From Xanthomarina sp. F2636L (lineage in GTDB: Bacteria; Bacteroidota; Bacteroidia; Flavobacteriales; Flavobacteriaceae), in assembly GCF_026410195.1 (NCBI RefSeq), contig NZ_JAPMLM010000068.1:625001-689000 (forward strand): a DNA stretch of 64,000 bases, given 5' to 3'. This document shows positions 1 to 64,000 of the stretch, piece by piece. Made by a program: the position numbers and the translations under genes. The notes beneath the pieces were generated by a model, which made no database searches, was not told the DNA's origin, and saw only the letters and a list, made by a program, of their open reading frames with translations. Position 1 is the first letter of the stretch; every line of letters begins with the position of its first letter.

Positions 1-260
1 TAAAAACACCTTTTCATAATGATGGTGATTTTGATATAGATGAGGAGTTAAAACCTATTATTACCAATACAACTTACGCCGAAAATGCGACTACTTTTCA
101 AGGAGTTTTAGAACATTATAAAGACAACGATCCAGACTTATTATGTGTTGTAAGACGTAAACGTGGATTTTTCAACAAACTTTGGGAAAAAAATACTATT
201 TTGAAAAAAGATTTTCAAAGTAGCACCTTGCCCGTTTTAGTTTTAAGTGGATTAAAATAA
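1..260 (+). CDS. universal stress protein, C-terminal part (5' end outside window)
   Basis: The open frame enters from the left edge and stops with TAA at 258-260. It encodes about 85 residues ending in RKRGFFNKLWEKN and then a hydrophobic strand LPVLVLSG. In flavobacterial UspA-family proteins the last part has the same layout: a PDLLCVV strand, a basic RRKRGFF stretch, and a final P(V/L)LVL strand. The family binds nucleotides in many members and acts in the cytoplasm in stress survival; the exact role here cannot be told from the fragment. The nucleotide-binding residues would lie upstream, outside the window. Confidence 0.75.
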   Translation, partial: KTPFHNDGDFDIDEELKPIITNTTYAENATTFQGVLEHYKDNDPDLLCVVRRKRGFFNKLWEKNTILKKDFQSSTLPVLVLSGLK

Positions 261-331
261 ATTAACTTTAATTTGCTTTAAAGTAGTATCTTTAAAACTT
301 GTTCTGGAAGAAAGTGGCAAAAAAATAATTT

Positions 332-405
332 GGGGGATTAGCTCAGTTGGCTAGAGCGCTACGCTGGCAGCGTAGAAGTCATCGGTTCGAATCCGATATT
401 CTCCA
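332..405 (+). tRNA. tRNA-Ala (anticodon GGC)
   Basis: A complete cloverleaf can be drawn: acceptor stem GGGGGAT/ATTCTCC, D arm GCTC...GAGC, anticodon stem CTACG/CGTAG around loop CTGGCAG (anticodon GGC, reads GCC), and T arm ATCGG-TTCGAAT-CCGAT. The acceptor stem has the G3:U70 wobble pair, the classic alanine identity element. The sequence after discriminator A405 is CA rather than CCA, so CCA is added after transcription. A terminator hairpin follows. Confidence 0.95.
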
Positions 406-417
406 CAAATGGTAAAG

Positions 418-449
418 ACGTCTTTATAATTTATAAAGGCGTTTTTTTA
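418..449 (+). terminator. Rho-independent terminator after tRNA-Ala
   Basis: Stem ACGTCTTTATA (418 on) pairs with TATAAAGGCGT (to 442), with one G-U pair, and runs into a T tract at 442-448. It ends the tRNA transcript, and lies against the stop of the leftward hydrolase gene. Confidence 0.8.
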
Positions 450-1283
450 TTTTATAAAATCAATGCTTTTCTCTACGACTTGTTTCAATTTGTCTGGCAT
501 ATTTTTATCATCCCATGGATGTTTCGAATCAAACACATGATTGGTGTTATCAATAGAAATCAAAACACTATTAGGGTTCCATGTATGTAATGCTTTTGCT
601 TCATCAAATGAAACTGATGGATCCATATCTCCATGTATAATAAGATGTGGTATTTTTAACTTTTTTGTAGCCAATTCAATATTTAATCGTGAGTTATTTG
701 CTTTAAAATCTTCATAGAACTGATAATTGTGAGGCATTTGCTGCTTAGTTCTTCCATTTAAAACATACTTTACACCATTTTCTTCCCACAGATCCAAATC
801 GCCTATTGTGGCTGTTCTCTTAGCAAAATCACACACACTTGCCCAAGTAATTAAAGATGTTATTCTAGTGTCTTCCGAAGCAAAAATAGTGGCAATTCCT
901 CCACCTCTTGAGTGCCCAATAAGAATTATTTTTTCTTGGTTTATGTCATTGATAAATGGATTGTCTTTAGAAAGCAAGTGGTTTAACATGTCGTTAAGAT
1001 CATTGAGTTCTTTGGTATAGTTGTTTTCGGCGAAAGCTTCTAAATCTGGAAAATCTATTGGATTCTCTACGGTTCCGCCATTATGAGAAAAGTTGAATTT
1101 CACGAAAAATAAGTCTTCATTTTTAAAAGCTTCAGCAACTAAATCCCAGCTTCCCCAATCTTTAAATCCTTTATAACCATGACAAAAAATGACCAAGGGT
1201 TTTTGTTTCTTAGTTTTTTTAAAGTAAGCGTCCCAAACAATTGGTTTTTGATTTTCTCTATATAAAACAAGATTTTTTTCCAT
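447..1283 (-). CDS. alpha/beta hydrolase
   Basis: 278 residues with an alpha/beta hydrolase layout: VIFCHGYKGF oxyanion-hole strand near residue 31, nucleophile elbow GHSRGGG with Ser125, acid in HGDMDPSV (Asp221), and His in NTNHVF (about 249). No signal peptide, so cytoplasmic. It resembles the dienelactone hydrolase/acyl-peptidase-like branch; the substrate cannot be assigned. The start lies 2 bp after the stop of the AddB-like gene, so the two are probably co-transcribed, although no functional link is obvious. Confidence 0.8.
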   Translation of the reverse strand: MEKNLVLYRENQKPIVWDAYFKKTKKQKPLVIFCHGYKGFKDWGSWDLVAEAFKNEDLFFVKFNFSHNGGTVENPIDFPDLEAFAENNYTKELNDLNDMLNHLLSKDNPFINDINQEKIILIGHSRGGGIATIFASEDTRITSLITWASVCDFAKRTATIGDLDLWEENGVKYVLNGRTKQQMPHNYQFYEDFKANNSRLNIELATKKLKIPHLIIHGDMDPSVSFDEAKALHTWNPNSVLISIDNTNHVFDSKHPWDDKNMPDKLKQVVEKSIDFIK

Positions 1284-1285
1284 TA

Positions 1286-4042
1286 TTAGATTTCTTTTTC
1301 TACAAAATTCTCTTCCACATTACATATTTCTAAGATGAGTTTTTTTAGTTCTGTTTCAAAAGATTGTATGATGTCTTCAGAGATAACTGTATTTTTATTT
1401 CTATCGTACACACTTTCTTTTTTAGAAAACTTTAAAAATCCCGCATTTAAGTTTTTAAATGAAATGACACCTGCTTCAAGTGGCAAATTAACTTTAGCGT
1501 CATTAAACATAGCATAGGCATAACACAAAACCTGAAAGGATTTACTGTATTTAGTATAATCTGTTGTTAGTTCTTCCCAATTAATGACCTCAACTTGATT
1601 TTGAGCTACTTTTCCAGTTTTATAATCAATAATTCTGGTTGTCCCATTGTATTGATCCACACGATCTACTTTTCCCGTTAAGAAAATTGGAAAATCTAGT
1701 TCATCAATTTTTAAAAGAACTTTATTTTCACTTTCAATTGCTAGTATTTTTATTTGATTACCAGCTTTTAGATCTTCAATTTCTAAATTTAAAAAGTTGT
1801 TTAAATAGCGTTTTGCAATTTCATAAATAATCAAATTTTTCCCTTTAGTAATGTCTCCTTCTTTATAAAGATCTTTAAAATGGTAGGTCACACTCTTGTC
1901 TACTTGAGTTTTCATTTGGCTAAGTATCTCTATTGTTATAAACTCACCTTCAAAAGGTTTATAAAAATCTTCTAAGGTATTATGAATAACATTACCTAAA
2001 GTATTAGCCGCTACAGTTTCCTCTACCTCCTCGTATTCTCCAATTTTTAAAATTTTCTGATTGTAAAAATCTATGGGATTTCTAATATAATTGGTTAATG
2101 AGGAAGGAGAAAAACCTTTCTCTGCTATTTCCTTAATTCGTTCTAAAACGTTAGTATTTTTCTTAATTTGATTTAATTCTGTTTTTGGTAAGCGAACATT
2201 TGGGAGCACCACTTGATGTGATATATTATGGATATCTTCTAGTTCTAATTGGGTGATAAATCTACTTTTTTCGCCACCATTTAGCACATCTGCTTCAGTA
2301 TTATAAAGAATATAAATGTTTTTTGCACGCTGAATCAGTCGATAAAAATGATAAGAATAAACAGCATCTTTTTCTTTATAAGTTGGGAGATTATATTGCA
2401 ATTTTACATCGAAAGGAATAAAAGAATTATTACTTTTCCCAGAAGGCAAAATACCCTCATTGACCGAGGAAATAATAACTGTTTCGAAATCTAACACACG
2501 TGACTCCAACATTCCCATAACCTGTAAACCTTGCAAAGGTTCCCCTTTAAAGTCTAATGTTTCTGTACTTAATAAATTTTTATAAACTTCAAAAAGGGTG
2601 TTGATACTTTTTAAATATGGATATTTTGAATGTAGTCTAGTAAGTTCATTAAACAACTCGTTAAATCTATAGAGGTATTCCAGGTTTAATAAGTTTTGGG
2701 CTTTCTCCTTATCTAAATAATTTTTTATGGTAAGTATTAACTTTTGTGTTTGTTTTAAGGCGCTTTCTACTTTGTTTTCCCAGCTAGCAAATAACATGTC
2801 TATAATTTCCTCAAAAGGTTCTGAAAGCGCTTTTAATTGATCTAGATTTAAATAAACTAAGTTGTTTTGTTGAATGACATCAACTATTTCAGTTACTTTA
2901 GTTCTATTGCTAATTTCAAATAAAGGACTGATGTTTTGATGGGTTAAGAGTCCTATTACATCTTTGTAATAATAGCTTTTACTTGTGTCTTTATGTAAAT
3001 AAAATAACTTTTCGAACAAAGTGGCTATTGGTACGGAATTTAAAGGCAATCCCATGGTTATATTTAAAGCACTTACAGCATCTGGTAATGAATTTAATAC
3101 TGGAAGTAATAACGTTTCATCTCCTAAAACGATTGCAGTTTTGCTTAAATCCCCTTGATTATTGTTTATAGTCTGTAATAAGGAGCCTATTTGTTTGGCT
3201 TGTCCAATATTTTTTGGAACCCCAAAAACTGAAATATTTTTTTCTTGTCTATAATTATTGGTTATCCAATTAAAAGGATTTGACTTAAAATAAGTCCATG
3301 TGTCTTTATATTGTTTAGCAAACAAACCAGCGTCATGTAATGGGTTATCTAAGTATGTTCTTTCTATATCCCAATATATTTCAGCAATGTCATTTTGAAG
3401 AAGTTCTTGAATAATGGTTTCTTCGGCTTTATTTAATGCATTAAAACCTAAAAAGATGAGCTTTTTATTGGCATTTGATTGGATATAAGTTTCTATATTG
3501 TTTACAGCTTCTCTATAAATTAAACCTTGGTAGCCCATATTGTTTTCAATAAGGTTATCTGTAAATTCGTTATAGTAATCTAATAGCTTATTCCAAAAAG
3601 CTAGATACTTTTTTACAAATTCTGTTTTATTCTCTTGAAGTGACCAATGGTTTATGTCTTGTATGGCACTTAAATAATTAAGTATTTCTTTTTGAGGTAT
3701 GAGATAACGATCAATTTCATTAAAGTCTTGAATAATTAGTTGAGCCCATTTTGAAAAGGACTCAAAAGAATCTTGCTCTGATTGAGGAGTTAGTTTTAGA
3801 TAAACTGTATAAAACTCAAAAAGCAATTCAATATTAGAGATTGGCTTTAATTGGGATAAATTGCTTGTAAACTCTTCAATGCTTAATATTTCAGGAGAAA
3901 AAACAGTTTGCTCCCAAACTTGAGCTATATCGTTTTTAAGAAAGATACCTGCTCTTTTACTAGGTAGAATAAAAGTAAGGTTAGAAATGCTTTCGCCTTT
4001 TTCTTTTAGTGTTTTAAGTACTTCATGAATAAATGTTGTCAT
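1286..4042 (-). CDS. PD-(D/E)XK nuclease family protein, AddB-like
   Basis: 918 residues. The N-terminus (FILPSKRAGIFLKND, about 23-37) is typical of the inactivated-helicase N-terminal part of AddB-like proteins in Bacteroidota. A C-terminal RecB-type nuclease domain carries RIIDYKTGKV (DYKTGK near residue 806) and later conserved glutamine/tyrosine residues (FQVLCYAYAM). I infer it forms a heterodimer with the UvrD/AddA-like protein encoded at 6809-9958 and processes double-strand DNA ends for RecA-dependent repair. Unlike classic addAB operons, the two subunit genes are separated here by kbl and ompA. The family is clear; partnership is an inference. Confidence 0.8.
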   Translation of the reverse strand: MTTFIHEVLKTLKEKGESISNLTFILPSKRAGIFLKNDIAQVWEQTVFSPEILSIEEFTSNLSQLKPISNIELLFEFYTVYLKLTPQSEQDSFESFSKWAQLIIQDFNEIDRYLIPQKEILNYLSAIQDINHWSLQENKTEFVKKYLAFWNKLLDYYNEFTDNLIENNMGYQGLIYREAVNNIETYIQSNANKKLIFLGFNALNKAEETIIQELLQNDIAEIYWDIERTYLDNPLHDAGLFAKQYKDTWTYFKSNPFNWITNNYRQEKNISVFGVPKNIGQAKQIGSLLQTINNNQGDLSKTAIVLGDETLLLPVLNSLPDAVSALNITMGLPLNSVPIATLFEKLFYLHKDTSKSYYYKDVIGLLTHQNISPLFEISNRTKVTEIVDVIQQNNLVYLNLDQLKALSEPFEEIIDMLFASWENKVESALKQTQKLILTIKNYLDKEKAQNLLNLEYLYRFNELFNELTRLHSKYPYLKSINTLFEVYKNLLSTETLDFKGEPLQGLQVMGMLESRVLDFETVIISSVNEGILPSGKSNNSFIPFDVKLQYNLPTYKEKDAVYSYHFYRLIQRAKNIYILYNTEADVLNGGEKSRFITQLELEDIHNISHQVVLPNVRLPKTELNQIKKNTNVLERIKEIAEKGFSPSSLTNYIRNPIDFYNQKILKIGEYEEVEETVAANTLGNVIHNTLEDFYKPFEGEFITIEILSQMKTQVDKSVTYHFKDLYKEGDITKGKNLIIYEIAKRYLNNFLNLEIEDLKAGNQIKILAIESENKVLLKIDELDFPIFLTGKVDRVDQYNGTTRIIDYKTGKVAQNQVEVINWEELTTDYTKYSKSFQVLCYAYAMFNDAKVNLPLEAGVISFKNLNAGFLKFSKKESVYDRNKNTVISEDIIQSFETELKKLILEICNVEENFVEKEI

Positions 4043-4054
4043 AGTATAAAAATA

Positions 4055-4084
4055 AAAAACGCTCCGAAAATTCGGAGCGTTTTT
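4055..4084 (-). terminator. Rho-independent terminator of ompA
   Basis: A near-perfect hairpin AAAAACGCTCCGAA/TTCGGAGCGTTTTT sits between the ompA stop and the AddB-like gene. Read on the minus strand it ends in a T run. It should separate ompA mRNA from the downstream gene. Confidence 0.85.
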
Positions 4085-4109
4085 AAAACTATTTTATGTT
4101 ATAATTAGC

Positions 4110-5468
4110 TTATTTTACTAAGTTAATTTCAACTCTTCTGTTGTTGGCTCTACCAGCTCTAGTTTTATTAGAGTCAATAGGTCTAGTTTCTCCGTAACCT
4201 TCGTGAGAAAGTCTGCTAGAAGCAACTCCGTTTGTGATTAAGTAGTTCATTACAGAACTAGCTCTTTCTTTAGATAACTTCATGTTAAGAGCGTCGCTAC
4301 CTACACTATCAGTATGACCTTCAATGTTAAATTTAGCGTTTGGATATTCATTTAAGATTCCAACAATGTTTTGTAACACTTCAGCTGATTGTTCTTTGAT
4401 AGAAGATTTTCCAGTATCAAATAAGATTGTTTTAGCGTAAGCATTTAAAGCTTTCTTAACAGCCTCAGTTACTTCTGGACAACCATTATTAGCAACAGTT
4501 CCAGGAGCTTCAGGACATAAATCGTCTTTATCTGCTACACCGTCACCATCTTTATCTGGCCAAGGACATCCATTGTTTGCTGCAGGACCAGCTTCGTTAG
4601 GACATTTGTCATCTTTATCAGCTACACCATCTCCGTCAGAATCAGGACAACCGTTTAATTCTTTAGGACCAGCAACTGTAGGACATTCGTCTAAATTATC
4701 AGGAATTCCATCTCCGTCAGTATCAGGACAACCGTTAAATTCAGCTAAACCAGCTTCATTTGGACAATCGTCTTTACTGTCTTCAATACCATCTCCGTCA
4801 GTATCAGGACAACCGTTAAATTCAGCTAAACCAGCAACTTCTGGACAAGCATCATCATTATCGTAAATGCCATCACCATCAGTATCTTTTCCACCAAATT
4901 TAAATGTTAAACCTGCATAATGTTGGAAGTGTGAAGATAAATAATCTTCGAAAGCATGTTTGTATGTACTTTGTAAAGTAAACCCAATGTTTTCAGTAAA
5001 CCATAAGTTAAGACCTAAAGCTCCGTTAAGAGTTCCAGCTCCAATTTCGTCTACCCATGTGTAACCACCACCTACTCCTAGGTAAGGCTCTACTACTTTA
5101 GAGTTGATTAATTTTCCGAAACTATATTTTACAGTTCCATCTACTCCGTAATAAGTTAAATCGCTCACATCAGCATCTCCCCAACTTTCAATTTTATTTA
5201 CAGATCCAGTTACTCCAAAAGAGAAACCATTACTGAAATACTTTGAAACAGTAAGACTTGATAATGAAGGTAAGATATTCCAGTGATCACGAGCATTAAA
5301 GTACTCGTCAAAATAATCACCAAGGGGAGCATCTTCTCCTGTTGGATAGAAATCAACTGCGTTTACTCCTAGACTAATAGCCCACGGATTGTTTTCATCT
5401 TGTGCATTAATGTTGCTAAAACTTAACATAAGCAACATTGCGAACAATAATCTGCTAAGATTTTTCAT
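4110..5468 (-). CDS. OmpA family outer membrane protein with thrombospondin type 3 repeats
   Basis: 452 residues from ATG at 5468. A TTG six bases upstream is in frame, but the ATG directly begins a signal peptide ([23 protein letters not shown], written here to show its length). Layout: signal peptide 1-22, a beta-barrel region with aromatic, glycine-rich strands to about 195, five or so DTDGDGI/DSDGDGV calcium-binding TSP3 repeats each closed by NGCP (about 198-330), then an OmpA-like peptidoglycan-binding domain ([12 protein letters not shown]... NxxLSxxRAxSVxxYL, RRVEI). It anchors the outer membrane to peptidoglycan. It has its own promoter and terminator, so it is a monocistronic, probably highly expressed gene. 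Confidence 0.92.
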
Positions 5469-5503
5469 ATTCAAAAATTTAATTTTTAAGTGTTAATTGT
5501 AAG

Positions 5504-5534
5504 CAAAAGTAAGTTGTTAAATATTATTAACAAA
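5504..5534 (-). promoter_or_regulatory. promoter of ompA (Bacteroidota -33/-7)
   Basis: On the minus strand TTTG (5534-5531), 19 bp spacer, then TACTTTTG (5511-5504), an exact TAnnTTTG -7 box. The start site would be about 5500, giving a leader of about 30 nt before the ATG at 5468. This placement also disfavors the upstream TTG start. Confidence 0.75.
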
Positions 5535-5593
5535 GACAAATATAGAAAAATATTGAATAATTTACCTAAAATCTGCTTGTTTGTATAAATTTT

Positions 5594-6787
5594 TTAAATT
5601 ATTTCTAAGGTTTTCCCCACTTTTATAAAGGCATTTATGGCTTTATCTAAATGCTCTTTATCATGTGCAGCCGATAATTGAACCCTTATTCGGGCTTTTT
5701 CTTTTGGAACAACTGGAAAAAAGAATCCTATGACATAAATTCCTTCTTTTAAAAGTAGGTTTGCCATAGTTTGAGCTAATTTTGCATCGTACAACATGAC
5801 TGGAACTATAGCAGAATCTCCATCTATAATGTCTAATCCAGCTTCTTTCATTCCTTTTTTAAAGTAATTTGTATTCCATTCTAATTTATCTCTTAAAGAA
5901 GTATCGTTTTTTAACATATCAAATACCTTAATAGATGCGCCTACAATTGCAGGCGCTAACGAATTTGAAAACAAATAAGGTCTTGAACGCTGACGCAATA
6001 AATCTATAATCTCTTTTTTTCCTGTTGTGTATCCTCCCATGGCTCCACCTAAGGCTTTTCCAAGAGTTCCAGTAATAATATCGACTCTTCCTAAAACATT
6101 TTTTTCTTCAAGTGTTCCAATTCCTGTTTTTCCTATAAATCCTGTTGCGTGACATTCGTCTACCATCACCAAGGCATCATATTTATCGGCTAGATCACAT
6201 ATCTTGTCTAATGGAGCTACTAAACCGTCCATAGAAAACACTCCATCTGTAACTATAATTTTAAATCGTGCCCCATTTTTATTGGCTTCAATTAATTGAG
6301 TTTCCAAATCTGTCATATCGTTGTTTTTGTAACGATATCTTGCTGCTTTACAAAGTCTCACCCCATCTATTATGGATGCATGATTTAAGGAATCTGAAAT
6401 AATAGCATCTTCAGCCCCAAATAACGGTTCAAAGGCACCTCCATTAGCATCAAAAGCTGCTGCATATAAAATAGTATCTTCTGTATCGTAAAATTCTGCT
6501 ATTTTAGATTCTAACTTTTTGTGAATATCCTGTGTTCCACAAATAAAACGGACAGACGACAAACCAAAGCCATGCGTATCCATAACGTCTTTAGCAGCCT
6601 GAATAACTTGTGGATGAGAGGATAGTCCTAAATAATTATTGGCACAAAAGTTTAGGACTTTTTCGCCTGTATCTAAGGTTATTTCTGCGCCTTGAGCAGA
6701 TGTAATGATTCGTTCTGTTTTAAACAAACCATTATCCTTTATGTCTTTAATTTCTTTTTCTAAATGTTCTTTAATTTTTCCGTACAT
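5594..6787 (-). CDS. kbl: glycine C-acetyltransferase (2-amino-3-ketobutyrate CoA ligase)
   Basis: 397 residues, the usual length of Kbl. It is a PLP-dependent alpha-oxoamine synthase: [19 protein letters not shown] (PLP ring-binding Asp210 region), and the PLP lysine in [10 protein letters not shown] at Lys244, the same number as in E. coli Kbl. It converts 2-amino-3-ketobutyrate plus CoA to glycine plus acetyl-CoA in threonine breakdown. The partner threonine dehydrogenase is not in the window. The start lies 21 bp after the AddA-like stop, so it may be expressed from that transcript. Confidence 0.92.
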
Positions 6788-6808
6788 ATCTTCGTTGTTT
6801 TTACAAAT

Positions 6809-9800
6809 TTAAAATTCTTTTACGTCTATACCATCATTTATGTAAACAAGTATTTTTTTGGAGACTGTTAAATTCATCTCTAACAGTATATTTTCGTATG
6901 CTTCAAGTTGTTTTAAATGCTTGTTGTCTTCAGTTCCTGTTTTATAATCTATAATTGTTACTTCATTTTCACTGTTTATCACCAATCTATCAGGACGATA
7001 AATGTCACCTGATTTTCCTAAAATATCTCTTTCATTATAAATAGAAGCTTCCGTATTAAAGTAAGGCTCTAAATTTTTATGCGAAATAATATTTAAAACA
7101 ATGCCTTTTAATATTAAAGCCTGATCTGGAGATATGAGATTGCCATTAATAAATTCGTCCATAACAAAATCGACATCTGTATGGGTTTTTATTTTAGACA
7201 TTAAATGATGAATTAAATTCCCTTTTTCAATGGCTTCTTTTTGTAACGTATCCCATAAATAGCCAGAATTAGTGACAATTTTTATATTATGGCTCTGTTT
7301 TGGTGTGGAAATAAACTCTGTTTGTTCTATGGTGTGGTTTGAAATTTTTGTTTTTTCTGAAGTTTTTAAAGGATTTCCAAACCTATATATTAATTGATTG
7401 TCGTTCCACAGATTTAAATAACTTAAATAATTGATTAAAAACCCTGAATAGGTTGAATTATTTACCTCTCCTTTTGCTTTGATGTCTTTTTTTGAAATAA
7501 CGTGAAGTTGTTCTACAGCTCTGGTTAATGCCACATATATTAAATTGATGTTATCTAATTCTAATTCTGAACGATGTTTATTGTAAATCTGACTTCCAAT
7601 GTTTCCAAAATTTTCAAAATCTTTATTGAAATTCAATAAAGTATAAGAAAATCCATTAAAGATGTCTTTGTTTAAGGGAAACCATTCTTTGGCTTCTATT
7701 TCTTTATAAATATCCAAATCTGCGAAAGGAAAAATAACTACAGGAAATTCCAAGCCTTTAGATTTATGAATAGTCATAATTTTAACAGCTTCTTGCCCAG
7801 AAGGAGATACAATACTTAAATTATGTTCCTTCTTCTCGAAGTGCTCTATAAAGCCTGATAAGTCTGAAAGTTTCTTTTGCGAATATTCAAAAACAAAATC
7901 TAAGAAATATTGCACATAGGCATTAGACTTTTTAACCAAATTAAACGATCTAACTACAGTTTCTGCCAATTCGAACAAAGACAACTGCAACAATTGATTA
8001 TGATTTAATTGTAGATTATAATCTTCTAGTTGTTTTAATAAATCTGGCAAGTCTAAATGGATAAAAGACTCAAAAAATGTGTGCTTATCATCTACTTTAA
8101 AAGCATTCGCTAAATAATTTAAAACCTGAATTTTGAATTCGTTATTTTTTGGTTGCTGAATGAGTCTCAAAAAATTTACAATAAAGGAAACTTCAGGGGA
8201 ATTTTTCAACAATAAGGTTTCAGATGAAATAAGAGGGATGTGATGTTCGTTTAATAAATCAGCAATTGCAACACCTTCTTTTTTCTTTCTAACCAAAATG
8301 CAGATATCACTATAGGTAAATCCGTTTTCTATACAATTTTGGATACTTTCAAGAGTTTTTTCGGTATATAATTGATAAGAATCGTCATCTTTCCCAATAT
8401 CCAAAAACTCTAAACTAACAAAGCCTTCTTTGTCTTTTGTTGGTTCTTGATAGGATTTTTGATACAACTGTTTATAATTTTCATCTCCAAACATGGTGTT
8501 GGATAAAAACTCAAAAAATCCATTATTAAATTTTAAAATCTCCTGAAAACTTCTAAAGTTTTTTGGCAAATTAACCACCTCTTGAGTTATATGAAACGGA
8601 TTTTCAGACGCATTAAACAAATCAATAAACTGTTCGGCTTTTCCTCCTCTCCATCTATAAATAGCTTGTTTAGCATCTCCAACTAACATGACAGAACCAA
8701 TTTCGTTATTTGGAGTTTCTTGAGATAAACTATTACCCATTAATGGTTTTAAGTTTTCCCATTGCAAAACAGATGTATCTTGAAACTCATCTATAAAATA
8801 ATGTTTAAACTTATCCCCCAAGCGTTCGTAAATAAAAGGAGTTGGTTGGTTTTTAATTTCGTTGCTTATTAAGGCATTGAATTCTGAAATAAGCACTTTA
8901 TTTTGTTCCTCCTTTAGGATGTTTACCTCTTTATTAATAACGTTTAAAACAGATAATGGCGTGATATTTTTATAAAAAGCCTTTAAAAATTTATAATGAA
9001 AAAATGCCTTCTTGGTATCGTTAAAAGCTGAAGCTATCTGTGGCTGAATCGATTCAATAATACAAGCAATATCTAGAGAAACACGTTTTGGATAGAGCGT
9101 TTTATTTTCCAAATCCTCTTGCCATTTAGCATCAAAACCAACATAGAAATTTTTACTCGCCAATTTTTGAAAATGTTTTGGTAAATAACTGCCAGAAAAA
9201 TCATCAAATTGCAAACTGCTTTCTTCAATAAGAGTTAAAATACCTGTTGCTTGTTGAACAATCAATTCTTCAGTGGTTTTAATATCATGTCGTAATTGCT
9301 TTTTAAGAACTTTAAAATCATCAAGTGTTTTATCTCTTAAAGCATGAATAAAAGGCATATTGTCTTCACTAATCAATAGTTTTGAAATTTTATTAAAATC
9401 GAAAGACACGTCCCAACTTTTATCGTCATCGGCTTTTTCAATAGCAAAATCCACTAAAACTTTCGTTAGCTCTTTTTCAGTTCCTGCTTTGGCAATTAAT
9501 CTGTCTACGGCTTCATTTAATAATGTATCCTGATCTAATTCTACTTCAAAATTTAAGGGTAATTTTAGGTCGTAAGCAAAGGTTCTTATTATTCTATGTG
9601 TAAATCCATCGATTGTAGAAATATCGAAAGCTTCATAATTATAGACTATGGTATTTAATAATAATTTTGATTTAAGATGAATTTCCTGAGGGGTCATTTC
9701 TAATTCCTCACTAATTATTTGAAACATATCATGAGACTGTCTCAAAATATCTTCAGAAGAAAAAGTCGTTAAGGTTTCAATAATACGCTCCTTCATTTCG

Positions 9801-9958
9801 CTTGCTGCTTTATTAGTAAACGTAATGGCAAGAATATTTTTAAACGTATCGTTAAAAGGAGACTTTAAAATTATTTTTAAGTACTCTTTTACAAGGGTAA
9901 ACGTTTTTCCACTTCCTGCAGAAGCATTGTAAACCAAAAAAGAACTCTTTTTTTTCAT
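6809..9958 (-). CDS. UvrD/AddA-like helicase-nuclease subunit
   Basis: 1049 residues from ATG 9958, chosen over an in-frame start 21 bp upstream because MKKKSSFLVYNASAGSGKT is the usual N-terminus of this family. Walker A NASAGSGKT has Lys18; Walker B-type YFIDEFQDTS lies near residue 390; MLVGDAKQAIYRWRGG and VALTRAVEQL are superfamily 1 helicase motifs; and a C-terminal nuclease motif VTIIDYKTG (Asp about 1004) matches the RecB/AddA PD-(D/E)XK domain. It is the motor of a RecBCD/AddAB-type end-processing enzyme, likely with the AddB-like protein at 1286-4042. Confidence 0.88.
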   Translation of the reverse strand: MKKKSSFLVYNASAGSGKTFTLVKEYLKIILKSPFNDTFKNILAITFTNKAASEMKERIIETLTTFSSEDILRQSHDMFQIISEELEMTPQEIHLKSKLLLNTIVYNYEAFDISTIDGFTHRIIRTFAYDLKLPLNFEVELDQDTLLNEAVDRLIAKAGTEKELTKVLVDFAIEKADDDKSWDVSFDFNKISKLLISEDNMPFIHALRDKTLDDFKVLKKQLRHDIKTTEELIVQQATGILTLIEESSLQFDDFSGSYLPKHFQKLASKNFYVGFDAKWQEDLENKTLYPKRVSLDIACIIESIQPQIASAFNDTKKAFFHYKFLKAFYKNITPLSVLNVINKEVNILKEEQNKVLISEFNALISNEIKNQPTPFIYERLGDKFKHYFIDEFQDTSVLQWENLKPLMGNSLSQETPNNEIGSVMLVGDAKQAIYRWRGGKAEQFIDLFNASENPFHITQEVVNLPKNFRSFQEILKFNNGFFEFLSNTMFGDENYKQLYQKSYQEPTKDKEGFVSLEFLDIGKDDDSYQLYTEKTLESIQNCIENGFTYSDICILVRKKKEGVAIADLLNEHHIPLISSETLLLKNSPEVSFIVNFLRLIQQPKNNEFKIQVLNYLANAFKVDDKHTFFESFIHLDLPDLLKQLEDYNLQLNHNQLLQLSLFELAETVVRSFNLVKKSNAYVQYFLDFVFEYSQKKLSDLSGFIEHFEKKEHNLSIVSPSGQEAVKIMTIHKSKGLEFPVVIFPFADLDIYKEIEAKEWFPLNKDIFNGFSYTLLNFNKDFENFGNIGSQIYNKHRSELELDNINLIYVALTRAVEQLHVISKKDIKAKGEVNNSTYSGFLINYLSYLNLWNDNQLIYRFGNPLKTSEKTKISNHTIEQTEFISTPKQSHNIKIVTNSGYLWDTLQKEAIEKGNLIHHLMSKIKTHTDVDFVMDEFINGNLISPDQALILKGIVLNIISHKNLEPYFNTEASIYNERDILGKSGDIYRPDRLVINSENEVTIIDYKTGTEDNKHLKQLEAYENILLEMNLTVSKKILVYINDGIDVKEF

Positions 9959-10039
9959 AAAACAGAAATTTTTACACAAGATAAAAACTATCGATGAGTT
10001 GATAGGTATTTATTATTTTTAATTGCTGCTATTTATCCG

Positions 10040-10047
10040 TAAATTTG
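10040..10047 (+). promoter_or_regulatory. -7 box of sod promoter
   Basis: TAAATTTG is an exact TAnnTTTG match, 36 bp before the chosen ATG at 10084. No clear TTTG -33 box is present; the region is T-rich. Its position inside the longer open frame that begins at 10045 supports the shorter SOD start. Confidence 0.55.
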
Positions 10048-10083
10048 AAAGAATTATATATTAACACTTTAAAACAAAATATT

Positions 10084-10692
10084 ATGGCTTTCGAATTACC
10101 GAAATTAAAATATGTTTATGATGCTTTAGAGCCTCATATAGATGCACGCACAATGGAAATACACCATACAAAGCACCACCAAGGTTACACAAATAACTTA
10201 AATAATGCTATTGAAGGTACAGATTTAGCTGGAAAAACAATAGAAAACATCCTTATTAACCTAGATATGAATAATAAAGCTGTTAGAAATAATGGTGGAG
10301 GTTTTTACAACCACTCGTTATTCTGGGAGGTTATGAATCCTGAAGGAAAAGGATATTTATCTGGAGGTTTAAAAGATGCTATTATTGAAGCTTATGGATC
10401 TGTTGATGCATTTAAAGATGCTTTTAGTAAAGCTGCTGCTACACAATTTGGATCTGGTTGGGCTTGGTTATGTGTTCATAAAGGTGGAAAGGTAGAAGTT
10501 TGTTCTTCACCAAACCAAGATAACCCATTAATGCCAGGAGTTGGTTGTGGTGGTACACCAATTTTAGGATTGGATGTTTGGGAACATGCATATTATTTAA
10601 ACTACCAAAACAGAAGACCAGATTATATTAATGCATTTTTTAATGTTATTAACTGGAATGAAGTTGAAAGACGTTATGCTGAAGCTAAATAA
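10084..10692 (+). CDS. sodA: superoxide dismutase, Mn-type
   Basis: 202 residues from ATG 10084. The frame is open further upstream, but that part overlaps the -7 box, and [20 protein letters not shown] is the standard SOD N-terminus. Metal ligands are His27 (MEIHHTKHH), His77 (YNHSLFW), Asp164 and His168 (LDVWEHAY). The outer-sphere glutamine is in the NQD motif (Gln145), and glycine fills the position used by Gln in Fe-SODs (GGGFYNHS), which points to manganese or mixed metal use. No signal peptide; a cytoplasmic enzyme that dismutates superoxide. Confidence 0.93.
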
Positions 10693-10716
10693 GTAAAACG
10701 CATTTATATTATAATG

Positions 10717-10747
10717 AAAAGCAAACCCAATGGGTTTGCTTTTTTTT
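10717..10747 (+). terminator. Rho-independent terminator of sodA
   Basis: AGCAAACCCA/TGGGTTTGCT hairpin followed by eight T residues, 25 bp after the SOD stop. Confidence 0.88.
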
Positions 10748-10872
10748 ATGACAAAATAAAAATAAACTTGTTTTTTGAACTTAAATGTGAGTTTTGATCA
10801 TAATTAAAATGCATAAAAATTCCATCTTCATAGGAATAAAAAGAGATGTAAATTCACTCAGGTATAAAAATG

Positions 10873-10944
10873 AAAAAAGGCGAACGAGAGTTCACCTTTT
10901 TTGCCCCAAATCTACCATAAACTTAACCTACTTATGTTATGGTA
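10873..10944 (-). ncRNA. small structured RNA candidate, copy 1
   Basis: About 72 bp that recurs almost unchanged 240 bp further on. Read on the minus strand it starts TACCATAACATAAG just after a TATATTTG -7 box, can form a first stem TACCATAA/TTATGGTA, contains a conserved single-stranded GATTTGGGGC, and ends in a GGTGAAC-loop-GTTCGCC hairpin followed by T residues. One pair of that last hairpin is G-U on the minus strand but A-C on the plus strand, which favors minus-strand transcription. No protein-coding frame is credible. I do not recognise the RNA family; it should be compared with Bacteroidota Rfam motifs such as Flavo-1. Confidence 0.6.
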
Positions 10945-10948
10945 AGGC

Positions 10949-10956
10949 CAAATATA
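10949..10956 (-). promoter_or_regulatory. -7 box for small RNA copy 1
   Basis: TATATTTG on the minus strand, an exact TAnnTTTG match, ends four bases before the first conserved base of the repeat. Transcription would start at the very first base of the conserved unit (about 10944). Confidence 0.6.
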
Positions 10957-11114
10957 TAATGCTAAGTACTCTAAAAAAAAATAAATAGATAAACTGCTTA
11001 TAAATTAGGCTAAAAGAGTAAATACGGTCTTTTTAAGGCTAAATATTACATTTTTGAAAAATTTTTATGATGTTTTTTTGTTTTGGATCTAAATGATTTG
11101 CAAACTAAGAAAAT

Positions 11115-11188
11115 AAAAAAAGGCGAACGAAAGTTCACCTTTTTTTGCCCCAAATCTACCATGAACTTAACCTACTTATGTTATGGTA
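11115..11188 (-). ncRNA. small structured RNA candidate, copy 2
   Basis: Second tandem copy of the element at 10873-10944. It is nearly identical: the loop of the end hairpin differs (TTTC instead of TCTC on the minus strand), the T runs are one base longer, and one base of the first stem differs. The terminator-like hairpin GGTGAAC/GTTCGCC and the conserved GATTTGGGGC are unchanged. The rest of the 553-bp gap between sodA and purF (10748-11300) is very AT-rich and shows no gene. Confidence 0.6.
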
Positions 11189-11191
11189 CGT

Positions 11192-11199
11192 CTAATGTA
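11192..11199 (-). promoter_or_regulatory. probable -7 box for small RNA copy 2
   Basis: TACATTAG on the minus strand is one base off TAnnTTTG and lies three bases before the conserved unit, nearly the same place as the perfect box of copy 1. Presence of a box at both copies supports the minus strand as the transcribed strand. Confidence 0.4.
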
Positions 11200-11300
11200 G
11201 TTTTATTTTATTTAAGAATTTTAATATTTTAGATGAACTACAAATTTTTCGGGTAAAAGACATTTTTTATTAGACAAACAGTTAAAAATTAATGTTTTAA

Positions 11301-13199
11301 CTAATAAGCACGTTCTTTATTTCCTTCGAAAAAATTAATAAATGCTCTATTTACAACACGATTTCCTCCAGATGTTGGGTAATTTCCTGTAAAATACCAA
11401 TCTCCTAAGTTTTTAGGACAGGCTTTATGTAAATTTTCCACAGGCTGAAAAATGGCTACCACTTCAGCTTTAACAGAATCGTCTGAAATTAATTCTGCTA
11501 TTTTATTTGATATGGCTTCATCTGAAAATTCAGAATACAAATCTTTTACAAAGTTTGTTACATCCTTATCTTCTAATTCTACTTGTGCTTTACATTTTTC
11601 GTAAACTTCTTGTACTAAATGATATTTGTTATTTTCTTCCAACAATTCTAACATGGCTCTAAAAGCTATTAAATCTTCTAATCTAGCCATATCTATTCCG
11701 TAGCAATCTGGATAACGTATTTGTGGGGCAGAGGAAACCACAACTATTTTTTTAGGATGTAATCGATCCATCATTTTAATAATACTCATTTTAAGAGTCG
11801 TTCCTCTTACAATACTATCGTCAATTATCACTAAGTTGTCTGTTGGTTTAATAACACCATAAGTAACATCGTAAACGTGTGCTACCAAATCGTTTCGGCT
11901 ACTATCTTCAGTAATAAAAGTTCTTAGCTTAACATCTTTAATAGCTATTTTTTCAATACGTGGACGTTCAGATAAAATTTGAGTCACCCTTTCAGCAGAA
12001 AGTTTTCCGTTTCCATCTAAAATAGCTTGTGTCTTTTTCTTATTAAGATAATCTTCAACAGTTTCAATCATTCCAAAGAAAGAGGTCTCAGCTGTATTAG
12101 GAATATAAGAAAATACAGAATTTTTAGTGTCATTATCAATAGCTTCTAAAACTTTAGGCATTAATAACTTTCCTAAAGTTTTACGTTCTTGATAAATTTC
12201 AGCATCACTTCCTCTAGAAAAATAAATTCGCTCAAAAGAACAAGCTTTTCGTTCTAATGGTTCAATAATTTTCTTAATTGAAACATCGCCAGATTTTTTA
12301 GTAATAATGGCATGTCCTGGTTCTAATTCCATAACGTCTTCAAAAGCCACATTAAAGACTGTTTGAATTACTGGACGCTCTGAAGCTACGACTACAACCT
12401 CATCGTCTTTATAATAATATACGGGTCTAATTCCAGCTGGATCACGTAAAACAAAAGAATCTCCATGACCTAAAAGTCCAGCCATAGCATAACCTCCATC
12501 CCAGTTTTTTGAAGAGCGTTTCAATATTTTTGCTACATTAAGACGTTCGGCAATTAATGGACTACATTCATTTTTATTATAGCCTTCATTTTTAAGTTGT
12601 TTGTATTTTTTGGCTACAGCATCGTCTAAAAAATGACCAATCTTTTCCATAATAGTAACCGTGTCTGCCATTTCTTTTGGATGTTGACCAATTCTAACCA
12701 ACTCATCAAACAACTCATTAACATTGGTCATATTAAAGTTCCCGGCAAGAATTAAATTTCTGTGCATCCAATTATTCTGTCTTAAAAATGGATGAACATT
12801 TTCTACACTATTTTTACCAAAAGTACCATATCTAACATGGCCAAGAAGTACCTCGCCTATGTATGGTAACTCTTTCTTTTGTTTAGCAACATCATCCTTA
12901 TATTCTGGGTGTTCTTGCATTTCTTTATTGATCCTATCGTTTATCTGTGCAAAAATATCCTGAATAGGCTGTTGTGCTATAGAACGCACACGACTTATAT
13001 ATCTTTCACCCGGTTTGGTATCTAACTTTATACTTGCAAACCCTGCACCATCTTGACCACGATTGTGCTGTTTCTCCATCATGAGATACATTTTATTTAC
13101 GCCATAAAAAGCAGTTCCGTATTTTTTATGATAAAACTCTAAAGGTTTTAAAAGCCTTATGTGTGCAATTCCACATTCATGTTTTAAAGCGTCACTCAT
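11301..13199 (-). CDS. purF: amidophosphoribosyltransferase
   Basis: 632 residues. The N-terminal Ntn-type glutamine amidotransferase domain has its nucleophile in ECGIAHI (Cys9), preceded by an eight-residue leader that would be removed by self-processing. HNRGQDGAG and GHVRYGTFG are conserved glutaminase loops. A C-terminal phosphoribosyltransferase domain holds the PRPP motif VIIDDSIVRGTT (about 457-468). It makes phosphoribosylamine, the first step of purine synthesis. At 632 residues it is longer than E. coli PurF (about 505), as in other Bacteroidota. purN lies upstream in the same direction. Confidence 0.9.
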   Translation of the reverse strand: MSDALKHECGIAHIRLLKPLEFYHKKYGTAFYGVNKMYLMMEKQHNRGQDGAGFASIKLDTKPGERYISRVRSIAQQPIQDIFAQINDRINKEMQEHPEYKDDVAKQKKELPYIGEVLLGHVRYGTFGKNSVENVHPFLRQNNWMHRNLILAGNFNMTNVNELFDELVRIGQHPKEMADTVTIMEKIGHFLDDAVAKKYKQLKNEGYNKNECSPLIAERLNVAKILKRSSKNWDGGYAMAGLLGHGDSFVLRDPAGIRPVYYYKDDEVVVVASERPVIQTVFNVAFEDVMELEPGHAIITKKSGDVSIKKIIEPLERKACSFERIYFSRGSDAEIYQERKTLGKLLMPKVLEAIDNDTKNSVFSYIPNTAETSFFGMIETVEDYLNKKKTQAILDGNGKLSAERVTQILSERPRIEKIAIKDVKLRTFITEDSSRNDLVAHVYDVTYGVIKPTDNLVIIDDSIVRGTTLKMSIIKMMDRLHPKKIVVVSSAPQIRYPDCYGIDMARLEDLIAFRAMLELLEENNKYHLVQEVYEKCKAQVELEDKDVTNFVKDLYSEFSDEAISNKIAELISDDSVKAEVVAIFQPVENLHKACPKNLGDWYFTGNYPTSGGNRVVNRAFINFFEGNKERAY

Positions 13200-13228
13200 G
13201 GTAAAATATGTTGTTGTTTGTTTCTAAT

Positions 13229-13258
13229 CAAAAAACGCGCTCAATTTGGAGCGCGTTT
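13229..13258 (-). terminator. Rho-independent terminator of the PfkB gene
   Basis: AAACGCGCTC/GAGCGCGTTT hairpin, followed on the minus strand by six T residues, directly after the PfkB stop codon and before purF. Confidence 0.85.
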
Positions 13259-13260
13259 GT

Positions 13261-14187
13261 TTATGTTAATTCTATATCGAATTGGGTTAAGTTTTTAAAT
13301 TCTTGTAAACGTTGATGCACATCCTTACTTTTTAGATTGATCATGCGTTCGGTTCCAAATTTTTCCACACAGAAGGATGCCAGTGTAGATCCATATATAA
13401 CAGCATTTTTCATGTTTTCAAAAGATACATCTTCTGTTTTTGCTAAATATCCCGCAAATCCTCCAGCAAAAGTATCTCCTGCTCCTGTTGGATCAAACAC
13501 TTCTTCTAATGGTAAAGCTGGTGCATAAAATACATTATCATTATAAAACAATAAAGCGCCATGTTCCCCTTTTTTTATCACCACATATTTTGGTCCCATT
13601 TCGTGGATCCTTTGAGCCGCAACAACTAAAGAATATTCTCCGGTTAGTTGTCTAGCTTCTTCATCATTAATGGTAATAACATCAATACGTTTTATAACTT
13701 TAAGCAAATCCTCTAAAGCACAATCCATCCAAAAATTCATAGTGTCTAGAATGACTAGTTTGGGTTTGCTTTCCATTTGGTCAAGCACACTCATTTGAAC
13801 CATAGGGTGTAAGTTACCTAACATTACCACTTCTGCATCTCTATATTCACTTGGTACAACTGGATTAAAATTTTCAAGAACATTAAGCTCTGTAATTAAA
13901 GTATCACGGGAATTCATATCGTTATGATATTTTCCACTCCAGAAAAACGTTTTTCCTTCTTTTACTATTTCAACACCAGAGATATCGATGTTTCTATCCG
14001 CTAAGAGGTCTAAATATTCTTGAGGAAAATCCCCACCAACAATAGATACCACAGAGGCATCTACGTTAAATTGTGAAGCTGCTAGTCCAATAAAGGTTGC
14101 TGCTCCACCAAGGATTTTATCGGTTTTTCCAAAAGGGGTTTCAATAGCATCAAAAGCTACGGTTCCTACTATTACTAATTTGCTCAT
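13261..14187 (-). CDS. PfkB family carbohydrate kinase
   Basis: 308 residues with a ribokinase/PfkB fold: an N-terminal GGAATFIGLAASQF glycine-rich lid (about 27-40) and the PfkB signature DPTGAGDTFAGGFAGYL starting at Asp232, with the catalytic base at Asp238. It phosphorylates a sugar or nucleoside hydroxyl with ATP. Substrate is not clear; ribokinase-, adenosine kinase- or ADP-dependent types are all possible, and its place beside purF, RNase HI and purN suggests but does not show a nucleoside link. It ends in its own terminator. Confidence 0.85.
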   Translation of the reverse strand: MSKLVIVGTVAFDAIETPFGKTDKILGGAATFIGLAASQFNVDASVVSIVGGDFPQEYLDLLADRNIDISGVEIVKEGKTFFWSGKYHNDMNSRDTLITELNVLENFNPVVPSEYRDAEVVMLGNLHPMVQMSVLDQMESKPKLVILDTMNFWMDCALEDLLKVIKRIDVITINDEEARQLTGEYSLVVAAQRIHEMGPKYVVIKKGEHGALLFYNDNVFYAPALPLEEVFDPTGAGDTFAGGFAGYLAKTEDVSFENMKNAVIYGSTLASFCVEKFGTERMINLKSKDVHQRLQEFKNLTQFDIELT

Positions 14188-14262
14188 GTTGAGGTTTGAA
14201 AATTTGGTGCAAATATAAGGTATTTAGCTACGAATTTGCGAAAGTTTTTTTTAAATAAATAA

Positions 14263-14904
14263 TCATTTTCTTCCAAAATCTGCAGGAATCTCTCCCCAAG
14301 CTTTGGTTTCCCATTTTACAATAGTTGTATTATATGTATTCAAATTAAGCCAGCTTATGGCTCTTTCAACCAATTCAAATAAGGCTTTGTTTTTTTCGTT
14401 GCGTTCTAGTTTTGTGTTACAGGTTTTCTTTTTAACCCAACTCATAGCTGTTTTAGAGTCTGTATAAATAATCCGGTCGCTTTGATGCTTTTTTAAATAA
14501 CTTAACCCATGAACTAAAGCTAAAAATTCTCCAATATTATTGGTGCCTTCTTGAAAAGGTCCTTGGATAAAAAGCTGTTTTTTACTTTTGGTATCTACTC
14601 CTCGATATTCCATAACACCTGGATTTCCAGAAGAAGCTGCATCAACAGAAATAGAATGGTAGTTTGGTTGTCCTATTTTTTTTAGTTGTTCTTGAGATAA
14701 ACCAGACATGAATTTTTTTGAGTTACCAATATAGTCTCTATAATTACCGTTTAGGGCTTTTTTAGCAGCATCAAAAGTCTCAAAAGACTTGTACTGAGCA
14801 CCTTCAAAATTTTTTATTTGAGCTTTGCAATCGTCCCAAGATTCGAAGATTCCTGTATGATGCCCTTTCCAAACGGTATAATATTTTTTCTTTTTCTTCG
14901 ACAT
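14263..14904 (-). CDS. rnhA: ribonuclease HI with N-terminal viroplasmin/hybrid-binding domain
   Basis: 213 residues. The first 50 form a viroplasmin-like RNA:DNA hybrid-binding domain (KKYYTVWKGHHTGIF...SWDDCKAQI...FEGAQYKSF). The RNase H domain has the four acidic catalytic residues at Asp88 (SVDAASSGNPG), Glu126 (NIGEFLAL), Asp149 (YTDSKTA) and Asp209 (PADFGRK). It cuts RNA in RNA:DNA hybrids (R-loops, primers). Its start is 28 bp from the purN stop, so the two may be one transcript. Confidence 0.9.
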   Translation of the reverse strand: MSKKKKKYYTVWKGHHTGIFESWDDCKAQIKNFEGAQYKSFETFDAAKKALNGNYRDYIGNSKKFMSGLSQEQLKKIGQPNYHSISVDAASSGNPGVMEYRGVDTKSKKQLFIQGPFQEGTNNIGEFLALVHGLSYLKKHQSDRIIYTDSKTAMSWVKKKTCNTKLERNEKNKALFELVERAISWLNLNTYNTTIVKWETKAWGEIPADFGRK

Positions 14905-14932
14905 ATTTGTCCTTCTTACAATAGAGAAAATC

Positions 14933-15496
14933 TTATTTCAAAATTTCTTCAACCACTTTTGGAAAGTGATTCATTTCCAATTCATGGATTTTAGCAGCAA
15001 CATCTTCGGCAGAATCAGAAGGCAAAACCTTACAGGTAGCCTGAAAAACTATGGCGCCTTCATCGTAATTTTCATTTACATAATGAATGGTAATGCCTGT
15101 TTCAATTTCTTTGTTGGCAACAATAGCTTCATGCACATGAGTTCCATACATCCCTTTACCACCATATTTAGGTAAAAGAGCTGGATGAATATTAATTACT
15201 TTATTCGGAAATTCTTTCAAAATAGCTTCTGGGAATTTCCACAGAAAGCCTGCCAATACTATTAAATCTGGCTTATTGGCTTTTAAAAGATTTAACACAT
15301 CGTCTGTTTCTGTAAAAGCTATCTTATTAAAAGACAACGCGCTTACTTTTAGATTTTTAGCGCGATCTAAAACTTTGGCATGAGGATTGTTAGTCAATAC
15401 CTGAATAACAGAAGCATGGTTTCTGTTTTTAAAATAAGTGATTAAGTTTTCAGCATTCGTTCCACTTCCGGAAGCAAAAATTACAATACGTTTCAT
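14933..15496 (-). CDS. purN: phosphoribosylglycinamide formyltransferase
   Basis: 187 residues, folate-dependent GAR transformylase. GSGTNAENLI (10-19) binds the GAR phosphate; catalytic residues are Asn102 and His104 in NIHPALLPKYGGKGMYG and Asp145 in ENYDEGAIV, matching the E. coli Asn106/His108/Asp144 triad. It transfers a formyl group from 10-formyl-tetrahydrofolate in purine synthesis. It starts back-to-back with acpP, leaving a 284-bp AT-rich gap with the promoters of both. Confidence 0.93.
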   Translation of the reverse strand: MKRIVIFASGSGTNAENLITYFKNRNHASVIQVLTNNPHAKVLDRAKNLKVSALSFNKIAFTETDDVLNLLKANKPDLIVLAGFLWKFPEAILKEFPNKVINIHPALLPKYGGKGMYGTHVHEAIVANKEIETGITIHYVNENYDEGAIVFQATCKVLPSDSAEDVAAKIHELEMNHFPKVVEEILK

Positions 15497-15741
15497 CTAT
15501 TTAAATTAATTAATCCATATATAATGTAATAATGGATTGGTGAAAATAGTGTTCAAATTTAAGAGAATGTTTGCTAATATTGATGATACTTGTTTTAATT
15601 ACAAATTAAATTGTTTCGTTATTTGAACAAAAAAAGATTAAATACTAACAATTAGCAGGTAAAATTAAAATACTTCAGGGTTATTTAGTAAATTACACAC
15701 ACATTTTTATACTAAAGGTGTGTTTTAAAAATAAAGTTTTT

Positions 15742-15749
15742 TATTTTTG
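15742..15749 (+). promoter_or_regulatory. -7 box of the acpP-fabF-rnc promoter
   Basis: TATTTTTG, an exact TAnnTTTG match, 31 bp before the acpP ATG. A clear -33 TTTG is not seen. Confidence 0.6.
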
Positions 15750-15780
15750 CCAACTAATTAAAACTTAAAATTAAAAGATT

Positions 15781-16014
15781 ATGTCAGACATTGCATCAAG
15801 AGTAAAAGCGATTATCGTAGACAAATTAGGTGTTGATGAAAACGAAGTTGTAACTGAAGCTAGCTTCACAAACGATTTAGGAGCAGATTCATTAGACACT
15901 GTAGAATTAATAATGGAATTCGAAAAAGAATTTGATATCCAAATCCCAGACGATCAAGCTGAAAACATTGCAACAGTTGGTCAAGCTATTTCTTATATAG
16001 AAGCAGCTAAATAA
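15781..16014 (+). CDS. acpP: acyl carrier protein
   Basis: 77 residues, strongly acidic, usual ACP length. Ser37 in [11 protein letters not shown] is the site for the 4'-phosphopantetheine arm. It carries acyl chains during fatty acid synthesis in the cytoplasm. fabF follows after 13 bp, the common bacterial acpP-fabF-rnc order. Confidence 0.97.
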
Positions 16015-16027
16015 TTCACAAAGACTT

Positions 16028-17278
16028 ATGGAATTAAGGCGAGTTGTAATTACTGGTTTAGGAGCACTAACACCAATAGGCAATACCATTGAAGAATACT
16101 GGGAAGCGCTTATAAGTGGAAAAAGTGGTGCTGCGCCTATAACATATTTTGACACTGAAAAGTTCAAGACTAAATTCGCTTGTGAATTAAAAAACTTTAA
16201 CGCAACCGATTTTCTTGATAGGAAAGAAGCACGTAAAATGGATCGATTTACACAGTATGCTATGGTGGCTTCAGATGAAGCCATTGCAGACTCTAAATTA
16301 GATTTAGATGCTATCAATAAATTAAGAGTAGGTGTTATTTGGGGAGCAGGAATTGGTGGCTTAGAAACGTTTCAGGATGAAGTTTTAAACTTCGCAGGAG
16401 GAGACGGAACACCAAGATTTAATCCATTCTTTATCCCTAAAATGATTGCAGATATAGCTCCAGGAAACATTTCCATTAAACATGGTTTTATGGGTCCTAA
16501 CTATACTACTGTATCTGCTTGCGCTTCATCAGCAAATGCTATGATTGATGCTTTAAACTATATACGTTTAGGGCATTGTGATGTGGTAGTAACCGGAGGA
16601 AGCGAAGCAGCTGTAACTATTGCCGGAATGGGTGGATTTAATGCCATGCACGCCTTATCAACAAGAAACGAAAGTCCAGAAACAGCCTCAAGACCTTTTG
16701 ACGCAACCAGAGATGGTTTTGTATTAGGTGAAGGCGCTGGAGCTATTATTCTTGAAGATTATGAGCACGCAAAAGCAAGAGGCGCAAAAATATATGCTGA
16801 AGTTCTTGGGGGAGGTTTATCTTCCGACGCTTATCATATGACTGCACCACATCCAGAAGGAATAGGTGTGATTGCTGTAATGAAAAATTGTTTAGAAAAT
16901 GCTGGAGTAAAACCTGAAGAAGTTGATCATATCAACACACATGGTACCTCAACACCTCTAGGAGATGTTGCAGAATTAAAAGCCATTTCTGAAGTGTTTG
17001 GAGACCATGCAAAAAACATTAATATCAACTCAACAAAATCTATGACTGGACATTTGTTAGGAGCTGCTGGAGCCATTGAATCAATAGCTGCCATTTTAGC
17101 GATGGAACATGGAATTGTTCCTCCTACAATTAACCATGAGTTTGTTGATGAAAATATTGATCCTAAACTTAATTTAACATTAAACAAAGCACAAAAAAGA
17201 AACGTTAAAGTAGCTATGAGTAATACCTTTGGCTTTGGAGGTCATAATGCATGTGTATTATTCAAAAAACTAGATTAG
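16028..17278 (+). CDS. fabF: beta-ketoacyl-ACP synthase II
   Basis: 416 residues. Catalytic triad Cys165 (VSACASSAN), His305 (NTHGTSTP) and His342 (GHLLGAAGA); GFGGHNA near the C-terminus is a conserved loop. It condenses malonyl-ACP with acyl-ACP in chain elongation. It sits between acpP and rnc with 8 bp to rnc, one transcript. Confidence 0.96.
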   Translation: MELRRVVITGLGALTPIGNTIEEYWEALISGKSGAAPITYFDTEKFKTKFACELKNFNATDFLDRKEARKMDRFTQYAMVASDEAIADSKLDLDAINKLRVGVIWGAGIGGLETFQDEVLNFAGGDGTPRFNPFFIPKMIADIAPGNISIKHGFMGPNYTTVSACASSANAMIDALNYIRLGHCDVVVTGGSEAAVTIAGMGGFNAMHALSTRNESPETASRPFDATRDGFVLGEGAGAIILEDYEHAKARGAKIYAEVLGGGLSSDAYHMTAPHPEGIGVIAVMKNCLENAGVKPEEVDHINTHGTSTPLGDVAELKAISEVFGDHAKNININSTKSMTGHLLGAAGAIESIAAILAMEHGIVPPTINHEFVDENIDPKLNLTLNKAQKRNVKVAMSNTFGFGGHNACVLFKKLD

Positions 17279-17286
17279 ACTAACGA

Positions 17287-18027
17287 ATGAAACACATTCG
17301 AAACATATTAAATTCCCGTTCTAAAAATGACGGGAATTTTTTTGTGTTTATTCACAAAACTCTTGGCTTTAAGCCTAAATCTTTAAACTTCTATAAGACG
17401 GCCTTTACGCATCGTTCTATGAATATTAAAGACACCCAAGGCAATACCATTAACTACGAACGTTTAGAGTTTTTAGGAGATGCTATGCTTGGAGCCGTTA
17501 TCGCTTCACATTTATACATTGAAGTTCCAAGTGGAGACGAAGGTTATTTAACAAAAATGCGCTCTAAAATTGTTAGTAGAGAACATTTAAATGAACTAGG
17601 CAAAGACCTGAATTTAATTAGTCTTGTTGAAAGTAAAATTCCAAAAGGACAGTTTGGAGATAATATTCATGGCAATTTATTTGAAGCACTTGTAGGAGCT
17701 ATTTTCCTTGATAAAGGCTATAAATACTGTGAAAAATTCATCTATAAAACAGTTATTATTCCTTATGTAGATATTGAAACGCTGGAAGGTAAAGTAATAA
17801 GCTACAAAAGCTTACTTATTGAATGGTGTCAAAAAGAAAAGAAAACTTTCGATTATCATGTATATGAAGATTCAGGTAACGACGATGTAAGACACTTTTC
17901 AGTAAAACTATCAATAAACGAGAAAGTAGTTGCAAAAGCAAGAGCTACTTCAAAAAAGAAAGCTGAAGAAAAAGCATCGAAACGCGCCTATTTTGTTTTT
18001 CAAAAACAAATATCCAAAGATTTCTAA
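17287..18027 (+). CDS. rnc: ribonuclease III
   Basis: 246 residues. RNase III signature ERLEFLGDAML (58-68) with catalytic acids Glu61 and Asp65, and the second acidic pair around Asp125 and Glu133 (GNLFEALVGAIFLDKG). A double-stranded RNA-binding domain follows (about 168-238), with a basic ATSKKKAEEKASKRA helix. It cuts double-stranded RNA in rRNA and mRNA maturation. Third gene of the acpP operon. Confidence 0.95.
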   Translation: MKHIRNILNSRSKNDGNFFVFIHKTLGFKPKSLNFYKTAFTHRSMNIKDTQGNTINYERLEFLGDAMLGAVIASHLYIEVPSGDEGYLTKMRSKIVSREHLNELGKDLNLISLVESKIPKGQFGDNIHGNLFEALVGAIFLDKGYKYCEKFIYKTVIIPYVDIETLEGKVISYKSLLIEWCQKEKKTFDYHVYEDSGNDDVRHFSVKLSINEKVVAKARATSKKKAEEKASKRAYFVFQKQISKDF

Positions 18028-18123
18028 AATCCTTATTATATCTAGATTTAATAGTGTTAAGATTAATCAAAACTTAACTTTACTAAACAGGATATATCTT
18101 ATATTTACATGATAATATTTATC

Positions 18124-18609
18124 ATGGCAATAAAAAAACTTAGCTTAGACGATTTTTTTGATGAAGCAGATTTTACGCTCATTGGAATTCATACATCCAT
18201 AGAAGATTATAGACTTGCCTATTTTTTAAACTCAAAATTGAACATCAATCTTAAACGAAAAAAATTAGATCTAGATTTTAAAAACAATGCCAATTACTCC
18301 ATTTACGAATGGGAAGATCACAAACAATTAGTCGTTTGGAATTTAGTATCAAACACCTGCAAGGTAGAAACAACAAACCCAATACTAGATAACGACTTAT
18401 TTACAGGTTCTGGAAAAATTATTGAAACCAATTATTTGCTACCAGAATTGAAAAAAATTAATTTTTTATTAAAAATTAACGACGAACTATTACCCACTAA
18501 TAAGAGCCTTAAAATAATAAACAAAATTCAAGAAATTCCACATATTATTACGGCCTATCAAATAGAAGTAGAACAACTTAAATCAAAAAACAATTTAATA
18601 TTTAATTAA
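18124..18609 (+). CDS. IPExxxVDY family protein (unknown function)
   Basis: 161 residues from ATG 18124. An in-frame ATG at 18109 is less likely because it lies within two bases of a TATATTTA -7-like box (18100-18107). The sequence (LSLDDFFDEADFTLIGIH...EDYRLAYFLN and a C-terminal IEVEQLKSKNNLIF) matches the small Bacteroidota family often named IPExxxVDY, which is regularly found between rnc and pyk, as here. No catalytic motif or signal peptide can be seen. The stop shares its last base with the pyk start, so translation is probably coupled. Confidence 0.75.
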   Translation: MAIKKLSLDDFFDEADFTLIGIHTSIEDYRLAYFLNSKLNINLKRKKLDLDFKNNANYSIYEWEDHKQLVVWNLVSNTCKVETTNPILDNDLFTGSGKIIETNYLLPELKKINFLLKINDELLPTNKSLKIINKIQEIPHIITAYQIEVEQLKSKNNLIFN

Positions 18610-20051
18610 TGTTAAAAAGAAAAAAAACCAAAATTGTAGCCACATTAGGCCCAGCAACTAGCACCAAAGAAATTTTAAAAGGGATGTTAGATGAAGGTGT
18701 TAACGTGTTTAGAATAAACTTTTCTCATGCAGATTATAAAGACGTAGAAGAACGTATTAAGATGATACGTGAACTAAACGACGAATTTGATTATAACGCA
18801 GCCATTCTTGCCGATTTGCAAGGCCCAAAACTACGTGTTGGGAACATGAAAGGTGAAGTTTTTGTAAATGAGGGAGATGAAATTGTTTTTGCAACTGGCG
18901 AACGTTTTGAAGGCACCAAAGAACGTGTTTATATGACTTACGATAAGTTTCCTCAAGATGCTAATCCTGGAGAAAAAATCTTATTAGACGATGGGAAGTT
19001 AATTTTCGAAGTGGTTTCTTCAGATAGAAAAACAGAAGTGGTAGCTCGAGTGATTCAAGGAGGACCTTTACGTTCTAAAAAAGGGGTAAACCTTCCAAAT
19101 ACAAATATTTCGCAACCAGCACTTACCGAAAAAGATATAGAAGATGCCCTTTTTGCAATTGAACAAAAAGTTGATTGGATGGCACTTTCTTTTGTACGTC
19201 ATGCTGAAGATTTAATGCAATTAGAAGAATTAATAAGCAAACATAGCGATCATAAAATTCCAATTATTGCAAAAATTGAAAAACCTGAAGCTGTTGCGAA
19301 TATCGATAAAATTGTAGCATATTGCGATGGTTTAATGGTAGCTCGTGGCGATTTAGGTGTTGAAATTCCAGCTGAAGAAGTACCTTTAATTCAAAAACAA
19401 TTGGTTTTAAGAGCCAAGCAGGCTAGAATTCCAGTAATTATTGCCACACAAATGATGGAAACCATGATTTCTAGTTTAACACCAACAAGAGCTGAAGTAA
19501 ACGACGTTGCAAACTCTGTTATGGATGGTGCAGATGCTGTTATGCTTTCTGGGGAAACCTCTGTTGGGAGTTACCCTATTCAAGTTATTAAACAAATGTC
19601 CAACATTATAAAAAGTGTTGAAGACTCCTCTTTAATTAAGGTGCCACAAGTACCACCACATATTAGAACCAAAAGATATATTACTAAGTCTATTTGCTAT
19701 CACGCAGCAAATATGGCTAATGAAATTGATGCTAAAGCTATTTCAACACTTACCAATAGTGGATATACAGCCTTTCAAATCTCGGCTTGGAGACCAAGTG
19801 CACATATATTAGTTTTCACTTCCAACAAAAGAATTTTAACTCAACTAAATTTACTTTGGGGAGTTAAGGCTTTTTATTACGATAAATTTGTTAGTACAGA
19901 CGAAACTATAGAAGACGTTAACGCCATTGCATGTAAAAAAGGATATTTAGAGCCTGGAGATATGTTAGTGAGTTTAGCTGCTATGCCAATACAAGCAAAA
20001 GGCATGGTTAATACGCTTCGAGTTACTGAGATTACAGATTGTAATTTTTAA
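18609..20051 (+). CDS. pyk: pyruvate kinase
   Basis: 480 residues. Characteristic blocks: FRINFSHA (substrate/nucleotide site), ILADLQGPKLRVG, IIAKIEKPEAV with the catalytic lysine, ARGDLGVE (metal-binding region), and ATQMMETMISSLTPTRAEVNDVANSV. It makes pyruvate and ATP from phosphoenolpyruvate and ADP, the last step of glycolysis. The start overlaps the preceding stop by one base; the stop overlaps the convergent dinB stop by four bases. Confidence 0.96.
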   Translation: MLKRKKTKIVATLGPATSTKEILKGMLDEGVNVFRINFSHADYKDVEERIKMIRELNDEFDYNAAILADLQGPKLRVGNMKGEVFVNEGDEIVFATGERFEGTKERVYMTYDKFPQDANPGEKILLDDGKLIFEVVSSDRKTEVVARVIQGGPLRSKKGVNLPNTNISQPALTEKDIEDALFAIEQKVDWMALSFVRHAEDLMQLEELISKHSDHKIPIIAKIEKPEAVANIDKIVAYCDGLMVARGDLGVEIPAEEVPLIQKQLVLRAKQARIPVIIATQMMETMISSLTPTRAEVNDVANSVMDGADAVMLSGETSVGSYPIQVIKQMSNIIKSVEDSSLIKVPQVPPHIRTKRYITKSICYHAANMANEIDAKAISTLTNSGYTAFQISAWRPSAHILVFTSNKRILTQLNLLWGVKAFYYDKFVSTDETIEDVNAIACKKGYLEPGDMLVSLAAMPIQAKGMVNTLRVTEITDCNF

Positions 20052-21160
20052 AACGCAAACTGCAATTGCACACTTACCGTTTTATATTCGGGTTTGCTTG
20101 GTTTTTTATTGCTCTTTTCATTATTTAAATTGGACATTGAAATACCAAGCAATCTTACCGAATTACTTAATTTTTCTTGATATAACAAGTCTTTCGCAAC
20201 CTCTAAAATCAAATCTTTATCACTCATAAAATATGGCAACGTTTTACTTCTTGTTTGTAAGGTGAAATCGCTGTATTTTATTTTTAAGGTGACTGTTTTT
20301 CCAGATACTTTGTTTTTGTTTAAGCGTTTGGAAACCTCTTGAGCTATATGTTCCAATTTTTCAAGCATGAAGATTTCGCTTGATAAATTCTCATTAAAAG
20401 TGCGCTCTGCAGCTAAAGACTTTCTAGTTCTATTGGGTTTCACTTCAGAGGTATGAATCCCTCGAACTATGTAATAATAGAAAGCTCCAGACTTTCCAAA
20501 GTTAGTATCTAAATATTCTAATGATTTAGATTTTAAATCTTTACCAGTAAAAATACCTAATTGATACATTTTTTCGGCAGTTACCTTGCCAACTCCATAA
20601 AATTTTCTAATATCTAGCGCCTCTAAAAAAGGTATAACCTCTTCAGGATTGACTGTTTTTTGACCATTAGGTTTGTTGTAATCACTAGCCACTTTAGCAA
20701 CAAACTTATTGACAGAAATACCTGCTGAAGCTGTTAAACCAACCTCTTTAAAAATACGATCTCTTATTTCTTTGGCAATTAAACTGGCACTTGGATTTCC
20801 TTTTTTATTTTCAGTAACATCGAGATATGCTTCGTCTAAGGATAATGGTTCTACCAAATCTGTATAATCATGGAAAATTTTTCTAATCTGTTTTGAAATT
20901 TCATGATATCTGTCAAAACGAGGTTTTATAAATATTAAGTCTGGACAATTCCTTCTGGCTTGTGCGCCACTTATAGCACTTCTAACTCCAAACTTTCTAG
21001 CTTCATAACTGGCAGCGCTTACCACACCACGAGTTCCACCACCTCCTACTGCAATGGGTTTACCTTTCAATTCTGGATTGTCCATTTGCTCTACAGATGC
21101 ATAAAAAGCATCCATATCTACATGAATAATTTTTCGAATGGGTAAATTGTCTGACATCAT
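20048..21160 (-). CDS. dinB: DNA polymerase IV (Y family)
   Basis: 370 residues. Catalytic acids are Asp15 in HVDMDAFYASVEQ and Asp109/Glu110 in LSLDEAYLDVT; YEARKFGVRS is the fingers motif; FYGVGKVTAEKMYQLGI is the helix-hairpin-helix thumb part; a little-finger domain follows. It copies past damaged bases at low fidelity. Two ATGs in a row could each be the start. It lacks a full canonical beta-clamp peptide, but the C-terminal VQLQFAF resembles one (a QLxLF-like end). Confidence 0.92.
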   Translation of the reverse strand: MMSDNLPIRKIIHVDMDAFYASVEQMDNPELKGKPIAVGGGGTRGVVSAASYEARKFGVRSAISGAQARRNCPDLIFIKPRFDRYHEISKQIRKIFHDYTDLVEPLSLDEAYLDVTENKKGNPSASLIAKEIRDRIFKEVGLTASAGISVNKFVAKVASDYNKPNGQKTVNPEEVIPFLEALDIRKFYGVGKVTAEKMYQLGIFTGKDLKSKSLEYLDTNFGKSGAFYYYIVRGIHTSEVKPNRTRKSLAAERTFNENLSSEIFMLEKLEHIAQEVSKRLNKNKVSGKTVTLKIKYSDFTLQTRSKTLPYFMSDKDLILEVAKDLLYQEKLSNSVRLLGISMSNLNNEKSNKKPSKPEYKTVSVQLQFAF

Positions 21161-21199
21161 GTAAATTTATAATATCTTTATCAAAAATGACGTGTCGAA

Positions 21200-21862
21200 A
21201 TGGGTAAAACAGCCATCATTTTAGGAGCTACTGGATTAACTGGAGGTTTGTTACTGGAAAAACTACTTTTAGATAGCAGATATAATAAAATTATTTTGTT
21301 TTCAAGAACATCTTGTGGTATCAAACATGATAAAATTGAAGAACATCTCGTAGATTTATTAGATCTAACCTCTCATAAAGAGGACTTTAATGCTGATGAA
21401 GTTTTTTGCTGCATTGGTACCACAAAAGCGAAAACTCCAAACGAAGAACAGTATCTTCAAATAGACTATGGGATTCCTGTTATGGCAGCACAACTTAGTA
21501 AAGAAAATAACATTAAAACATTTATTGTTATTTCTGCATTAGGAGCAGATAAACAATCCAATTTGTTTTATAACCGAACAAAAGGAAGGATGGAAGAAGC
21601 TATTTTAATGGAGAAAATTACAAATACTTATATCTTACAGCCTGCATTAATTGGAGGAAATAGAAGCGAAAAGAGATTTGGAGAGTCTGTTGCAAAACTT
21701 CTTATGAAATTTGTTAACCCTTTTTTATTGGGTTCTCTTTCAAAATATAAATCCATTCATCCTATAAGTATCGTCAAATGCATGGTTTTTCTCGCAAATA
21801 ACTCGTATCCTACTATACTAATCCCATCGGATGAAATTAAAAAAATAGCCATTAATAATTAA
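21200..21862 (+). CDS. NAD(P)-binding Rossmann-fold protein, HTATIP2-like
   Basis: 220 residues. N-terminal nucleotide-binding GATGLTGG (9-16), a conserved CCIGTTKAKTP after the fourth strand, and a YNRTK pair (Tyr124, Lys128) in the place of the SDR YxxxK active site. This pattern is that of the atypical SDR group including HTATIP2/TIP30-like and NAD(P)H-binding epimerase-like proteins. Substrate unknown. It is followed closely by the CYTH gene (26 bp). Confidence 0.75.
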   Translation: MGKTAIILGATGLTGGLLLEKLLLDSRYNKIILFSRTSCGIKHDKIEEHLVDLLDLTSHKEDFNADEVFCCIGTTKAKTPNEEQYLQIDYGIPVMAAQLSKENNIKTFIVISALGADKQSNLFYNRTKGRMEEAILMEKITNTYILQPALIGGNRSEKRFGESVAKLLMKFVNPFLLGSLSKYKSIHPISIVKCMVFLANNSYPTILIPSDEIKKIAINN

Positions 21863-21888
21863 AGTACCCTTTTTCATAGGCAATAAAT

Positions 21889-22365
21889 ATGATAGAAATT
21901 GAACGTAAATTTTTAGTTAAAAACAATACTTATAAAAAAGAAGCCTTTAAAGAAATCCATATAAAACAAGGATTTCTAAGCTCGGATAAAAATAAGATTG
22001 TTCGGATAAGAATTACTGATAATCAAGGTTTTATAACTGTAAAAGGACCTCCTTCAAATAATGGCATCTCTAGATTTGAATGGGAAAAAGAAATTTCTAA
22101 AACAGATGCCGAAGCTCTTTTTAATTTATGTGAAGAAGGCCGGATTGAAAAAACCAGATATTTAATAAACAAGGGAAACCACACTTTTGAAGTAGATGAA
22201 TTTTATGGTGCAAACGAAGGTTTAATTGTTGCTGAAATAGAATTAAACCATGTTACTGAACTATTTATAAAACCTGCTTGGTTAGACAAAGAAGTTACTG
22301 GAGACACCAAATATTATAACTCTCAATTAAGTAAAAGCCCCTATAAATCTTGGACTAAAAAATAA
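21889..22365 (+). CDS. CYTH domain protein (triphosphate tunnel metalloenzyme)
   Basis: 158 residues. The N-terminal MIEIERKFLV carries the ExExK signature (Glu3, Glu5, Lys7), followed by alternating charged strands (KIVRIRITDN, FITVKGP, EVDEFYG, IVAEIEL) that line the tunnel. Bacterial single-domain members hydrolyse inorganic triphosphate or related substrates with Mg or Mn; the real substrate here is not known. Cytoplasmic. Confidence 0.85.
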   Translation: MIEIERKFLVKNNTYKKEAFKEIHIKQGFLSSDKNKIVRIRITDNQGFITVKGPPSNNGISRFEWEKEISKTDAEALFNLCEEGRIEKTRYLINKGNHTFEVDEFYGANEGLIVAEIELNHVTELFIKPAWLDKEVTGDTKYYNSQLSKSPYKSWTKK

Positions 22366-22376
22366 CATTTTATATT

Positions 22377-22937
22377 ATGAAAAACCTCATCTTAATAAGC
22401 CTTTGTTTTATTGTTTTTTCAGCTTGTAAACAGGATAAACAAGGATCTTCAATAGACAATCTAGAAGACCCTACTTCTATTGAAATTACAGATACCATTG
22501 TAAAAATAGATACTATTATTGAAAAAATTAATGTTGTTCCTATTGAAAAAACTGACAAAGAGATTAAAGCAGAATTAAACTCAATGGGTTTTAAAACTTT
22601 CAATTACATCAACCCAAAAACTCAAGACACTATTTTAATGCAGCAATATTTTATGGCTTTTTTAAAAAGTGGTCCGATAAGGAATCAAAATGAAGAGGAG
22701 GCTGCTATGTTACAAGAAGCACATTTAGAACATTTATCTAAAATGTATCAAGAAGGTTATGCTGATTTAATTGGGCCATTTGGGGACGACGGTGATATTC
22801 GTGGCATAACGGTATATAATGTACCTACTTTAAAAATGGCAGATAGTCTTGCCAACTCAGACCCTTTAGTTAAAGCTGGTAGATTGGTTGTTGAAGTACA
22901 TCCTTGGTGGGCTGCCAAAGGAAATTCGCTACGATAA
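22377..22937 (+). CDS. YCII-related domain lipoprotein
   Basis: 186 residues. Lipoprotein signal MKNLILISLCFIVFSACKQ with lipobox Cys17. A low-complexity acidic linker leads to a YCII-like ferredoxin-fold domain (about 80-180: FMAFLKSGPIRNQNEEEAAMLQEAHLEHLSKM, given in part, then GPFGDDGDIRGI and VEVHPWW). YCII-like domains are mostly of unknown activity. Membrane-anchored versions are common in flavobacteria. The gene ends in a 9-bp convergent overlap with the ABM gene. Confidence 0.7.
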   Translation: MKNLILISLCFIVFSACKQDKQGSSIDNLEDPTSIEITDTIVKIDTIIEKINVVPIEKTDKEIKAELNSMGFKTFNYINPKTQDTILMQQYFMAFLKSGPIRNQNEEEAAMLQEAHLEHLSKMYQEGYADLIGPFGDDGDIRGITVYNVPTLKMADSLANSDPLVKAGRLVVEVHPWWAAKGNSLR

Positions 22938-23240
22938 TGAAAAGTCGTATTCTCGTTCTACTTTACAGATTCTAACATGATACCAATGGTACCATTGGCT
23001 TCTTCCTTTTTGTTGTGCTAAAAGATGTTCGGAATGTTGTTTCCATGTTTTAATAGCTTCTAAACTTTCCCAATAACTAACAGTAATTCCTATATGATTT
23101 CTTGCAGATTCTATTGCTAAAAACCCTTTTTGCTGTTTGGCTAATGATTCCATTTTCTCTGCCATTTCTGGATAACCATTAACATCTTCATTTTGAATTG
23201 AAGTAAAAATAACTGCATAATATGGAACTGTTTTAGTCAT
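22929..23240 (-). CDS. antibiotic biosynthesis monooxygenase (ABM) domain protein
   Basis: 103 residues from ATG 23240, the start in MTKTVPYYAVIFTSIQ; longer reading gives an unrelated N-terminus. The ferredoxin-like ABM fold is seen from AVIFTS, GFLAIESAR, and ISVSYWESLEAIKTWKQH-like strand and helix (here GITVSYWESLEAIKTW). Members include heme-degrading and quinol monooxygenases, but many have no known substrate. The ATG overlaps the end of the isoaspartyl peptidase gene by 8 bp (ATGACTAA), a coupled-translation arrangement. Confidence 0.8.
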   Translation of the reverse strand: MTKTVPYYAVIFTSIQNEDVNGYPEMAEKMESLAKQQKGFLAIESARNHIGITVSYWESLEAIKTWKQHSEHLLAQQKGRSQWYHWYHVRICKVEREYDFSLS

Positions 23241-24327
23241 TATAAATCCCAATATATAATTCATCTTTATCATTTATGGAGGCTCGATACATACCTGCTG
23301 TATTAAATTCCATGACCATATTCCCATTTTTATCAACGGCAATAATCCCGCCATCACCCCCAAGATCTGGAATTTTTTCTTGAATAACTACACGAGCAGC
23401 TTCTTGAAGCGAAAGTCCTTTATATTCCATTAATGCAGAAATATCGTGAGCTACCATACCGCGAATAAAAAATTCTCCCCAGCCTGTACTAGAAACAGCG
23501 CAGGTATTATTATTGGCATAAGTTCCTGCTCCAATTATTGGAGCATCACCTATTCTTCCCCAACGTTTGTTGGTCATACCTCCGGTAGAGGTTCCTGCAG
23601 CTAAATTTCCGCTTTTGTCTAAAGCAACACAACCAACCGTTCCAAATTTAGAGTCTTTAATAGTAGCATCATAAAATGCTGTTTTATTAACTTTCTTTTT
23701 ATTTTCTTCATGACTTTTTACGCGCTTTAGAGAGTTCATTCTACTTTCAGTATAGAAGTAAGTAGAATCTACAATTTCTAAACCTTGTTCCTGTGCAAAT
23801 ATATCTGCTCCATGTCCTGCTAACATAACATGTGGAGAATGCTCCATAACAGTTCTTGCCAAACTTATCGGGTTTTTTACTGTTTTTGTTCCTGCAGAAG
23901 CCCCTGCATTTAAGGTTTTTCCATCCATAATGGAAGCATCTAATTCGTTTGTACCAGCATTTGTAAAAACAGCTCCTTTTCCTGCATTAAACAAAGGAGA
24001 GTTTTCCATTATACGAATAGTTTGTTCTACGGCATCCAAACTACTTCCCCCATTTTTTAAAATCTCATATCCCACGCGAACAGCTTCTTCTAATTTTAAC
24101 TTATAAGCTGCTTCGTCATCTTTAGTCATATTTTCTTTTAAAATTGTTCCTGCGCCTCCATGAATAACAATGGCAAATTCATTGATTTTTTTTTCATTTT
24201 TATCTTTTGATCGTTCTAAAGTGTCATTTGCTAATTGTCTGCTATTAGAAAAAGCCTTTAGTTCTTCTTCATTCTTACAACTAGAAACAACTAAAAATAA
24301 AAGCAAAAAATACAGGTAGGGTCTCAT
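23233..24327 (-). CDS. isoaspartyl peptidase/L-asparaginase, lipoprotein form
   Basis: 364 residues. Lipoprotein signal MRPYLYFLLLFLVVSSCKN with Cys17, so periplasmic or surface-attached. Ntn-hydrolase of the plant-type asparaginase family: VIHGGAGTI (55-63), NAGKGAVFTN, NELDASIMDG, and the autocleavage site FGTVGCVAL, where Thr230 becomes the N-terminal nucleophile of the beta chain; GTSTGG and GAGTYA line the active site. It removes beta-aspartyl residues from peptides or hydrolyses asparagine. Confidence 0.92.
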   Translation of the reverse strand: MRPYLYFLLLFLVVSSCKNEEELKAFSNSRQLANDTLERSKDKNEKKINEFAIVIHGGAGTILKENMTKDDEAAYKLKLEEAVRVGYEILKNGGSSLDAVEQTIRIMENSPLFNAGKGAVFTNAGTNELDASIMDGKTLNAGASAGTKTVKNPISLARTVMEHSPHVMLAGHGADIFAQEQGLEIVDSTYFYTESRMNSLKRVKSHEENKKKVNKTAFYDATIKDSKFGTVGCVALDKSGNLAAGTSTGGMTNKRWGRIGDAPIIGAGTYANNNTCAVSSTGWGEFFIRGMVAHDISALMEYKGLSLQEAARVVIQEKIPDLGGDGGIIAVDKNGNMVMEFNTAGMYRASINDKDELYIGIYND

Positions 24328-24405
24328 AAATACAAAATTTAAAATACAAGTCTTAAAGTTACGTTATTTCGAAAACCTATCTCCAGAGAAACAACATTTT
24401 ATTCC

Positions 24406-24413
24406 TATCTTTG
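24406..24413 (+). promoter_or_regulatory. -7 box of the aldehyde dehydrogenase promoter
   Basis: TATCTTTG, an exact TAnnTTTG match, 38 bp before the ATG at 24452. No clear -33 TTTG. Confidence 0.55.
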
Positions 24414-24451
24414 TGATATTAATTAATAATCAGTAAAAAAATTAAGCAAAT

Positions 24452-26005
24452 ATGGAAGCAATTGCTACCGATTACGGAATTGAAAAAGCTCTAAAACAAC
24501 TTGGAGTAAAAGATATAAATGAAGGGACTTCTACAGGCTCTAATAACTTTGCCAATGGCGAGGTTATTGAAAGCTATTCTCCTGTAGACGCGCAATTAAT
24601 TGGTAAAGTAAAATCGACCACAAAAGAAGATTACGAAAAAGTTATAACAACAGCATCTGCTGCTTTTTTAACTTGGAGAAATATGCCAGCACCTCAACGT
24701 GGTGAAATAGTTCGTCAATTTGGAAATAAGTTACGTGAATTAAAAGAACCTTTAGGAAAGTTAGTTTCTTACGAAATGGGAAAATCTCTCCAGGAAGGTT
24801 ATGGAGAAGTTCAAGAAATGATTGATATCTGCGATTTTGCAGTTGGTTTATCAAGACAATTAAACGGACAAACCATCCCATCGGAACGTCCAGGTCACGT
24901 TATGCGTGAGCAATGGCATTCTTTAGGTGTGGTTGGAATTATTTCGGCTTTTAACTTTCCAGTAGCTGTTTGGGCATGGAATACGGCTTTAGCTTGGGTT
25001 TGTGGAGATGTATGTATCTGGAAAGCTTCAGAAAAAACACCTTTATGCGCAGTAGCTTGTCAGAATATTATAGCTGGAATTTTAAAAGAAAATAACTTAC
25101 CAGAAGGTATTTCAAATATTATTACAGGAGATTATACAGTGGGTGAAATGATGACTACCGACACGAGAGTTCCATTAATTTCTGCTACAGGTTCTACAAG
25201 AATGGGAAGAATTGTTGGTGTAACAGTTGCAGAACGTTTTGGAAAATCTTTATTAGAATTAGGTGGTAACAATGCCATTATTATTACTCCTACAGCCGAT
25301 TTAAAAGTGGTTGTGCCAGGTGCTGTATTTGGTGCTGTTGGAACTGCCGGACAACGTTGTACTTCAACTCGACGATTAATTATTCACGAATCTGTTTACG
25401 ATAAAGTAAGAGATGCTATTGTTGGTGCATACGGACAGTTAACTATTGGAAACCCATTAGACGAGAAAAACCATATTGGACCATTAATTGACAAAGACTC
25501 TGTAAACACCTATTTAGCTGCTATTGAAAAAGCAAAAGCTGAAGGTGGAAATGTATTAGTTGAAGGTGGCGTTTTAGAAGGTGAAGGATACGAAAGCGGA
25601 TGCTACGTAAAACCTGCTATTATTGAAGCTGAAAATCATTACGAAATTGTACAGCACGAAACTTTTGCTCCTGTTTTATACTTAATGAAATACTCTGGAG
25701 AGGTTGAAAATGCTATTGAACAACAAAATGGTGTTGCTCAAGGATTATCTTCTGCTATCATGACAAATGAGATGAAAGAAGCTGAAAAGTTCTTATCGTT
25801 TGCTGGTTCAGATTGTGGAATTGCCAATGTAAATATTGGAACTTCAGGTGCTGAAATTGGTGGTGCCTTTGGTGGTGAAAAAGAAACAGGTGGAGGCCGT
25901 GAGTCTGGATCTGATGCTTGGAAAGTATATATGAGACGTCAAACAAATACAGTAAACTATTCTGATGAGTTACCATTAGCTCAAGGAATTAAGTTCGATT
26001 TATAA
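24452..26005 (+). CDS. aldehyde dehydrogenase, ALDH7/piperideine-6-carboxylate dehydrogenase type
   Basis: 517 residues. Catalytic Cys303 in GTAGQRCTSTRRL and general base Glu269 in LLELGGNNAII. The ELGGNNA wording and the N-terminal region (SYSPVDAQLIGKV) are typical of the ALDH7 (antiquitin) group, which oxidises alpha-aminoadipic semialdehyde/piperideine-6-carboxylate in lysine breakdown. No other lysine catabolic gene is adjacent, so the substrate remains an inference from the family. Own promoter and terminator. Confidence 0.88.
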   Translation: MEAIATDYGIEKALKQLGVKDINEGTSTGSNNFANGEVIESYSPVDAQLIGKVKSTTKEDYEKVITTASAAFLTWRNMPAPQRGEIVRQFGNKLRELKEPLGKLVSYEMGKSLQEGYGEVQEMIDICDFAVGLSRQLNGQTIPSERPGHVMREQWHSLGVVGIISAFNFPVAVWAWNTALAWVCGDVCIWKASEKTPLCAVACQNIIAGILKENNLPEGISNIITGDYTVGEMMTTDTRVPLISATGSTRMGRIVGVTVAERFGKSLLELGGNNAIIITPTADLKVVVPGAVFGAVGTAGQRCTSTRRLIIHESVYDKVRDAIVGAYGQLTIGNPLDEKNHIGPLIDKDSVNTYLAAIEKAKAEGGNVLVEGGVLEGEGYESGCYVKPAIIEAENHYEIVQHETFAPVLYLMKYSGEVENAIEQQNGVAQGLSSAIMTNEMKEAEKFLSFAGSDCGIANVNIGTSGAEIGGAFGGEKETGGGRESGSDAWKVYMRRQTNTVNYSDELPLAQGIKFDL

Positions 26006-26030
26006 TATTATAATAATTAGTGTTAATTTT

Positions 26031-26065
26031 AAAAGACCGTTTTCTCTTTCGAAAACGGTCTTTTT
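26031..26065 (+). terminator. Rho-independent terminator of the aldehyde dehydrogenase gene
   Basis: AAAAGACCGTTTTC/GAAAACGGTCTTTT hairpin followed by a short T run, 26 bp after the stop. Confidence 0.88.
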
Positions 26066-26088
26066 GCATTCTATTAATTAACAAAGCC

Positions 26089-26123
26089 TTTGCATTTATA
26101 GTTAAGGCTTTTAGCTATTTTTG
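26089..26123 (+). promoter_or_regulatory. promoter of the prolyl oligopeptidase gene
   Basis: TTTG (26089-26092), 23-bp spacer, TATTTTTG (26116-26123). Both elements match the Bacteroidota consensus, with the spacer at its upper limit. The ATG is 53 bp further on. Confidence 0.55.
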
Positions 26124-26176
26124 AAGTTTATCTTTTTAATCAAGTTTTGTATTAAACCCATCTATATAGAGTTCTC

Positions 26177-28312
26177 ATGAAAAAAATTATTATCTCTTGT
26201 TTATGCGCAACTGTTATTTTTAGTTGCGATACAAATACTAAAAAACCAGAAACGTCATTGAAATATCCTAAAACTAAAACCGTAGATACTGTAGACTCTT
26301 ATTTTGGAACAGAAGTTAAAGATCCCTACAGATGGCTAGAAGACAACAGAAGTCCTGAAACTGCTGCCTGGGTTAAAGAAGAAAATAAGGTAACTCAAGA
26401 CTATTTAAAAACAATCCCTTATAGAGACAGTTTAAAAGAACGCTTAAAGACACTTTGGAATTTTGAAAAAATTAGCGCTCCTTCAACCGAAGGCGACTAT
26501 AATTACTATTTTAAAAACGATGGACTTCAAAATCAATCTGTTGTTTATAGAAAGAAAAAAGACGATACAAAAGAAGAAGTTTTTCTGGATCCAAATACCT
26601 TTAGTAAAGATGGAACCACGTCTTTAGGAGGCTTATTTTTCTCAAAAAACAGCAAGATGCTTGCTTATGCTATTTCTGAAGGAGGTAGCGATTGGAGAAA
26701 AGTCATCCTTATCGATACCGAAACTAAAGATATCCTAGAAGACACTTTGGTAGATATTAAATTTAGTGGTGTTTCTTGGTATAAAAACGAAGGCTTCTAC
26801 TATTCTAGTTACGACAAACCAGAAGGGAGTGAACTCTCTGCAAAAACAGATCAGCATAAAGTTTTTTATCATAAATTAGGAACTCCACAAAAAGAGGACC
26901 TTCTTATTTATGGAGGAACAGATGCAGAAAAACATCGATATATTACTGGAAATGTTAGTGAAGATGATCGATTTTTATTTATAAATCCGAAAGTATCTAC
27001 GTCTGGAAATAAATTATATGTAAAAGACTTAAATAAGACCAATGCTCCTTTTGTTGAAATTATAGGTAATACAGATAGTGATACAGGACTTATTACAAAT
27101 AAAGGAGAGACTTTATACTTATTAACCAATCTAAATGCACCCAATAAACGGGTTGTAAAAGTATCGGCATCAAATCCTAATCCAGAAAATTGGGTAGATG
27201 TTATTCCAGAATCAGAACATGTGTTGTCGGCTTCAAAAGCAGGTCATTATCTCTTTGCTGTTTATATGGTAGATGCTGTTTCAAAAGTATTTCAATACAA
27301 TTACGACGGGAAACTAGTTCGCGAAGTAGAACTTCCTGGACTTGGGTCTGCTGGAGGTTTTTCAGCCAAAAAAGATGAAACTGAATTGTATTACTCCTTT
27401 ACCAATTATATTACTCCTGGAAATATCTACAATTACCAAATAGAATCTGGAGCTTCAAAACTGTATAGCAAACCTGAGATTGATTTTAATCCGAATGAAT
27501 ACGAAAGCAATCAGGTGTTTTTCACATCAAAAGATGGCACAAAAGTACCAATGATTATTACTCATAAAAAAGGGTTAGAATTAAACGGAAACAACCCTAC
27601 CATCCTTTATGGTTATGGCGGATTTAATATCAGTTTAACGCCTGCATTTAGCATTGCCAATGTGGTTTGGATGGAACAAGGAGGTATTTATGCCGTTCCT
27701 AATTTACGTGGAGGTGGTGAGTATGGAAAAAAATGGCATGATGCCGGAACTAAAATGCAAAAGCAAAATGTATTCGACGACTTTATTGCAGCTGCCCAAT
27801 ATTTAATTGATAACAAATACACTGCTTCAAAATATTTAGCTATTAAAGGGGGATCTAACGGTGGACTCTTAGTTGGAGCAACCATGACACAACGTCCAGA
27901 CTTATTTCAAGTGGCTTTACCAGCTGTGGGTGTTTTAGACATGCTCCGTTACCATACGTTTACTTCGGGAGCTGGCTGGGCATACGACTATGGGACATCC
28001 GAAGATAATAAGGAGATGTTTACATATTTAAAGAACTATTCGCCTTTGCATAATATTAAAGAAGGTGTGGAATATCCTGCCACTTTAATAACTACGGGCG
28101 ATCATGACGACAGAGTCGTGCCAGCACATAGTTTTAAATTTGCTGCCGAATTACAGAGCAAACAAACTGGAGCTCATCCAACCCTAATTCGTATTGAAAC
28201 AGACGCAGGTCATGGCGCAGGGACTCCAGTAAGTAAAACCATCGAGCAACATGCGGATGTTTTCGGGTTTACGCTTTATAATATGGGTTTTAAAACCTTG
28301 CTTAAAAAATAA
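26177..28312 (+). CDS. prolyl oligopeptidase family serine peptidase (S9A), lipoprotein
   Basis: 711 residues. Lipoprotein signal [19 protein letters not shown], so exported and lipid-anchored. An N-terminal DPYRWLED motif and a seven-bladed propeller region (about 80-430) come before the alpha/beta-hydrolase catalytic domain: [16 protein letters not shown], nucleophile Ser560 in [12 protein letters not shown], Asp in [12 protein letters not shown], His in DAGHGAG. It cuts short peptides after proline. Length agrees with the usual 690-730. Confidence 0.94.
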
Positions 28313-28350
28313 GTGAAGCTGTAAAAAGCTAAAGTTTATTCAATAAATTT

Positions 28351-28384
28351 AAAGTCGTTTGAAATTTCAAACGACTTTTTTTAT
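28351..28384 (+). terminator. Rho-independent terminator of the peptidase gene
   Basis: A perfect inverted repeat AAAGTCGTTTGAAA/TTTCAAACGACTTT followed by T residues, 38 bp after the stop. Confidence 0.9.
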
Positions 28385-28386
28385 CC

Positions 28387-28394
28387 TATTTTTG
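28387..28394 (+). promoter_or_regulatory. -7 box of ABC ATPase gene, directly at the start codon
   Basis: TATTTTTG exactly fits TAnnTTTG and is separated from the ATG at 28399 by only four bases (TAAC). Transcription would start at or next to the ATG, so the mRNA is predicted to be leaderless. Confidence 0.6.
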
Positions 28395-28398
28395 TAAC

Positions 28399-29310
28399 AT
28401 GCTACAGGTAAAAAACATCTCTTTTAAATATCAAAAAAATCCTATTTTACAAGACATTAGTTTTTCTGTAGAATCTGGAGAATATGTATCTATTATTGGT
28501 GAAAGTGGTTCTGGAAAAAGCACCTTATTAAAATTACTCTATGGAGAATTAGATGTAAATGAAGGTCAAATTTTCTGGAAAGACACTGAAATTCTTGGAC
28601 CAAAACACAACTTAGTTGTAGGTTACGATTTCATGAAATACGTCTCTCAGGAATTCGATTTAATGCCTTTTATTACTGTAGCTGAAAACATTGGAAAACA
28701 CCTATCTAATTTTTATCCAGAAGAAAAGCAAGCCCGAATAAAAGAACTTTTGGAAATTGTAGAACTCACTCCTTTTGCTGATAAAAAAGTAAAGCTTTTA
28801 AGTGGTGGACAAAAACAACGAGTAGCCTTAGCAAGAGCTTTGGCTAATAAACCTGAAATACTTTTATTAGATGAACCTTTCAGTCATATCGATAATTTTA
28901 AAAAACAGAACCTAAGACGAAGTTTGTTCAATTATTTAAAAGAGAAAAACATTACCTGTATTGTAGCTTCGCACGATAAGGAAGATATTTTACCATATTC
29001 AGACAGAATGATTGTTTTAAACAACCATAAAATATTGGCAAACCATACTCCAGAATATTTATACAACAATCCAAAAACGCCATTAATCGCTTCCTTTTTT
29101 GGAGAATTTAATGTGATTGACGGAAATATTATTTACGCGCATCAACTACAGATTGTTGAGACATCAGATTTAAAAGCTACTGTAAAAAAATGCTATTTTA
29201 AAGGAACCTATTATTTGATTGAAGCAGAATTAAAAAGAGAGATTGTGTTTTTTGAGAACTCGCAATACATTCTACCAAACTCACAAGTTTTTATTACTAT
29301 CTTAAATTAA
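28399..29310 (+). CDS. ABC transporter ATP-binding protein with C-terminal TOBE-like extension
   Basis: 303 residues. Walker A GESGSGKST (34-42), Q-loop YVSQEFD, signature LSGGQKQRVALARAL, Walker B ILLLDEP, H-loop ASHDKED. The last 70 residues form small strands resembling a TOBE regulatory domain, as in PotA/MalK-type import ATPases. No permease or binding protein is adjacent, so it is an orphan ATPase and its substrate is unknown. The usual N-terminus MLQVKNISFKY supports the start although it sits on the promoter. Confidence 0.88.
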   Translation: MLQVKNISFKYQKNPILQDISFSVESGEYVSIIGESGSGKSTLLKLLYGELDVNEGQIFWKDTEILGPKHNLVVGYDFMKYVSQEFDLMPFITVAENIGKHLSNFYPEEKQARIKELLEIVELTPFADKKVKLLSGGQKQRVALARALANKPEILLLDEPFSHIDNFKKQNLRRSLFNYLKEKNITCIVASHDKEDILPYSDRMIVLNNHKILANHTPEYLYNNPKTPLIASFFGEFNVIDGNIIYAHQLQIVETSDLKATVKKCYFKGTYYLIEAELKREIVFFENSQYILPNSQVFITILN

Positions 29311-29312
29311 AG

Positions 29313-29360
29313 TGAAAATCTTCCTTTTTTGAATGAAAATAATATAAAATTGAATGAAAA
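29313..29360 (+). promoter_or_regulatory. three TGAAAA direct repeats, 21 bp apart (probable LytTR operator)
   Basis: TGAAAA begins at 29313, 29334 and 29355, two exact 21-bp steps; the last two are extended to TTGAATGAAAA. The array sits immediately after the ABC gene stop and ends 10 bp before the -7 box of the kinase gene. The reverse complement (ATTTTCAYTY) matches the paired TTTTCAYTA repeats downstream at 32414, 34144 and 37082, all again 21 bp apart. LytTR proteins are known to bind direct repeats about two helical turns apart. Confidence 0.6.
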
Positions 29361-29370
29361 ATTGATTCTA

Positions 29371-29378
29371 TATTTTTG
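29371..29378 (+). promoter_or_regulatory. -7 box of the kinase/regulator promoter
   Basis: TATTTTTG, exact TAnnTTTG, 57 bp before the ATG at 29436. An in-frame TTG at 29376 lies inside this box and so cannot be the start. Confidence 0.6.
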
Positions 29379-29435
29379 ACGAAATTATTGAATGTTAAAA
29401 TTTTAACATTTATATTTAGGGATAATAAATTATCT

Positions 29436-31448
29436 ATGAGACAACTATATTTAACTACATTTTTTAGTTTTTTTGTTCTTTTAGCTTGGGGACAGAATTC
29501 GAAGAAGATTGATGAGTTGAAAAACAGAATTCAAGATGAAGAAAAAGAATTAATAAAAATTGACTTATTAGTAGAATTAGTTGGATTTGAAGATGACGAC
29601 TATGATATTAAAAATGACATTGATAATGTAAATGAGTTAATTAAGTTATCTGAAAAGAATAATATACCTAAAGGATTAATATCAGGATATAAAGCACTTT
29701 CAACAGCTTTAGTTTTTGACGACTTTGAAAAGTCAATAGATTTTATATTAAAAGCAAAAAAAATAAGCGAATCAATTGATGATTATCAACATCAACTGGA
29801 ATGTATAATCCAAGCTGGTTATATTTATGCTGATTGGCATAAATACGACAACGCTCTTTCAATCTTAAATGAAGGAATTGAAATTATTAAAAATAATTCA
29901 ACGATTGAAGGGAAATGTAAGTTGTACGTCTGTTTCGGATATGTATACTCATACACTGAGAATGATGAATTATTATTAGATAATTATAAAAAGGCATTAA
30001 ATTGTAGTGATGGTTTAGTTTGTAATGATTGTTTTGTTGAAATGAGAAGTTATGAGGGATTATGTTGGTCTTTAATAGATAGAAAACAATATGAAAAAGC
30101 TGAAGAATATGCGAAATTAGCTTTACTAATTTCAGAAAGAATAAATTCCGATTTCTATAAATCTACCTTCAATCGAATTTTAGGTAGGATATATTCAGAT
30201 ATTAATGAACTTGATTTAGCAGCTATACACTTTAAAATTGCTCTAAAAAACTATAAGAAAGGCAAATATAAAATAATGGTTTTTGACCAACTAAATTATT
30301 TGTCATTTTTATATAGTAAGAAAAAGGAATATTATGCTTCTTTGAAATATGCTGATAGTGCAATTATCGTTGCCAAAGAGACTAATGTGCAATCCGCAAT
30401 TAATTCAGCAATGATGTCAAAAGCTGAAGCATTAATAAATTTAAATGATATTTCAAAAGGAGAATCTTTGTTAAAAGAAGTCAGCAAAGATACTGTCAAT
30501 AAAGAAAATTGGCAATCCTACCATAAAGAAAATCTACTTTACTTAAAAATTCTGTCCTTTAAAAAAAGAAATAATTTTAAAGAAGCTCTAGCTTTTACAA
30601 ATAGATTACATAATTATAAAGATTCTTTAAACAAAGTTAGGTTTAATAATACTATTCTGAATTCAGAATCGAAATTAGAGACTGAATTCAAAGAAAAAGA
30701 AAACCTCCAACTCAAAGCCGAAAAAGCTGAACAAGCAGAGCTTATAGCTTTAGAAAGCAAACGCAAATGGCAAATGGCTGGTGGTTTGGCTATGGCTTTT
30801 GTTGGTTTTGGTGTTTTTGGGTTTTATTACAGACGCAATAAAAAGCAAAAAGAAGCTATAGAAAACCTTCAAAGAGAACTGCATCATCGGGTGAAAAATA
30901 ACCTATCGATAATTGATACCTTTATTGATGTGGTTAAAGATGAATTTAACGACGACGCTATAAACAACAAACTTTCCGAACTTCAAAATAGAATAGATAG
31001 CATTAACGAAGTACATAAACAATTGTATGCAAGTGCCAATGTCACCGACTTAAACCTAAAAAAATACATCGATACCTTAGCTAATAATGTCCAGCAGTCG
31101 TTTCCCAATAATAATATTTCCATAGAGCAACATATAGACAATAGCATAAAAATAAGCCCAGAAAAATCATTTCCGTTAGGATTAATCATAAACGAATTTA
31201 TTACCAATTCCTATAAATATGCTTTTAATGATGCAAATGGGAAAATTGAAATGACATTAAAAGAAATAGATGGTGTTATTAACGTATCACTATCAGATAA
31301 TGGCAAAGGCTTGCCCAAAGATTTTAATCCTGAAACAAGTCCTTCTTTTGGCTTGCGCATTATCAAACTGTTAAGCCAACAACTTAAAGGAACGTATCAT
31401 TTAGAATCAAAAAACGGTGTTCACTTAAACATGCAATTTCCAAAATAA
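29436..31448 (+). CDS. TPR-containing sensor histidine kinase (HisKA_2 type)
   Basis: 670 residues from ATG 29436, which starts a signal peptide MRQLYLTTFFSFFVLLAWGQ. A long alpha-helical region with TPR-like pairs (KALSTALVFDDFEKSIDF..., KYDNALSILNEGIEII, KKALNCSDG, QYEKAEEYAKLALLI, about 20-400) is periplasmic. A coiled coil and one membrane segment (about 446-464) lead to the kinase: H-box ELHHRVKNNL (His483/484), then HATPase with NEFITNSYKYAF, DNGKGLP and SFGLRII. It presumably senses an envelope signal and phosphorylates the LytTR regulator 50 bp downstream. Confidence 0.88.
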   Translation: MRQLYLTTFFSFFVLLAWGQNSKKIDELKNRIQDEEKELIKIDLLVELVGFEDDDYDIKNDIDNVNELIKLSEKNNIPKGLISGYKALSTALVFDDFEKSIDFILKAKKISESIDDYQHQLECIIQAGYIYADWHKYDNALSILNEGIEIIKNNSTIEGKCKLYVCFGYVYSYTENDELLLDNYKKALNCSDGLVCNDCFVEMRSYEGLCWSLIDRKQYEKAEEYAKLALLISERINSDFYKSTFNRILGRIYSDINELDLAAIHFKIALKNYKKGKYKIMVFDQLNYLSFLYSKKKEYYASLKYADSAIIVAKETNVQSAINSAMMSKAEALINLNDISKGESLLKEVSKDTVNKENWQSYHKENLLYLKILSFKKRNNFKEALAFTNRLHNYKDSLNKVRFNNTILNSESKLETEFKEKENLQLKAEKAEQAELIALESKRKWQMAGGLAMAFVGFGVFGFYYRRNKKQKEAIENLQRELHHRVKNNLSIIDTFIDVVKDEFNDDAINNKLSELQNRIDSINEVHKQLYASANVTDLNLKKYIDTLANNVQQSFPNNNISIEQHIDNSIKISPEKSFPLGLIINEFITNSYKYAFNDANGKIEMTLKEIDGVINVSLSDNGKGLPKDFNPETSPSFGLRIIKLLSQQLKGTYHLESKNGVHLNMQFPK

Positions 31449-31498
31449 ATAAACCTGATTAAAGACAGAACCTGCAAGGTTTCAAAAAAATAAAAAAC

Positions 31499-32299
31499 AT
31501 GAAAGCACACATCTTAATTGTAGAAGACGAAGCCATCCTGTACGAACGTTTACGCGCTAAACTAAGCAAAGCCCTTTACACAGTTGCCGATTATGCACCA
31601 AGTGTTACAGAAGCACTAGCTAGCATCCACACAAAACGTCCAGATTTGGTGCTTTTGGACATCAATCTGGAAGGTGAACAAACAGGATTCGATCTAGGCA
31701 AACAATTGCACGACGTTTATAACATTCCATTTATTTATGTGACCCAATACGAAGATGATGCCACCTTTTACAAAGGCTTACATACCAACCACGACGACTT
31801 TATAGTAAAAACAAAACCTCGTTTAAATATAGACGAACTGCTTAGGAAAATACAAACCGTTCTCCATAGACAACAGCAAAACCAGCCACCAGCAAACCAA
31901 AAAGGCGTTATGGGTTTAATTGGCTATCTAGACGAAATAAAAGAACTAGATAAAAGCCAAGTAACCCGAGTGCCAGTTCCATACCATGACATTGTATTTT
32001 TTACCGTAAGACCTTATATAAACGAAAATGAAACCGAAGAAAGCCTTCGTGCCAATTATCTATGGTTTCAAACCAAAAACAAGGACTATTATTTTTTAAA
32101 AACCTCACTTCGCGATTTACAAAAAACACTGCCTTATAACTTTGTGCGCATCAACGAAAGTTACATTGTAAACATAGCTACTAACGTTATGGATGGCAGA
32201 ATAAATGGCTCCAGACTCTGTATTAAAAACCAGGAATTTACCATTAATAATACCTATAAAGAAGAAGTTAATAACCGACTGAAGCATTTTTATGGGTAA
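31499..32299 (+). CDS. LytTR family response regulator
   Basis: 266 residues. Receiver domain 1-120: acidic pair Asp10/Glu11 (IVEDEAIL), phosphoacceptor Asp54 (LVLLDINLEG), and the conserved lysine in FIVKTKPR. A linker rich in Gln and Pro (about 125-140) leads to a LytTR DNA-binding domain (about 155-265) with YLWFQTKNKDYYFLKTSLRDL, given in part, and FVRINESYIVNI. It is the cognate regulator of the upstream kinase. I infer that it binds the 21-bp-spaced repeats found in its own promoter and in three downstream promoters. Confidence 0.9.
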   Translation: MKAHILIVEDEAILYERLRAKLSKALYTVADYAPSVTEALASIHTKRPDLVLLDINLEGEQTGFDLGKQLHDVYNIPFIYVTQYEDDATFYKGLHTNHDDFIVKTKPRLNIDELLRKIQTVLHRQQQNQPPANQKGVMGLIGYLDEIKELDKSQVTRVPVPYHDIVFFTVRPYINENETEESLRANYLWFQTKNKDYYFLKTSLRDLQKTLPYNFVRINESYIVNIATNVMDGRINGSRLCIKNQEFTINNTYKEEVNNRLKHFYG

Positions 32300-32303
32300 T
32301 TGT

Positions 32304-32363
32304 TTGTCATTGACTGCATCGAATCTTCGATTTCAGAGCGAAGCAAAGAATCTCTTCTTTTTA
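32304..32363 (+). repeat. intergenic repeat unit, copy 1
   Basis: Contains GTCATTGACTGCATCGAATC and CAGAGCGAAGCAAAGAATC followed by TCTTCTTTTTAA. The same unit recurs at 34029-34092 and, duplicated in part, at 36925-37029. It has imperfect hairpin potential (GAATCTTCG against CGAAGAATC in the other copies). Such elements occur in many intergenic regions of flavobacterial genomes. In this window each copy stands just before a 21-bp-spaced operator. Confidence 0.65.
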
Positions 32364-32411
32364 ACTAACAGAATACTCGCATCGTTATAATATCAGTAAC
32401 TCTATTTTATA

Positions 32412-32443
32412 GATTTTCACTAGCCACAAATACATTTTCACTA
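32412..32443 (+). promoter_or_regulatory. paired TTTTCACTA repeats, 21 bp apart (probable LytTR operator)
   Basis: AGATTTTCACTA and ACATTTTCACTA with TTTTCA at 32414 and 32435. The preceding AACTCTATTTTAT stretch is also shared with the copies at 34142 and 37080. It lies about 60 bp before the start of the first T9SS protein gene. I could not identify a convincing TAnnTTTG box here. Confidence 0.55.
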
Positions 32444-32500
32444 AAAATTTTTTAACTCATTTTAATCATGCATTTTTAATCCTACTAAATCTTACTATTT

Positions 32501-33928
32501 ATGAAAAAACTACTACTTTTTATTGCTATACTCTTTTCCGTTGGCGTTACTGCCCAAATTACTTTTGATGCAACTCAACCTTATATTAATTCAATGTATG
32601 GTGCTGGTAAATTTATAACGATTAATTCAGCAACAGGAGAGCGTGCTGTATTGATAGCAGGCAAAAATACGAATGTTAGTGGCGAAAATGGATCTACTAA
32701 ATTATTTGCGATAGATGGAACAGAATTATTTGATTTTAATTTAGAATCTATAGGCTCAAAAGTTTCTTTTTTTGAAGAAAATAACTATATTTATATCGCT
32801 ATTATTACCAAGGATTACGGCAAAAAAGTTTTCCGTGCCTTAATGGATGGGAATACAAATTTTACAGAAATTTATTCCGATACCATAAATTATTCAAATC
32901 AAACCATTACCAATATTGATATAAATGATGATGGATTTGAAGATTTTTTATTTAGTGGATATAGCTGGTTAATTAATGCTCCAGATGCCAAGGTATTGTT
33001 AAACAATGGCGACGGAACAATGACATTGGTTTCAGCTCCGGCAATTATTCCAATAGTAAATAATGGACAGTATAAATCTGCAATGCTAGATAATAGTGGT
33101 AAAAAACACTTGGTAGTTATTGATCCTGGTTTTGGTTATATTATTAAAAACCATGGAAATGGAGTTTTTACTCAGGAATTTACGCTAAACGATGCTGGAG
33201 GTTATTCGCATATTGCTATTAGTGATATAGATATTGATGGATTGAATGATATTTCTATTTTTTCTGTTGATGGTTCAAATGATGGAACCATGTTGTATAA
33301 GAATCTTGGAAATCTTGATTTTGAATCACATGATTCTGTTTTTACCGGCTTACCAAACGTATGGGATGGAGAAATAGAATATGCTGATTTTAATGGCGAC
33401 CAGTTACCCGATGCAGTTATTGCAGCACAGCGACTAAATGGTTCATTTGTAAATAAGATATATTTACAATCTGACAGTTTCAAATTTACGGGAGGAGAAA
33501 TAGATTTTACGGTTCAGGATGAATGGGGTAATTCAGATACTTTGTATATTATCCAGGGCTCTGTAGATATTTATGATTACAATAATGATAACAGGCTAGA
33601 TATTTTGTTTACAGGGAATTCTGGTGTTGGAGCTGGTCCATTTGCTTTACCGCGAACCTGGCTCATGACCAACACTTCAACACTATCTATTGATGAATTT
33701 CAACAAGCTAGTTTTACTATGTATCCAAACCCAGCACGAGACATCGTCTCGTTCAAAGGAATAGATACGATTAAATCTGTTGAAGTCTTTAGCCAATTAG
33801 GTCAAAAGGTACTTTCAGTACAAGATACACATTCAATAAACATTGAATCATTATCTACAGGAATGTATTTGGTTCAAGTGCAAGATGCCAATCATAGAAC
33901 GTTTCAAAAAAAGTTAATAAAGAAATAG
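32501..33928 (+). CDS. FG-GAP/VCBS-type secreted protein with T9SS C-terminal sorting domain
   Basis: 475 residues. Signal peptide MKKLLLFIAILFSVGVTAQ. The body has repeated calcium-binding FG-GAP-like loops (DINDDGFEDFLFSGY, DIDGLNDISIF, DFNGDQLPDAVIA, DYNNDNRLDILFTG), suggesting a beta-propeller. The C-terminus (about 400-475: SFTMYPNPARDIVSFKG ... LSTGMYLVQVQD ... KKLIKK) is a type A type IX secretion sorting domain, so the protein is exported through the outer membrane and attached to the surface or released. It is a paralogue of 35489-36919. Ligand or partner unknown. Confidence 0.88.
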   Translation: MKKLLLFIAILFSVGVTAQITFDATQPYINSMYGAGKFITINSATGERAVLIAGKNTNVSGENGSTKLFAIDGTELFDFNLESIGSKVSFFEENNYIYIAIITKDYGKKVFRALMDGNTNFTEIYSDTINYSNQTITNIDINDDGFEDFLFSGYSWLINAPDAKVLLNNGDGTMTLVSAPAIIPIVNNGQYKSAMLDNSGKKHLVVIDPGFGYIIKNHGNGVFTQEFTLNDAGGYSHIAISDIDIDGLNDISIFSVDGSNDGTMLYKNLGNLDFESHDSVFTGLPNVWDGEIEYADFNGDQLPDAVIAAQRLNGSFVNKIYLQSDSFKFTGGEIDFTVQDEWGNSDTLYIIQGSVDIYDYNNDNRLDILFTGNSGVGAGPFALPRTWLMTNTSTLSIDEFQQASFTMYPNPARDIVSFKGIDTIKSVEVFSQLGQKVLSVQDTHSINIESLSTGMYLVQVQDANHRTFQKKLIKK

Positions 33929-33949
33929 TAATAATTAATTACTACCTCT

Positions 33950-33984
33950 AATCTTCGGCTTCTTGTGAAACCGAAGATTTTTTT
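33950..33984 (+). terminator. Rho-independent terminator of the first T9SS gene
   Basis: AATCTTCGG/CCGAAGATT hairpin with 12-base loop followed by seven T residues, 22 bp after the stop. Confidence 0.8.
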
Positions 33985-34028
33985 ATTTAATTATTTAGAA
34001 TCTTCAATTTTTTAGTGAGTCATAATCT

Positions 34029-34092
34029 TGTCATTCAGAAGGAGGAACGACTTCTGTCATTCAGAGCGAAGCGAAGAATCTCTTCTTTTTAA
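34029..34092 (+). repeat. intergenic repeat unit, copy 2
   Basis: Holds two GTCATTCAGA starts (34030 and 34056) and CAGAGCGAAGCGAAGAATC followed by TCTTCTTTTTAA. Matches the units at 32304 and 36925. The match continues downstream as GAATACTCGCATGGTTATAA, also in copy 1, so the repeat plus promoter region was duplicated as one block. The 303-bp gap from 33929 to 34231 holds only the terminator, this repeat and the operator. Confidence 0.65.
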
Positions 34093-34141
34093 GTAATAGA
34101 ATACTCGCATGGTTATAATATTATTAATTCTATTATAAAGA

Positions 34142-34173
34142 TTTTCATTACCTAAAAATACATTTTCACTAGA
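34142..34173 (+). promoter_or_regulatory. paired TTTTCAYTA repeats, 21 bp apart (probable LytTR operator)
   Basis: AGATTTTCATTA and ACATTTTCACTA with TTTTCA at 34144 and 34165, the same arrangement and spacing as at 32414/32435. It lies about 60 bp before the four-gene cluster of small proteins. Confidence 0.55.
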
Positions 34174-34231
34174 ATTATTTAAGTTTATTTATTTGTGTGA
34201 TATTTAGTTCAACTTAAAAATTAAATATATT

Positions 34232-34459
34232 ATGAACACAAAAGTAGTCCCATTTAATCCGTTTATAAAAAATAAACAAAACGCAAATAAAGTAGCGCAA
34301 GAAATGGAACAATTAATTAACGAACAAGCAGTTGATGGTTGGAAGTTTTATAATTTTTATACTACCGAAACTTTAATAGCTGGCAGCAATGGCTGTTTTG
34401 GAATTGGAGCAAAGCCAGACGTTCTAATAAATTTAGGCTTTTTAGTATTTACTAAATAA
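34232..34459 (+). CDS. small protein, DUF4177-like
   Basis: 75 residues, no signal peptide. A pattern of strand-helix-strand with LINEQAVDGWKFYNF in the middle resembles DUF4177-type proteins, in which a helix ending in GW(E/K) precedes a strand. The C-terminus GFLVFTK is strand-like. Function unknown. First of four genes packed with gaps of +1, -8 and +3 bp, so almost certainly one operon. Confidence 0.6.
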   Translation: MNTKVVPFNPFIKNKQNANKVAQEMEQLINEQAVDGWKFYNFYTTETLIAGSNGCFGIGAKPDVLINLGFLVFTK

Positions 34460-34460
34460 C

Positions 34461-34754
34461 ATGAAATACATTTTATTATTTTCTATAAATTGTTACTGGT
34501 TTTTTAAGCCATCATCACTTAAACCAAGATGTATTTATCATGAATCTTGTTCTAATTATGTGTATAGAATTACTAAATATAAAGGTTTTAAATATGGATT
34601 AAAAGCGTTTATTAAAAGGTATCATTCTTGCAGATCTGGCTATTTCTTATTTAAGGTTAATAATAAATGGTGTTTAAGGACAGTTAATAGTTATTATATA
34701 AACCAAACAGATATAGCTAGACATATATTAATTGAGCAAGAAAGCGATGCGTAA
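34461..34754 (+). CDS. YidD-like membrane protein insertion efficiency factor (divergent)
   Basis: 97 residues. The segment KPRCIYHESCSNYVYRITKY, followed by KGFKYGLKAFIKRYHSCRSGY, has the spacing of the YidD signature (RFxPTCSxYA ... HGxxKGxxLxxxRxxRC), including the two conserved cysteine positions and the basic helix. YidD is a small inner-membrane-associated protein that helps YidC insert proteins. Here the N-terminus is an extra hydrophobic segment and the gene is far from yidC or rpmH, so it is probably a second, specialised copy. One base separates it from the preceding gene. Confidence 0.65.
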   Translation: MKYILLFSINCYWFFKPSSLKPRCIYHESCSNYVYRITKYKGFKYGLKAFIKRYHSCRSGYFLFKVNNKWCLRTVNSYYINQTDIARHILIEQESDA

Positions 34755-35163
34755 CAACAATACCTTTTCTATAATTACCGTAATTGCATTCGTTTTTTTA
34801 ACTGTAATTGCTGTCATGATGCCTTTTGCCATAATAGCATTGATTGGTTATGGTGTTTACAAATTTATAATTTGGTATAATAGAAAAAAAAGATTGCCAG
34901 AAATAAATAAAAGATATTCTTTATTCCTTGATTTAAGAGACAGGTGTAAAAGTAATACAGATTTTTTCATAGACCATGGAACAAGAGAATTCAAGAAAGA
35001 TTATCAGAAAATATATAACTCTTTAATGTATAATGATAACTATTGGTCAAATCTTATAGAGCAAAAAGAAGGCAAAGAATTTTATGACTTATACAATGGT
35101 CTAAATAATGCCATAACTTTTCAATTAGAGCGTTTAAACAATAATTTACTTTTAAAGAGTTAA
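34747..35163 (+). CDS. small membrane protein of unknown function
   Basis: 138 residues from ATG 34747, which overlaps the YidD-like stop by 8 bp (ATGCGTAA); an in-frame TTG at 34732 is less likely. A hydrophobic segment covers about residues 8-45 (one long or two closely spaced membrane helices), followed by KKRLPEINKRY and a soluble, helix-rich tail with many Asn, Tyr and charged residues. No known domain recognised. Third gene of the small-protein cluster. Confidence 0.7.
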   Translation: MRNNNTFSIITVIAFVFLTVIAVMMPFAIIALIGYGVYKFIIWYNRKKRLPEINKRYSLFLDLRDRCKSNTDFFIDHGTREFKKDYQKIYNSLMYNDNYWSNLIEQKEGKEFYDLYNGLNNAITFQLERLNNNLLLKS

Positions 35164-35166
35164 ATA

Positions 35167-35331
35167 ATGCAAAAAAAAGGTAAATGCACCACATGTAATT
35201 TCGACTGGTATCTATGTGATAATTGCAGAGCTGCTGGCTGTGGGAATAAAAATTGTAATAATTATCAATTTAATGACGTTTATACAGCCTTCTCATTATC
35301 AAAATGTAGAACCTGCAAAACAAAACAATAG
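35167..35331 (+). CDS. 54-residue cysteine-rich protein, zinc-ribbon-like
   Basis: ATG 35167 to TAG 35331, three bases after the preceding stop. 54 residues with eight cysteines: Cys7-x2-Cys10, Cys17-x2-Cys20, Cys25, Cys30, and Cys47-x2-Cys50. The CxxC pairs (CTTC, CDNC, CRTC) look like metal knuckles able to bind one or two zinc ions, or an iron-sulfur site. There is no signal peptide. Good coding frame, tight spacing and a terminator right behind it support a real gene. Function unknown; a metal-binding accessory role for the cluster is possible. Confidence 0.65.
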   Translation: MQKKGKCTTCNFDWYLCDNCRAAGCGNKNCNNYQFNDVYTAFSLSKCRTCKTKQ

Positions 35332-35356
35332 CAAAAGTTAGCTATTAATTGAGGGG

Positions 35357-35389
35357 AAAACCATGTAAGCCTATGTTTACATGGTTTTT
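35357..35389 (+). terminator. Rho-independent terminator of the small-protein cluster
   Basis: AAAACCATGTAA/TTACATGGTTTT hairpin followed by T residues, 25 bp after the cysteine-rich gene. It closes the four-gene unit and implies that the next T9SS gene has its own promoter. Confidence 0.85.
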
Positions 35390-35414
35390 AAAAAGATTAA
35401 AATTATATTTTATC

Positions 35415-35422
35415 TATATTTA
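35415..35422 (+). promoter_or_regulatory. possible -7 box of the second T9SS gene
   Basis: TATATTTA, one base off TAnnTTTG, 66 bp before the ATG. No 21-bp-spaced TTTTCA repeats lie here, in contrast to the neighbours. Confidence 0.3.
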
Positions 35423-35488
35423 AATACCATTTAAAACTGTAGCTCCAAACTCTGCAGAAACTTATCTGACTTCTTAAAAAGACAGATT

Positions 35489-36919
35489 ATGAAAGTAATT
35501 TTACCAGTATTGATGTTTGTATTAACATCTTTTGGAGTATATGCTCAAATAAATTTTTCAGCAACTTCTTTACCTCCAGCTATGTATGGTTGTGGAGATT
35601 GGGTAACTATTGATTCATCAACAAATGAACGAGCTATATTAATTGGTGGAGAGACTGCTAATGGAGCACCAGGAACTAATGGTGCCGTTAAATTAATGAG
35701 CCAAGATAGTAATCTAAACTGGATAGAAAAATATAATTTCTATTTACAGGCAGATGAACCTCGCACAGCTTTTTTTTATGAAAATAATTATGTGTATATA
35801 GCATTTGTTACCTTATTTCAAGAGCTAAGGATATTTAGAGCTCTTATGGATGGTAGTGCTAATTTCACAGAAGTCTATTCAAGCTATGATATCGGTTATC
35901 TCAGAGCAACAATTACAGCTATTGATATAAACGATGATGGATTTGAAGATTTCTTGTTTAGTGGATATGCATATACCGGAAATACTCCAGATGTAGGTTT
36001 AATACAGAACAATGGCGATGGTACTTTTTCTTCAGCTTCACCACCAGCAAATATTCCACCAGCAAACGCTGGATATTATGAATCTGGCTTTCTTGATAAT
36101 AGTGGTAGAAAACATCTCGTGATTATTTCTGCTGAGGTAGATGCGGTTTTTGAAAATCAAGGAAATGGTGTATTTACACAGGTTTTTGTTTTAGAAAATA
36201 CACCAAGTCGTGTTCATGTAGCTATTATTGATTTAGATAATGATGGATTGAATGATATTTCAGTAACTGGACCAAATGGTACTAGTGATTCTGGAACTAT
36301 GTTGTTTAAGAACCTTGGAAATCTTGATTTTCAAAATTACAATTCAGCATATACAGGATTACCAAATACCTATTATGGAGAAACAGAATATTCAGATTTG
36401 AATAATGATGGTTATATGGACGCAATCATATTAGGAAAACTTTTAGACAATACCCTTATCACAAAAATACTTTTTGGCTCTGATAATTTTAGATTTTTTG
36501 GAGATGAATATATTTTTACTGATCAAATGGGAAATCCAATCAATCTCTCAAGTGGTACAGTTGATATTCATGATTATAATAGTGATGGGAAACCAGATGT
36601 TCTTCTTACAGGAAGAGCTATTGTTGATAATGATATAGAGCCTCAAACCTGGCTCATGACCAACACCTCAACACTATCTATTGATGAATTTCAACAAGTT
36701 AGTTTTACTATGTATCCAAACCCAGCACGAGACATTGTCTCGTTCAAAGGAATAGACGCTATTAAATCTGTTGAAGTGTTTAATCAATTAGGTCAAAAAG
36801 TTCTATCTACAAAAGATGCTTATTCAATAAATATTGAATCATTATCTACAGGCATGTATCTGGTTCAAGTACAAGATGCGAATCATAGAACGTTTCAAAA
36901 AAAGTTGGTTGTAAAATAG
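35489..36919 (+). CDS. FG-GAP/VCBS-type secreted protein with T9SS C-terminal sorting domain (paralogue)
   Basis: 476 residues, same design as 32501-33928: signal peptide MKVILPVLMFVLTSFGVYAQ, FG-GAP-like loops (DINDDGFEDFLFSGY, DLDNDGLNDISV, DLNNDGYMDAIIL, DYNSDGKPDVLLTG), and a C-terminal T9SS domain starting SFTMYPNPARDIVSFKG. The propeller bodies differ clearly, while the last 90 residues are almost the same in protein and DNA. Function unknown; surface binding or adhesion is a guess from the fold. Confidence 0.88.
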   Translation: MKVILPVLMFVLTSFGVYAQINFSATSLPPAMYGCGDWVTIDSSTNERAILIGGETANGAPGTNGAVKLMSQDSNLNWIEKYNFYLQADEPRTAFFYENNYVYIAFVTLFQELRIFRALMDGSANFTEVYSSYDIGYLRATITAIDINDDGFEDFLFSGYAYTGNTPDVGLIQNNGDGTFSSASPPANIPPANAGYYESGFLDNSGRKHLVIISAEVDAVFENQGNGVFTQVFVLENTPSRVHVAIIDLDNDGLNDISVTGPNGTSDSGTMLFKNLGNLDFQNYNSAYTGLPNTYYGETEYSDLNNDGYMDAIILGKLLDNTLITKILFGSDNFRFFGDEYIFTDQMGNPINLSSGTVDIHDYNSDGKPDVLLTGRAIVDNDIEPQTWLMTNTSTLSIDEFQQVSFTMYPNPARDIVSFKGIDAIKSVEVFNQLGQKVLSTKDAYSINIESLSTGMYLVQVQDANHRTFQKKLVVK

Positions 36920-36924
36920 GGTTT

Positions 36925-37029
36925 TATCATTGACTGCGTCGAAGCTTCAATTTCAGAATGAGGGAACGACTTCTGTCATTGACTGCGTCGAATCTTCGAT
37001 TTCAGAGCGAAGCGAAGAATCTCTTTCTT
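36925..37029 (+). repeat. intergenic repeat unit, copy 3 (partly doubled)
   Basis: Holds two ATTGACTGCGTCGAA starts (36929 and 36979), the first leading to CAGAATGAGGGAACGACTTC, the second to TTTCAGAGCGAAGCGAAGAATC. It combines parts of copies 1 and 2, as expected of a repeat that recombines. It stands before the third paired operator. Confidence 0.65.
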
Positions 37030-37079
37030 AAATCGACCAATTCCTCCTTATTTAATATCGACAGCAACTCTATTCCATA

Positions 37080-37111
37080 TATTTTCACTAAGCATTAACA
37101 CATTTTCATTA
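37080..37111 (+). promoter_or_regulatory. paired TTTTCAYTA repeats, 21 bp apart (probable LytTR operator)
   Basis: ATATTTTCACTA and ACATTTTCATTA with TTTTCA at 37082 and 37103, again 21 bp. Preceded by AACTCTATTCCAT as in copy 1. Located about 60 bp before the ATG at 37169. Confidence 0.55.
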
Positions 37112-37168
37112 GAAGTTTTATGATATAAAATAATGCTTCATATTCGTGTGAAACCAAAAACGATTCAA

Positions 37169-37726
37169 ATGAAAAAATTAAATCTTATTATTTTATTTCT
37201 AGCAACTATTACCTGTTATGGGCAAAAATGTAAAGCACACATTTCCAATAAAGATGAAATGACAGAGGTAACAACAGAACTATGGGGAGGAAAATTAGAT
37301 TCAAAATCTACCATTGTCAGTGGTAAAGGTTACGACATTAAACTTCTTGTAGCAATGGACAAAGAAGCCAATAAGCCTTATGCCATTTTAAATATTGTCA
37401 ATAATGTATCTGCTGACGATGCAGATATATTTGATATAAATTTTACAAAAGGAGTTGAATATATTCTTAAAACAGAAGGGAGTTTAATAAAACTTAAAAT
37501 AGATAAAGTATTTAAAAGTAAAAATCGCTTTATGAGTACATTCTCAATAACTAACCAAATTGTAAGTACTTTAACTGAAACTGATATTAAACTTTTATCA
37601 ACTGAAAATTTGTCAATGTTTAGAGTTATTACCGAAAGTGGTCAAAAGATAGAAGGAAAGGTAGATAATAAAAACTCTAAAAAACTAAAATCTCAATTTG
37701 AATGTTTTACAAAAAACAACTATTAA
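37169..37726 (+). CDS. small exported protein of unknown function
   Basis: 185 residues from ATG 37169, chosen because it begins a signal peptide MKKLNLIILFLATITCYGQ; the longer frame from 37133 adds 12 unlikely residues. The mature part (KAHISNKDEMTEVTTELWGG...) is predicted mainly strand, with a basic C-terminus and no T9SS tail. No family recognised. It is the last gene with a 21-bp-spaced operator, so probably under the same regulator as the preceding genes. Confidence 0.7.
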   Translation: MKKLNLIILFLATITCYGQKCKAHISNKDEMTEVTTELWGGKLDSKSTIVSGKGYDIKLLVAMDKEANKPYAILNIVNNVSADDADIFDINFTKGVEYILKTEGSLIKLKIDKVFKSKNRFMSTFSITNQIVSTLTETDIKLLSTENLSMFRVITESGQKIEGKVDNKNSKKLKSQFECFTKNNY

Positions 37727-37787
37727 GCTATCAATCAATTTAAGTTAGTTTGTTTGTTATATCCTCCAATTATTTATTTTTGAGGCT

Positions 37788-38249
37788 TTACTGGACATTA
37801 ATAATATCAAAACTAAAATTCCGAAATATAATTGTATCATCAACCTGATTACCAATTAATAATTTCCCAATAGGTGTATTTGGAGAAATGGCATAAAATG
37901 CCTGATTATTAAGCTTTAATTCTCCTGCACTAATAGCAATAAAATAATTGGCTTGAGTAGTATAAACAACACTTCCTAAACCTATAACTTTATTAGTTTT
38001 AGTAACATCGATTTTAGATAAGGCTTCCTGTAATTTTTGAATTTCAGCCAGTTGATTTCCTGCTTTTTCTCGTTCCAACTGCAACATGGCTCGTCCTGTT
38101 TCATGCTTATCTCCTGCAGAACTTTTAGTTTCAGAAGTTAGAGACTCCTGAATTTCTTCAATGGTTTTTTGAATGTTTAAAAGTCGGTTGTTACAAAATT
38201 CGACACATTGAAAATATAAGAGTTGCTTTAATTCTAATTTATTTTCCAT
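37788..38249 (-). CDS. GreA/GreB-like elongation factor domain protein
   Basis: 153 residues. An N-terminal coiled coil (about 1-75) with SSAGDKHETGRAMLQLERE and a C-terminal strand domain (VIGLGSVVYTT...YFIAISAGEL...YAISPNTPIGKLLIGNQVDD) match the Gre-factor layout. Proteins like this are sometimes labelled 3-oxoacyl-ACP synthase by mistake in flavobacterial annotations. It may bind the RNA polymerase secondary channel; whether it aids transcript cleavage is not known. The start overlaps mtgA by 11 bp. Confidence 0.75.
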   Translation of the reverse strand: MENKLELKQLLYFQCVEFCNNRLLNIQKTIEEIQESLTSETKSSAGDKHETGRAMLQLEREKAGNQLAEIQKLQEALSKIDVTKTNKVIGLGSVVYTTQANYFIAISAGELKLNNQAFYAISPNTPIGKLLIGNQVDDTIIFRNFSFDIINVQ

Positions 38250-38937
38250 GTGCTTTTTCGTAATCTAATTTTCCAAAATAACCCATCTGTCTCACAATCC
38301 AGATTTTTCTGCGTTCTATGTAATTAGAAGCTGGTTTGGCTTTATATTTCAACGGATTTGGCAAAATGGCGGCAATAGAAGCTGCTTCGTATTGCGATAA
38401 TTTTGCAGCTGGTTTGTTATACCAATAATAAGCTGCTGCTTCGGCTCCATAGATACCATTTCCCATTTCAATACTATTTAAATACACTTCCATAATGCGT
38501 TCTTTAGACCAAATGGTTTCTATTAAAAACGTAAAATATACTTCCAAACCTTTTCTTAACCAACTGCGTTGCGGCCATAAAAATACATTTTTAGCTGTTT
38601 GCTGACTTATGGAACTAGCGCCTTTGATGCTTTTTCCTTTTTTATTATTTTCAAAAGCTTTCTCTATAGCTTCGACATCAAAACCATGATGTTTTAAAAA
38701 ATTTTGATCTTCGCTACAAATAACAGCTAATTGTAAATTTTTTGAAATCTTATTTATAGAAACCCAATCGTGTTTCCAAGCAAAAGGCCTATCGTTTTGA
38801 AAGTTTTCAACGCTTCTAATAAACATTAAAGGAGTTGCTGGAACGGGAACCCATTTATACAAAAAAACCATCCCTACAGAGAAGATAATTAAACCAATAA
38901 TAAGTTTGAAAATAAATTTGAAAAATCTTTTAAGCAT
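38239..38937 (-). CDS. mtgA: monofunctional peptidoglycan transglycosylase
   Basis: 232 residues. One N-terminal membrane helix (about 8-27), then a GT51 glycosyltransferase domain with catalytic Glu76 in AVICSEDQNFLKHHGFD, SSISQQTAKNVFLWPQRSW (in part) and the second acid in MEVYLNSIEMGNGIYGAEAA. It polymerises lipid II glycan strands at the inner membrane. Two bases separate its start from the FAD oxidoreductase stop. Confidence 0.93.
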   Translation of the reverse strand: MLKRFFKFIFKLIIGLIIFSVGMVFLYKWVPVPATPLMFIRSVENFQNDRPFAWKHDWVSINKISKNLQLAVICSEDQNFLKHHGFDVEAIEKAFENNKKGKSIKGASSISQQTAKNVFLWPQRSWLRKGLEVYFTFLIETIWSKERIMEVYLNSIEMGNGIYGAEAAAYYWYNKPAAKLSQYEAASIAAILPNPLKYKAKPASNYIERRKIWIVRQMGYFGKLDYEKAHGK

Positions 38938-38938
38938 C

Positions 38939-40054
38939 CTATTCTATTAAATCAACTATATCTCTACCAATTAAACTTCCAATAGCAACTCCCATGCCTC
39001 CAAGTCTTACACCACAATACACATGATCTGACAGTTGTTTTACAATGGGTTTTTTAGTTGAACCAACGCCCATAATCCCAGACCAACTATAATCTATTTC
39101 AAAATCTGTTTTAGGTAAAATAACTGTTTTTAAAAGGTCTTTTAATTTATTTTGAATGCGTTCTGTTTGGGCAAATTCAGTGGTTTCTTCGGCTTTAAAA
39201 TCTAGATTTCTTCCACCTCCAAACAGGATTCTATCGTCTATATTTCTAAAATAATAATAACCCTTATCTAAATGAAAGGTTCCCTTAATATGAAGATTTT
39301 TTATAGGTTTTGTAATTAACACTTGAGCTCTTGCAGGTTTTACTTCTTCAGAAATATGCTGTGAAGCAAACCCATTGGTTGTAAAGATGAGATTTTTAGT
39401 TTGAAACTCTAACTTATTAGTTTTTACCTGTACACTTTCTGATTGATCTACATAGCTTTCAACCAAAATATTATTCAAAATTTTGATTCCTTTTGATTGT
39501 ACCTTTTGAAGTAACCCTTCCATCATTTTCCCTGTATCTATCTGTCCTTCAAAAGGATTAAACACATAGGTTTCTTGAATATTTTTAAAGTTGAATATAT
39601 TCTCTTTTATCTGAAAAACATCCTCCTTAAATATGGGTTTTAGTAATGTATTTACAGCTTCTCTTTTTGATAAACAAGTGTCAAAAAGCTGTGTATCTTC
39701 TTTTGTGAATAATTCGTAACCTCCCAATTGCTGATAATAAATAGCTTGGTCTGATAGCGTTTGTCTTAAAAGCAACAACCCGTCCATGCGTTGTTTTATC
39801 AAGGTAATAACATCTGCTTCAGAATGTGTTTTTAGGTCGTCCAAGATTTCACTTAAGCTGCCAAAACAAGCAAAACCTGCATTTTTAGTGCTGGCTCCTT
39901 GTGGCAACATGCCTTTTTCTAAAATTAAAATATTAGCTTTTGGAAAACGTTGTTTTAATTGTAAGGCACAATTAAGTCCTACAATTCCACTGCCAACAAT
40001 GGTATAATCGATATTGGTGAGCCATGATTTTATTTCCCAGTAAGACAGGTTCAT
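38939..40054 (-). CDS. FAD-dependent oxidoreductase (DAO family)
   Basis: 371 residues. Dinucleotide-binding VGSGIVGLNCALQLKQR (Gly21, Gly23, Gly26), then LILEKGMLPQGASTKNAGFA, typical of D-amino-acid oxidase/glycine oxidase-like proteins, and C-terminal GGMGVAIGSLIGRDI closing the FAD site. Substrate amino acid unknown. It heads a leftward group with mtgA and the Gre-like gene. Confidence 0.85.
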   Translation of the reverse strand: MNLSYWEIKSWLTNIDYTIVGSGIVGLNCALQLKQRFPKANILILEKGMLPQGASTKNAGFACFGSLSEILDDLKTHSEADVITLIKQRMDGLLLLRQTLSDQAIYYQQLGGYELFTKEDTQLFDTCLSKREAVNTLLKPIFKEDVFQIKENIFNFKNIQETYVFNPFEGQIDTGKMMEGLLQKVQSKGIKILNNILVESYVDQSESVQVKTNKLEFQTKNLIFTTNGFASQHISEEVKPARAQVLITKPIKNLHIKGTFHLDKGYYYFRNIDDRILFGGGRNLDFKAEETTEFAQTERIQNKLKDLLKTVILPKTDFEIDYSWSGIMGVGSTKKPIVKQLSDHVYCGVRLGGMGVAIGSLIGRDIVDLIE

Positions 40055-40154
40055 TTATTGTTAATTACTTGAAAGTAAAAATAATGATTTTGTGTTAAGG
40101 ATTAACCTATTGTAGGACCTCATTTATGTTTAAGAAAGGAACTCTCCATTGAAA

Positions 40155-40188
40155 ACAAAAAAACTCCGAACATACATTCGGAGTTTTA
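40155..40188 (-). terminator. Rho-independent terminator of the accB-accC unit
   Basis: AAAACTCCGAA/TTCGGAGTTTT hairpin followed on the minus strand by T residues, just after the accC stop. Confidence 0.87.
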
Positions 40189-40191
40189 GTT

Positions 40192-41544
40192 TTAATCTTC
40201 TGTTGGCTTTTCTATCACAAAATCTTCCATAAACTTCGTGGTGTAGTTTCCAGCAAGATAATCTGGATGATCCATTAATTGTCTGTGGAAAGGAATGGTT
40301 GTTTTAATACCTTCAATGACAAATTCGTCTAAAGCACGCTTCATTTTATTGATAGCTTCAATACGCGTTTGAGCCGTTGTAATAAGCTTCGCAATCATAG
40401 AATCGTAATGTGGTGGAATTACATATCCAGCATATACATGTGTATCTAAACGCACTCCATGACCTCCCGGGGCATGTAAGGTTGTTATTTTTCCTGGTGA
40501 TGGACGAAAATCGTTAAAAGGATCTTCGGCATTTATTCTACATTCAATAGAATGTAAATTAGGGGTGTAATTTTTACCTGAAATTGGTACGCCAGCAGCC
40601 ACAAGAATTTGCTCTCGTATTAAATCGAAATCAATTACTTGTTCTGTAATTGGATGTTCAACCTGAATACGCGTATTCATTTCCATGAAATAGAAATTTC
40701 TGTGTTTATCTACAAGAAACTCTACAGTTCCAGCACCTTCGTATTTAATATATTCGGCAGCTTTAACTGCAGCATCACCCATTTTTTTACGCAAAGCGTT
40801 AGTCATAAATGGAGATGGAACTTCCTCGGTAAGTTTTTGATGTCTTCTTTGTATAGAGCAATCTCTTTCTGAAAGGTGACAAGCTTTTCCTTTTGAATCT
40901 CCAACAATTTGAATTTCAATATGCCTTGGTTCTTCAATAAGTTTTTCCATGTACATATCGTCATTTCCAAAGGCTGCTTTAGATTCCTGTCTTGCCGATT
41001 CCCAAGCTTCCTTAAGCTTTTCTGGTTTCCAAACAGCTCTCATACCTTTTCCGCCACCTCCAGCAGTTGCTTTAAGCATGACTGGATAACCGGTTTCTTT
41101 AGCTATTTTTTCGCATTCTTCAAAATTTTCAATAATGCCGTCGCTTCCAGGAACACAAGGTACACCAGCTTCTTTCATAGTAGCTTTTGCTGAAGCTTTG
41201 TCTCCCATTCGGTTAATCATTTCAGCAGAGGCTCCAATAAATTTTATTTTATGTTCTTCGCAAATTTTAGAAAATTTAGCGTTTTCTGATAAGAATCCGT
41301 AACCAGGATGTATGGCATCTGCATTTGTAATTTCTGCAGCTGCAATAACATTCGACATTTTTAAATATGATAGATTACTTGGTGGTGGACCAATACATAC
41401 AGCTTCATCAGCAAACTTAACATGTAAGCTTTCTGCATCTGCAGTAGAATAGATGGCTACCGTTTTTATGCCCATTTCTTTACAGGTTCTAATAACTCGT
41501 AGTGCTATTTCCCCTCTATTGGCAACTAGTATTTTTTTAAACAT
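40192..41544 (-). CDS. accC: acetyl-CoA carboxylase, biotin carboxylase subunit
   Basis: 450 residues. ATP-grasp enzyme: [17 protein letters not shown] at the N-terminus, glycine-rich loop [37 protein letters not shown] active site. It carboxylates the biotin on AccB using ATP and bicarbonate, the first step in malonyl-CoA synthesis. accB lies 123 bp upstream. Confidence 0.96.
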
Positions 41545-41667
41545 AACTTTTTAAGTGTTAAAAATTTTATTCCAATGTTAAAGAATCAATTTTAAATGTC
41601 ACATCATAGAATTTTATTCTAGGTATTATGTTGATGTGAATTGGTTCCAAAATTTCGGATTAAATTG

Positions 41668-42153
41668 TTATGACGGATCAACTAAAAATAATGGTTGATC
41701 GAATTCTACAGGAGAAGAGTCGTCAACTAATACTTTTACTATTTTTCCAGAAACCTCAGATTCTATTTCATTAAATAGTTTCATGGCTTCAATAACACAT
41801 AATACATCTCCTTCTTTAATAGTTTGACCTACTTCAACAAAAACGGGTTTGTCTGGAGCTGGTTTACGATATAAGGTTCCAATAATAGGAGATTTTATTG
41901 TTATGTATTTTGAATCTTCTGCAGTAGTTACTGGAGCAGCAGGAGCTTCGTTAGCCACTGTTGGTGCTACAGGAGCGGCCGCTTGTGCAACTGGTGCAGT
42001 TACAGGTATTTGTTGTACATAGGTTGTTGTTTCCTGTTTGTCATCACTTCCTGTTTTAATAGTGATTTTTACATCTTCTGTTTCTAGTTTAACCTCACTT
42101 GCTCCAGATTTAGCAACAAATTTAATTAAGTTTTGAATGTCCTTTAAATCCAT
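41668..42153 (-). CDS. accB: acetyl-CoA carboxylase biotin carboxyl carrier protein
   Basis: 161 residues. The C-terminal biotinyl domain has the biotin lysine at Lys125 in IEAMKLFNEI. A mobile Ala/Pro/Val linker (about 50-80) precedes it, and the N-terminal helix serves subunit contact. Starts 34 bp from fabH stop. Confidence 0.96.
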   Translation of the reverse strand: MDLKDIQNLIKFVAKSGASEVKLETEDVKITIKTGSDDKQETTTYVQQIPVTAPVAQAAAPVAPTVANEAPAAPVTTAEDSKYITIKSPIIGTLYRKPAPDKPVFVEVGQTIKEGDVLCVIEAMKLFNEIESEVSGKIVKVLVDDSSPVEFDQPLFLVDPS

Positions 42154-42187
42154 AGTTTTAGATATTAAATTTTATTTAGTAGTTAGT

Positions 42188-43183
42188 TTAGGAGTTATAA
42201 GCCCATTTTAAATAAATAGAGCCCCAAGTAAATCCTCCTCCAAAAGCAGCAAAAATTAAATTGTCGCCTTTTTTAAGTTTAGATTCGTAATCATTTAATA
42301 ATAAAGGAAGGGTTGCTGATGTTGTGTTTCCATATTTTTCAATATTCATCATCACTTTTTCTTCTTCTAATTTAATTCTATTAGCTGTGGCGTCAATTAT
42401 ACGTTTGTTTGCTTGATGAGCCACCAACCAAGAAATATCTTTTATAGTTAATTTGTTTCTATCTAATATTTTTACAGCTACATCTGCCATATTAAATACG
42501 GCATTTTTAAATACGGTTTTTCCATCTTGAAATACCTGATGTTTATTTTCTTTTATTGCTTCTGGAGTAGATGGATAAGAAGATCCGCCATAAGTGGCTT
42601 GTAAAAATTCTCTTCCAGCACCATCACTTCTTAAAAATTCGTCTTGTAAACCTAAGCCTTCTTGATTAGGTTCAAAAAGAACAGCTCCTCCTCCATCTCC
42701 AAAGATAATACAGGTTGCCCTATCTTTGTAATTAATCATGGATGAGTTCTTATCTGCACCTATTAATAGTACTTTTTTATACTTTCCAGATTCTATATAT
42801 CTAGCAGCCACAGACATACCATATAGAAAGCTAGAGCACGCTGCTTCTAAATCGAATGAAAAAGCATTCACTGCACCTATTTGAGTTGCAGTATAAGCCG
42901 AAGTTGATGCAGCTTTCATGTCTGGCGTAGCCGTAGCCACAATCACCAACTCTATGTCTTTAGGATCTACTCCACTTTTTTGAATAAGATTTTGCGCAGC
43001 CTGAATAGCCAAAAAGGATGTGCCTTTACCATCTTCTTTAAGAATTCTTCTTTCTTTAATTCCTGTTCTTGTGGTAATCCATTCATCATTTGTATCAACC
43101 ATGTCTTCTAACATTTTATTGGTTAACACATAATCTGGTACATAACCACCTACAGCGGTAATGGCTGCTGAGATTTTACTCAT
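42188..43183 (-). CDS. fabH: beta-ketoacyl-ACP synthase III
   Basis: 331 residues. Catalytic Cys116 (DLEAACSSFLYG), His256 (LVAHQANKRI) and Asn286 (IEKYGNTTSA). It starts fatty acid chains by condensing acetyl- or branched acyl-CoA with malonyl-ACP. Order rpmF-fabH-accB-accC is a conserved flavobacterial arrangement. Confidence 0.95.
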   Translation of the reverse strand: MSKISAAITAVGGYVPDYVLTNKMLEDMVDTNDEWITTRTGIKERRILKEDGKGTSFLAIQAAQNLIQKSGVDPKDIELVIVATATPDMKAASTSAYTATQIGAVNAFSFDLEAACSSFLYGMSVAARYIESGKYKKVLLIGADKNSSMINYKDRATCIIFGDGGGAVLFEPNQEGLGLQDEFLRSDGAGREFLQATYGGSSYPSTPEAIKENKHQVFQDGKTVFKNAVFNMADVAVKILDRNKLTIKDISWLVAHQANKRIIDATANRIKLEEEKVMMNIEKYGNTTSATLPLLLNDYESKLKKGDNLIFAAFGGGFTWGSIYLKWAYNS

Positions 43184-43315
43184 AGTATATCAAGTTAATT
43201 TGACTCAAAATTATTGCAAAATCAATCAAATAATCATGAAATGTATAAAAAACAATTCATTTTGGTCTAATTTAATGCAAATTAAGTCGTTTTTGACTTC
43301 TATAAAAATTTAAAA

Positions 43316-43347
43316 CAAAAAAAACGCCCACAAGTGAGCGTTTTTTT
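43316..43347 (-). terminator. Rho-independent terminator of rpmF
   Basis: On the minus strand ACGCTCAC/GTGGGCGT (one G-U pair) followed by a long T run. The plus-strand version has a C-A mismatch, so it acts on the minus strand. It splits rpmF from fabH. Confidence 0.85.
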
Positions 43348-43364
43348 ATATGCATGCATAGTAT

Positions 43365-43568
43365 TTATGCTAAGTTTTCTTCTACTTCAGAGTTATCTAT
43401 AAGAACTTGTCCTCTATAATATAACTTACCTTCGTGCCAATGAGCTCTGTGGTATAAGTGTGCTTCTCCTGTTGTAGGACACGTAGCAATTTGAGGTGCT
43501 GTTGCTTTATAATGTGTTCTTCTTTTGTCTCTTCTTGTTTTAGAGATTTTTCTTTTAGGATGTGCCAT
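43365..43568 (-). CDS. rpmF: 50S ribosomal protein L32
   Basis: 67 residues. [17 protein letters not shown] is the L32 N-terminus; [14 protein letters not shown] matches the central part, with one Cys of the usual zinc ribbon visible. Structural component of the large ribosomal subunit. Follows the DUF177 gene by 9 bp. Confidence 0.97.
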
Positions 43569-43577
43569 TTTCTATGT

Positions 43578-44117
43578 TTATTTATCCGTTAATAGTTTCT
43601 TTAATGTATTCCAACGAGGATCTATTTCCTCTTCAGTTTCTTTTGTTTCTTTAAGCTTTGGGCTTAATTCTTCTAATTTATCGAGTATTTCTGAATCTAA
43701 AGTTCCATCTTCAACTCCAGGATGAATCCTTTTTGTTGGAATTGATAAAACAATAAACTCGTAGATATATTGCTGAATATTAAGTTCATATTCGCCATGT
43801 GGCAGAATTAATATATCAATTTCATCTTCGTTTAATTCTTCTCCAAATTTAACTACTATGTCAAACTCGTTAGAAATTTCCTGATCGTAAGCTTCATTTG
43901 TTATATCACAATTAATATTTACAGTTCCTGAAATTTTGAAGTTTAACTCAAACAAAGTTGTTTTTTTGTTGAATAGAACGTCTACTTTTATAGACGAACT
44001 ATTAAATTCTTCATACTCAAAATGTTCAAAGAACGCATTATCAATTTGATACTCAAAATGATGCTCTCCTTGCTTTAGTCCTACAAATGGAATTGTAAAC
44101 TCTTTCAATCGCTTCAT
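43578..44117 (-). CDS. DUF177/YceD family protein
   Basis: 179 residues from ATG 44117; an in-frame GTG lies 6 bp upstream, but MKRLKEFTIPFVGLKQGEHH is the usual N-terminus. Acidic, with strand-rich body and a C-terminal EEEIDPRWNTLKKL that matches the DPR(W/F)xxL end of the family. YceD proteins are always linked to rpmF and have been tied to 23S rRNA maturation in other species. Cytoplasmic. Confidence 0.85.
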   Translation of the reverse strand: MKRLKEFTIPFVGLKQGEHHFEYQIDNAFFEHFEYEEFNSSSIKVDVLFNKKTTLFELNFKISGTVNINCDITNEAYDQEISNEFDIVVKFGEELNEDEIDILILPHGEYELNIQQYIYEFIVLSIPTKRIHPGVEDGTLDSEILDKLEELSPKLKETKETEEEIDPRWNTLKKLLTDK

Positions 44118-44191
44118 TTTCACATCTAATTTGAGCCTGCAAATATAACAAATAATTATTTACACAATGCAACTTATAAACATTTTTTTGT

Positions 44192-45238
44192 TTATATCTT
44201 TTTTTGCCTTGTTTTAAGAACATTTTCTGTTAGATCCTCATATTCTTGTCTATTTTTAAAAATTTGAATAGCAGTAAAAACAGCTTCTTTAAAAGAACTT
44301 TCGTCTGCTCCACCTTTGCCTGCGATTTCGTAGGCCGTTCCATGGTCTGGTGAGGTTCTAACTTTGTTTAATCCGGCTGTAAAATTTACGCCTTTTCCAA
44401 AAGCAAGTGTCTTAAATGGTATTAATCCTTGATCGTGGTAAGAAGCAATAATGGCATCGAAATTTTTATAATTTTTAGATCCAAAAAAGCTATCTGCTGC
44501 ATATGGACCATAAACCAATCTGCCTTTATCTCTTATTTCGCTTAAGGTTGGTCTTAAAATTTCGTCGTCTTCTTTTCCAATAACCCCATTATCTCCAGTA
44601 TGTGGATTGATTCCTAATACGGCTACTTTAGGCTTTCTTATTTTAAAATCTTTTTCAAGAGATTCGTAAATGATATTTAACTTGTCTTTAATTAGTTTTT
44701 TTGTGATATGGCTTGAAATATCTTTAACTGGAACATGGTCTGTAAGCAAACCTACTCTTAAATCATTAGATACCATAAACATCAAACTAGTGCCTTCAAG
44801 TTCTTTTGCCAAATAATCTGTATGCCCTGGGAATTTAAACTCTTCGGATTGTATGTTGTGTTTGTTTATTGGAGCTGTTACCAATACATCAATATTATTT
44901 TCCTTTAAAGCTGTGGTTGCAGCTTGAAGAGATTTTACAGCATATACTCCAATTTCAGGATCTTCTTTACCAAACTCTACATTCACTCTATCATTCCATA
45001 CATTGAATACATTTAATTTTCCTTGTATAATTTGATTGAAGTTATTAATACCATTAAAATTTAAATTTAAATCGAAATGCTTATTTAAGAAAGTAATATT
45101 TTTAACGGATGCAAATATTATAGGTGTGCAAAATTCTAACATTCTGGCATCTTCGAATGTTTTCAAAATTACTTCACCGCCAATACCATTTAAGTCTCCT
45201 ATAGATATGCCTACAATTATATTTTCTTCGTTCTTCAT
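44192..45238 (-). CDS. pdxA: 4-hydroxythreonine-4-phosphate dehydrogenase
   Basis: 348 residues. SIGDLNGIGGEVILK at the N-terminus, metal-binding His in GHTDYLAKEL, ASYHDQGLIPFK, and the C-terminal TSPDHGTAYEIAGK. It oxidises 4-phosphohydroxy-L-threonine with NAD in vitamin B6 synthesis. Divergent from ribE across a 62-bp gap. Confidence 0.94.
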   Translation of the reverse strand: MKNEENIIVGISIGDLNGIGGEVILKTFEDARMLEFCTPIIFASVKNITFLNKHFDLNLNFNGINNFNQIIQGKLNVFNVWNDRVNVEFGKEDPEIGVYAVKSLQAATTALKENNIDVLVTAPINKHNIQSEEFKFPGHTDYLAKELEGTSLMFMVSNDLRVGLLTDHVPVKDISSHITKKLIKDKLNIIYESLEKDFKIRKPKVAVLGINPHTGDNGVIGKEDDEILRPTLSEIRDKGRLVYGPYAADSFFGSKNYKNFDAIIASYHDQGLIPFKTLAFGKGVNFTAGLNKVRTSPDHGTAYEIAGKGGADESSFKEAVFTAIQIFKNRQEYEDLTENVLKTRQKKI

Positions 45239-45274
45239 TTAATAAGATAACTTTTGTTTGTAATTTTACACTTG

Positions 45275-45282
45275 CAAATTTA
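45275..45282 (-). promoter_or_regulatory. -7 box of pdxA promoter
   Basis: On the minus strand TAAATTTG, exact TAnnTTTG, 36 bp before the pdxA start. Confidence 0.5.
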
Positions 45283-45300
45283 ACCAAATATTCGACAAAT

Positions 45301-45888
45301 ATGTTTACTGGAATCATTGAAAGTGTTGGGGTAGTAAAAGATTTAATAAAAGAGCAGACTAATTTACACATAACCATTAGCTGCAATTTTACAAATGAGC
45401 TAAAAATAGACCAAAGTGTAGCTCATAATGGCATTTGTTTAACTGTCGTTAATATTTCTGGAAATGAATATACAGTAACTGCTATTGAAGAAACCCTAAG
45501 TAAAACGAATTTAAGTCAGCTAAAGGTAAACGATTATGTCAATCTAGAACGTGCCATGAAACTTGGCGATAGATTAGATGGACATATTGTTCAAGGTCAT
45601 GTGGACCAAACTGCTGTTTGTACAGAAATTAAAAATGAAAATGGTAGCTGGAAATTCACTTTTCAATATGACTGTAATTTGAATAATATAACCATTGAAA
45701 AAGGGTCTATAACTGTAAATGGAGTAAGCTTAACTGTAGTAGATTCTAAAAAAGACTCTTTTAGTGTAGCAATTATTCCTTATACCTTTGAACACACAAA
45801 TTTTAAAAGTTTTATAAAAGGAACTGAAGTAAACTTAGAATTTGATGTAATTGGAAAATATGTAACTCGCTTAATGAGTTTAAACTAA
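45301..45888 (+). CDS. ribE: riboflavin synthase, alpha chain
   Basis: 195 residues, two lumazine-binding halves: MFTGIIESVGVVKDL with LTVVNISGNEYTVTAIEETL, then GHIVQGHVDQTA with NGVSLTVVDSKKDSFSVAII. It converts two lumazine molecules to riboflavin. The stop overlaps the convergent small gene by four bases. Confidence 0.95.
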   Translation: MFTGIIESVGVVKDLIKEQTNLHITISCNFTNELKIDQSVAHNGICLTVVNISGNEYTVTAIEETLSKTNLSQLKVNDYVNLERAMKLGDRLDGHIVQGHVDQTAVCTEIKNENGSWKFTFQYDCNLNNITIEKGSITVNGVSLTVVDSKKDSFSVAIIPYTFEHTNFKSFIKGTEVNLEFDVIGKYVTRLMSLN

Positions 45889-46073
45889 CGCTTTAATAAT
45901 TTTTTCACCCCTAAAACAATACCAATAAACAAGCCTGCCAAAATACCTCCATCTATTGGAAGTCCTGGTGGCGGAGGTGGTAATGGTGGTGGTGGTGTAC
46001 TTTGAGCAACACAAACAAAACTTATTAATACAAATAAGATTGAGGCAACCATTTTTTTGTTTTGTATCTTCAT
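45885..46073 (-). CDS. PID-CTERM-like small exported protein
   Basis: 62 residues from ATG 46073, which begins a signal peptide (MKIQNKKMVASILFVLISFV, then CVAQ). The short mature part is a polyproline stretch PPPPLPPPPPGLP, then PIDGGILAG, a hydrophobic helix and a basic KKLLKR end. The PIDGG-helix-basic layout is that of the PID-CTERM sorting-signal group reported in flavobacteria. Such minimal proteins may be substrates of a dedicated processing enzyme, not seen here. Confidence 0.65.
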   Translation of the reverse strand: MKIQNKKMVASILFVLISFVCVAQSTPPPPLPPPPPGLPIDGGILAGLFIGIVLGVKKLLKR

Positions 46074-46197
46074 TAGGTTGTAAATGTATAAAAAAAAGCG
46101 ACTTATCAAAATAAAAACGACAAAAAATATCCATGAAACGCAAAATTCTTCGATGAAATGCGATATTCTTGGATTATTTACTTACAATATTATTTAT

Positions 46198-46231
46198 CAA
46201 ATATATGTTTTTTGTATTATAATCATGCAAA
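46198..46231 (-). promoter_or_regulatory. promoter of the PID-CTERM-like gene
   Basis: Minus strand TTTG (46231-46228), 22-bp spacer, TATATTTG (46205-46198). The transcript would carry a leader of about 115 nt, which contains two imperfect 20-bp direct repeats (46131-46170). The remainder of the 46074-46371 gap shows no gene. Confidence 0.45.
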
Positions 46232-46371
46232 ATATCGTTTAATTCTAATAAATAATAGTTATAGTGATTATATAACTTAAAAAAAGACAAATTGTTATAT
46301 TTATAATATCCTTTTTATTTGTTGTAATGCTAGTTGTTATTTATAAGATTTCATTATCAATAAACTAAAAA

Positions 46372-48651
46372 TTAAAATGGGTATCCAATAGCAAAATTCA
46401 AGACAGAGGCATCTACGTCAAATTTATAACGCTCTCCTTTTGGCAAGGATGGATTATGAAAAGGTGCTGCTAAATCAAAACGAATCACAAAACTTTGTAT
46501 ATCGACTCTTAAGCCTACTCCGGCACCCATTCCTAATTCGCTTATAAAATCGCTTGTAAATTTATCCTTCCCATTATAGGTTGGATTTTCTACCGAATTC
46601 CAAATATTTCCAGCATCTACAAATAAAGCTCCTTTTAAAAAGGACACAATTGGAAAGCGATATTCTAAGTTTGCTTCTAATCTAATATTTCCAGTTTTAT
46701 CAAAATAATCACTACTGCTTGTACCATCTATTTCTACATTATAGGTTCCAGGGCCTAAAGAGCGAATATTAAAAGCACGCACGCTATAAGGACCTCCAGA
46801 ATAATACTGTTTTACAAAAGGAATTACCTCCGAATTTCCATAAGCCATTCCATATCCTCCAAAAAGTCTGGCTGCAATAACTTGTTCTTTAGCAAAATTA
46901 AAATGATAATGTAAATCGATATCTGCTTTGGCATATTGAGCATATTCAAAACCAAAAACTGTTTTTGGTTTTTCCGGACCTTGATCCTTACCAAAAAGTC
47001 CAATGGTATTCCCAGCAATATCAAAAGTGAAATTAAGATAAAACTGATGTTTTTTTCGTACGTCTACCATTTCATTATAGGTAAATGCATAAGTAAAACC
47101 TGCTATAAATTGCTGCTCAAAACTTTGTCTTAAAAAGGGGTCGTTATCTAGTATGTCTTCAAATTCCGGAGTGGTTTTAAGCAATTCCGTATAATTAAAA
47201 GAAATTGGATTAATTTCATGTGTAACAAACCGGTTAGCATCCCATACATAACCAAATAAGGTCGTTCCTGAGAGTAAAGTGTATAAATCTGTTCTGTCTA
47301 GATAATCAAAGCTTAAAGAGATTTTAGTTTTAGGAATAGAATATTTAAAGAAATTATTATCAATCTTAACAGGAAACAAAACTCTTGGGAAAATAAGTTC
47401 GTTTGTTAACCCTAGTTCTAAACTACTATTACCTGCACTTTTATCGCCACCCAATTGTTTTTCGTATCCTATTTTAGGACTAATATTGAATATTTCTCCT
47501 CCTCCAAATAAATTTCTATTACTCATAGTTAATTCTAAAGCAGGACCAGCAAAATTGTTGGATTTGGTTACTAATTGAAGCTCGGCTCGAAGCGCACGTT
47601 TATTTAATGGCGAAAGAAAAATATCGGCTTCTAAATGCCCTAAGCTATCAGATGCAATAGTATCTATCTCCTTATATTGAATATTTACATACTTATAAGA
47701 CCCAATGGTGGAAAGTCGTCTAGCCGTATTTCTGGAATCTTCGGGATTGTAATATTGATTATCTTGAATAACAATAAACGGATCTAAATATTTAGGTTTG
47801 AAAAACTCCTCCTTTTGAATATAATTCTTTTCGTTGTAGCGAGTTGGTGTTATTTTTGCAGAGTCTGAAACTTCGTAATTTGGATAAACATTAATTTTTG
47901 AAATTTTATATGGAATCAAGCTTTTTTTAGGAACTTCATTTTTTAACTTCAGAAATAAATCGAATTTTCTATTATCGTAGCGATTGGTGTCTGCTTCAAA
48001 AATTAAAAAATTATTATTAAAATTATAATAACCTCTTTTCTTTAACTCTTTATCTATACGATTTCGTTCCAATTTCATATTATTTAAATCGAAACGCATA
48101 TCTTCTTTAAAAGGCGATTTTGCAATTATCTGCTTCATGGTTTCTTCAATACTCGCAGGTAAAGAATCCAATTGATAACTGGCCATTCTATATGGTTTTG
48201 GTACTTTTACCACATATTTGACTGAGGCTTCTTTATCAGATTCTTCAACGTCTGAAGAGGCGCTGCTATAGAAAAACCCTCTATTTTCTAATCGGTTTAA
48301 TAATAACTCTTCAACAGCATAAGTTTCAACATCGGATTGATAAACAGGGTCTTGTCCAAATTGTTTATAAAACCAACGATTAATAAATCCTGGTTTTTCC
48401 TTTTGATTTTTATAGTAATAATACAGTCCAAGATGCATCCCTAGAAACTTGGAGTTTGGCTCTGGACGCAATACAGTTTCCAAATCTGTTTTTAAACCAG
48501 ATTCATTTTTTATAACACTATCCGATTCAATAGTAAGCGTAGCTCCAGTATATAAGCGTTCATCTTCGGGTATATATTTGGTAATACCACATGAGTATAA
48601 ACTTCCAATTAGGAACAAATAGAGACCTATATATTTTAGACTAAATTTCAA
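46372..48651 (-). CDS. BamA/TamA family outer membrane protein
   Basis: 759 residues. The only workable start is TTG 48651: an in-frame stop lies just upstream, and the TTG begins a lipoprotein-like signal ending SLYSCGITKY. The N-terminal half has POTRA-like segments (YKISKINVYPNYEVSD, YKYVNIQYKEID); the C-terminal half is an Omp85 barrel with the conserved YSGGPYSVRAFNIRSLGPG-type loop (in part) and FVDAGNIW. Together with the TamB-like protein 67 bp upstream it should form a translocation/assembly module for outer membrane proteins or lipids. Confidence 0.88.
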   Translation of the reverse strand: MKFSLKYIGLYLFLIGSLYSCGITKYIPEDERLYTGATLTIESDSVIKNESGLKTDLETVLRPEPNSKFLGMHLGLYYYYKNQKEKPGFINRWFYKQFGQDPVYQSDVETYAVEELLLNRLENRGFFYSSASSDVEESDKEASVKYVVKVPKPYRMASYQLDSLPASIEETMKQIIAKSPFKEDMRFDLNNMKLERNRIDKELKKRGYYNFNNNFLIFEADTNRYDNRKFDLFLKLKNEVPKKSLIPYKISKINVYPNYEVSDSAKITPTRYNEKNYIQKEEFFKPKYLDPFIVIQDNQYYNPEDSRNTARRLSTIGSYKYVNIQYKEIDTIASDSLGHLEADIFLSPLNKRALRAELQLVTKSNNFAGPALELTMSNRNLFGGGEIFNISPKIGYEKQLGGDKSAGNSSLELGLTNELIFPRVLFPVKIDNNFFKYSIPKTKISLSFDYLDRTDLYTLLSGTTLFGYVWDANRFVTHEINPISFNYTELLKTTPEFEDILDNDPFLRQSFEQQFIAGFTYAFTYNEMVDVRKKHQFYLNFTFDIAGNTIGLFGKDQGPEKPKTVFGFEYAQYAKADIDLHYHFNFAKEQVIAARLFGGYGMAYGNSEVIPFVKQYYSGGPYSVRAFNIRSLGPGTYNVEIDGTSSSDYFDKTGNIRLEANLEYRFPIVSFLKGALFVDAGNIWNSVENPTYNGKDKFTSDFISELGMGAGVGLRVDIQSFVIRFDLAAPFHNPSLPKGERYKFDVDASVLNFAIGYPF

Positions 48652-48718
48652 ATTAACTTATAAATTATATTATCACTCGTTTTTCAGTTTACTCCTGTTT
48701 AAACAGAATTGAGCTTAG

Positions 48719-51700
48719 TTAGTTCTTCTTTTCTTCAATACTTTTTTTAGTACTTTCTTCTTTTTCTTTTTGTTTTTCTTTAGCCGCTTCTTTCTCGGCT
48801 TCTTTTTCTTCTTTGATTCTTTTTTCTTCTTCTGTTTGGGCTTTAAATAAGGCATCCCAAAGTTCACTATATTTATTAAATTCTTGTGTGAATATCAAAG
48901 CAATTCCACTTACAACAGTTTGGCCATCGATAACATTTTCAAATTCATTTCTACTAAAACCTTTTAAACGATAGCGTCCACTTTCTGTTAATAAGTACTC
49001 TATACTAACATTTCCAATAATTGGTGTTTCTTCACCATTGGAACTACTTCCTTCTATATCTACTTCGCTTCCTACTCGAACAATAACCCGATCGTTAAAC
49101 AATTTTTGTTGGGCTTCTACTTCCAGTTGCGTTCTTTGTTGTGGCGAATTTCCTTGATAATCTGTAAAGCTATTTAAACCAAAGTCCAGCTCGAAGCCTG
49201 TATTACCTAATATCTTGTCGGTAAACATATTAAGTTGGTCCGCAACGGCATCGTTTAGATTATCTCTGGCAATAGAAGCTACACCACCTTGACTTCCATC
49301 GCTGCCAGCGTCTGGGTAAAATCTATTTAAAACCAATAGAGAAAACACTTGTCTATTTAAGTCGTCTTCCTGATTATTTAATTGTTGTATTCGTCCGTAA
49401 ACTTGCCCACCAACAGCACCTTGTTCGTCTTCTGGCATATCTAAATTAAAAGATATTTTTGGTTCCATAAGTTCTCCATCTATATTTAGGAACACATAGA
49501 AAGGCAATACCTGACGGAATTTTCCTTTAACAGCCGGATCGCTTCCAGAATAGATAGGCGCCATTAGAGAAGATGAAGATGTTTCAACTTCATAAACCGC
49601 TTTAACATCTAATTTAGCATCAAATGGATCTCCAGACCAAGTAACCTTACTCCCGGGAACTAAATTAAATTTTCTATTCACTATTTTGTATAAATTAAGC
49701 TCGTAATGCCCGGAAGTTACTTCGTACACTCCAGAAAGTCTTAAAACACCATTTGGATTCATGGTAACATTAAAATCTCCTGCTCCAGAGACTTTAAAAT
49801 TATCTCCTGTCTCTTCGTCTATAATAATAGTAACAGCTGCTTCTTTTCCTATTTTTAAAAGGGCTTTAATATCGAAACCTGTTATTCTAGCCGTTTTTTC
49901 TTTAGTTCTTGTTAAAATAGCATCAGGATTTTCTCTATTAACAAAAGTTACAATACCGTCCCGAGCCTCCATATTTACAGTGGCAGATGGTAATATATAA
50001 GTAAGATCTGTATCTGAATTCACCCTCATATCCATGTCTATTTTAGGAATTTGCAGATCACCAGTAATTTTTGCAGTGCCATTAAAACTTGCTTTCCCAT
50101 AAAGAAAATCGTTATCGTCTTTAGTGGCATTTAGCACTTGAAAATTTTGAGCATCTACTTGCAGATCAAATGTTGGATTGATAAAAGATTTGCTTCCTAT
50201 TTTTCCAGACATGACAAAGGTGTTTAGGTTTTCGTCTCGAATGGTGAAATCTTTCATCGAAATACCAGAATTATCAATGTTTAAGGTTTCATTTTTTAAG
50301 GTAAAAGCCGAATTGAACATTGCCACTTTAAAATCTGCATCATTAAACTGTAATTCCCCTTCATATTTAGGTTCTTTCGTGGTTCCATTTAATTTAAATT
50401 TCCCTGAAAAGTTTCCAGATGTTTCTGTTATTTCACCTTGAGAAAAACCAGTTAAAGCCGACATATTAAATTTATGAATATTTAAGTTTAGATCGATATT
50501 AGCTCCCGTTTCTCTTGCAACATAGTCTCCAATTAAATCTAAATCTACTTCTCCACCAGACAATTGCGCATTAAAATCGTACGTATCTCCTCCTAAAGAC
50601 TTCGCATTAACATCTAAGGTTCCAAGATTTACTTCCATAACTTCTAATTCGGAAATATCCATTTTAGCTACAATACCTGTATCATTAAAAGGTTCTTCAA
50701 GAATAAAATTTCCATTCAGATTTCCTGAAGCTAAACTTTTATCTGGATTTAAATAACTTAAGAATTCATTTAGTTTAAAATTTTTAAAATCTATGGCTAT
50801 ATGCTCTTTTGATATTTCTGGTAATTTATCTGTTACCTCTATAGATTGCTCGTTTTTACTAAAATGAAAATCGTTAAAAACTAATTTCTTATCATAGATA
50901 AGAACCTCGTTAGAATCGGGAACATTCCAAGATGTTTTGTTTAAAATCAAATCCTCGGGAAACACGTGAAAACGTAATTCTTCGCTAGTACCAGTAATAT
51001 TACTAAAAGCTTGAATTAGTTTCTCTTCTTTATGATAAGCCAGTAATTTTAAAGAAAGTTCGTTATCTACCTGATTTCCTTCTATAATGGTTTTTTGAAT
51101 ATGAAAAGGTGCTGCTTTAATTTGATTAAAGCCTAAATTAAAATTAAATTTTTCCTGATCGGTATCCATAGAAAACGCCAAACTATCCACTAATAAGTCG
51201 TTATAATTTATATGTGGCGCATTTATTCTGGCAGTTAGTTTGCGTTCTTTTTCATTAAAATCTACGGCAATATTTACAGTATCTAAATCTTTTAGATTTA
51301 CTAGAAACACATCTTTTAAAATAGAGCTTTCACTTATATTTCCTCTAAATTTTAAGTTAACACCTTGGAATGTGCTATCGTGAGCTGTTTCGTCTCGGTA
51401 AAAGTATCTCAAGGCATGATGCCTTAAAGAAGCTGTCCAGGTTTGAGGGTCTGAGTTGGATTGTAAAACCAAATCGAGCATTTTGTTATTAAAGGATACC
51501 GAGGTGGTATCTTGTTTAATATGCGCCATAGCGTTTACAGTTCCTAACAAATAAGACTTATTGTCGTACACAAAAATACCATCGTTCACCTTTAGATTAG
51601 CATCAAAATTCTGACTGTTTCCTTTAAAGTTAATCGCCATTTTCATGCGTGTTTTAATATCACGTTGCATGAGACCTAGGGCTTGCAAATCGGCACCAAT

Positions 51701-53833
51701 AATATCTAAATCAACAAAAGCTTCTGGAGAAATAGAATCTAAAACCACTTGTGCATCCAGATTCATATTTAAGTTTTTATCTTTATAATTAGAGCTAATG
51801 GTTCCTGAGCCATTTTTAATATCTCCAATTAATTTCAGATCGTTTATGTGATAGTTATTGTATTTAAAACTGGAAACAGTTGCATTTAAGGTAGCGTCTA
51901 AATTATTAATATGATCGCCTTTTCCCTGAGCATCTAATTTTAAATTTAAAGTGCCTAATTGTTCATTTTTTAGAAGTTCGTTTAGTTTATAATCTTCTAC
52001 AGCAAGGTCCGCATTAAATTCTAAAGTTTCTGAATTTTTAAAATTCCCTTCAATTGTAGCAAGTCCTTGAGATGTTGTTAGAGTTGCATTGGCTAGAATA
52101 TTATTGAGATTTCCTGAAGCATTTCCCACCAACTCTACATCTTCCGGCAGACTTACACCAAGCTCTTCTTCCTTTACAAATTGAACCATATCTGAACGTT
52201 TTGTAACAGCAGAAAAAGCTTGAATATTAAAGACTAAAGAATCTATTTGGGTTATATTCTGAATGTTTCCATTTGCCGAAATTTTAGTGTCACTCCAATT
52301 AATAATCATTTTAGACAGATTAATATCAGACAAATAACCAGTAGCTTTTATATTACCTGTAACACGGTTTTTACTTAAAATATTTAGATATTCGTTCTCC
52401 CTTAAATCTGGTTGAAATAAAAATAAATCGTTAAGCGACACCTTAAAAGAAGGCATATTTACAGCTACCTTAGATTGATCTGGAACACTAATTAATTTAG
52501 CTAAACTTAGATAATCTAATTGGAAGTTACCTTGTAGCGAATTATTATTTAGAGCTGCTTTTACATTGGAAAGTTTTAGCTGCTTATCTGTTGCGTTTAA
52601 TTTGAATTTCAGGTTATTTAGGTTGATACCTGAAAATTCTTTTAGGGAAGCATTCTCTAATTGCAACTCGGCTATTTTATCCTTTAGCTTGATATCTTCA
52701 GCTTGAAATTGGATGTTGGTTAACTCGATAGCATTGGCATTAAAAGTACCTTTTTTACTTTTTTCATTATTAGCAGAATAACTGAAATTATTATTTTCTA
52801 AATCTATTTCGCCTATAACTAATTGGATGGTTGGCCATTCGAAGGTTTGGATATCTTGTTCTATATCTTCTGAAACCTCATCGACTTTCTCAGTAACAAC
52901 ATTTTTTTCTGTTTCTGTTTTAAGAGAAATAGAAGAATTTTTAAGGCTAAATTCATCTACTTCAAAAAGTTGATTGGCTATATCTATATTCGGAATCTCA
53001 GCATACAGCTCTTTAATGTCTAATGTTGTAGCAAGTCTATCTGCTTTACTTTGATAATTGGCAAAAACGTTTGTTAGTGTTAATTCTTCAACGCTAAATA
53101 GAGGCATGGTACTCTCTTCTGAATCTGGTGTAGGTGGAACAGGGGTTTGTAAAAATTTAATATGGCTTTCTTCTAATTCTAAGCTAGAGGCTTTAAAAGT
53201 CATGGTTTCTAAATCGGTTTTATCCATGTTTGCAAGGAGTTTACCAAATTTATAACGACTGTCTATACCTGTAACAGCATCTTTATAAACGACGTCAAAA
53301 TTTTTGAAATTCAGATTTCCTAAAATAAGGTTTATTGGTGCCGAGGTAGTGTCTACGGCAACAGTTGTTGTGTCTTGGGTGGCAAAAGCATCAATAATAA
53401 ACTGAAAATTAAAACCTTCTATAGAATCTTTTCGGGTAATATTGGCACGAACACCTTCCCATTCTAGGCCATCAACACCAATGCCATTGCCTTGTATTAA
53501 AGCCCACAAAGGGACATTTACTTCCAATTGTTTGGAATAAATTAAGGTATCACCTTTGGTATCTTCCAGATATAAACCGTTTAACTGAATATCTCCATCA
53601 AACGTAATAAACAGCTTTTCAACCTCAACTTTAGTCTTGGTTTTATCTGACAAAAAAGAAACTGCTTTAGTGACAATTATATTTTGTCCCCAAGGACTTC
53701 TAACAAATAGAATGAGCAAAAATAAAAGTAGGAGGATGCCTAAAATAATTCTTCCAATTATTTTTAAGAATCTAAACCGTTTCTTTTTGGCTAGAACTGG
53801 TTGTTCTATGTCTTTATTTTTGATCTCTTCCAA
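48719..53833 (-). CDS. TamB-like translocation/assembly module protein
   Basis: 1704 residues. One N-terminal membrane helix (IIGRIILGILLLLFLLILF, about 25-43), followed by a very long run of amphipathic strands of the AsmA/TamB type (repeated xLNLKLDAQG-, xVNLGTLDVNAKS-like blocks), a C-terminal TamB domain (about 1250-1620; YGRIQQLNNQEDDLNRQVFSLL in part, DYQGNSPQQRTQLEVEAQQK in part), and a charged Glu/Lys coil at the end. Such proteins bridge the periplasm and carry lipids or assist barrel assembly. Start is TTG 53833; an in-frame stop close upstream leaves no alternative. Confidence 0.9.
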   Translation of the reverse strand: MEEIKNKDIEQPVLAKKKRFRFLKIIGRIILGILLLLFLLILFVRSPWGQNIIVTKAVSFLSDKTKTKVEVEKLFITFDGDIQLNGLYLEDTKGDTLIYSKQLEVNVPLWALIQGNGIGVDGLEWEGVRANITRKDSIEGFNFQFIIDAFATQDTTTVAVDTTSAPINLILGNLNFKNFDVVYKDAVTGIDSRYKFGKLLANMDKTDLETMTFKASSLELEESHIKFLQTPVPPTPDSEESTMPLFSVEELTLTNVFANYQSKADRLATTLDIKELYAEIPNIDIANQLFEVDEFSLKNSSISLKTETEKNVVTEKVDEVSEDIEQDIQTFEWPTIQLVIGEIDLENNNFSYSANNEKSKKGTFNANAIELTNIQFQAEDIKLKDKIAELQLENASLKEFSGINLNNLKFKLNATDKQLKLSNVKAALNNNSLQGNFQLDYLSLAKLISVPDQSKVAVNMPSFKVSLNDLFLFQPDLRENEYLNILSKNRVTGNIKATGYLSDINLSKMIINWSDTKISANGNIQNITQIDSLVFNIQAFSAVTKRSDMVQFVKEEELGVSLPEDVELVGNASGNLNNILANATLTTSQGLATIEGNFKNSETLEFNADLAVEDYKLNELLKNEQLGTLNLKLDAQGKGDHINNLDATLNATVSSFKYNNYHINDLKLIGDIKNGSGTISSNYKDKNLNMNLDAQVVLDSISPEAFVDLDIIGADLQALGLMQRDIKTRMKMAINFKGNSQNFDANLKVNDGIFVYDNKSYLLGTVNAMAHIKQDTTSVSFNNKMLDLVLQSNSDPQTWTASLRHHALRYFYRDETAHDSTFQGVNLKFRGNISESSILKDVFLVNLKDLDTVNIAVDFNEKERKLTARINAPHINYNDLLVDSLAFSMDTDQEKFNFNLGFNQIKAAPFHIQKTIIEGNQVDNELSLKLLAYHKEEKLIQAFSNITGTSEELRFHVFPEDLILNKTSWNVPDSNEVLIYDKKLVFNDFHFSKNEQSIEVTDKLPEISKEHIAIDFKNFKLNEFLSYLNPDKSLASGNLNGNFILEEPFNDTGIVAKMDISELEVMEVNLGTLDVNAKSLGGDTYDFNAQLSGGEVDLDLIGDYVARETGANIDLNLNIHKFNMSALTGFSQGEITETSGNFSGKFKLNGTTKEPKYEGELQFNDADFKVAMFNSAFTLKNETLNIDNSGISMKDFTIRDENLNTFVMSGKIGSKSFINPTFDLQVDAQNFQVLNATKDDNDFLYGKASFNGTAKITGDLQIPKIDMDMRVNSDTDLTYILPSATVNMEARDGIVTFVNRENPDAILTRTKEKTARITGFDIKALLKIGKEAAVTIIIDEETGDNFKVSGAGDFNVTMNPNGVLRLSGVYEVTSGHYELNLYKIVNRKFNLVPGSKVTWSGDPFDAKLDVKAVYEVETSSSSLMAPIYSGSDPAVKGKFRQVLPFYVFLNIDGELMEPKISFNLDMPEDEQGAVGGQVYGRIQQLNNQEDDLNRQVFSLLVLNRFYPDAGSDGSQGGVASIARDNLNDAVADQLNMFTDKILGNTGFELDFGLNSFTDYQGNSPQQRTQLEVEAQQKLFNDRVIVRVGSEVDIEGSSSNGEETPIIGNVSIEYLLTESGRYRLKGFSRNEFENVIDGQTVVSGIALIFTQEFNKYSELWDALFKAQTEEEKRIKEEKEAEKEAAKEKQKEKEESTKKSIEEKKN

Positions 53834-54027
53834 GCAATTTTTTCTGAGTTACAAATTTATTATTTTAATAACTGTATACGTACTTTATAACAGATATTAA
53901 TAGCTCTAAAACAGAATTGCTACGCTTAAATTTAACTAAATTTCCAATTTTTAACACTATATTGATTTCTTTTGCTTAAAAATTAAGTTTTTTAACTAAA
54001 ATAGAAGTTGAATAAAAATAAAAACTC

Positions 54028-54174
54028 ATGCCAAAACCTAAAGGTCAGAAAAACACAAAAAACAAGGCGAAACACACAAAGCTTCTTAATAGAAAAATTA
54101 ATAAGAAAAAAGCAGAAGAAGCTCTGAGAAAGGAGAAACTAAAAGCCATAATTAAAAAGTCGAAAGAGAGTTAA
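54028..54174 (+). CDS. 48-residue lysine-rich basic protein
   Basis: ATG 54028 to TAA 54174. 48 residues: 17 lysines, two arginines, and almost no hydrophobic core, beginning MPKPKGQKNTKNKAKHTKLL and ending in a helix EALRKEKLKAIIKKSKES. No signal peptide. Similar tiny basic proteins in bacteria bind ribosomes or nucleic acids, but I do not recognise a family. It is convergent with the patatin gene (25 bp between stops) and lies in an otherwise empty gap. Confidence 0.5.
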   Translation: MPKPKGQKNTKNKAKHTKLLNRKINKKKAEEALRKEKLKAIIKKSKES

Positions 54175-54198
54175 TTCTTATTATTTTAGCAACTGATT

Positions 54199-54963
54199 TT
54201 AAAATTCTTCCTTTAGTTTTAACTTAGCTTCTTGATAGCCCATTTCAAAAATTTCTTGGATATGTTTTTTAGAAAATACTTCATAATTTCCTAAATCTTT
54301 AGGGGCAATAAATACATGGCAATCTTTAAATTTTCCTTCAGAAGCATTTACCCGAGAAATTCGGTATGCACGTTCTAACACAGATTTGGTGCTTTTTAAA
54401 CCTTCTGTTGAAGTTTCTACAAGTGAATTTAAATAGACTCCAATTATTTTATCGCAATAAACTTGTAGGGGTTCAATTGGAAAGTTGTTGGTAACCCCGC
54501 CATCGCATAGAAAGAGTTCTTTATAAGAAACAGGTGCAAAAACACCAGGTACTGAAGAGGAAGCAATAATAGGTTTTATGATGTTTCCTTTATGAAAAAA
54601 ATGTGTTTTACCATCCAATAAGTCTGTAGTAGCAATATACATTGGAATTTTTAAGCTCTCAAAACTGTCGGCTTCCAAATATGTTTTTAGCGTATTTTCA
54701 AACTTAGTTCCATCAATTAATCCGGGCTTTAATATGGTGTAGTTACTCAGGGAAAAAAGTTCGGTTTTAGTAAAAAAATCGAAAATATCTTGCCATGAAT
54801 AACCAGCTGCATATAATGATCCTACAATAGCTCCAGCGCTAGTTCCAGAAATATAATTAGGTTTTATCCCTAATTCTTCCATAGCTTTTAAAACACCTAT
54901 ATGAGCGAGGCCTCTATAGCCACCACCCGATAAAACAAGTCCAATAGTATTAGATTTTTCCAA
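54199..54963 (-). CDS. patatin-like phospholipase (RssA type)
   Basis: 254 residues. Oxyanion loop GGGYRG (13-18), nucleophile Ser42 in GTSAG, and partner Asp154 in LCDGGVTNNFP: the complete patatin Ser-Asp dyad. No signal peptide; the short RssA-like form acts on cytoplasmic or inner-membrane lipids in related proteins. The start is TTG 54963 with an in-frame stop just upstream, so no ATG is available. Confidence 0.9.
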   Translation of the reverse strand: MEKSNTIGLVLSGGGYRGLAHIGVLKAMEELGIKPNYISGTSAGAIVGSLYAAGYSWQDIFDFFTKTELFSLSNYTILKPGLIDGTKFENTLKTYLEADSFESLKIPMYIATTDLLDGKTHFFHKGNIIKPIIASSSVPGVFAPVSYKELFLCDGGVTNNFPIEPLQVYCDKIIGVYLNSLVETSTEGLKSTKSVLERAYRISRVNASEGKFKDCHVFIAPKDLGNYEVFSKKHIQEIFEMGYQEAKLKLKEEF

Positions 54964-55004
54964 GAGTCTTTTTTTTTATAAAATTTAAATAATGCCTAAA
55001 TTTC

Positions 55005-55340
55005 TCAATACATCAAATGCTGTTTTGATTTATTTTTCCAACCAGCTTGATTTTCATATTCGACAAAAAATATTTTTAAATCGGCTTGATTTTGATAATC
55101 TACATAATAGATGGTCTTTTTAGCCTGATTCTCATAATCTGTAAAAAACCATTTTCCATCATTTTTTCCAGCTTGATTGGCGTACTTCACTTTATAAACC
55201 TTTAAGTCTGCCTGATTCTCATAATCCACAACAAATACTTTTACATCTGCTTGATTGGCATATTGCACTGAGAATACTTTTTGAGCTGAACAATTAAATC
55301 CGAAGCATACAACAAAAAATAATGGAATAAGTAATTTCAT
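55005..55340 (-). CDS. short repeat protein resembling the 7(1) septoil knot family
   Basis: 111 residues. Signal peptide MKLLIPLFFVVCFGFNCSAQ. The rest is six near-copies of a 13-residue unit (V/I)-(F/Y)-x-V-x-Y-x-NQAD-x-K, for example VFVVDYENQADLK and IYYVDYQNQADLK, with one insertion GKNDGKW. The alternating aromatic/valine strand and NQA turn resemble the small repeat proteins called DUF6150 or 7(1) septoil knot domain proteins. Recognition is from memory of the repeat pattern, so the family name is tentative; function unknown. Confidence 0.65.
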   Translation of the reverse strand: MKLLIPLFFVVCFGFNCSAQKVFSVQYANQADVKVFVVDYENQADLKVYKVKYANQAGKNDGKWFFTDYENQAKKTIYYVDYQNQADLKIFFVEYENQAGWKNKSKQHLMY

Positions 55341-55413
55341 AAAAGGTCTTTAAAAAAGCTTGTTTAAATATACAAAAATAAGGTTTGATTGCACATTGTT
55401 CATTTTTACACAC

Positions 55414-55454
55414 AAAAAAACATCTAGCTAAATTTAAAAGTAGCTAGATGTTTT
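55414..55454 (-). terminator. Rho-independent terminator of the DUF1254 cluster
   Basis: AAAACATCTAGCTA/TAGCTAGATGTTTT hairpin with 10-base loop, followed on the minus strand by T residues, 25 bp after the last DUF1254 stop. Confidence 0.88.
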
Positions 55455-55478
55455 ATAATTTATTTCTATAAATACTTG

Positions 55479-57074
55479 TTATTTAACCAACTCAAAATCT
55501 CCTGGTTGCCAAGTTTTGTCAAACCAAGGCTGGAGCGGCCCGTAAAGTCTAAATACTGCAAAGAATCCTTTTCCTGGAACCGATTGCAACCAATTGGCCT
55601 CTTTGCCTTCTGGCGCATTATTTTTGGGACCAATATATAAAGTTACCGACCCATCCTCATTTTTCACCAAGGGTGATCTTTGACTGCTCACACTTGGAAG
55701 TGGCTGGCTTGTTTGCAATTCAGAACGTGTTTGCGGATCGTACATTACCACAGACCAAAAATCCTTAGCCGGCGCATCTGCCGGGATGTTGAGCGTGTAA
55801 TTTTGATCTCCTTTCAGATAGTTTCCTTTTGAATCAACAAAAGCTATTGCGTATTGTGAACCCACACCCACCATTTCCAAGACCATAGCAGGAGTGTTTA
55901 CGGTTGCTGCATAGAAAAAACGTGTTCTGGCATCTAAATAACGACCTCCTCTTCCTTTGTCTTTAAGCCATTCGTAGCTTCCGCCAATAAATCCGGATTC
56001 CCAATGGCCCGTTTCAAAAATGTTAGCCTCTTTTTCTCTTGATCTAAATACAATAGCTCGCGCAGTGGCGTTACCTACCTCAACGGCATCGGTTAAAATA
56101 GCCTTCATTCTCTCATCTGGATTAAATTGCTTTCCTTTTTCGATACCAATACTGGCAAATAACCCGAGTAATTCTGGCTCTAAAAAGGTTGAAGGTTCAC
56201 GTTGAATTACTTCGTTTAATTCTGCATAAAAATCGTAATTATTTGCATGGATAGTATTGAATTTCTTACCTGATCCACTAATAAACTCCATTGCTGGCGG
56301 ATTGTCTTTATCCTTCAATGGATAAACTTTCAAACCTTCACGAAACATTTTGGCCGATGCATCTGGTTTTCCATCAACTAAAAAGCCTCTTAAAATAAGC
56401 CAATTCACATAACTCGTTGATTTCGCAACGAAGTAACCGTCAGGTATATCACCATCATAATCTGGTGGAAGGATAAGATACTTACCCCCCTTACCTTTGT
56501 CAGGTCCAGGAAAACCCATATCTACCACAAATCTAAAAAAGGCATCATCTACAGTACCTGGTCCACATCCTGCAGGTATTTCTACAACTGTAGGTCCATC
56601 TGCTTGCAGGTCGAGAAAACCGGAAGCATAGACTGTACTGGTATTTCCTGTCAACAATAATGGGTTTGAATCCAATAGTTTATCAAATAGTATAATTTGG
56701 TTTGATTTTTTGGCTCCTAATTCCTGAGAACCTAATAGAAAACCTTCTATTGAAGTAGCTGGGATTCCATTTAAGAATGTTTCGACACCTCTCATAAAAT
56801 CAAGATTATCGTAAACTTTTTGTGTACTTTCTTCCGATGGCATGCCATCATAGAAGTTTAAAGTTCCAATGCGTGTATCTACTACATCAGGCGTTAATAT
56901 TTTAGCAGGAACATCTGTATTATATTTCGATTTTATATCATCTATAGAATTGGTTTCCATAGCTTTTTCTTCTGTCTGGTTTTCAGCCTTTGCTTCTTCG
57001 TTTTTCTGTTGACAGCCTGTTGCCATGAGTAGAATTACGCTAAATGTGATTGGTAATGTGTGTTTTAATTTCAT
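55479..57074 (-). CDS. DUF1254/DUF1214 domain lipoprotein (copy 3)
   Basis: 531 residues. Lipoprotein signal ending LLMATGCQQK (Cys21), then an acidic linker. DUF1254 region about 60-200 (LNFYDGMPSEESTQKVYDNL, in part; NTSTVYASGFLDLQADGPTVVEIP, in part; GPDKGKGGKYLILPPDYDGD) and DUF1214 region about 400-525 (DFWSVVMYDPQTRSELQ, SLQPWFDKTWQPGDF-like end). These proteins are widespread but lack a known reaction. It is the last of three tandem paralogues. Confidence 0.88.
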   Translation of the reverse strand: MKLKHTLPITFSVILLMATGCQQKNEEAKAENQTEEKAMETNSIDDIKSKYNTDVPAKILTPDVVDTRIGTLNFYDGMPSEESTQKVYDNLDFMRGVETFLNGIPATSIEGFLLGSQELGAKKSNQIILFDKLLDSNPLLLTGNTSTVYASGFLDLQADGPTVVEIPAGCGPGTVDDAFFRFVVDMGFPGPDKGKGGKYLILPPDYDGDIPDGYFVAKSTSYVNWLILRGFLVDGKPDASAKMFREGLKVYPLKDKDNPPAMEFISGSGKKFNTIHANNYDFYAELNEVIQREPSTFLEPELLGLFASIGIEKGKQFNPDERMKAILTDAVEVGNATARAIVFRSREKEANIFETGHWESGFIGGSYEWLKDKGRGGRYLDARTRFFYAATVNTPAMVLEMVGVGSQYAIAFVDSKGNYLKGDQNYTLNIPADAPAKDFWSVVMYDPQTRSELQTSQPLPSVSSQRSPLVKNEDGSVTLYIGPKNNAPEGKEANWLQSVPGKGFFAVFRLYGPLQPWFDKTWQPGDFELVK

Positions 57075-57102
57075 TGATATGTAATTTTAATGTCTATTTC
57101 GA

Positions 57103-58629
57103 CTATTCTTTAACTTCCATAACTTCACTTGGCCTCCAAGTTTTGTTAATCCATGGCTCCATTGGTCCATACATTCTTAAAAGCATAAACCAGCTTTTGC
57201 CGGGTACCGTTTGCAACCAGTTTCCCTCTTTTCCTTTTGGTGCTTCTGGCGCAAAATAAAGATCGGACGAACCATCTTCGTTTTGCACAAAACCTTTTGT
57301 TTGGCTACCTACAGTTGGGAACAATTGACTGGTTTGCAATTGACAACGCGTTTGTGTGTCGTAAAGCGTCACAGCCCAGAAATCTTTAACAGGTACATTT
57401 GGTGGCAAATGCAACTTGTAAGTCTTAGATCCGTCAAATACAAGGTCGTTGTTGTCCAACATACTCAATGCATAATCAGAGCCAGCACCAGCGCGTGTTA
57501 CAGCCATTGCCGGGGTTACGCCACCTGCATTGTAGTAGAAAAATGCACGCGCATCTAAATCCATGATACCGTCTTTTTGGAAAGTAGTGTTTTTGTTTGC
57601 ATACCCCATTGTCCAATTGAGGCCAGAACCCGGGTAAATCTCCACACCGGGAATACGGGGCGCATAAGAAATGGCACGACCAGCAGCATTTCCTAAAGTT
57701 GCGGCCTCGGTTAGTAGCTTTTTCATTCTCGCATCGGGACTGAAAGGCTTTCCTTTTACAATTCCGATTGCAGCCAGTTCGCCACGAACCTCAGCGTTAA
57801 TGGCTTCAATAGGCTCTCCTTGTACAACGGTGTTTAACATTTCGAAAAACTCCAAATCACTTGGAAAAATAGTCGTGAATGTACGGCCCGACATATTTAC
57901 AAATTCAGTAGCTGCTGGATTGGCTTTATCCTTTAAAGGATAAATTTTCAATCCTTTTTTGAAGTTATCTGATGCGGCTTCCAATCCATTTTTTATAGAT
58001 CCCCTTAAGAAAAGGAAATTCCTATTCGTTGGGGGGCTTAGAATAAAATAACCTTCAGGTGTCTCGCCTTCATATCCCGGAGGTATTACAAGATACTTGC
58101 CGCCTTTTCCTTCGTCGGGACCGGTAATGCCCATATTGCCTACGAAGCGTTGCCATGCATCATCTAAAAATCCCAACATCCCAGGTGGAATTTCAATAAC
58201 CGTTGGTCCGTCTTTTGCCAAATCAGTCCATGTATAGGCATACATAGTAGATGTGTTAGAGGTAATAACTGGCGTACGCGAATCCATTAATTGCTCCCAA
58301 AGCGCGACTTTGTTTGCGCCATCAGCCCCTTGTTCATTTAAGGCTTCCTGAATGCTGTAAATTGAAACGGGACCAATATTATCGAGGTAAACATCTACGC
58401 CACGGGCACGGTCGAGGTAGTCATAAACCAACTCGCTGGTATTCCCAACAGGAACCCCGTCAAAAAATTCCAGATCACCCGCAACAGTTTGCACATTGTC
58501 AGCGATTCCTGCTGCTTTAGTTCTCTTCGCTTCTTGTGCCGAAATCTTTCCGGTTTGTGCATAACTTGACATCATTGTGAATGCACCAATAAGTGCTAAC
58601 GCGAGAATATTAATTGACTTATTTTTCAT
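57103..58629 (-). CDS. DUF1254/DUF1214 domain protein (copy 2)
   Basis: 508 residues. Signal peptide MKNKSINILALALIGAFTMM with SSYAQ, cleaved by signal peptidase I rather than lipidated. Same blocks as its neighbours: DLEFFDGVPVGNTSELVYDY, NTSTMYAYTWTDLAKDGPTV, GPDEGKGGKYLVIPPGYEGE, and a C-terminal VTLYDTQTRCQLQTSQLFPT and MYGPMEPWINKTWRPSEV. Base use looks clearly richer in G and C than in most of the window, a hint of transfer from another genome. Role unknown. Confidence 0.88.
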   Translation of the reverse strand: MKNKSINILALALIGAFTMMSSYAQTGKISAQEAKRTKAAGIADNVQTVAGDLEFFDGVPVGNTSELVYDYLDRARGVDVYLDNIGPVSIYSIQEALNEQGADGANKVALWEQLMDSRTPVITSNTSTMYAYTWTDLAKDGPTVIEIPPGMLGFLDDAWQRFVGNMGITGPDEGKGGKYLVIPPGYEGETPEGYFILSPPTNRNFLFLRGSIKNGLEAASDNFKKGLKIYPLKDKANPAATEFVNMSGRTFTTIFPSDLEFFEMLNTVVQGEPIEAINAEVRGELAAIGIVKGKPFSPDARMKKLLTEAATLGNAAGRAISYAPRIPGVEIYPGSGLNWTMGYANKNTTFQKDGIMDLDARAFFYYNAGGVTPAMAVTRAGAGSDYALSMLDNNDLVFDGSKTYKLHLPPNVPVKDFWAVTLYDTQTRCQLQTSQLFPTVGSQTKGFVQNEDGSSDLYFAPEAPKGKEGNWLQTVPGKSWFMLLRMYGPMEPWINKTWRPSEVMEVKE

Positions 58630-58712
58630 TTTTTTTGTGTTTATTTAATGGTTTGGGAAATATGATTAAACAGTGCCTTTTAGGGTACTTCTTACTTTAT
58701 TTTTAAAATGTA

Positions 58713-60275
58713 TTATTTAACTTCAGTCACTTCACTTGGTCTCCAAGATTTATCTAACCATGGCTCAAGAGGGCCATACATTCTCAAAATGGTAAACCAG
58801 CTTTTTCCCGGAATGGTTTGTAGCCAGTTGTTTTCAAATCCTTCAGGTGCTTCAGGTGCAAAATATACGGTCATAGACCCATCCGCATTTGCTTTAAAAC
58901 CTTCGGTTTGACTACCTACACTCGGTTTTGGCTGGTCGGTTTGCAACATAGACCGTGTTTGGGTATCGTAAATAGTAAATGCCCAGAAGTTGTTTACCGG
59001 CACATTTGGAGGTAAAGTAACTTTGTAGGTTTTAGACCCATCCATTGGTTTTTTATCTGCATCGACAAAAGACATCGCATAATCCGAACCTTTTCCAGGA
59101 ATAGAAACTGCCATGGCTGGTGTTACTACGGTATACACGTAGTAGTAGAAATCTCTTGCATCACTATTCATAGTGTGGCCATCTTTGCCATTGAAGAATA
59201 CATTCTTGTCTAAAAAGGCCATCACCCATGAACTGTTAGAGTCCGGGTAAATTTGAATACCCTCCATGGTGTTTCCGCTACCTTCAACTCTTGGGTACCA
59301 TACATTTGCCCGAGCTGTAGCATTCCCGATGGCTACCGCATCGGTTAGTATTTTTTTCATTCTCTCGTCAGGTGCGAAGGGTTTTCCTTTTTCGATACCA
59401 ATAGAAGCAAACAGACCTCTTGTTTCAGGATTCAGCATTTCTAATGGCTCATACTGAATAATTTCATTTATCTCTTCGTAGAAAGAGTAATCGTTGTGAT
59501 GAACAGTATTAAATGCTTTCTCTGACGAGCTTACAAAATTCATTTCAGGAATATTATCCGCCATTGATAAGGGATATACTTTTACGTTATCTTTTGCCAA
59601 TTTTGCAGCTTTCTCTAAACCATCGGCAATAGACAGGCGCATAAAATTCCACACTTTATAGGTAGAGGATTTTACAACGAAATAACCCGATGGGATATCT
59701 CCTTCATAACCGGGAGGCAGCACTAAAAACTTACCACCTTTACCTTTGTCAGGGCCAAAAACCCCAATGTCGCTGATATACTCAAACCAGGCAGAGTTGA
59801 ATCCACCCAATAATCCCGGAGGAGCTTCAACAACCATAGGGCCGTGTGCTTTTAAATCTAAAGTAGTAGTAACATACAATGTGGACGTGTTACCGGTAAG
59901 GAATATCCCTTTTGAGTCCAGTAATTTGTCCATAATTAATATATCGTTGAATTTTAGATTCGCACCAATTTCTTTTGGCCCATCCATCAAGCCTTTTACA
60001 GATGCACCTTGAATACCTTTCAAAAAGGCATCTACTCCACGCGAGCGGTCCAGATTATCATACACCAATTGCACAGTTTCGGGTGTTGGCGTACCATCGA
60101 AAAAGTTTAGAGTACCAATTGAAGTTTCTACTACATCAGGAGTAGTTATGCCCTCCGGAATCTTAGTAGTTTGCGAGTATGTTCCTTTTTTTTTGTCGTT
60201 ATTTTGTGCGTATCCTGCAGTAACTGTTAAAGCACTTATAAGTATAACGGCGAAGAGATTTATTAGTTTTTTCAT
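58713..60275 (-). CDS. DUF1254/DUF1214 domain protein (copy 1)
   Basis: 520 residues. Signal peptide MKKLINLFAVILISALTVTA with GYAQ. LNFFDGTPTPETVQLVYDNL, NTSTLYVTTTLDLKAHGPMV, GPDKGKGGKFLVLPPGYEGD, then FTIYDTQTRSMLQTDQPKPS and MYGPLEPWLDKSWRPSEV. First of the three tandem copies in reading direction; gaps of 83 and 28 bp and a single terminator at the end suggest one transcript. The family occurs beside sulfatases in several genomes, as here, but no biochemical role is established. Confidence 0.88.
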   Translation of the reverse strand: MKKLINLFAVILISALTVTAGYAQNNDKKKGTYSQTTKIPEGITTPDVVETSIGTLNFFDGTPTPETVQLVYDNLDRSRGVDAFLKGIQGASVKGLMDGPKEIGANLKFNDILIMDKLLDSKGIFLTGNTSTLYVTTTLDLKAHGPMVVEAPPGLLGGFNSAWFEYISDIGVFGPDKGKGGKFLVLPPGYEGDIPSGYFVVKSSTYKVWNFMRLSIADGLEKAAKLAKDNVKVYPLSMADNIPEMNFVSSSEKAFNTVHHNDYSFYEEINEIIQYEPLEMLNPETRGLFASIGIEKGKPFAPDERMKKILTDAVAIGNATARANVWYPRVEGSGNTMEGIQIYPDSNSSWVMAFLDKNVFFNGKDGHTMNSDARDFYYYVYTVVTPAMAVSIPGKGSDYAMSFVDADKKPMDGSKTYKVTLPPNVPVNNFWAFTIYDTQTRSMLQTDQPKPSVGSQTEGFKANADGSMTVYFAPEAPEGFENNWLQTIPGKSWFTILRMYGPLEPWLDKSWRPSEVTEVK

Positions 60276-60394
60276 AATGTTTTTGATATTTACTTGATAA
60301 AATCTTAGTTTTTTTTCTTTTTATTAAATTTAATGCAATTTATTTATTTTTATTCAATATAATAGCCTTCTTATAATAGTTGTTTAAATTATTT

Positions 60395-60616
60395 TTAAGA
60401 GTTATTACTATTCTTTAAAATTTCTTTTAAAATTTCGGCTTCCAACTCTCTCAGTAATTCTTTATATTCTAAAATTTGATCTTCTAATACCATAGATGCA
60501 CATAACATATAATCTGAACATAAATCCCTGAAATTTTCATCAGTTTGAAACAGAAAGTCAATTTTTTCCTCAAAATCTGGAAATAATTGAACAATAGGAA
60601 TCATTTTTTTGTTCAT
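60395..60616 (-). CDS. 73-residue protein of unknown function
   Basis: 73 residues, no signal peptide. The sequence is acidic and helix-prone, with a C-terminal coiled-coil-like stretch (DQILEYKELLRELEAEILKE). Not recognised. It is the first gene after the shared operator/promoter at 60647-60706 and lies 119 bp before the DUF1254 genes, so it may head that transcript. Confidence 0.6.
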   Translation of the reverse strand: MNKKMIPIVQLFPDFEEKIDFLFQTDENFRDLCSDYMLCASMVLEDQILEYKELLRELEAEILKEILKNSNNS

Positions 60617-60646
60617 GAGAAATTAACTTAAATTTTAATAATACTG

Positions 60647-60654
60647 TAAATATA
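60647..60654 (-). promoter_or_regulatory. -7-like box before the 73-residue gene
   Basis: Minus strand TATATTTA, one base off TAnnTTTG, 31 bp before the start codon. Exactly 47 bp from the first base of the shared AACCGTT box, the same distance as at the sulfatase promoter, which supports it as the real box. Confidence 0.5.
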
Positions 60655-60678
60655 AATTAGTTAAACATTAATTGTAAG

Positions 60679-60706
60679 TGTTACACGGTTACTTAACGGT
60701 TAAATG
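60679..60706 (-). promoter_or_regulatory. shared operator, copy A (DUF1254 side)
   Basis: On the minus strand CATTTAACCGTTAAGTAAC then CGTGTAACA. The 14-base core AACCGTTAAGTAAC is identical to copy B at 62573-62601, and flanking bases agree well. Arms ACCGTT/AACCGT form an imperfect inverted repeat. Position upstream of the -33 region fits an activator site. Confidence 0.6.
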
Positions 60707-60804
60707 TAATTAAGAATAATTACATACCACTATTGTAGTTGAGGTGGTATCTAGTTTAAATACGAGAAGTGATATTTTTTAAAAACGGTTATTTAGGAAA
60801 AAGG

Positions 60805-62418
60805 CTAATCCAAATTAACTCCAGCTTTTTTAGCTCCTTGAATAATATTATTAACCAAAGACTTATCGAGCAGAAAAGCTTCTAAGGTTGGATAAAGATT
60901 TTTCATAATTTCTGAAAATTCTTTATTTAATATTTTAACATCCTCTTGAGCTTCCTTAAGCAAACCTAATTGGGCTTTGGCAGATGCTTTTGTCAGAGAG
61001 GCAACAAAGACATCTACGGTTTCTATTTTATTAGCATATTCAAGTGCTTTTTGATAATTTCCTTTTTGATAATACACTAAGAAAAAACCAAAATAAAACC
61101 ACCAAGGGCAATGGGGATTAAGAGATAAAGATTGTGTAAGTAATACTTCAGCACGTCCATACTCCCCTGCACAAGCCAAATTAAACCCAACACCTCCCAT
61201 TAACGAAACTGAATAAGGATTTAGCGTTAAAGTATATTCTAAGGCTTTAACGGCTTCTTCTTTATTTTGTAAATAAACTTGAAGCCATCCATATTCATGA
61301 TTGGCATGTTGACATCTAGGATCTATTTTTAATGCTTTTTTGGTGAGCTTAAAAGCTGCTTGCACTGGGTCTTTTACAGTTGGGTAACCTAAAGAATGAG
61401 CCAGAACATATAGCTCGGCCAACATAGCTAAACCAGTTGCATAATTTGGGTCGTGACTTATAGCATTTTCTAAAGCCTTTCGAGTTTTTAGATAAGTCTC
61501 TTCTGAATAGTTCATGTGGAAGTAGTAATTCCAAAAAGCAGCATCAAAAGAGTTTAAATTAGAAGCAAGTGGCTCAATAAATCTAGAGTTTTCATGAATA
61601 ATGAATCCATAGTACCCACCCAATACCGAGCAAACATTTTCCACAATCTGATCCTGAATGTTTATTAGGTTATCAATATTTAAAGGATAATTGTATGTTT
61701 TGGACCAAACTTGCATGCCATTCATGGTTTTCAAAAGTTCTACATTTACCCAAATTTTATCAGATGAACGTTTAACCGAGCCAGAAATGATATAATGCAC
61801 ACCTAAATCTGAACCAATAATTCGAATATCTTCAGGGTTGGTGGCATACTTTCGGGTAGAATGATGAGCAATTACAGCAATATCTTCAAACCTACTAAAG
61901 AGTCTGGTAAGCTCTTCCCCAAAGCCGTCAACAAAGAACTTATAGTCGTTATCGGGACATAAATTTCTAAAAGGAAGAACCGCAAGAGTAAGTTTTGAAC
62001 GTGAAAATACAGTTGGTGTTTTTACTGACTTTGTTTCTATTTTTGGCTTTTTGATTAAATGCGTTCTAAACACTGGTACATACGTCCCTTTAACTACTTC
62101 AATTTTTATAACATCTGCAACCCCAGAAGTGGTATAATATTCGTTTAGTAATCTTCTAAGTCGCCCAGCGTGTATCCTTACAATGGCATCAATTTGTGGA
62201 TTAAAATCTACCGATTTACCCAAAGCATTCACAGCAATGGTATATTCTTTTAAACCTTCGGTATTGCCTTTTAACGTTTCTTCAACAATAAACTTTAAAA
62301 AACTCGATAAAACAGAAGAACGCGAAAATAAATCACTTGATAAAATCGTATCCAATTCCTGCAATATTTCCTTCTTCGAGAATTCTAATTTCGCACTATT
62401 GTCTGGCAGTTTGGTCAT
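60805..62418 (-). CDS. probable regulator with N-terminal DNA-binding-like domain, TolB-like domain and TPRs
   Basis: 537 residues, no signal peptide. The first 118 residues (ILSSDLFSRSSVLSSFLKFI, LKEYTIAVNALGKSVDFNPQ, IDAIVRIHAGRLRRLLNEYY, GTYVPVF) match a domain that opens many adenylate-cyclase-like/TPR regulators and is thought to be winged-helix-like. A TolB/FlgO-like segment follows (about 140-280: LTLAVLPFRNL, FFVDGFGEELTRLF, YIISGSVKRSSDKIWVNVEL), then TPR-like repeats (about 290-500). I infer a transcription regulator for the flanking sulfatase and DUF1254 genes, whose promoters share a box. Confidence 0.7.
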   Translation of the reverse strand: MTKLPDNSAKLEFSKKEILQELDTILSSDLFSRSSVLSSFLKFIVEETLKGNTEGLKEYTIAVNALGKSVDFNPQIDAIVRIHAGRLRRLLNEYYTTSGVADVIKIEVVKGTYVPVFRTHLIKKPKIETKSVKTPTVFSRSKLTLAVLPFRNLCPDNDYKFFVDGFGEELTRLFSRFEDIAVIAHHSTRKYATNPEDIRIIGSDLGVHYIISGSVKRSSDKIWVNVELLKTMNGMQVWSKTYNYPLNIDNLINIQDQIVENVCSVLGGYYGFIIHENSRFIEPLASNLNSFDAAFWNYYFHMNYSEETYLKTRKALENAISHDPNYATGLAMLAELYVLAHSLGYPTVKDPVQAAFKLTKKALKIDPRCQHANHEYGWLQVYLQNKEEAVKALEYTLTLNPYSVSLMGGVGFNLACAGEYGRAEVLLTQSLSLNPHCPWWFYFGFFLVYYQKGNYQKALEYANKIETVDVFVASLTKASAKAQLGLLKEAQEDVKILNKEFSEIMKNLYPTLEAFLLDKSLVNNIIQGAKKAGVNLD

Positions 62419-62572
62419 GATATAAAATTAACAAAAAAAAGTAATGAATGTAATACAATTACATTAAAAAATTAACATGCTTTTTTCGTTAATCAAAAAC
62501 AGAAAAAAACATTCCCTATTATCTTGTTTTCATCAAAAAAACAAGTTCTTTTATAACCTTATTTTATTTTAC

Positions 62573-62601
62573 CATGTAACCGTTAAGTAACGGTATGTAA
62601 C
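62573..62601 (+). promoter_or_regulatory. shared operator, copy B (sulfatase side)
   Basis: CATGTAACCGTTAAGTAAC then GGTATGTAAC. ACCGTT/AACGGT is a perfect inverted repeat with a 4-bp spacer. AACCGTT starts at 62578, exactly 47 bp before the -7 box at 62625; copy A has the same 47-bp distance and the same orientation towards its own promoter. Confidence 0.6.
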
Positions 62602-62624
62602 TTATATAATATATGGATTCTGCT

Positions 62625-62632
62625 TATTTTTG
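62625..62632 (+). promoter_or_regulatory. -7 box of sulfatase promoter
   Basis: TATTTTTG, exact TAnnTTTG, 34 bp before the ATG at 62667. Confidence 0.6.
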
Positions 62633-62666
62633 GTTTATGATACTAATTTTCTAAAAGGCTAATCCT

Positions 62667-64000
62667 ATGAAAACTCAAATTACACTATTAAAAACTCTAG
62701 CAGTAGTAGTTCTATTTATCTACCCCATTTTCATTAATGGACAAGAGGTATTACCATTTCCCCCAACACCTTCAGCAAGTCAAGCTGGGCTTACCATGCA
62801 GACCTCCACTTATAATAAACGGGTGGATCCAGACCGTCTAACAAAAGACGCACCAAATATCCTTATAATACTAATTGACGATGCTGGACCTGCCACACCT
62901 TCTACTTATGGTGGGGAAATAAACACACCTAATCTAAGCCGAGTAGCCGATATGGGTATTTCATATAATCGTTTTCATTCCACAGCTATGTGTTCTCCAA
63001 CACGTGCATCCATATTAACAGGACGAAATCATACGGTTGTTGGTAATGGTCAGATAGCAGAACTAGCGAACGATTGGGACGGTTTTAGTGGTACCATTCC
63101 AAAAACTTCAGCAACCGTTGCCGAAGTTTTAAAAGCTTATGGTTATAACACCAGTGCATTTGGAAAATGGCATAATACCCCTGCCGAATTAACAACATCT
63201 AAAGGACCCTTTGATTACTGGCCAACTGGCTATGGCTTTGAATATTTTTATGGCTTTTTAGCAGGTGAAGCTTCACAATATGAGCCACATATGGTTAGAA
63301 ACACGACTGTAGTTGAACATCCGCATACCACACAAGGCCACGATTACTATCACCTTACAGAAGATATTACTGAAGATGCCATCAAGTGGTTAAGAGAACA
63401 ACAAGCTTTTTCTCCAGACAAACCTTTCTTGATGTATTGGGCTCCTGGTGCAGTACATGGACCTCACCATGTTGCCAAAGAATGGGCAGATAAGTATAAG
63501 GGTAAATTTGATGATGGCTGGGACGAATACCGAAAGAGAGCCTTTAAAAGACAAAAAGACTTGGGTTGGATTCCACAAGATGCCCAGCTTACAGAACGCA
63601 ATGAAACCATGAAAGGTTGGAATGAAATACCTGAGTCTGAAAGAGCATTTCAAAGCAGGTTAATGGAGGTATATGCCGGATTTGCGGAGCACACAGATCA
63701 TAATGTAGGTTTACTTATAGACGAAATTGAAAAACAAGACAAACTAGACAACACCCTTATATTTTACATCTGGGGAGATAATGGTTCTTCAGCCGAAGGG
63801 CAAAACGGAAGTATCAGTGAACTCTTGGCACAAAATGGCATTCCAACAACCATACAACAACATATTGATGCTTTAGATGAACTTGGAGGTTTGGATGTAT
63901 TAGGTTCGCCAAAAACAGACAATATGTACAATGCTGGATGGGCTTGGGCTGGTTCTACACCCTACAAATCCACAAAATTAGTGGCAGCTCATTTTGGAGG
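62667..64000 (+). CDS. arylsulfatase, secreted (3' end outside window)
   Basis: 444 residues visible, frame open to the window edge. Signal peptide MKTQITLLKTLAVVVLFIYP with IFINGQ, so exported. LPFPPTPSASQAG opens the mature protein, as in many bacterial arylsulfatases. Metal-binding Asp71/Asp72 (ILIDDAGPATPSTYGG) and the sulfatase signature CSPTRASILTGR, in which Cys109 must be converted to formylglycine by a maturase not present here; GKWHNTP and HGPHH are further active-site parts. It removes sulfate esters; the true substrate (algal polysaccharide or small arylsulfate) cannot be told. Promoter carries the shared operator. Confidence 0.92.
   Translation, partial: MKTQITLLKTLAVVVLFIYPIFINGQEVLPFPPTPSASQAGLTMQTSTYNKRVDPDRLTKDAPNILIILIDDAGPATPSTYGGEINTPNLSRVADMGISYNRFHSTAMCSPTRASILTGRNHTVVGNGQIAELANDWDGFSGTIPKTSATVAEVLKAYGYNTSAFGKWHNTPAELTTSKGPFDYWPTGYGFEYFYGFLAGEASQYEPHMVRNTTVVEHPHTTQGHDYYHLTEDITEDAIKWLREQQAFSPDKPFLMYWAPGAVHGPHHVAKEWADKYKGKFDDGWDEYRKRAFKRQKDLGWIPQDAQLTERNETMKGWNEIPESERAFQSRLMEVYAGFAEHTDHNVGLLIDEIEKQDKLDNTLIFYIWGDNGSSAEGQNGSISELLAQNGIPTTIQQHIDALDELGGLDVLGSPKTDNMYNAGWAWAGSTPYKSTKLVAAHFG

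Follow-up and report, generated by a model that had tools for sequence, protein, structure and literature searches.

The window, a stretch of 64,000 nucleotides of Xanthomarina sp. F2636L DNA, contains two putative small RNA units in tandem, which lie on the minus strand between a gene read as purF and a convergent sodA gene (Table 1). The ORF at 11301–13199 is presumably PurF, a name that rests on the judgement of a preliminary description of this DNA and on our own; Pfam identifies only glutamine amidotransferase domains in its product. Counted from a conserved ACC through the last T of the T run, the two units start 244 bp apart and differ by two substitutions and by a single A and a single T in their A and T runs, in agreement with the nearly identical units of about 72 bp, some 240 bp apart, that had been described here. 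The −7 box that had been noted at the same place before each unit is likewise present (Table 1). Each unit has the same layout, namely a predicted 5’ stem, an unpaired GATTTGGGGC (seed A), a terminator hairpin and the T run, with a second putative pairing segment (seed B) within the 5’ stem. The first 41 nt are nearly invariant among relatives and are conserved more than the terminator itself. By inspection, without a formal coding test, these 41 nt show no codon pattern, and the A run changes by one and two bases.

Table 1. Features of the locus and of the putative target gene (positions are those of the window unless a contig is named)
Feature	Position	Strand	Remarks
sodA (Fe/Mn superoxide dismutase)	10084..10692	plus	convergent, downstream; ORF and domain match; synteny
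sRNA copy distal to purF	10873..10943	minus	71 nt; predicted 5’ end 10943
Seed A, distal copy	10903..10912	minus	same place as in proximal copy
Seed B, distal copy	10923..10936	minus	
−7 box TATATTTG, distal copy	10949..10956	minus	begins 13 bp before conserved start; position conserved in 179 promoters
Activator-like box GTTTATCTA	10986..10994	minus	~50 bp before distal start
sRNA copy proximal to purF	11115..11187	minus	73 nt; predicted 5’ end 11187; homologues found
Seed A GATTTGGGGC, proximal copy	11147..11156	minus	unpaired, between two stems
Seed B CATAAGTAGGTTAA, proximal copy	11167..11180	minus	upper part and loop of predicted 5’ stem
−7 box TACATTAG, proximal copy	11192..11199	minus	begins 12 bp before conserved start; position conserved in 179 promoters
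Activator-like box GTTCATCTA	11230..11238	minus	~50 bp before proximal start; positional preference in relatives
Second, weaker repeat TTTTACCCG of proximal array	11250..11258	minus	20 bp further upstream; read by eye; periodicity in relatives
Third repeat GTTTGTCTA of proximal array	11271..11279	minus	21 bp further upstream; read by eye; periodicity in relatives
purF	11301..13199	minus	directly upstream; ORF; conserved synteny
Small-protein ORF, source genome	G000:C65:837400-837525		outside window, ~200 kb from sRNA, same contig

Upstream of the −7 box of each unit is a direct-repeat array that was absent from the preliminary description. In 179 distinct promoters of this RNA, the −7 region reads T at −12 (92%), A at −11 (92%), T at −8 (100%) and T at −7 (96%), and two further blocks, TT followed some five bases on by C, recur near −70 and −50. 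The flavobacterial housekeeping −7 box is given as TAnnTTTG at −12 to −5 in a published account (PMC9723704). A wider set of 236 promoters contains a box-like string in 204; the 278 matches start predominantly at −49/−50 (150) and −69/−70 (87), with another 12 at −89/−90. The 20 bp period of the direct repeat fits the expectation for an activator bound to one face of the helix. An activator, inferred here and not identified, probably binds these repeats and helps transcription of the sRNA. Across the source genome, the box pattern is rarer than its reversed control (15 versus 31 matches). Each unit can be regarded, at the sequence level only, as a free-standing gene whose promoter is of the Bacteroidetes type and which ends in an intrinsic terminator of its own.

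The RNA is widespread in, and apparently restricted to, the window’s family. A DNA search, in which as a rule four first-look candidates were scored per genome, finds it in 167 of 199 Flavobacteriaceae genomes (E≤0.01), which excludes a chance origin of the units. A pattern scan of named genomes yields at least 80 loci in Flavobacterium, Aquimarina, Winogradskyella, Algibacter, Formosa, Xanthomarina and others, and the matches listed also include some metagenome bins whose labels are loose or odd, among them one called Lentimicrobium. All 26 genomes (of 196) that match at E≤1e-6 in an order-level search belong to this family. At class level, 104 genomes outside the family have weak model matches (E≤0.1); 15 of the best were read and rejected as homologues, as they share similar terminators only and lack the 41 nt core. 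No convincing copy outside the Flavobacteriaceae was therefore found in the order search or among these 15 matches, and one scan of viral contigs returned no exact match to an 18 nt core.

Copy number varies among relatives. In 119 loci, including incomplete ones and several from one genome, the core is present once in 50, twice in 52, three times in 13 and four times in 4, with a median copy spacing of 214 bp; counted per genome with the covariance model, there are six copies in G001 and five each in G630, G160, G653 and G032. In G630 (C4:179328-180128), four equal-scoring copies recur almost exactly every ~242 bp, an arrangement suggestive of a recent tandem duplication or of gene conversion. 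In the source genome, the two units are the only two matches near 100 bits, and a covariance model search of that genome reveals no third copy near their score. The six other matches reach at most 29 bits and were rejected as extra copies: three (L036, L038, L039) prove to be terminators, two more are the units themselves read on the plus strand, and the last (L040) lies antisense to the small-gene locus described below. The order purF-RNA-RNA-sodA, which had not been noted before, is kept among relatives. Among the 97 loci for which at least 1500 nt of upstream sequence is available, 93 have the gene read as PurF ahead of the RNA and on its strand, typically 115–130 nt before the sRNA core, and SodA is present in 98 of 115 loci.

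Two lines of evidence bear on the strand and structure of the predicted transcript. First, the terminator stem GGTGAAC/GTTCGCC pairs completely only on the minus strand, through a G-U pair, as the preliminary description had claimed. Both strands fold better than shuffled sequences (z of −4.1 and −3.9 for minus, −5.2 and −4.5 for plus), so folding energy leaves the strand undecided; the minus strand is indicated for the putative RNA by the promoters, the seeds and G-U changes in relatives. Second, covariation was assessed in 18 distinct rows, from 20 copies picked by hand so that divergent ones were included. The terminator helix has double-sided changes in 5 of 12 pairs, with 98% of cells paired; the 5’ helix has no such change in any of its 11 pairs, and 8 of the 18 rows break one of its inner pairs. 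For the structure as a whole, none of 500 shuffles and no slid version reaches the covariation score or the cell counts; 15 of the 500 shuffles attain the number of doubly changed pairs, and 263 attain the number of pair types. Covariation thus supports the minus-strand terminator and does not support the 5’ stem. The preliminary description, which had taken the conserved interior and the first stem as signs of a function beyond termination, needs one correction here, namely that the first stem lacks support from covariation. The invariance of the 5’ part is likely better explained by complementarity to targets, presented below, than by the first stem.

A search of the whole window against Rfam 15 at gathering score identifies a tRNA elsewhere and nothing at the units. 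The Flavo-1 motif, named beforehand as one to look for, is absent at gathering score and is not one of the 45 matches that positions 10680-11320 yield with E values of at most 10; the sub-threshold matches are mostly terminator look-alikes. Of the outcomes named beforehand as refuting a new RNA, those that sequence analysis can show, an Rfam match to a known attenuator or a plain repeat family, have not occurred. Taken with conservation across the family, promoter elements at fixed distances and a covarying terminator stem, the lack of an Rfam match at threshold supports the proposal that the units represent an unassigned small RNA in tandem.

A likely main target emerges from the near-complements of the seeds. 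Allowing at most three mismatches, seed A with its 5’ neighbours has complements at 22 places in the source genome, versus 13 for the reversed pattern; the 22 include both units and one place with three near-complements ~40 bp apart, and of 17 others, 13 lie opposite a coding sequence. The seed B pattern, with 46 matches, is rarer than its reversed control (71). A two-site pattern, CAAATCTACCN{10,40}CAAATCTACC, occurs in 21 of the 199 family genomes, its reversed control has no match in any of the 199, and all 21 matches fall in the start region of one small ORF of 40–42 codons. Its product typically has ~42 residues in the form MNxATNLPEQPTNDESKFKETLKENLQFFKSLxYLTKKIFML, for which Pfam and NCBIfam return nothing (two sequences searched in each). 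One site lies before the start codon or reaches it and another lies over approximately codons 4–8; many leaders of the small gene have a further CCCCAAA near the 5’ end. The three-site locus was considered as a non-coding sponge, an idea dropped because the sites flank the start of this conserved ORF. The gene upstream of the source-genome ORF reads like a CoA-transferase subunit, although no family search was made. The small gene has the same coordinates in Xanthomarina gelatinilytica (L072, G503) and in G038, the only relative listed from the window’s genus, in line with a probable placement of that genus as Xanthomarina. In two loci, the leader contains a self-complementary string, AGATTTGCCCCAAATCT in L281 and AGATTTCCCCAAATCT in L287, that would display CCCC in a loop; this CCCC is the part predicted to pair with the GGGG of the sRNA.

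Predicted duplex energies separate the small gene from other gene starts. For 54 small-gene starts (52 loci), they range from −31.0 to −51.5 kcal/mol, and none of 468 control starts is below −29.8 kcal/mol: the best of 45 window starts is −26.2, and the 423 starts in relatives’ loci have a best value of −29.8, a mean of −17.4 and an s.d. of 3.1. Protein similarity recovered 31 of the 52 loci, but the model used was built from members found by pattern. The target start in the source genome reaches −36.9 kcal/mol, versus −29.0 for the best of 500 shuffles, and its start region holds three separate sites of −33.0, −35.5 and −36.3 kcal/mol. Across the counted stretch of the 31 protein-found loci, there is one site core in 11, two in 15, three in 4 and five in 1. 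The complementarity between the 41 nt of the predicted RNA and the start region of small-protein mRNAs, often at two or more sites, thus holds up against these controls.

The codons of the small ORF are informative on both the site and the product. In 29 of the same 31 ORFs, the leucine codon inside the site is CTA, compared with 33 of 165 other leucine codons (p=3e-15, not a strict probability, as the sequences are related). Over codons 13–37, 57% of single-base differences are synonymous versus 18% expected, with third positions varying most; judged by this pattern, the small ORF is evolving as a protein. Its distribution lies within that of the RNA. At E≤0.001 the small protein is matched in 84 genomes, all 84 of which have the sRNA, and in 0 of the 32 genomes without it (p of 4e-9, which is optimistic given that the genomes are related). 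Some of the 84 matches cover the C-terminal half only, and one has an internal stop. In 83 genomes the sRNA occurs without a protein match at this threshold, partly because divergent forms score low. Among 14 hand-picked named genomes, 9 match the protein at E≤0.001, and two Flavobacterium, one Christiangramia, one Aequorivita and one Salegentibacter genome do not.

Some of these 83 genomes carry shorter, divergent forms of the protein, which end in LTKKLFML or alike and show weaker pairing at their starts; some forms have only 26–29 residues. Twenty divergent loci were fetched, of which L272 and L279 gave no ORF by the rule used and were left out. The predicted duplexes of 11 MEAQ-type forms (−18.5 to −32.3 kcal/mol) overlap the controls, and those of 7 other divergent forms range from −19.3 to −35.0 kcal/mol. 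One further locus, L299, fits the small protein by eye; it was lost by the regular expression and is thus outside the set used for energies, codons, co-occurrence and amphipathicity. In L229 and other loci, what looks like the terminator hairpin of the small gene has its 5’ arm in the last codons (often ATA TTC ATG CTA TAA), an overlap that may explain part of the conserved C-terminal residues. Upstream of the small ORF in many MEAQ-type genomes (L261–L271), a different string, TTCACAACA, is repeated ~21–22 bp apart beside TTCATCGA-like boxes, and a second regulator is possible in these genomes.

The small gene and the RNA have a control element in common. In 36 of 39 pairings scored, the box of the sRNA promoters is present 47–49 bp before the −7 box of the small gene, a position one helical turn off that in the RNA promoters, and a second, degenerate repeat can be read by eye. 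We consider it probable that the units encode a multicopy trans-acting base-pairing RNA of ~72 nt, found in the Flavobacteriaceae, that represses co-activated targets, chiefly the mRNA of the small protein. The RNA family, its promoters and terminators, the synteny, the complementarity, the shared box and the coding nature of the small gene have all been read from DNA; expression, pairing in the cell, repression and the activator are inferred. Under this model, the units would be paralogous copies, each with its own promoter and terminator, and firing of the activator would produce the RNA copies and their targets together. The loop region of the predicted 5’ stem would expose seed B, and seed A would be unpaired ahead of the terminator; both would pair with target mRNAs across the leader, the start codon and the earliest codons. 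An RNA that pairs over a start codon usually represses. Both that generality and the mode of action reported for FopS RNAs (PMC11697453) underlie the inference of repression here; pairing would most likely block translation initiation by keeping ribosomes off the message. Several RNA copies acting on several target sites would create a sharp threshold, and the small-gene mRNA may absorb the RNA in turn, sparing other messages. Activator, RNA and targets would thus form a feed-forward loop. In feed-forward loops of a regulator-activated sRNA and its target, one activator site precedes the RNA and the target alike; the present case differs in its unidentified activator and in having target sites within the coding sequence.

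Genes for secreted proteins provide further candidate targets. The box precedes three source-genome genes for apparently secreted proteins, of which one pairs strongly, one moderately and one not. The first, of 269 residues with a signal-like start, has TCCCAAATC in its leader and TTAACCTACTTATG in codons 3–8 (duplex −36.4 kcal/mol). The other two are large. A gene of 1709 aa, with a choice-of-anchor D domain and sub-cutoff matches to type IX secretion system (T9SS) sorting signals, pairs at −26.1 kcal/mol, about the best window control; a gene of 1620 aa, whose TTG start was our choice, has choice-of-anchor L and T9SS type B sorting domains and pairs at −14.5 kcal/mol, no better than average. 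Two other candidates (L318, L341) pair at about −24 kcal/mol and lack the box, and sites picked by complementarity alone reach −30 to −31 kcal/mol without being clear gene starts. A sample not chosen for pairing comprises the 381 ORFs of at least 100 codons in the window and 20 pieces of 20 kb of the source genome. Within it, the strongest duplex (−27.9 kcal/mol) is that of an ORF that has a signal-like start and ranks sixth by box score. Stronger pairing at the starts of T9SS proteins (p=0.002) is a lead only: it involves 5 genes chosen by regular expression, one start is probably miscalled, and the comparison was sought after the top hits had been seen. Some secreted-protein genes with an upstream box are probable further targets of the predicted RNA. 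Just upstream of one box-bearing source-genome gene (L338, C53 near 120880), upstream of position 1500 on the minus strand, is a run of a 12 bp repeat, GAAACCATAGGG. Within the window, two plus-strand ORFs (32501-33928 and 35489-36919) have nearly the same T9SS-like C-terminal tail, and none of the window’s control starts forms a stronger duplex with the sRNA than that of the second (−26.2 kcal/mol).

To our knowledge, little is known about post-transcriptional control in Flavobacteriaceae. An RNA that is present in most of the family genomes searched and has no match at threshold in Rfam 15 here indicates its own main target by sequence. With it come an undescribed small protein, a promoter box common to both genes and a possible connection to surface proteins secreted by the type IX system, which opens a putative, so far hidden control circuit of the family to testing. 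The range of the RNA, its control element, its likely main target and the possible surface-protein link all go beyond the preliminary description. One extension remains tentative, and we would not be surprised to see it fail: the circuit may be ancient and centred on the RNA, with one unidentified activator turning on the sRNA array, the tiny protein whose N-terminal codons the sRNA has shaped, and large surface proteins of the T9SS. In that case the mRNA of the small gene would be both a message and, through its complements of the sRNA (up to five), the sponge that sets the threshold for the surface proteins.

The same multiplicity of sites raises an alternative, unlikely in our judgement although it cannot be set aside lightly, in which the small-gene mRNA is mainly a decoy that titrates the RNA off other mRNAs and the peptide is secondary. 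The three strong sites in the source genome, the loci with up to five cores and the pairing of the same RNA with other box-bearing genes are all compatible with such a role. It is harder to reconcile with an ORF that, by its mostly synonymous differences, evolves as a protein, and with sites that flank the start codon, an arrangement that suits translational control.

Another alternative, which we hold to be distinctly less plausible, is a system like type I toxin-antitoxin pairs, in which the cationic small protein, unless silenced by the multicopy RNA, would harm the cell that makes it; such harm is undemonstrated. In OhsC/ShoB, an example of a trans-encoded type I antitoxin, the RNA likewise has complementarity to where a small hydrophobic ORF begins. 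The peptides here are short, cationic and hydrophobic at the C-terminus, with a mean hydrophobic moment of 0.42 in the collected set, and some have as few as 26 residues; the RNA is complementary to their start region and occurs in every genome with a protein match. However, of the 5 peptides whose amphipathicity was compared with shuffles, only 2 stand out (below 5%), and the 83 genomes that keep the RNA without a protein match also count against this reading. Unlike a classical antisense pair, the RNA gene is neither antisense to the small gene nor beside it, and the two are ~200 kb apart on contig C65, also a difference from OhsC/ShoB. The one upstream box common to RNA and small gene, and the additional candidate targets, likewise speak against it.

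It is very unlikely that this RNA is a flavobacterial branch of the Bacteroides FopS RNAs. The FopS RNAs of Bacteroides thetaiotaomicron are reported to act with RbpB, to be multicopy, to measure ~65–70 nt and to have canonical promoters, and they pair at translation starts, mostly of SusC-like transporter mRNAs, repressing translation (PMC11697453). The likeness lies in the logic of several RNA copies that pair close to start codons (PMC11697453), together with a sub-threshold match to the FopS model (RF04319) of 20.1 bits. This is far below the gathering score of 56, and the model does not match the RNA once the terminator is removed. Similarity to the R1’ seed of FopS is not significant (local alignment p=0.17, 2000 shuffles), no RRM_1 protein that could be an RbpB-like partner or chaperone was found in the source genome at E≤0.001, and no intermediate is present among the 15 class-level matches read. 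Membership based on a shared string, TTCATGG and then TAGATTT, was considered and rejected on the same p value and score. Moreover, the copies here are in tandem at one conserved locus, and the candidate targets are a small protein and secreted proteins. By the tests made, the predicted RNA is not a FopS RNA, and FopS is the nearest described system found in logic, not in sequence.

Within the same bacterial family, 85 new RNAs have been described in Flavobacterium psychrophilum, one of which, Rfp18, is a regulatory RNA that affects secreted metalloproteases and is described to pair through a third stem-loop (PMC9723704); the present RNA has two predicted stems. Among the matches listed in a literature search of titles and abstract starts, there is no recognisable description of this RNA or of the small protein. 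The repressing RNA proposed here is rated an addition to a known kind, the trans-acting sRNAs, with an unusual multi-site target.

That the units are merely terminators or a purF attenuator, 3’-UTR hairpins without a function of their own, is scarcely credible: they do follow purF on the same strand at a near-constant distance and are good terminators, but they have their own promoter elements at fixed positions and occur in up to six copies, the 41 nt before the terminator are conserved more than the terminator, and the complementarity to the target would be left unexplained. At the other end of the intergenic region, a likely sodA terminator hairpin can be read by eye at window positions 10720-10747, facing both sRNA terminators.
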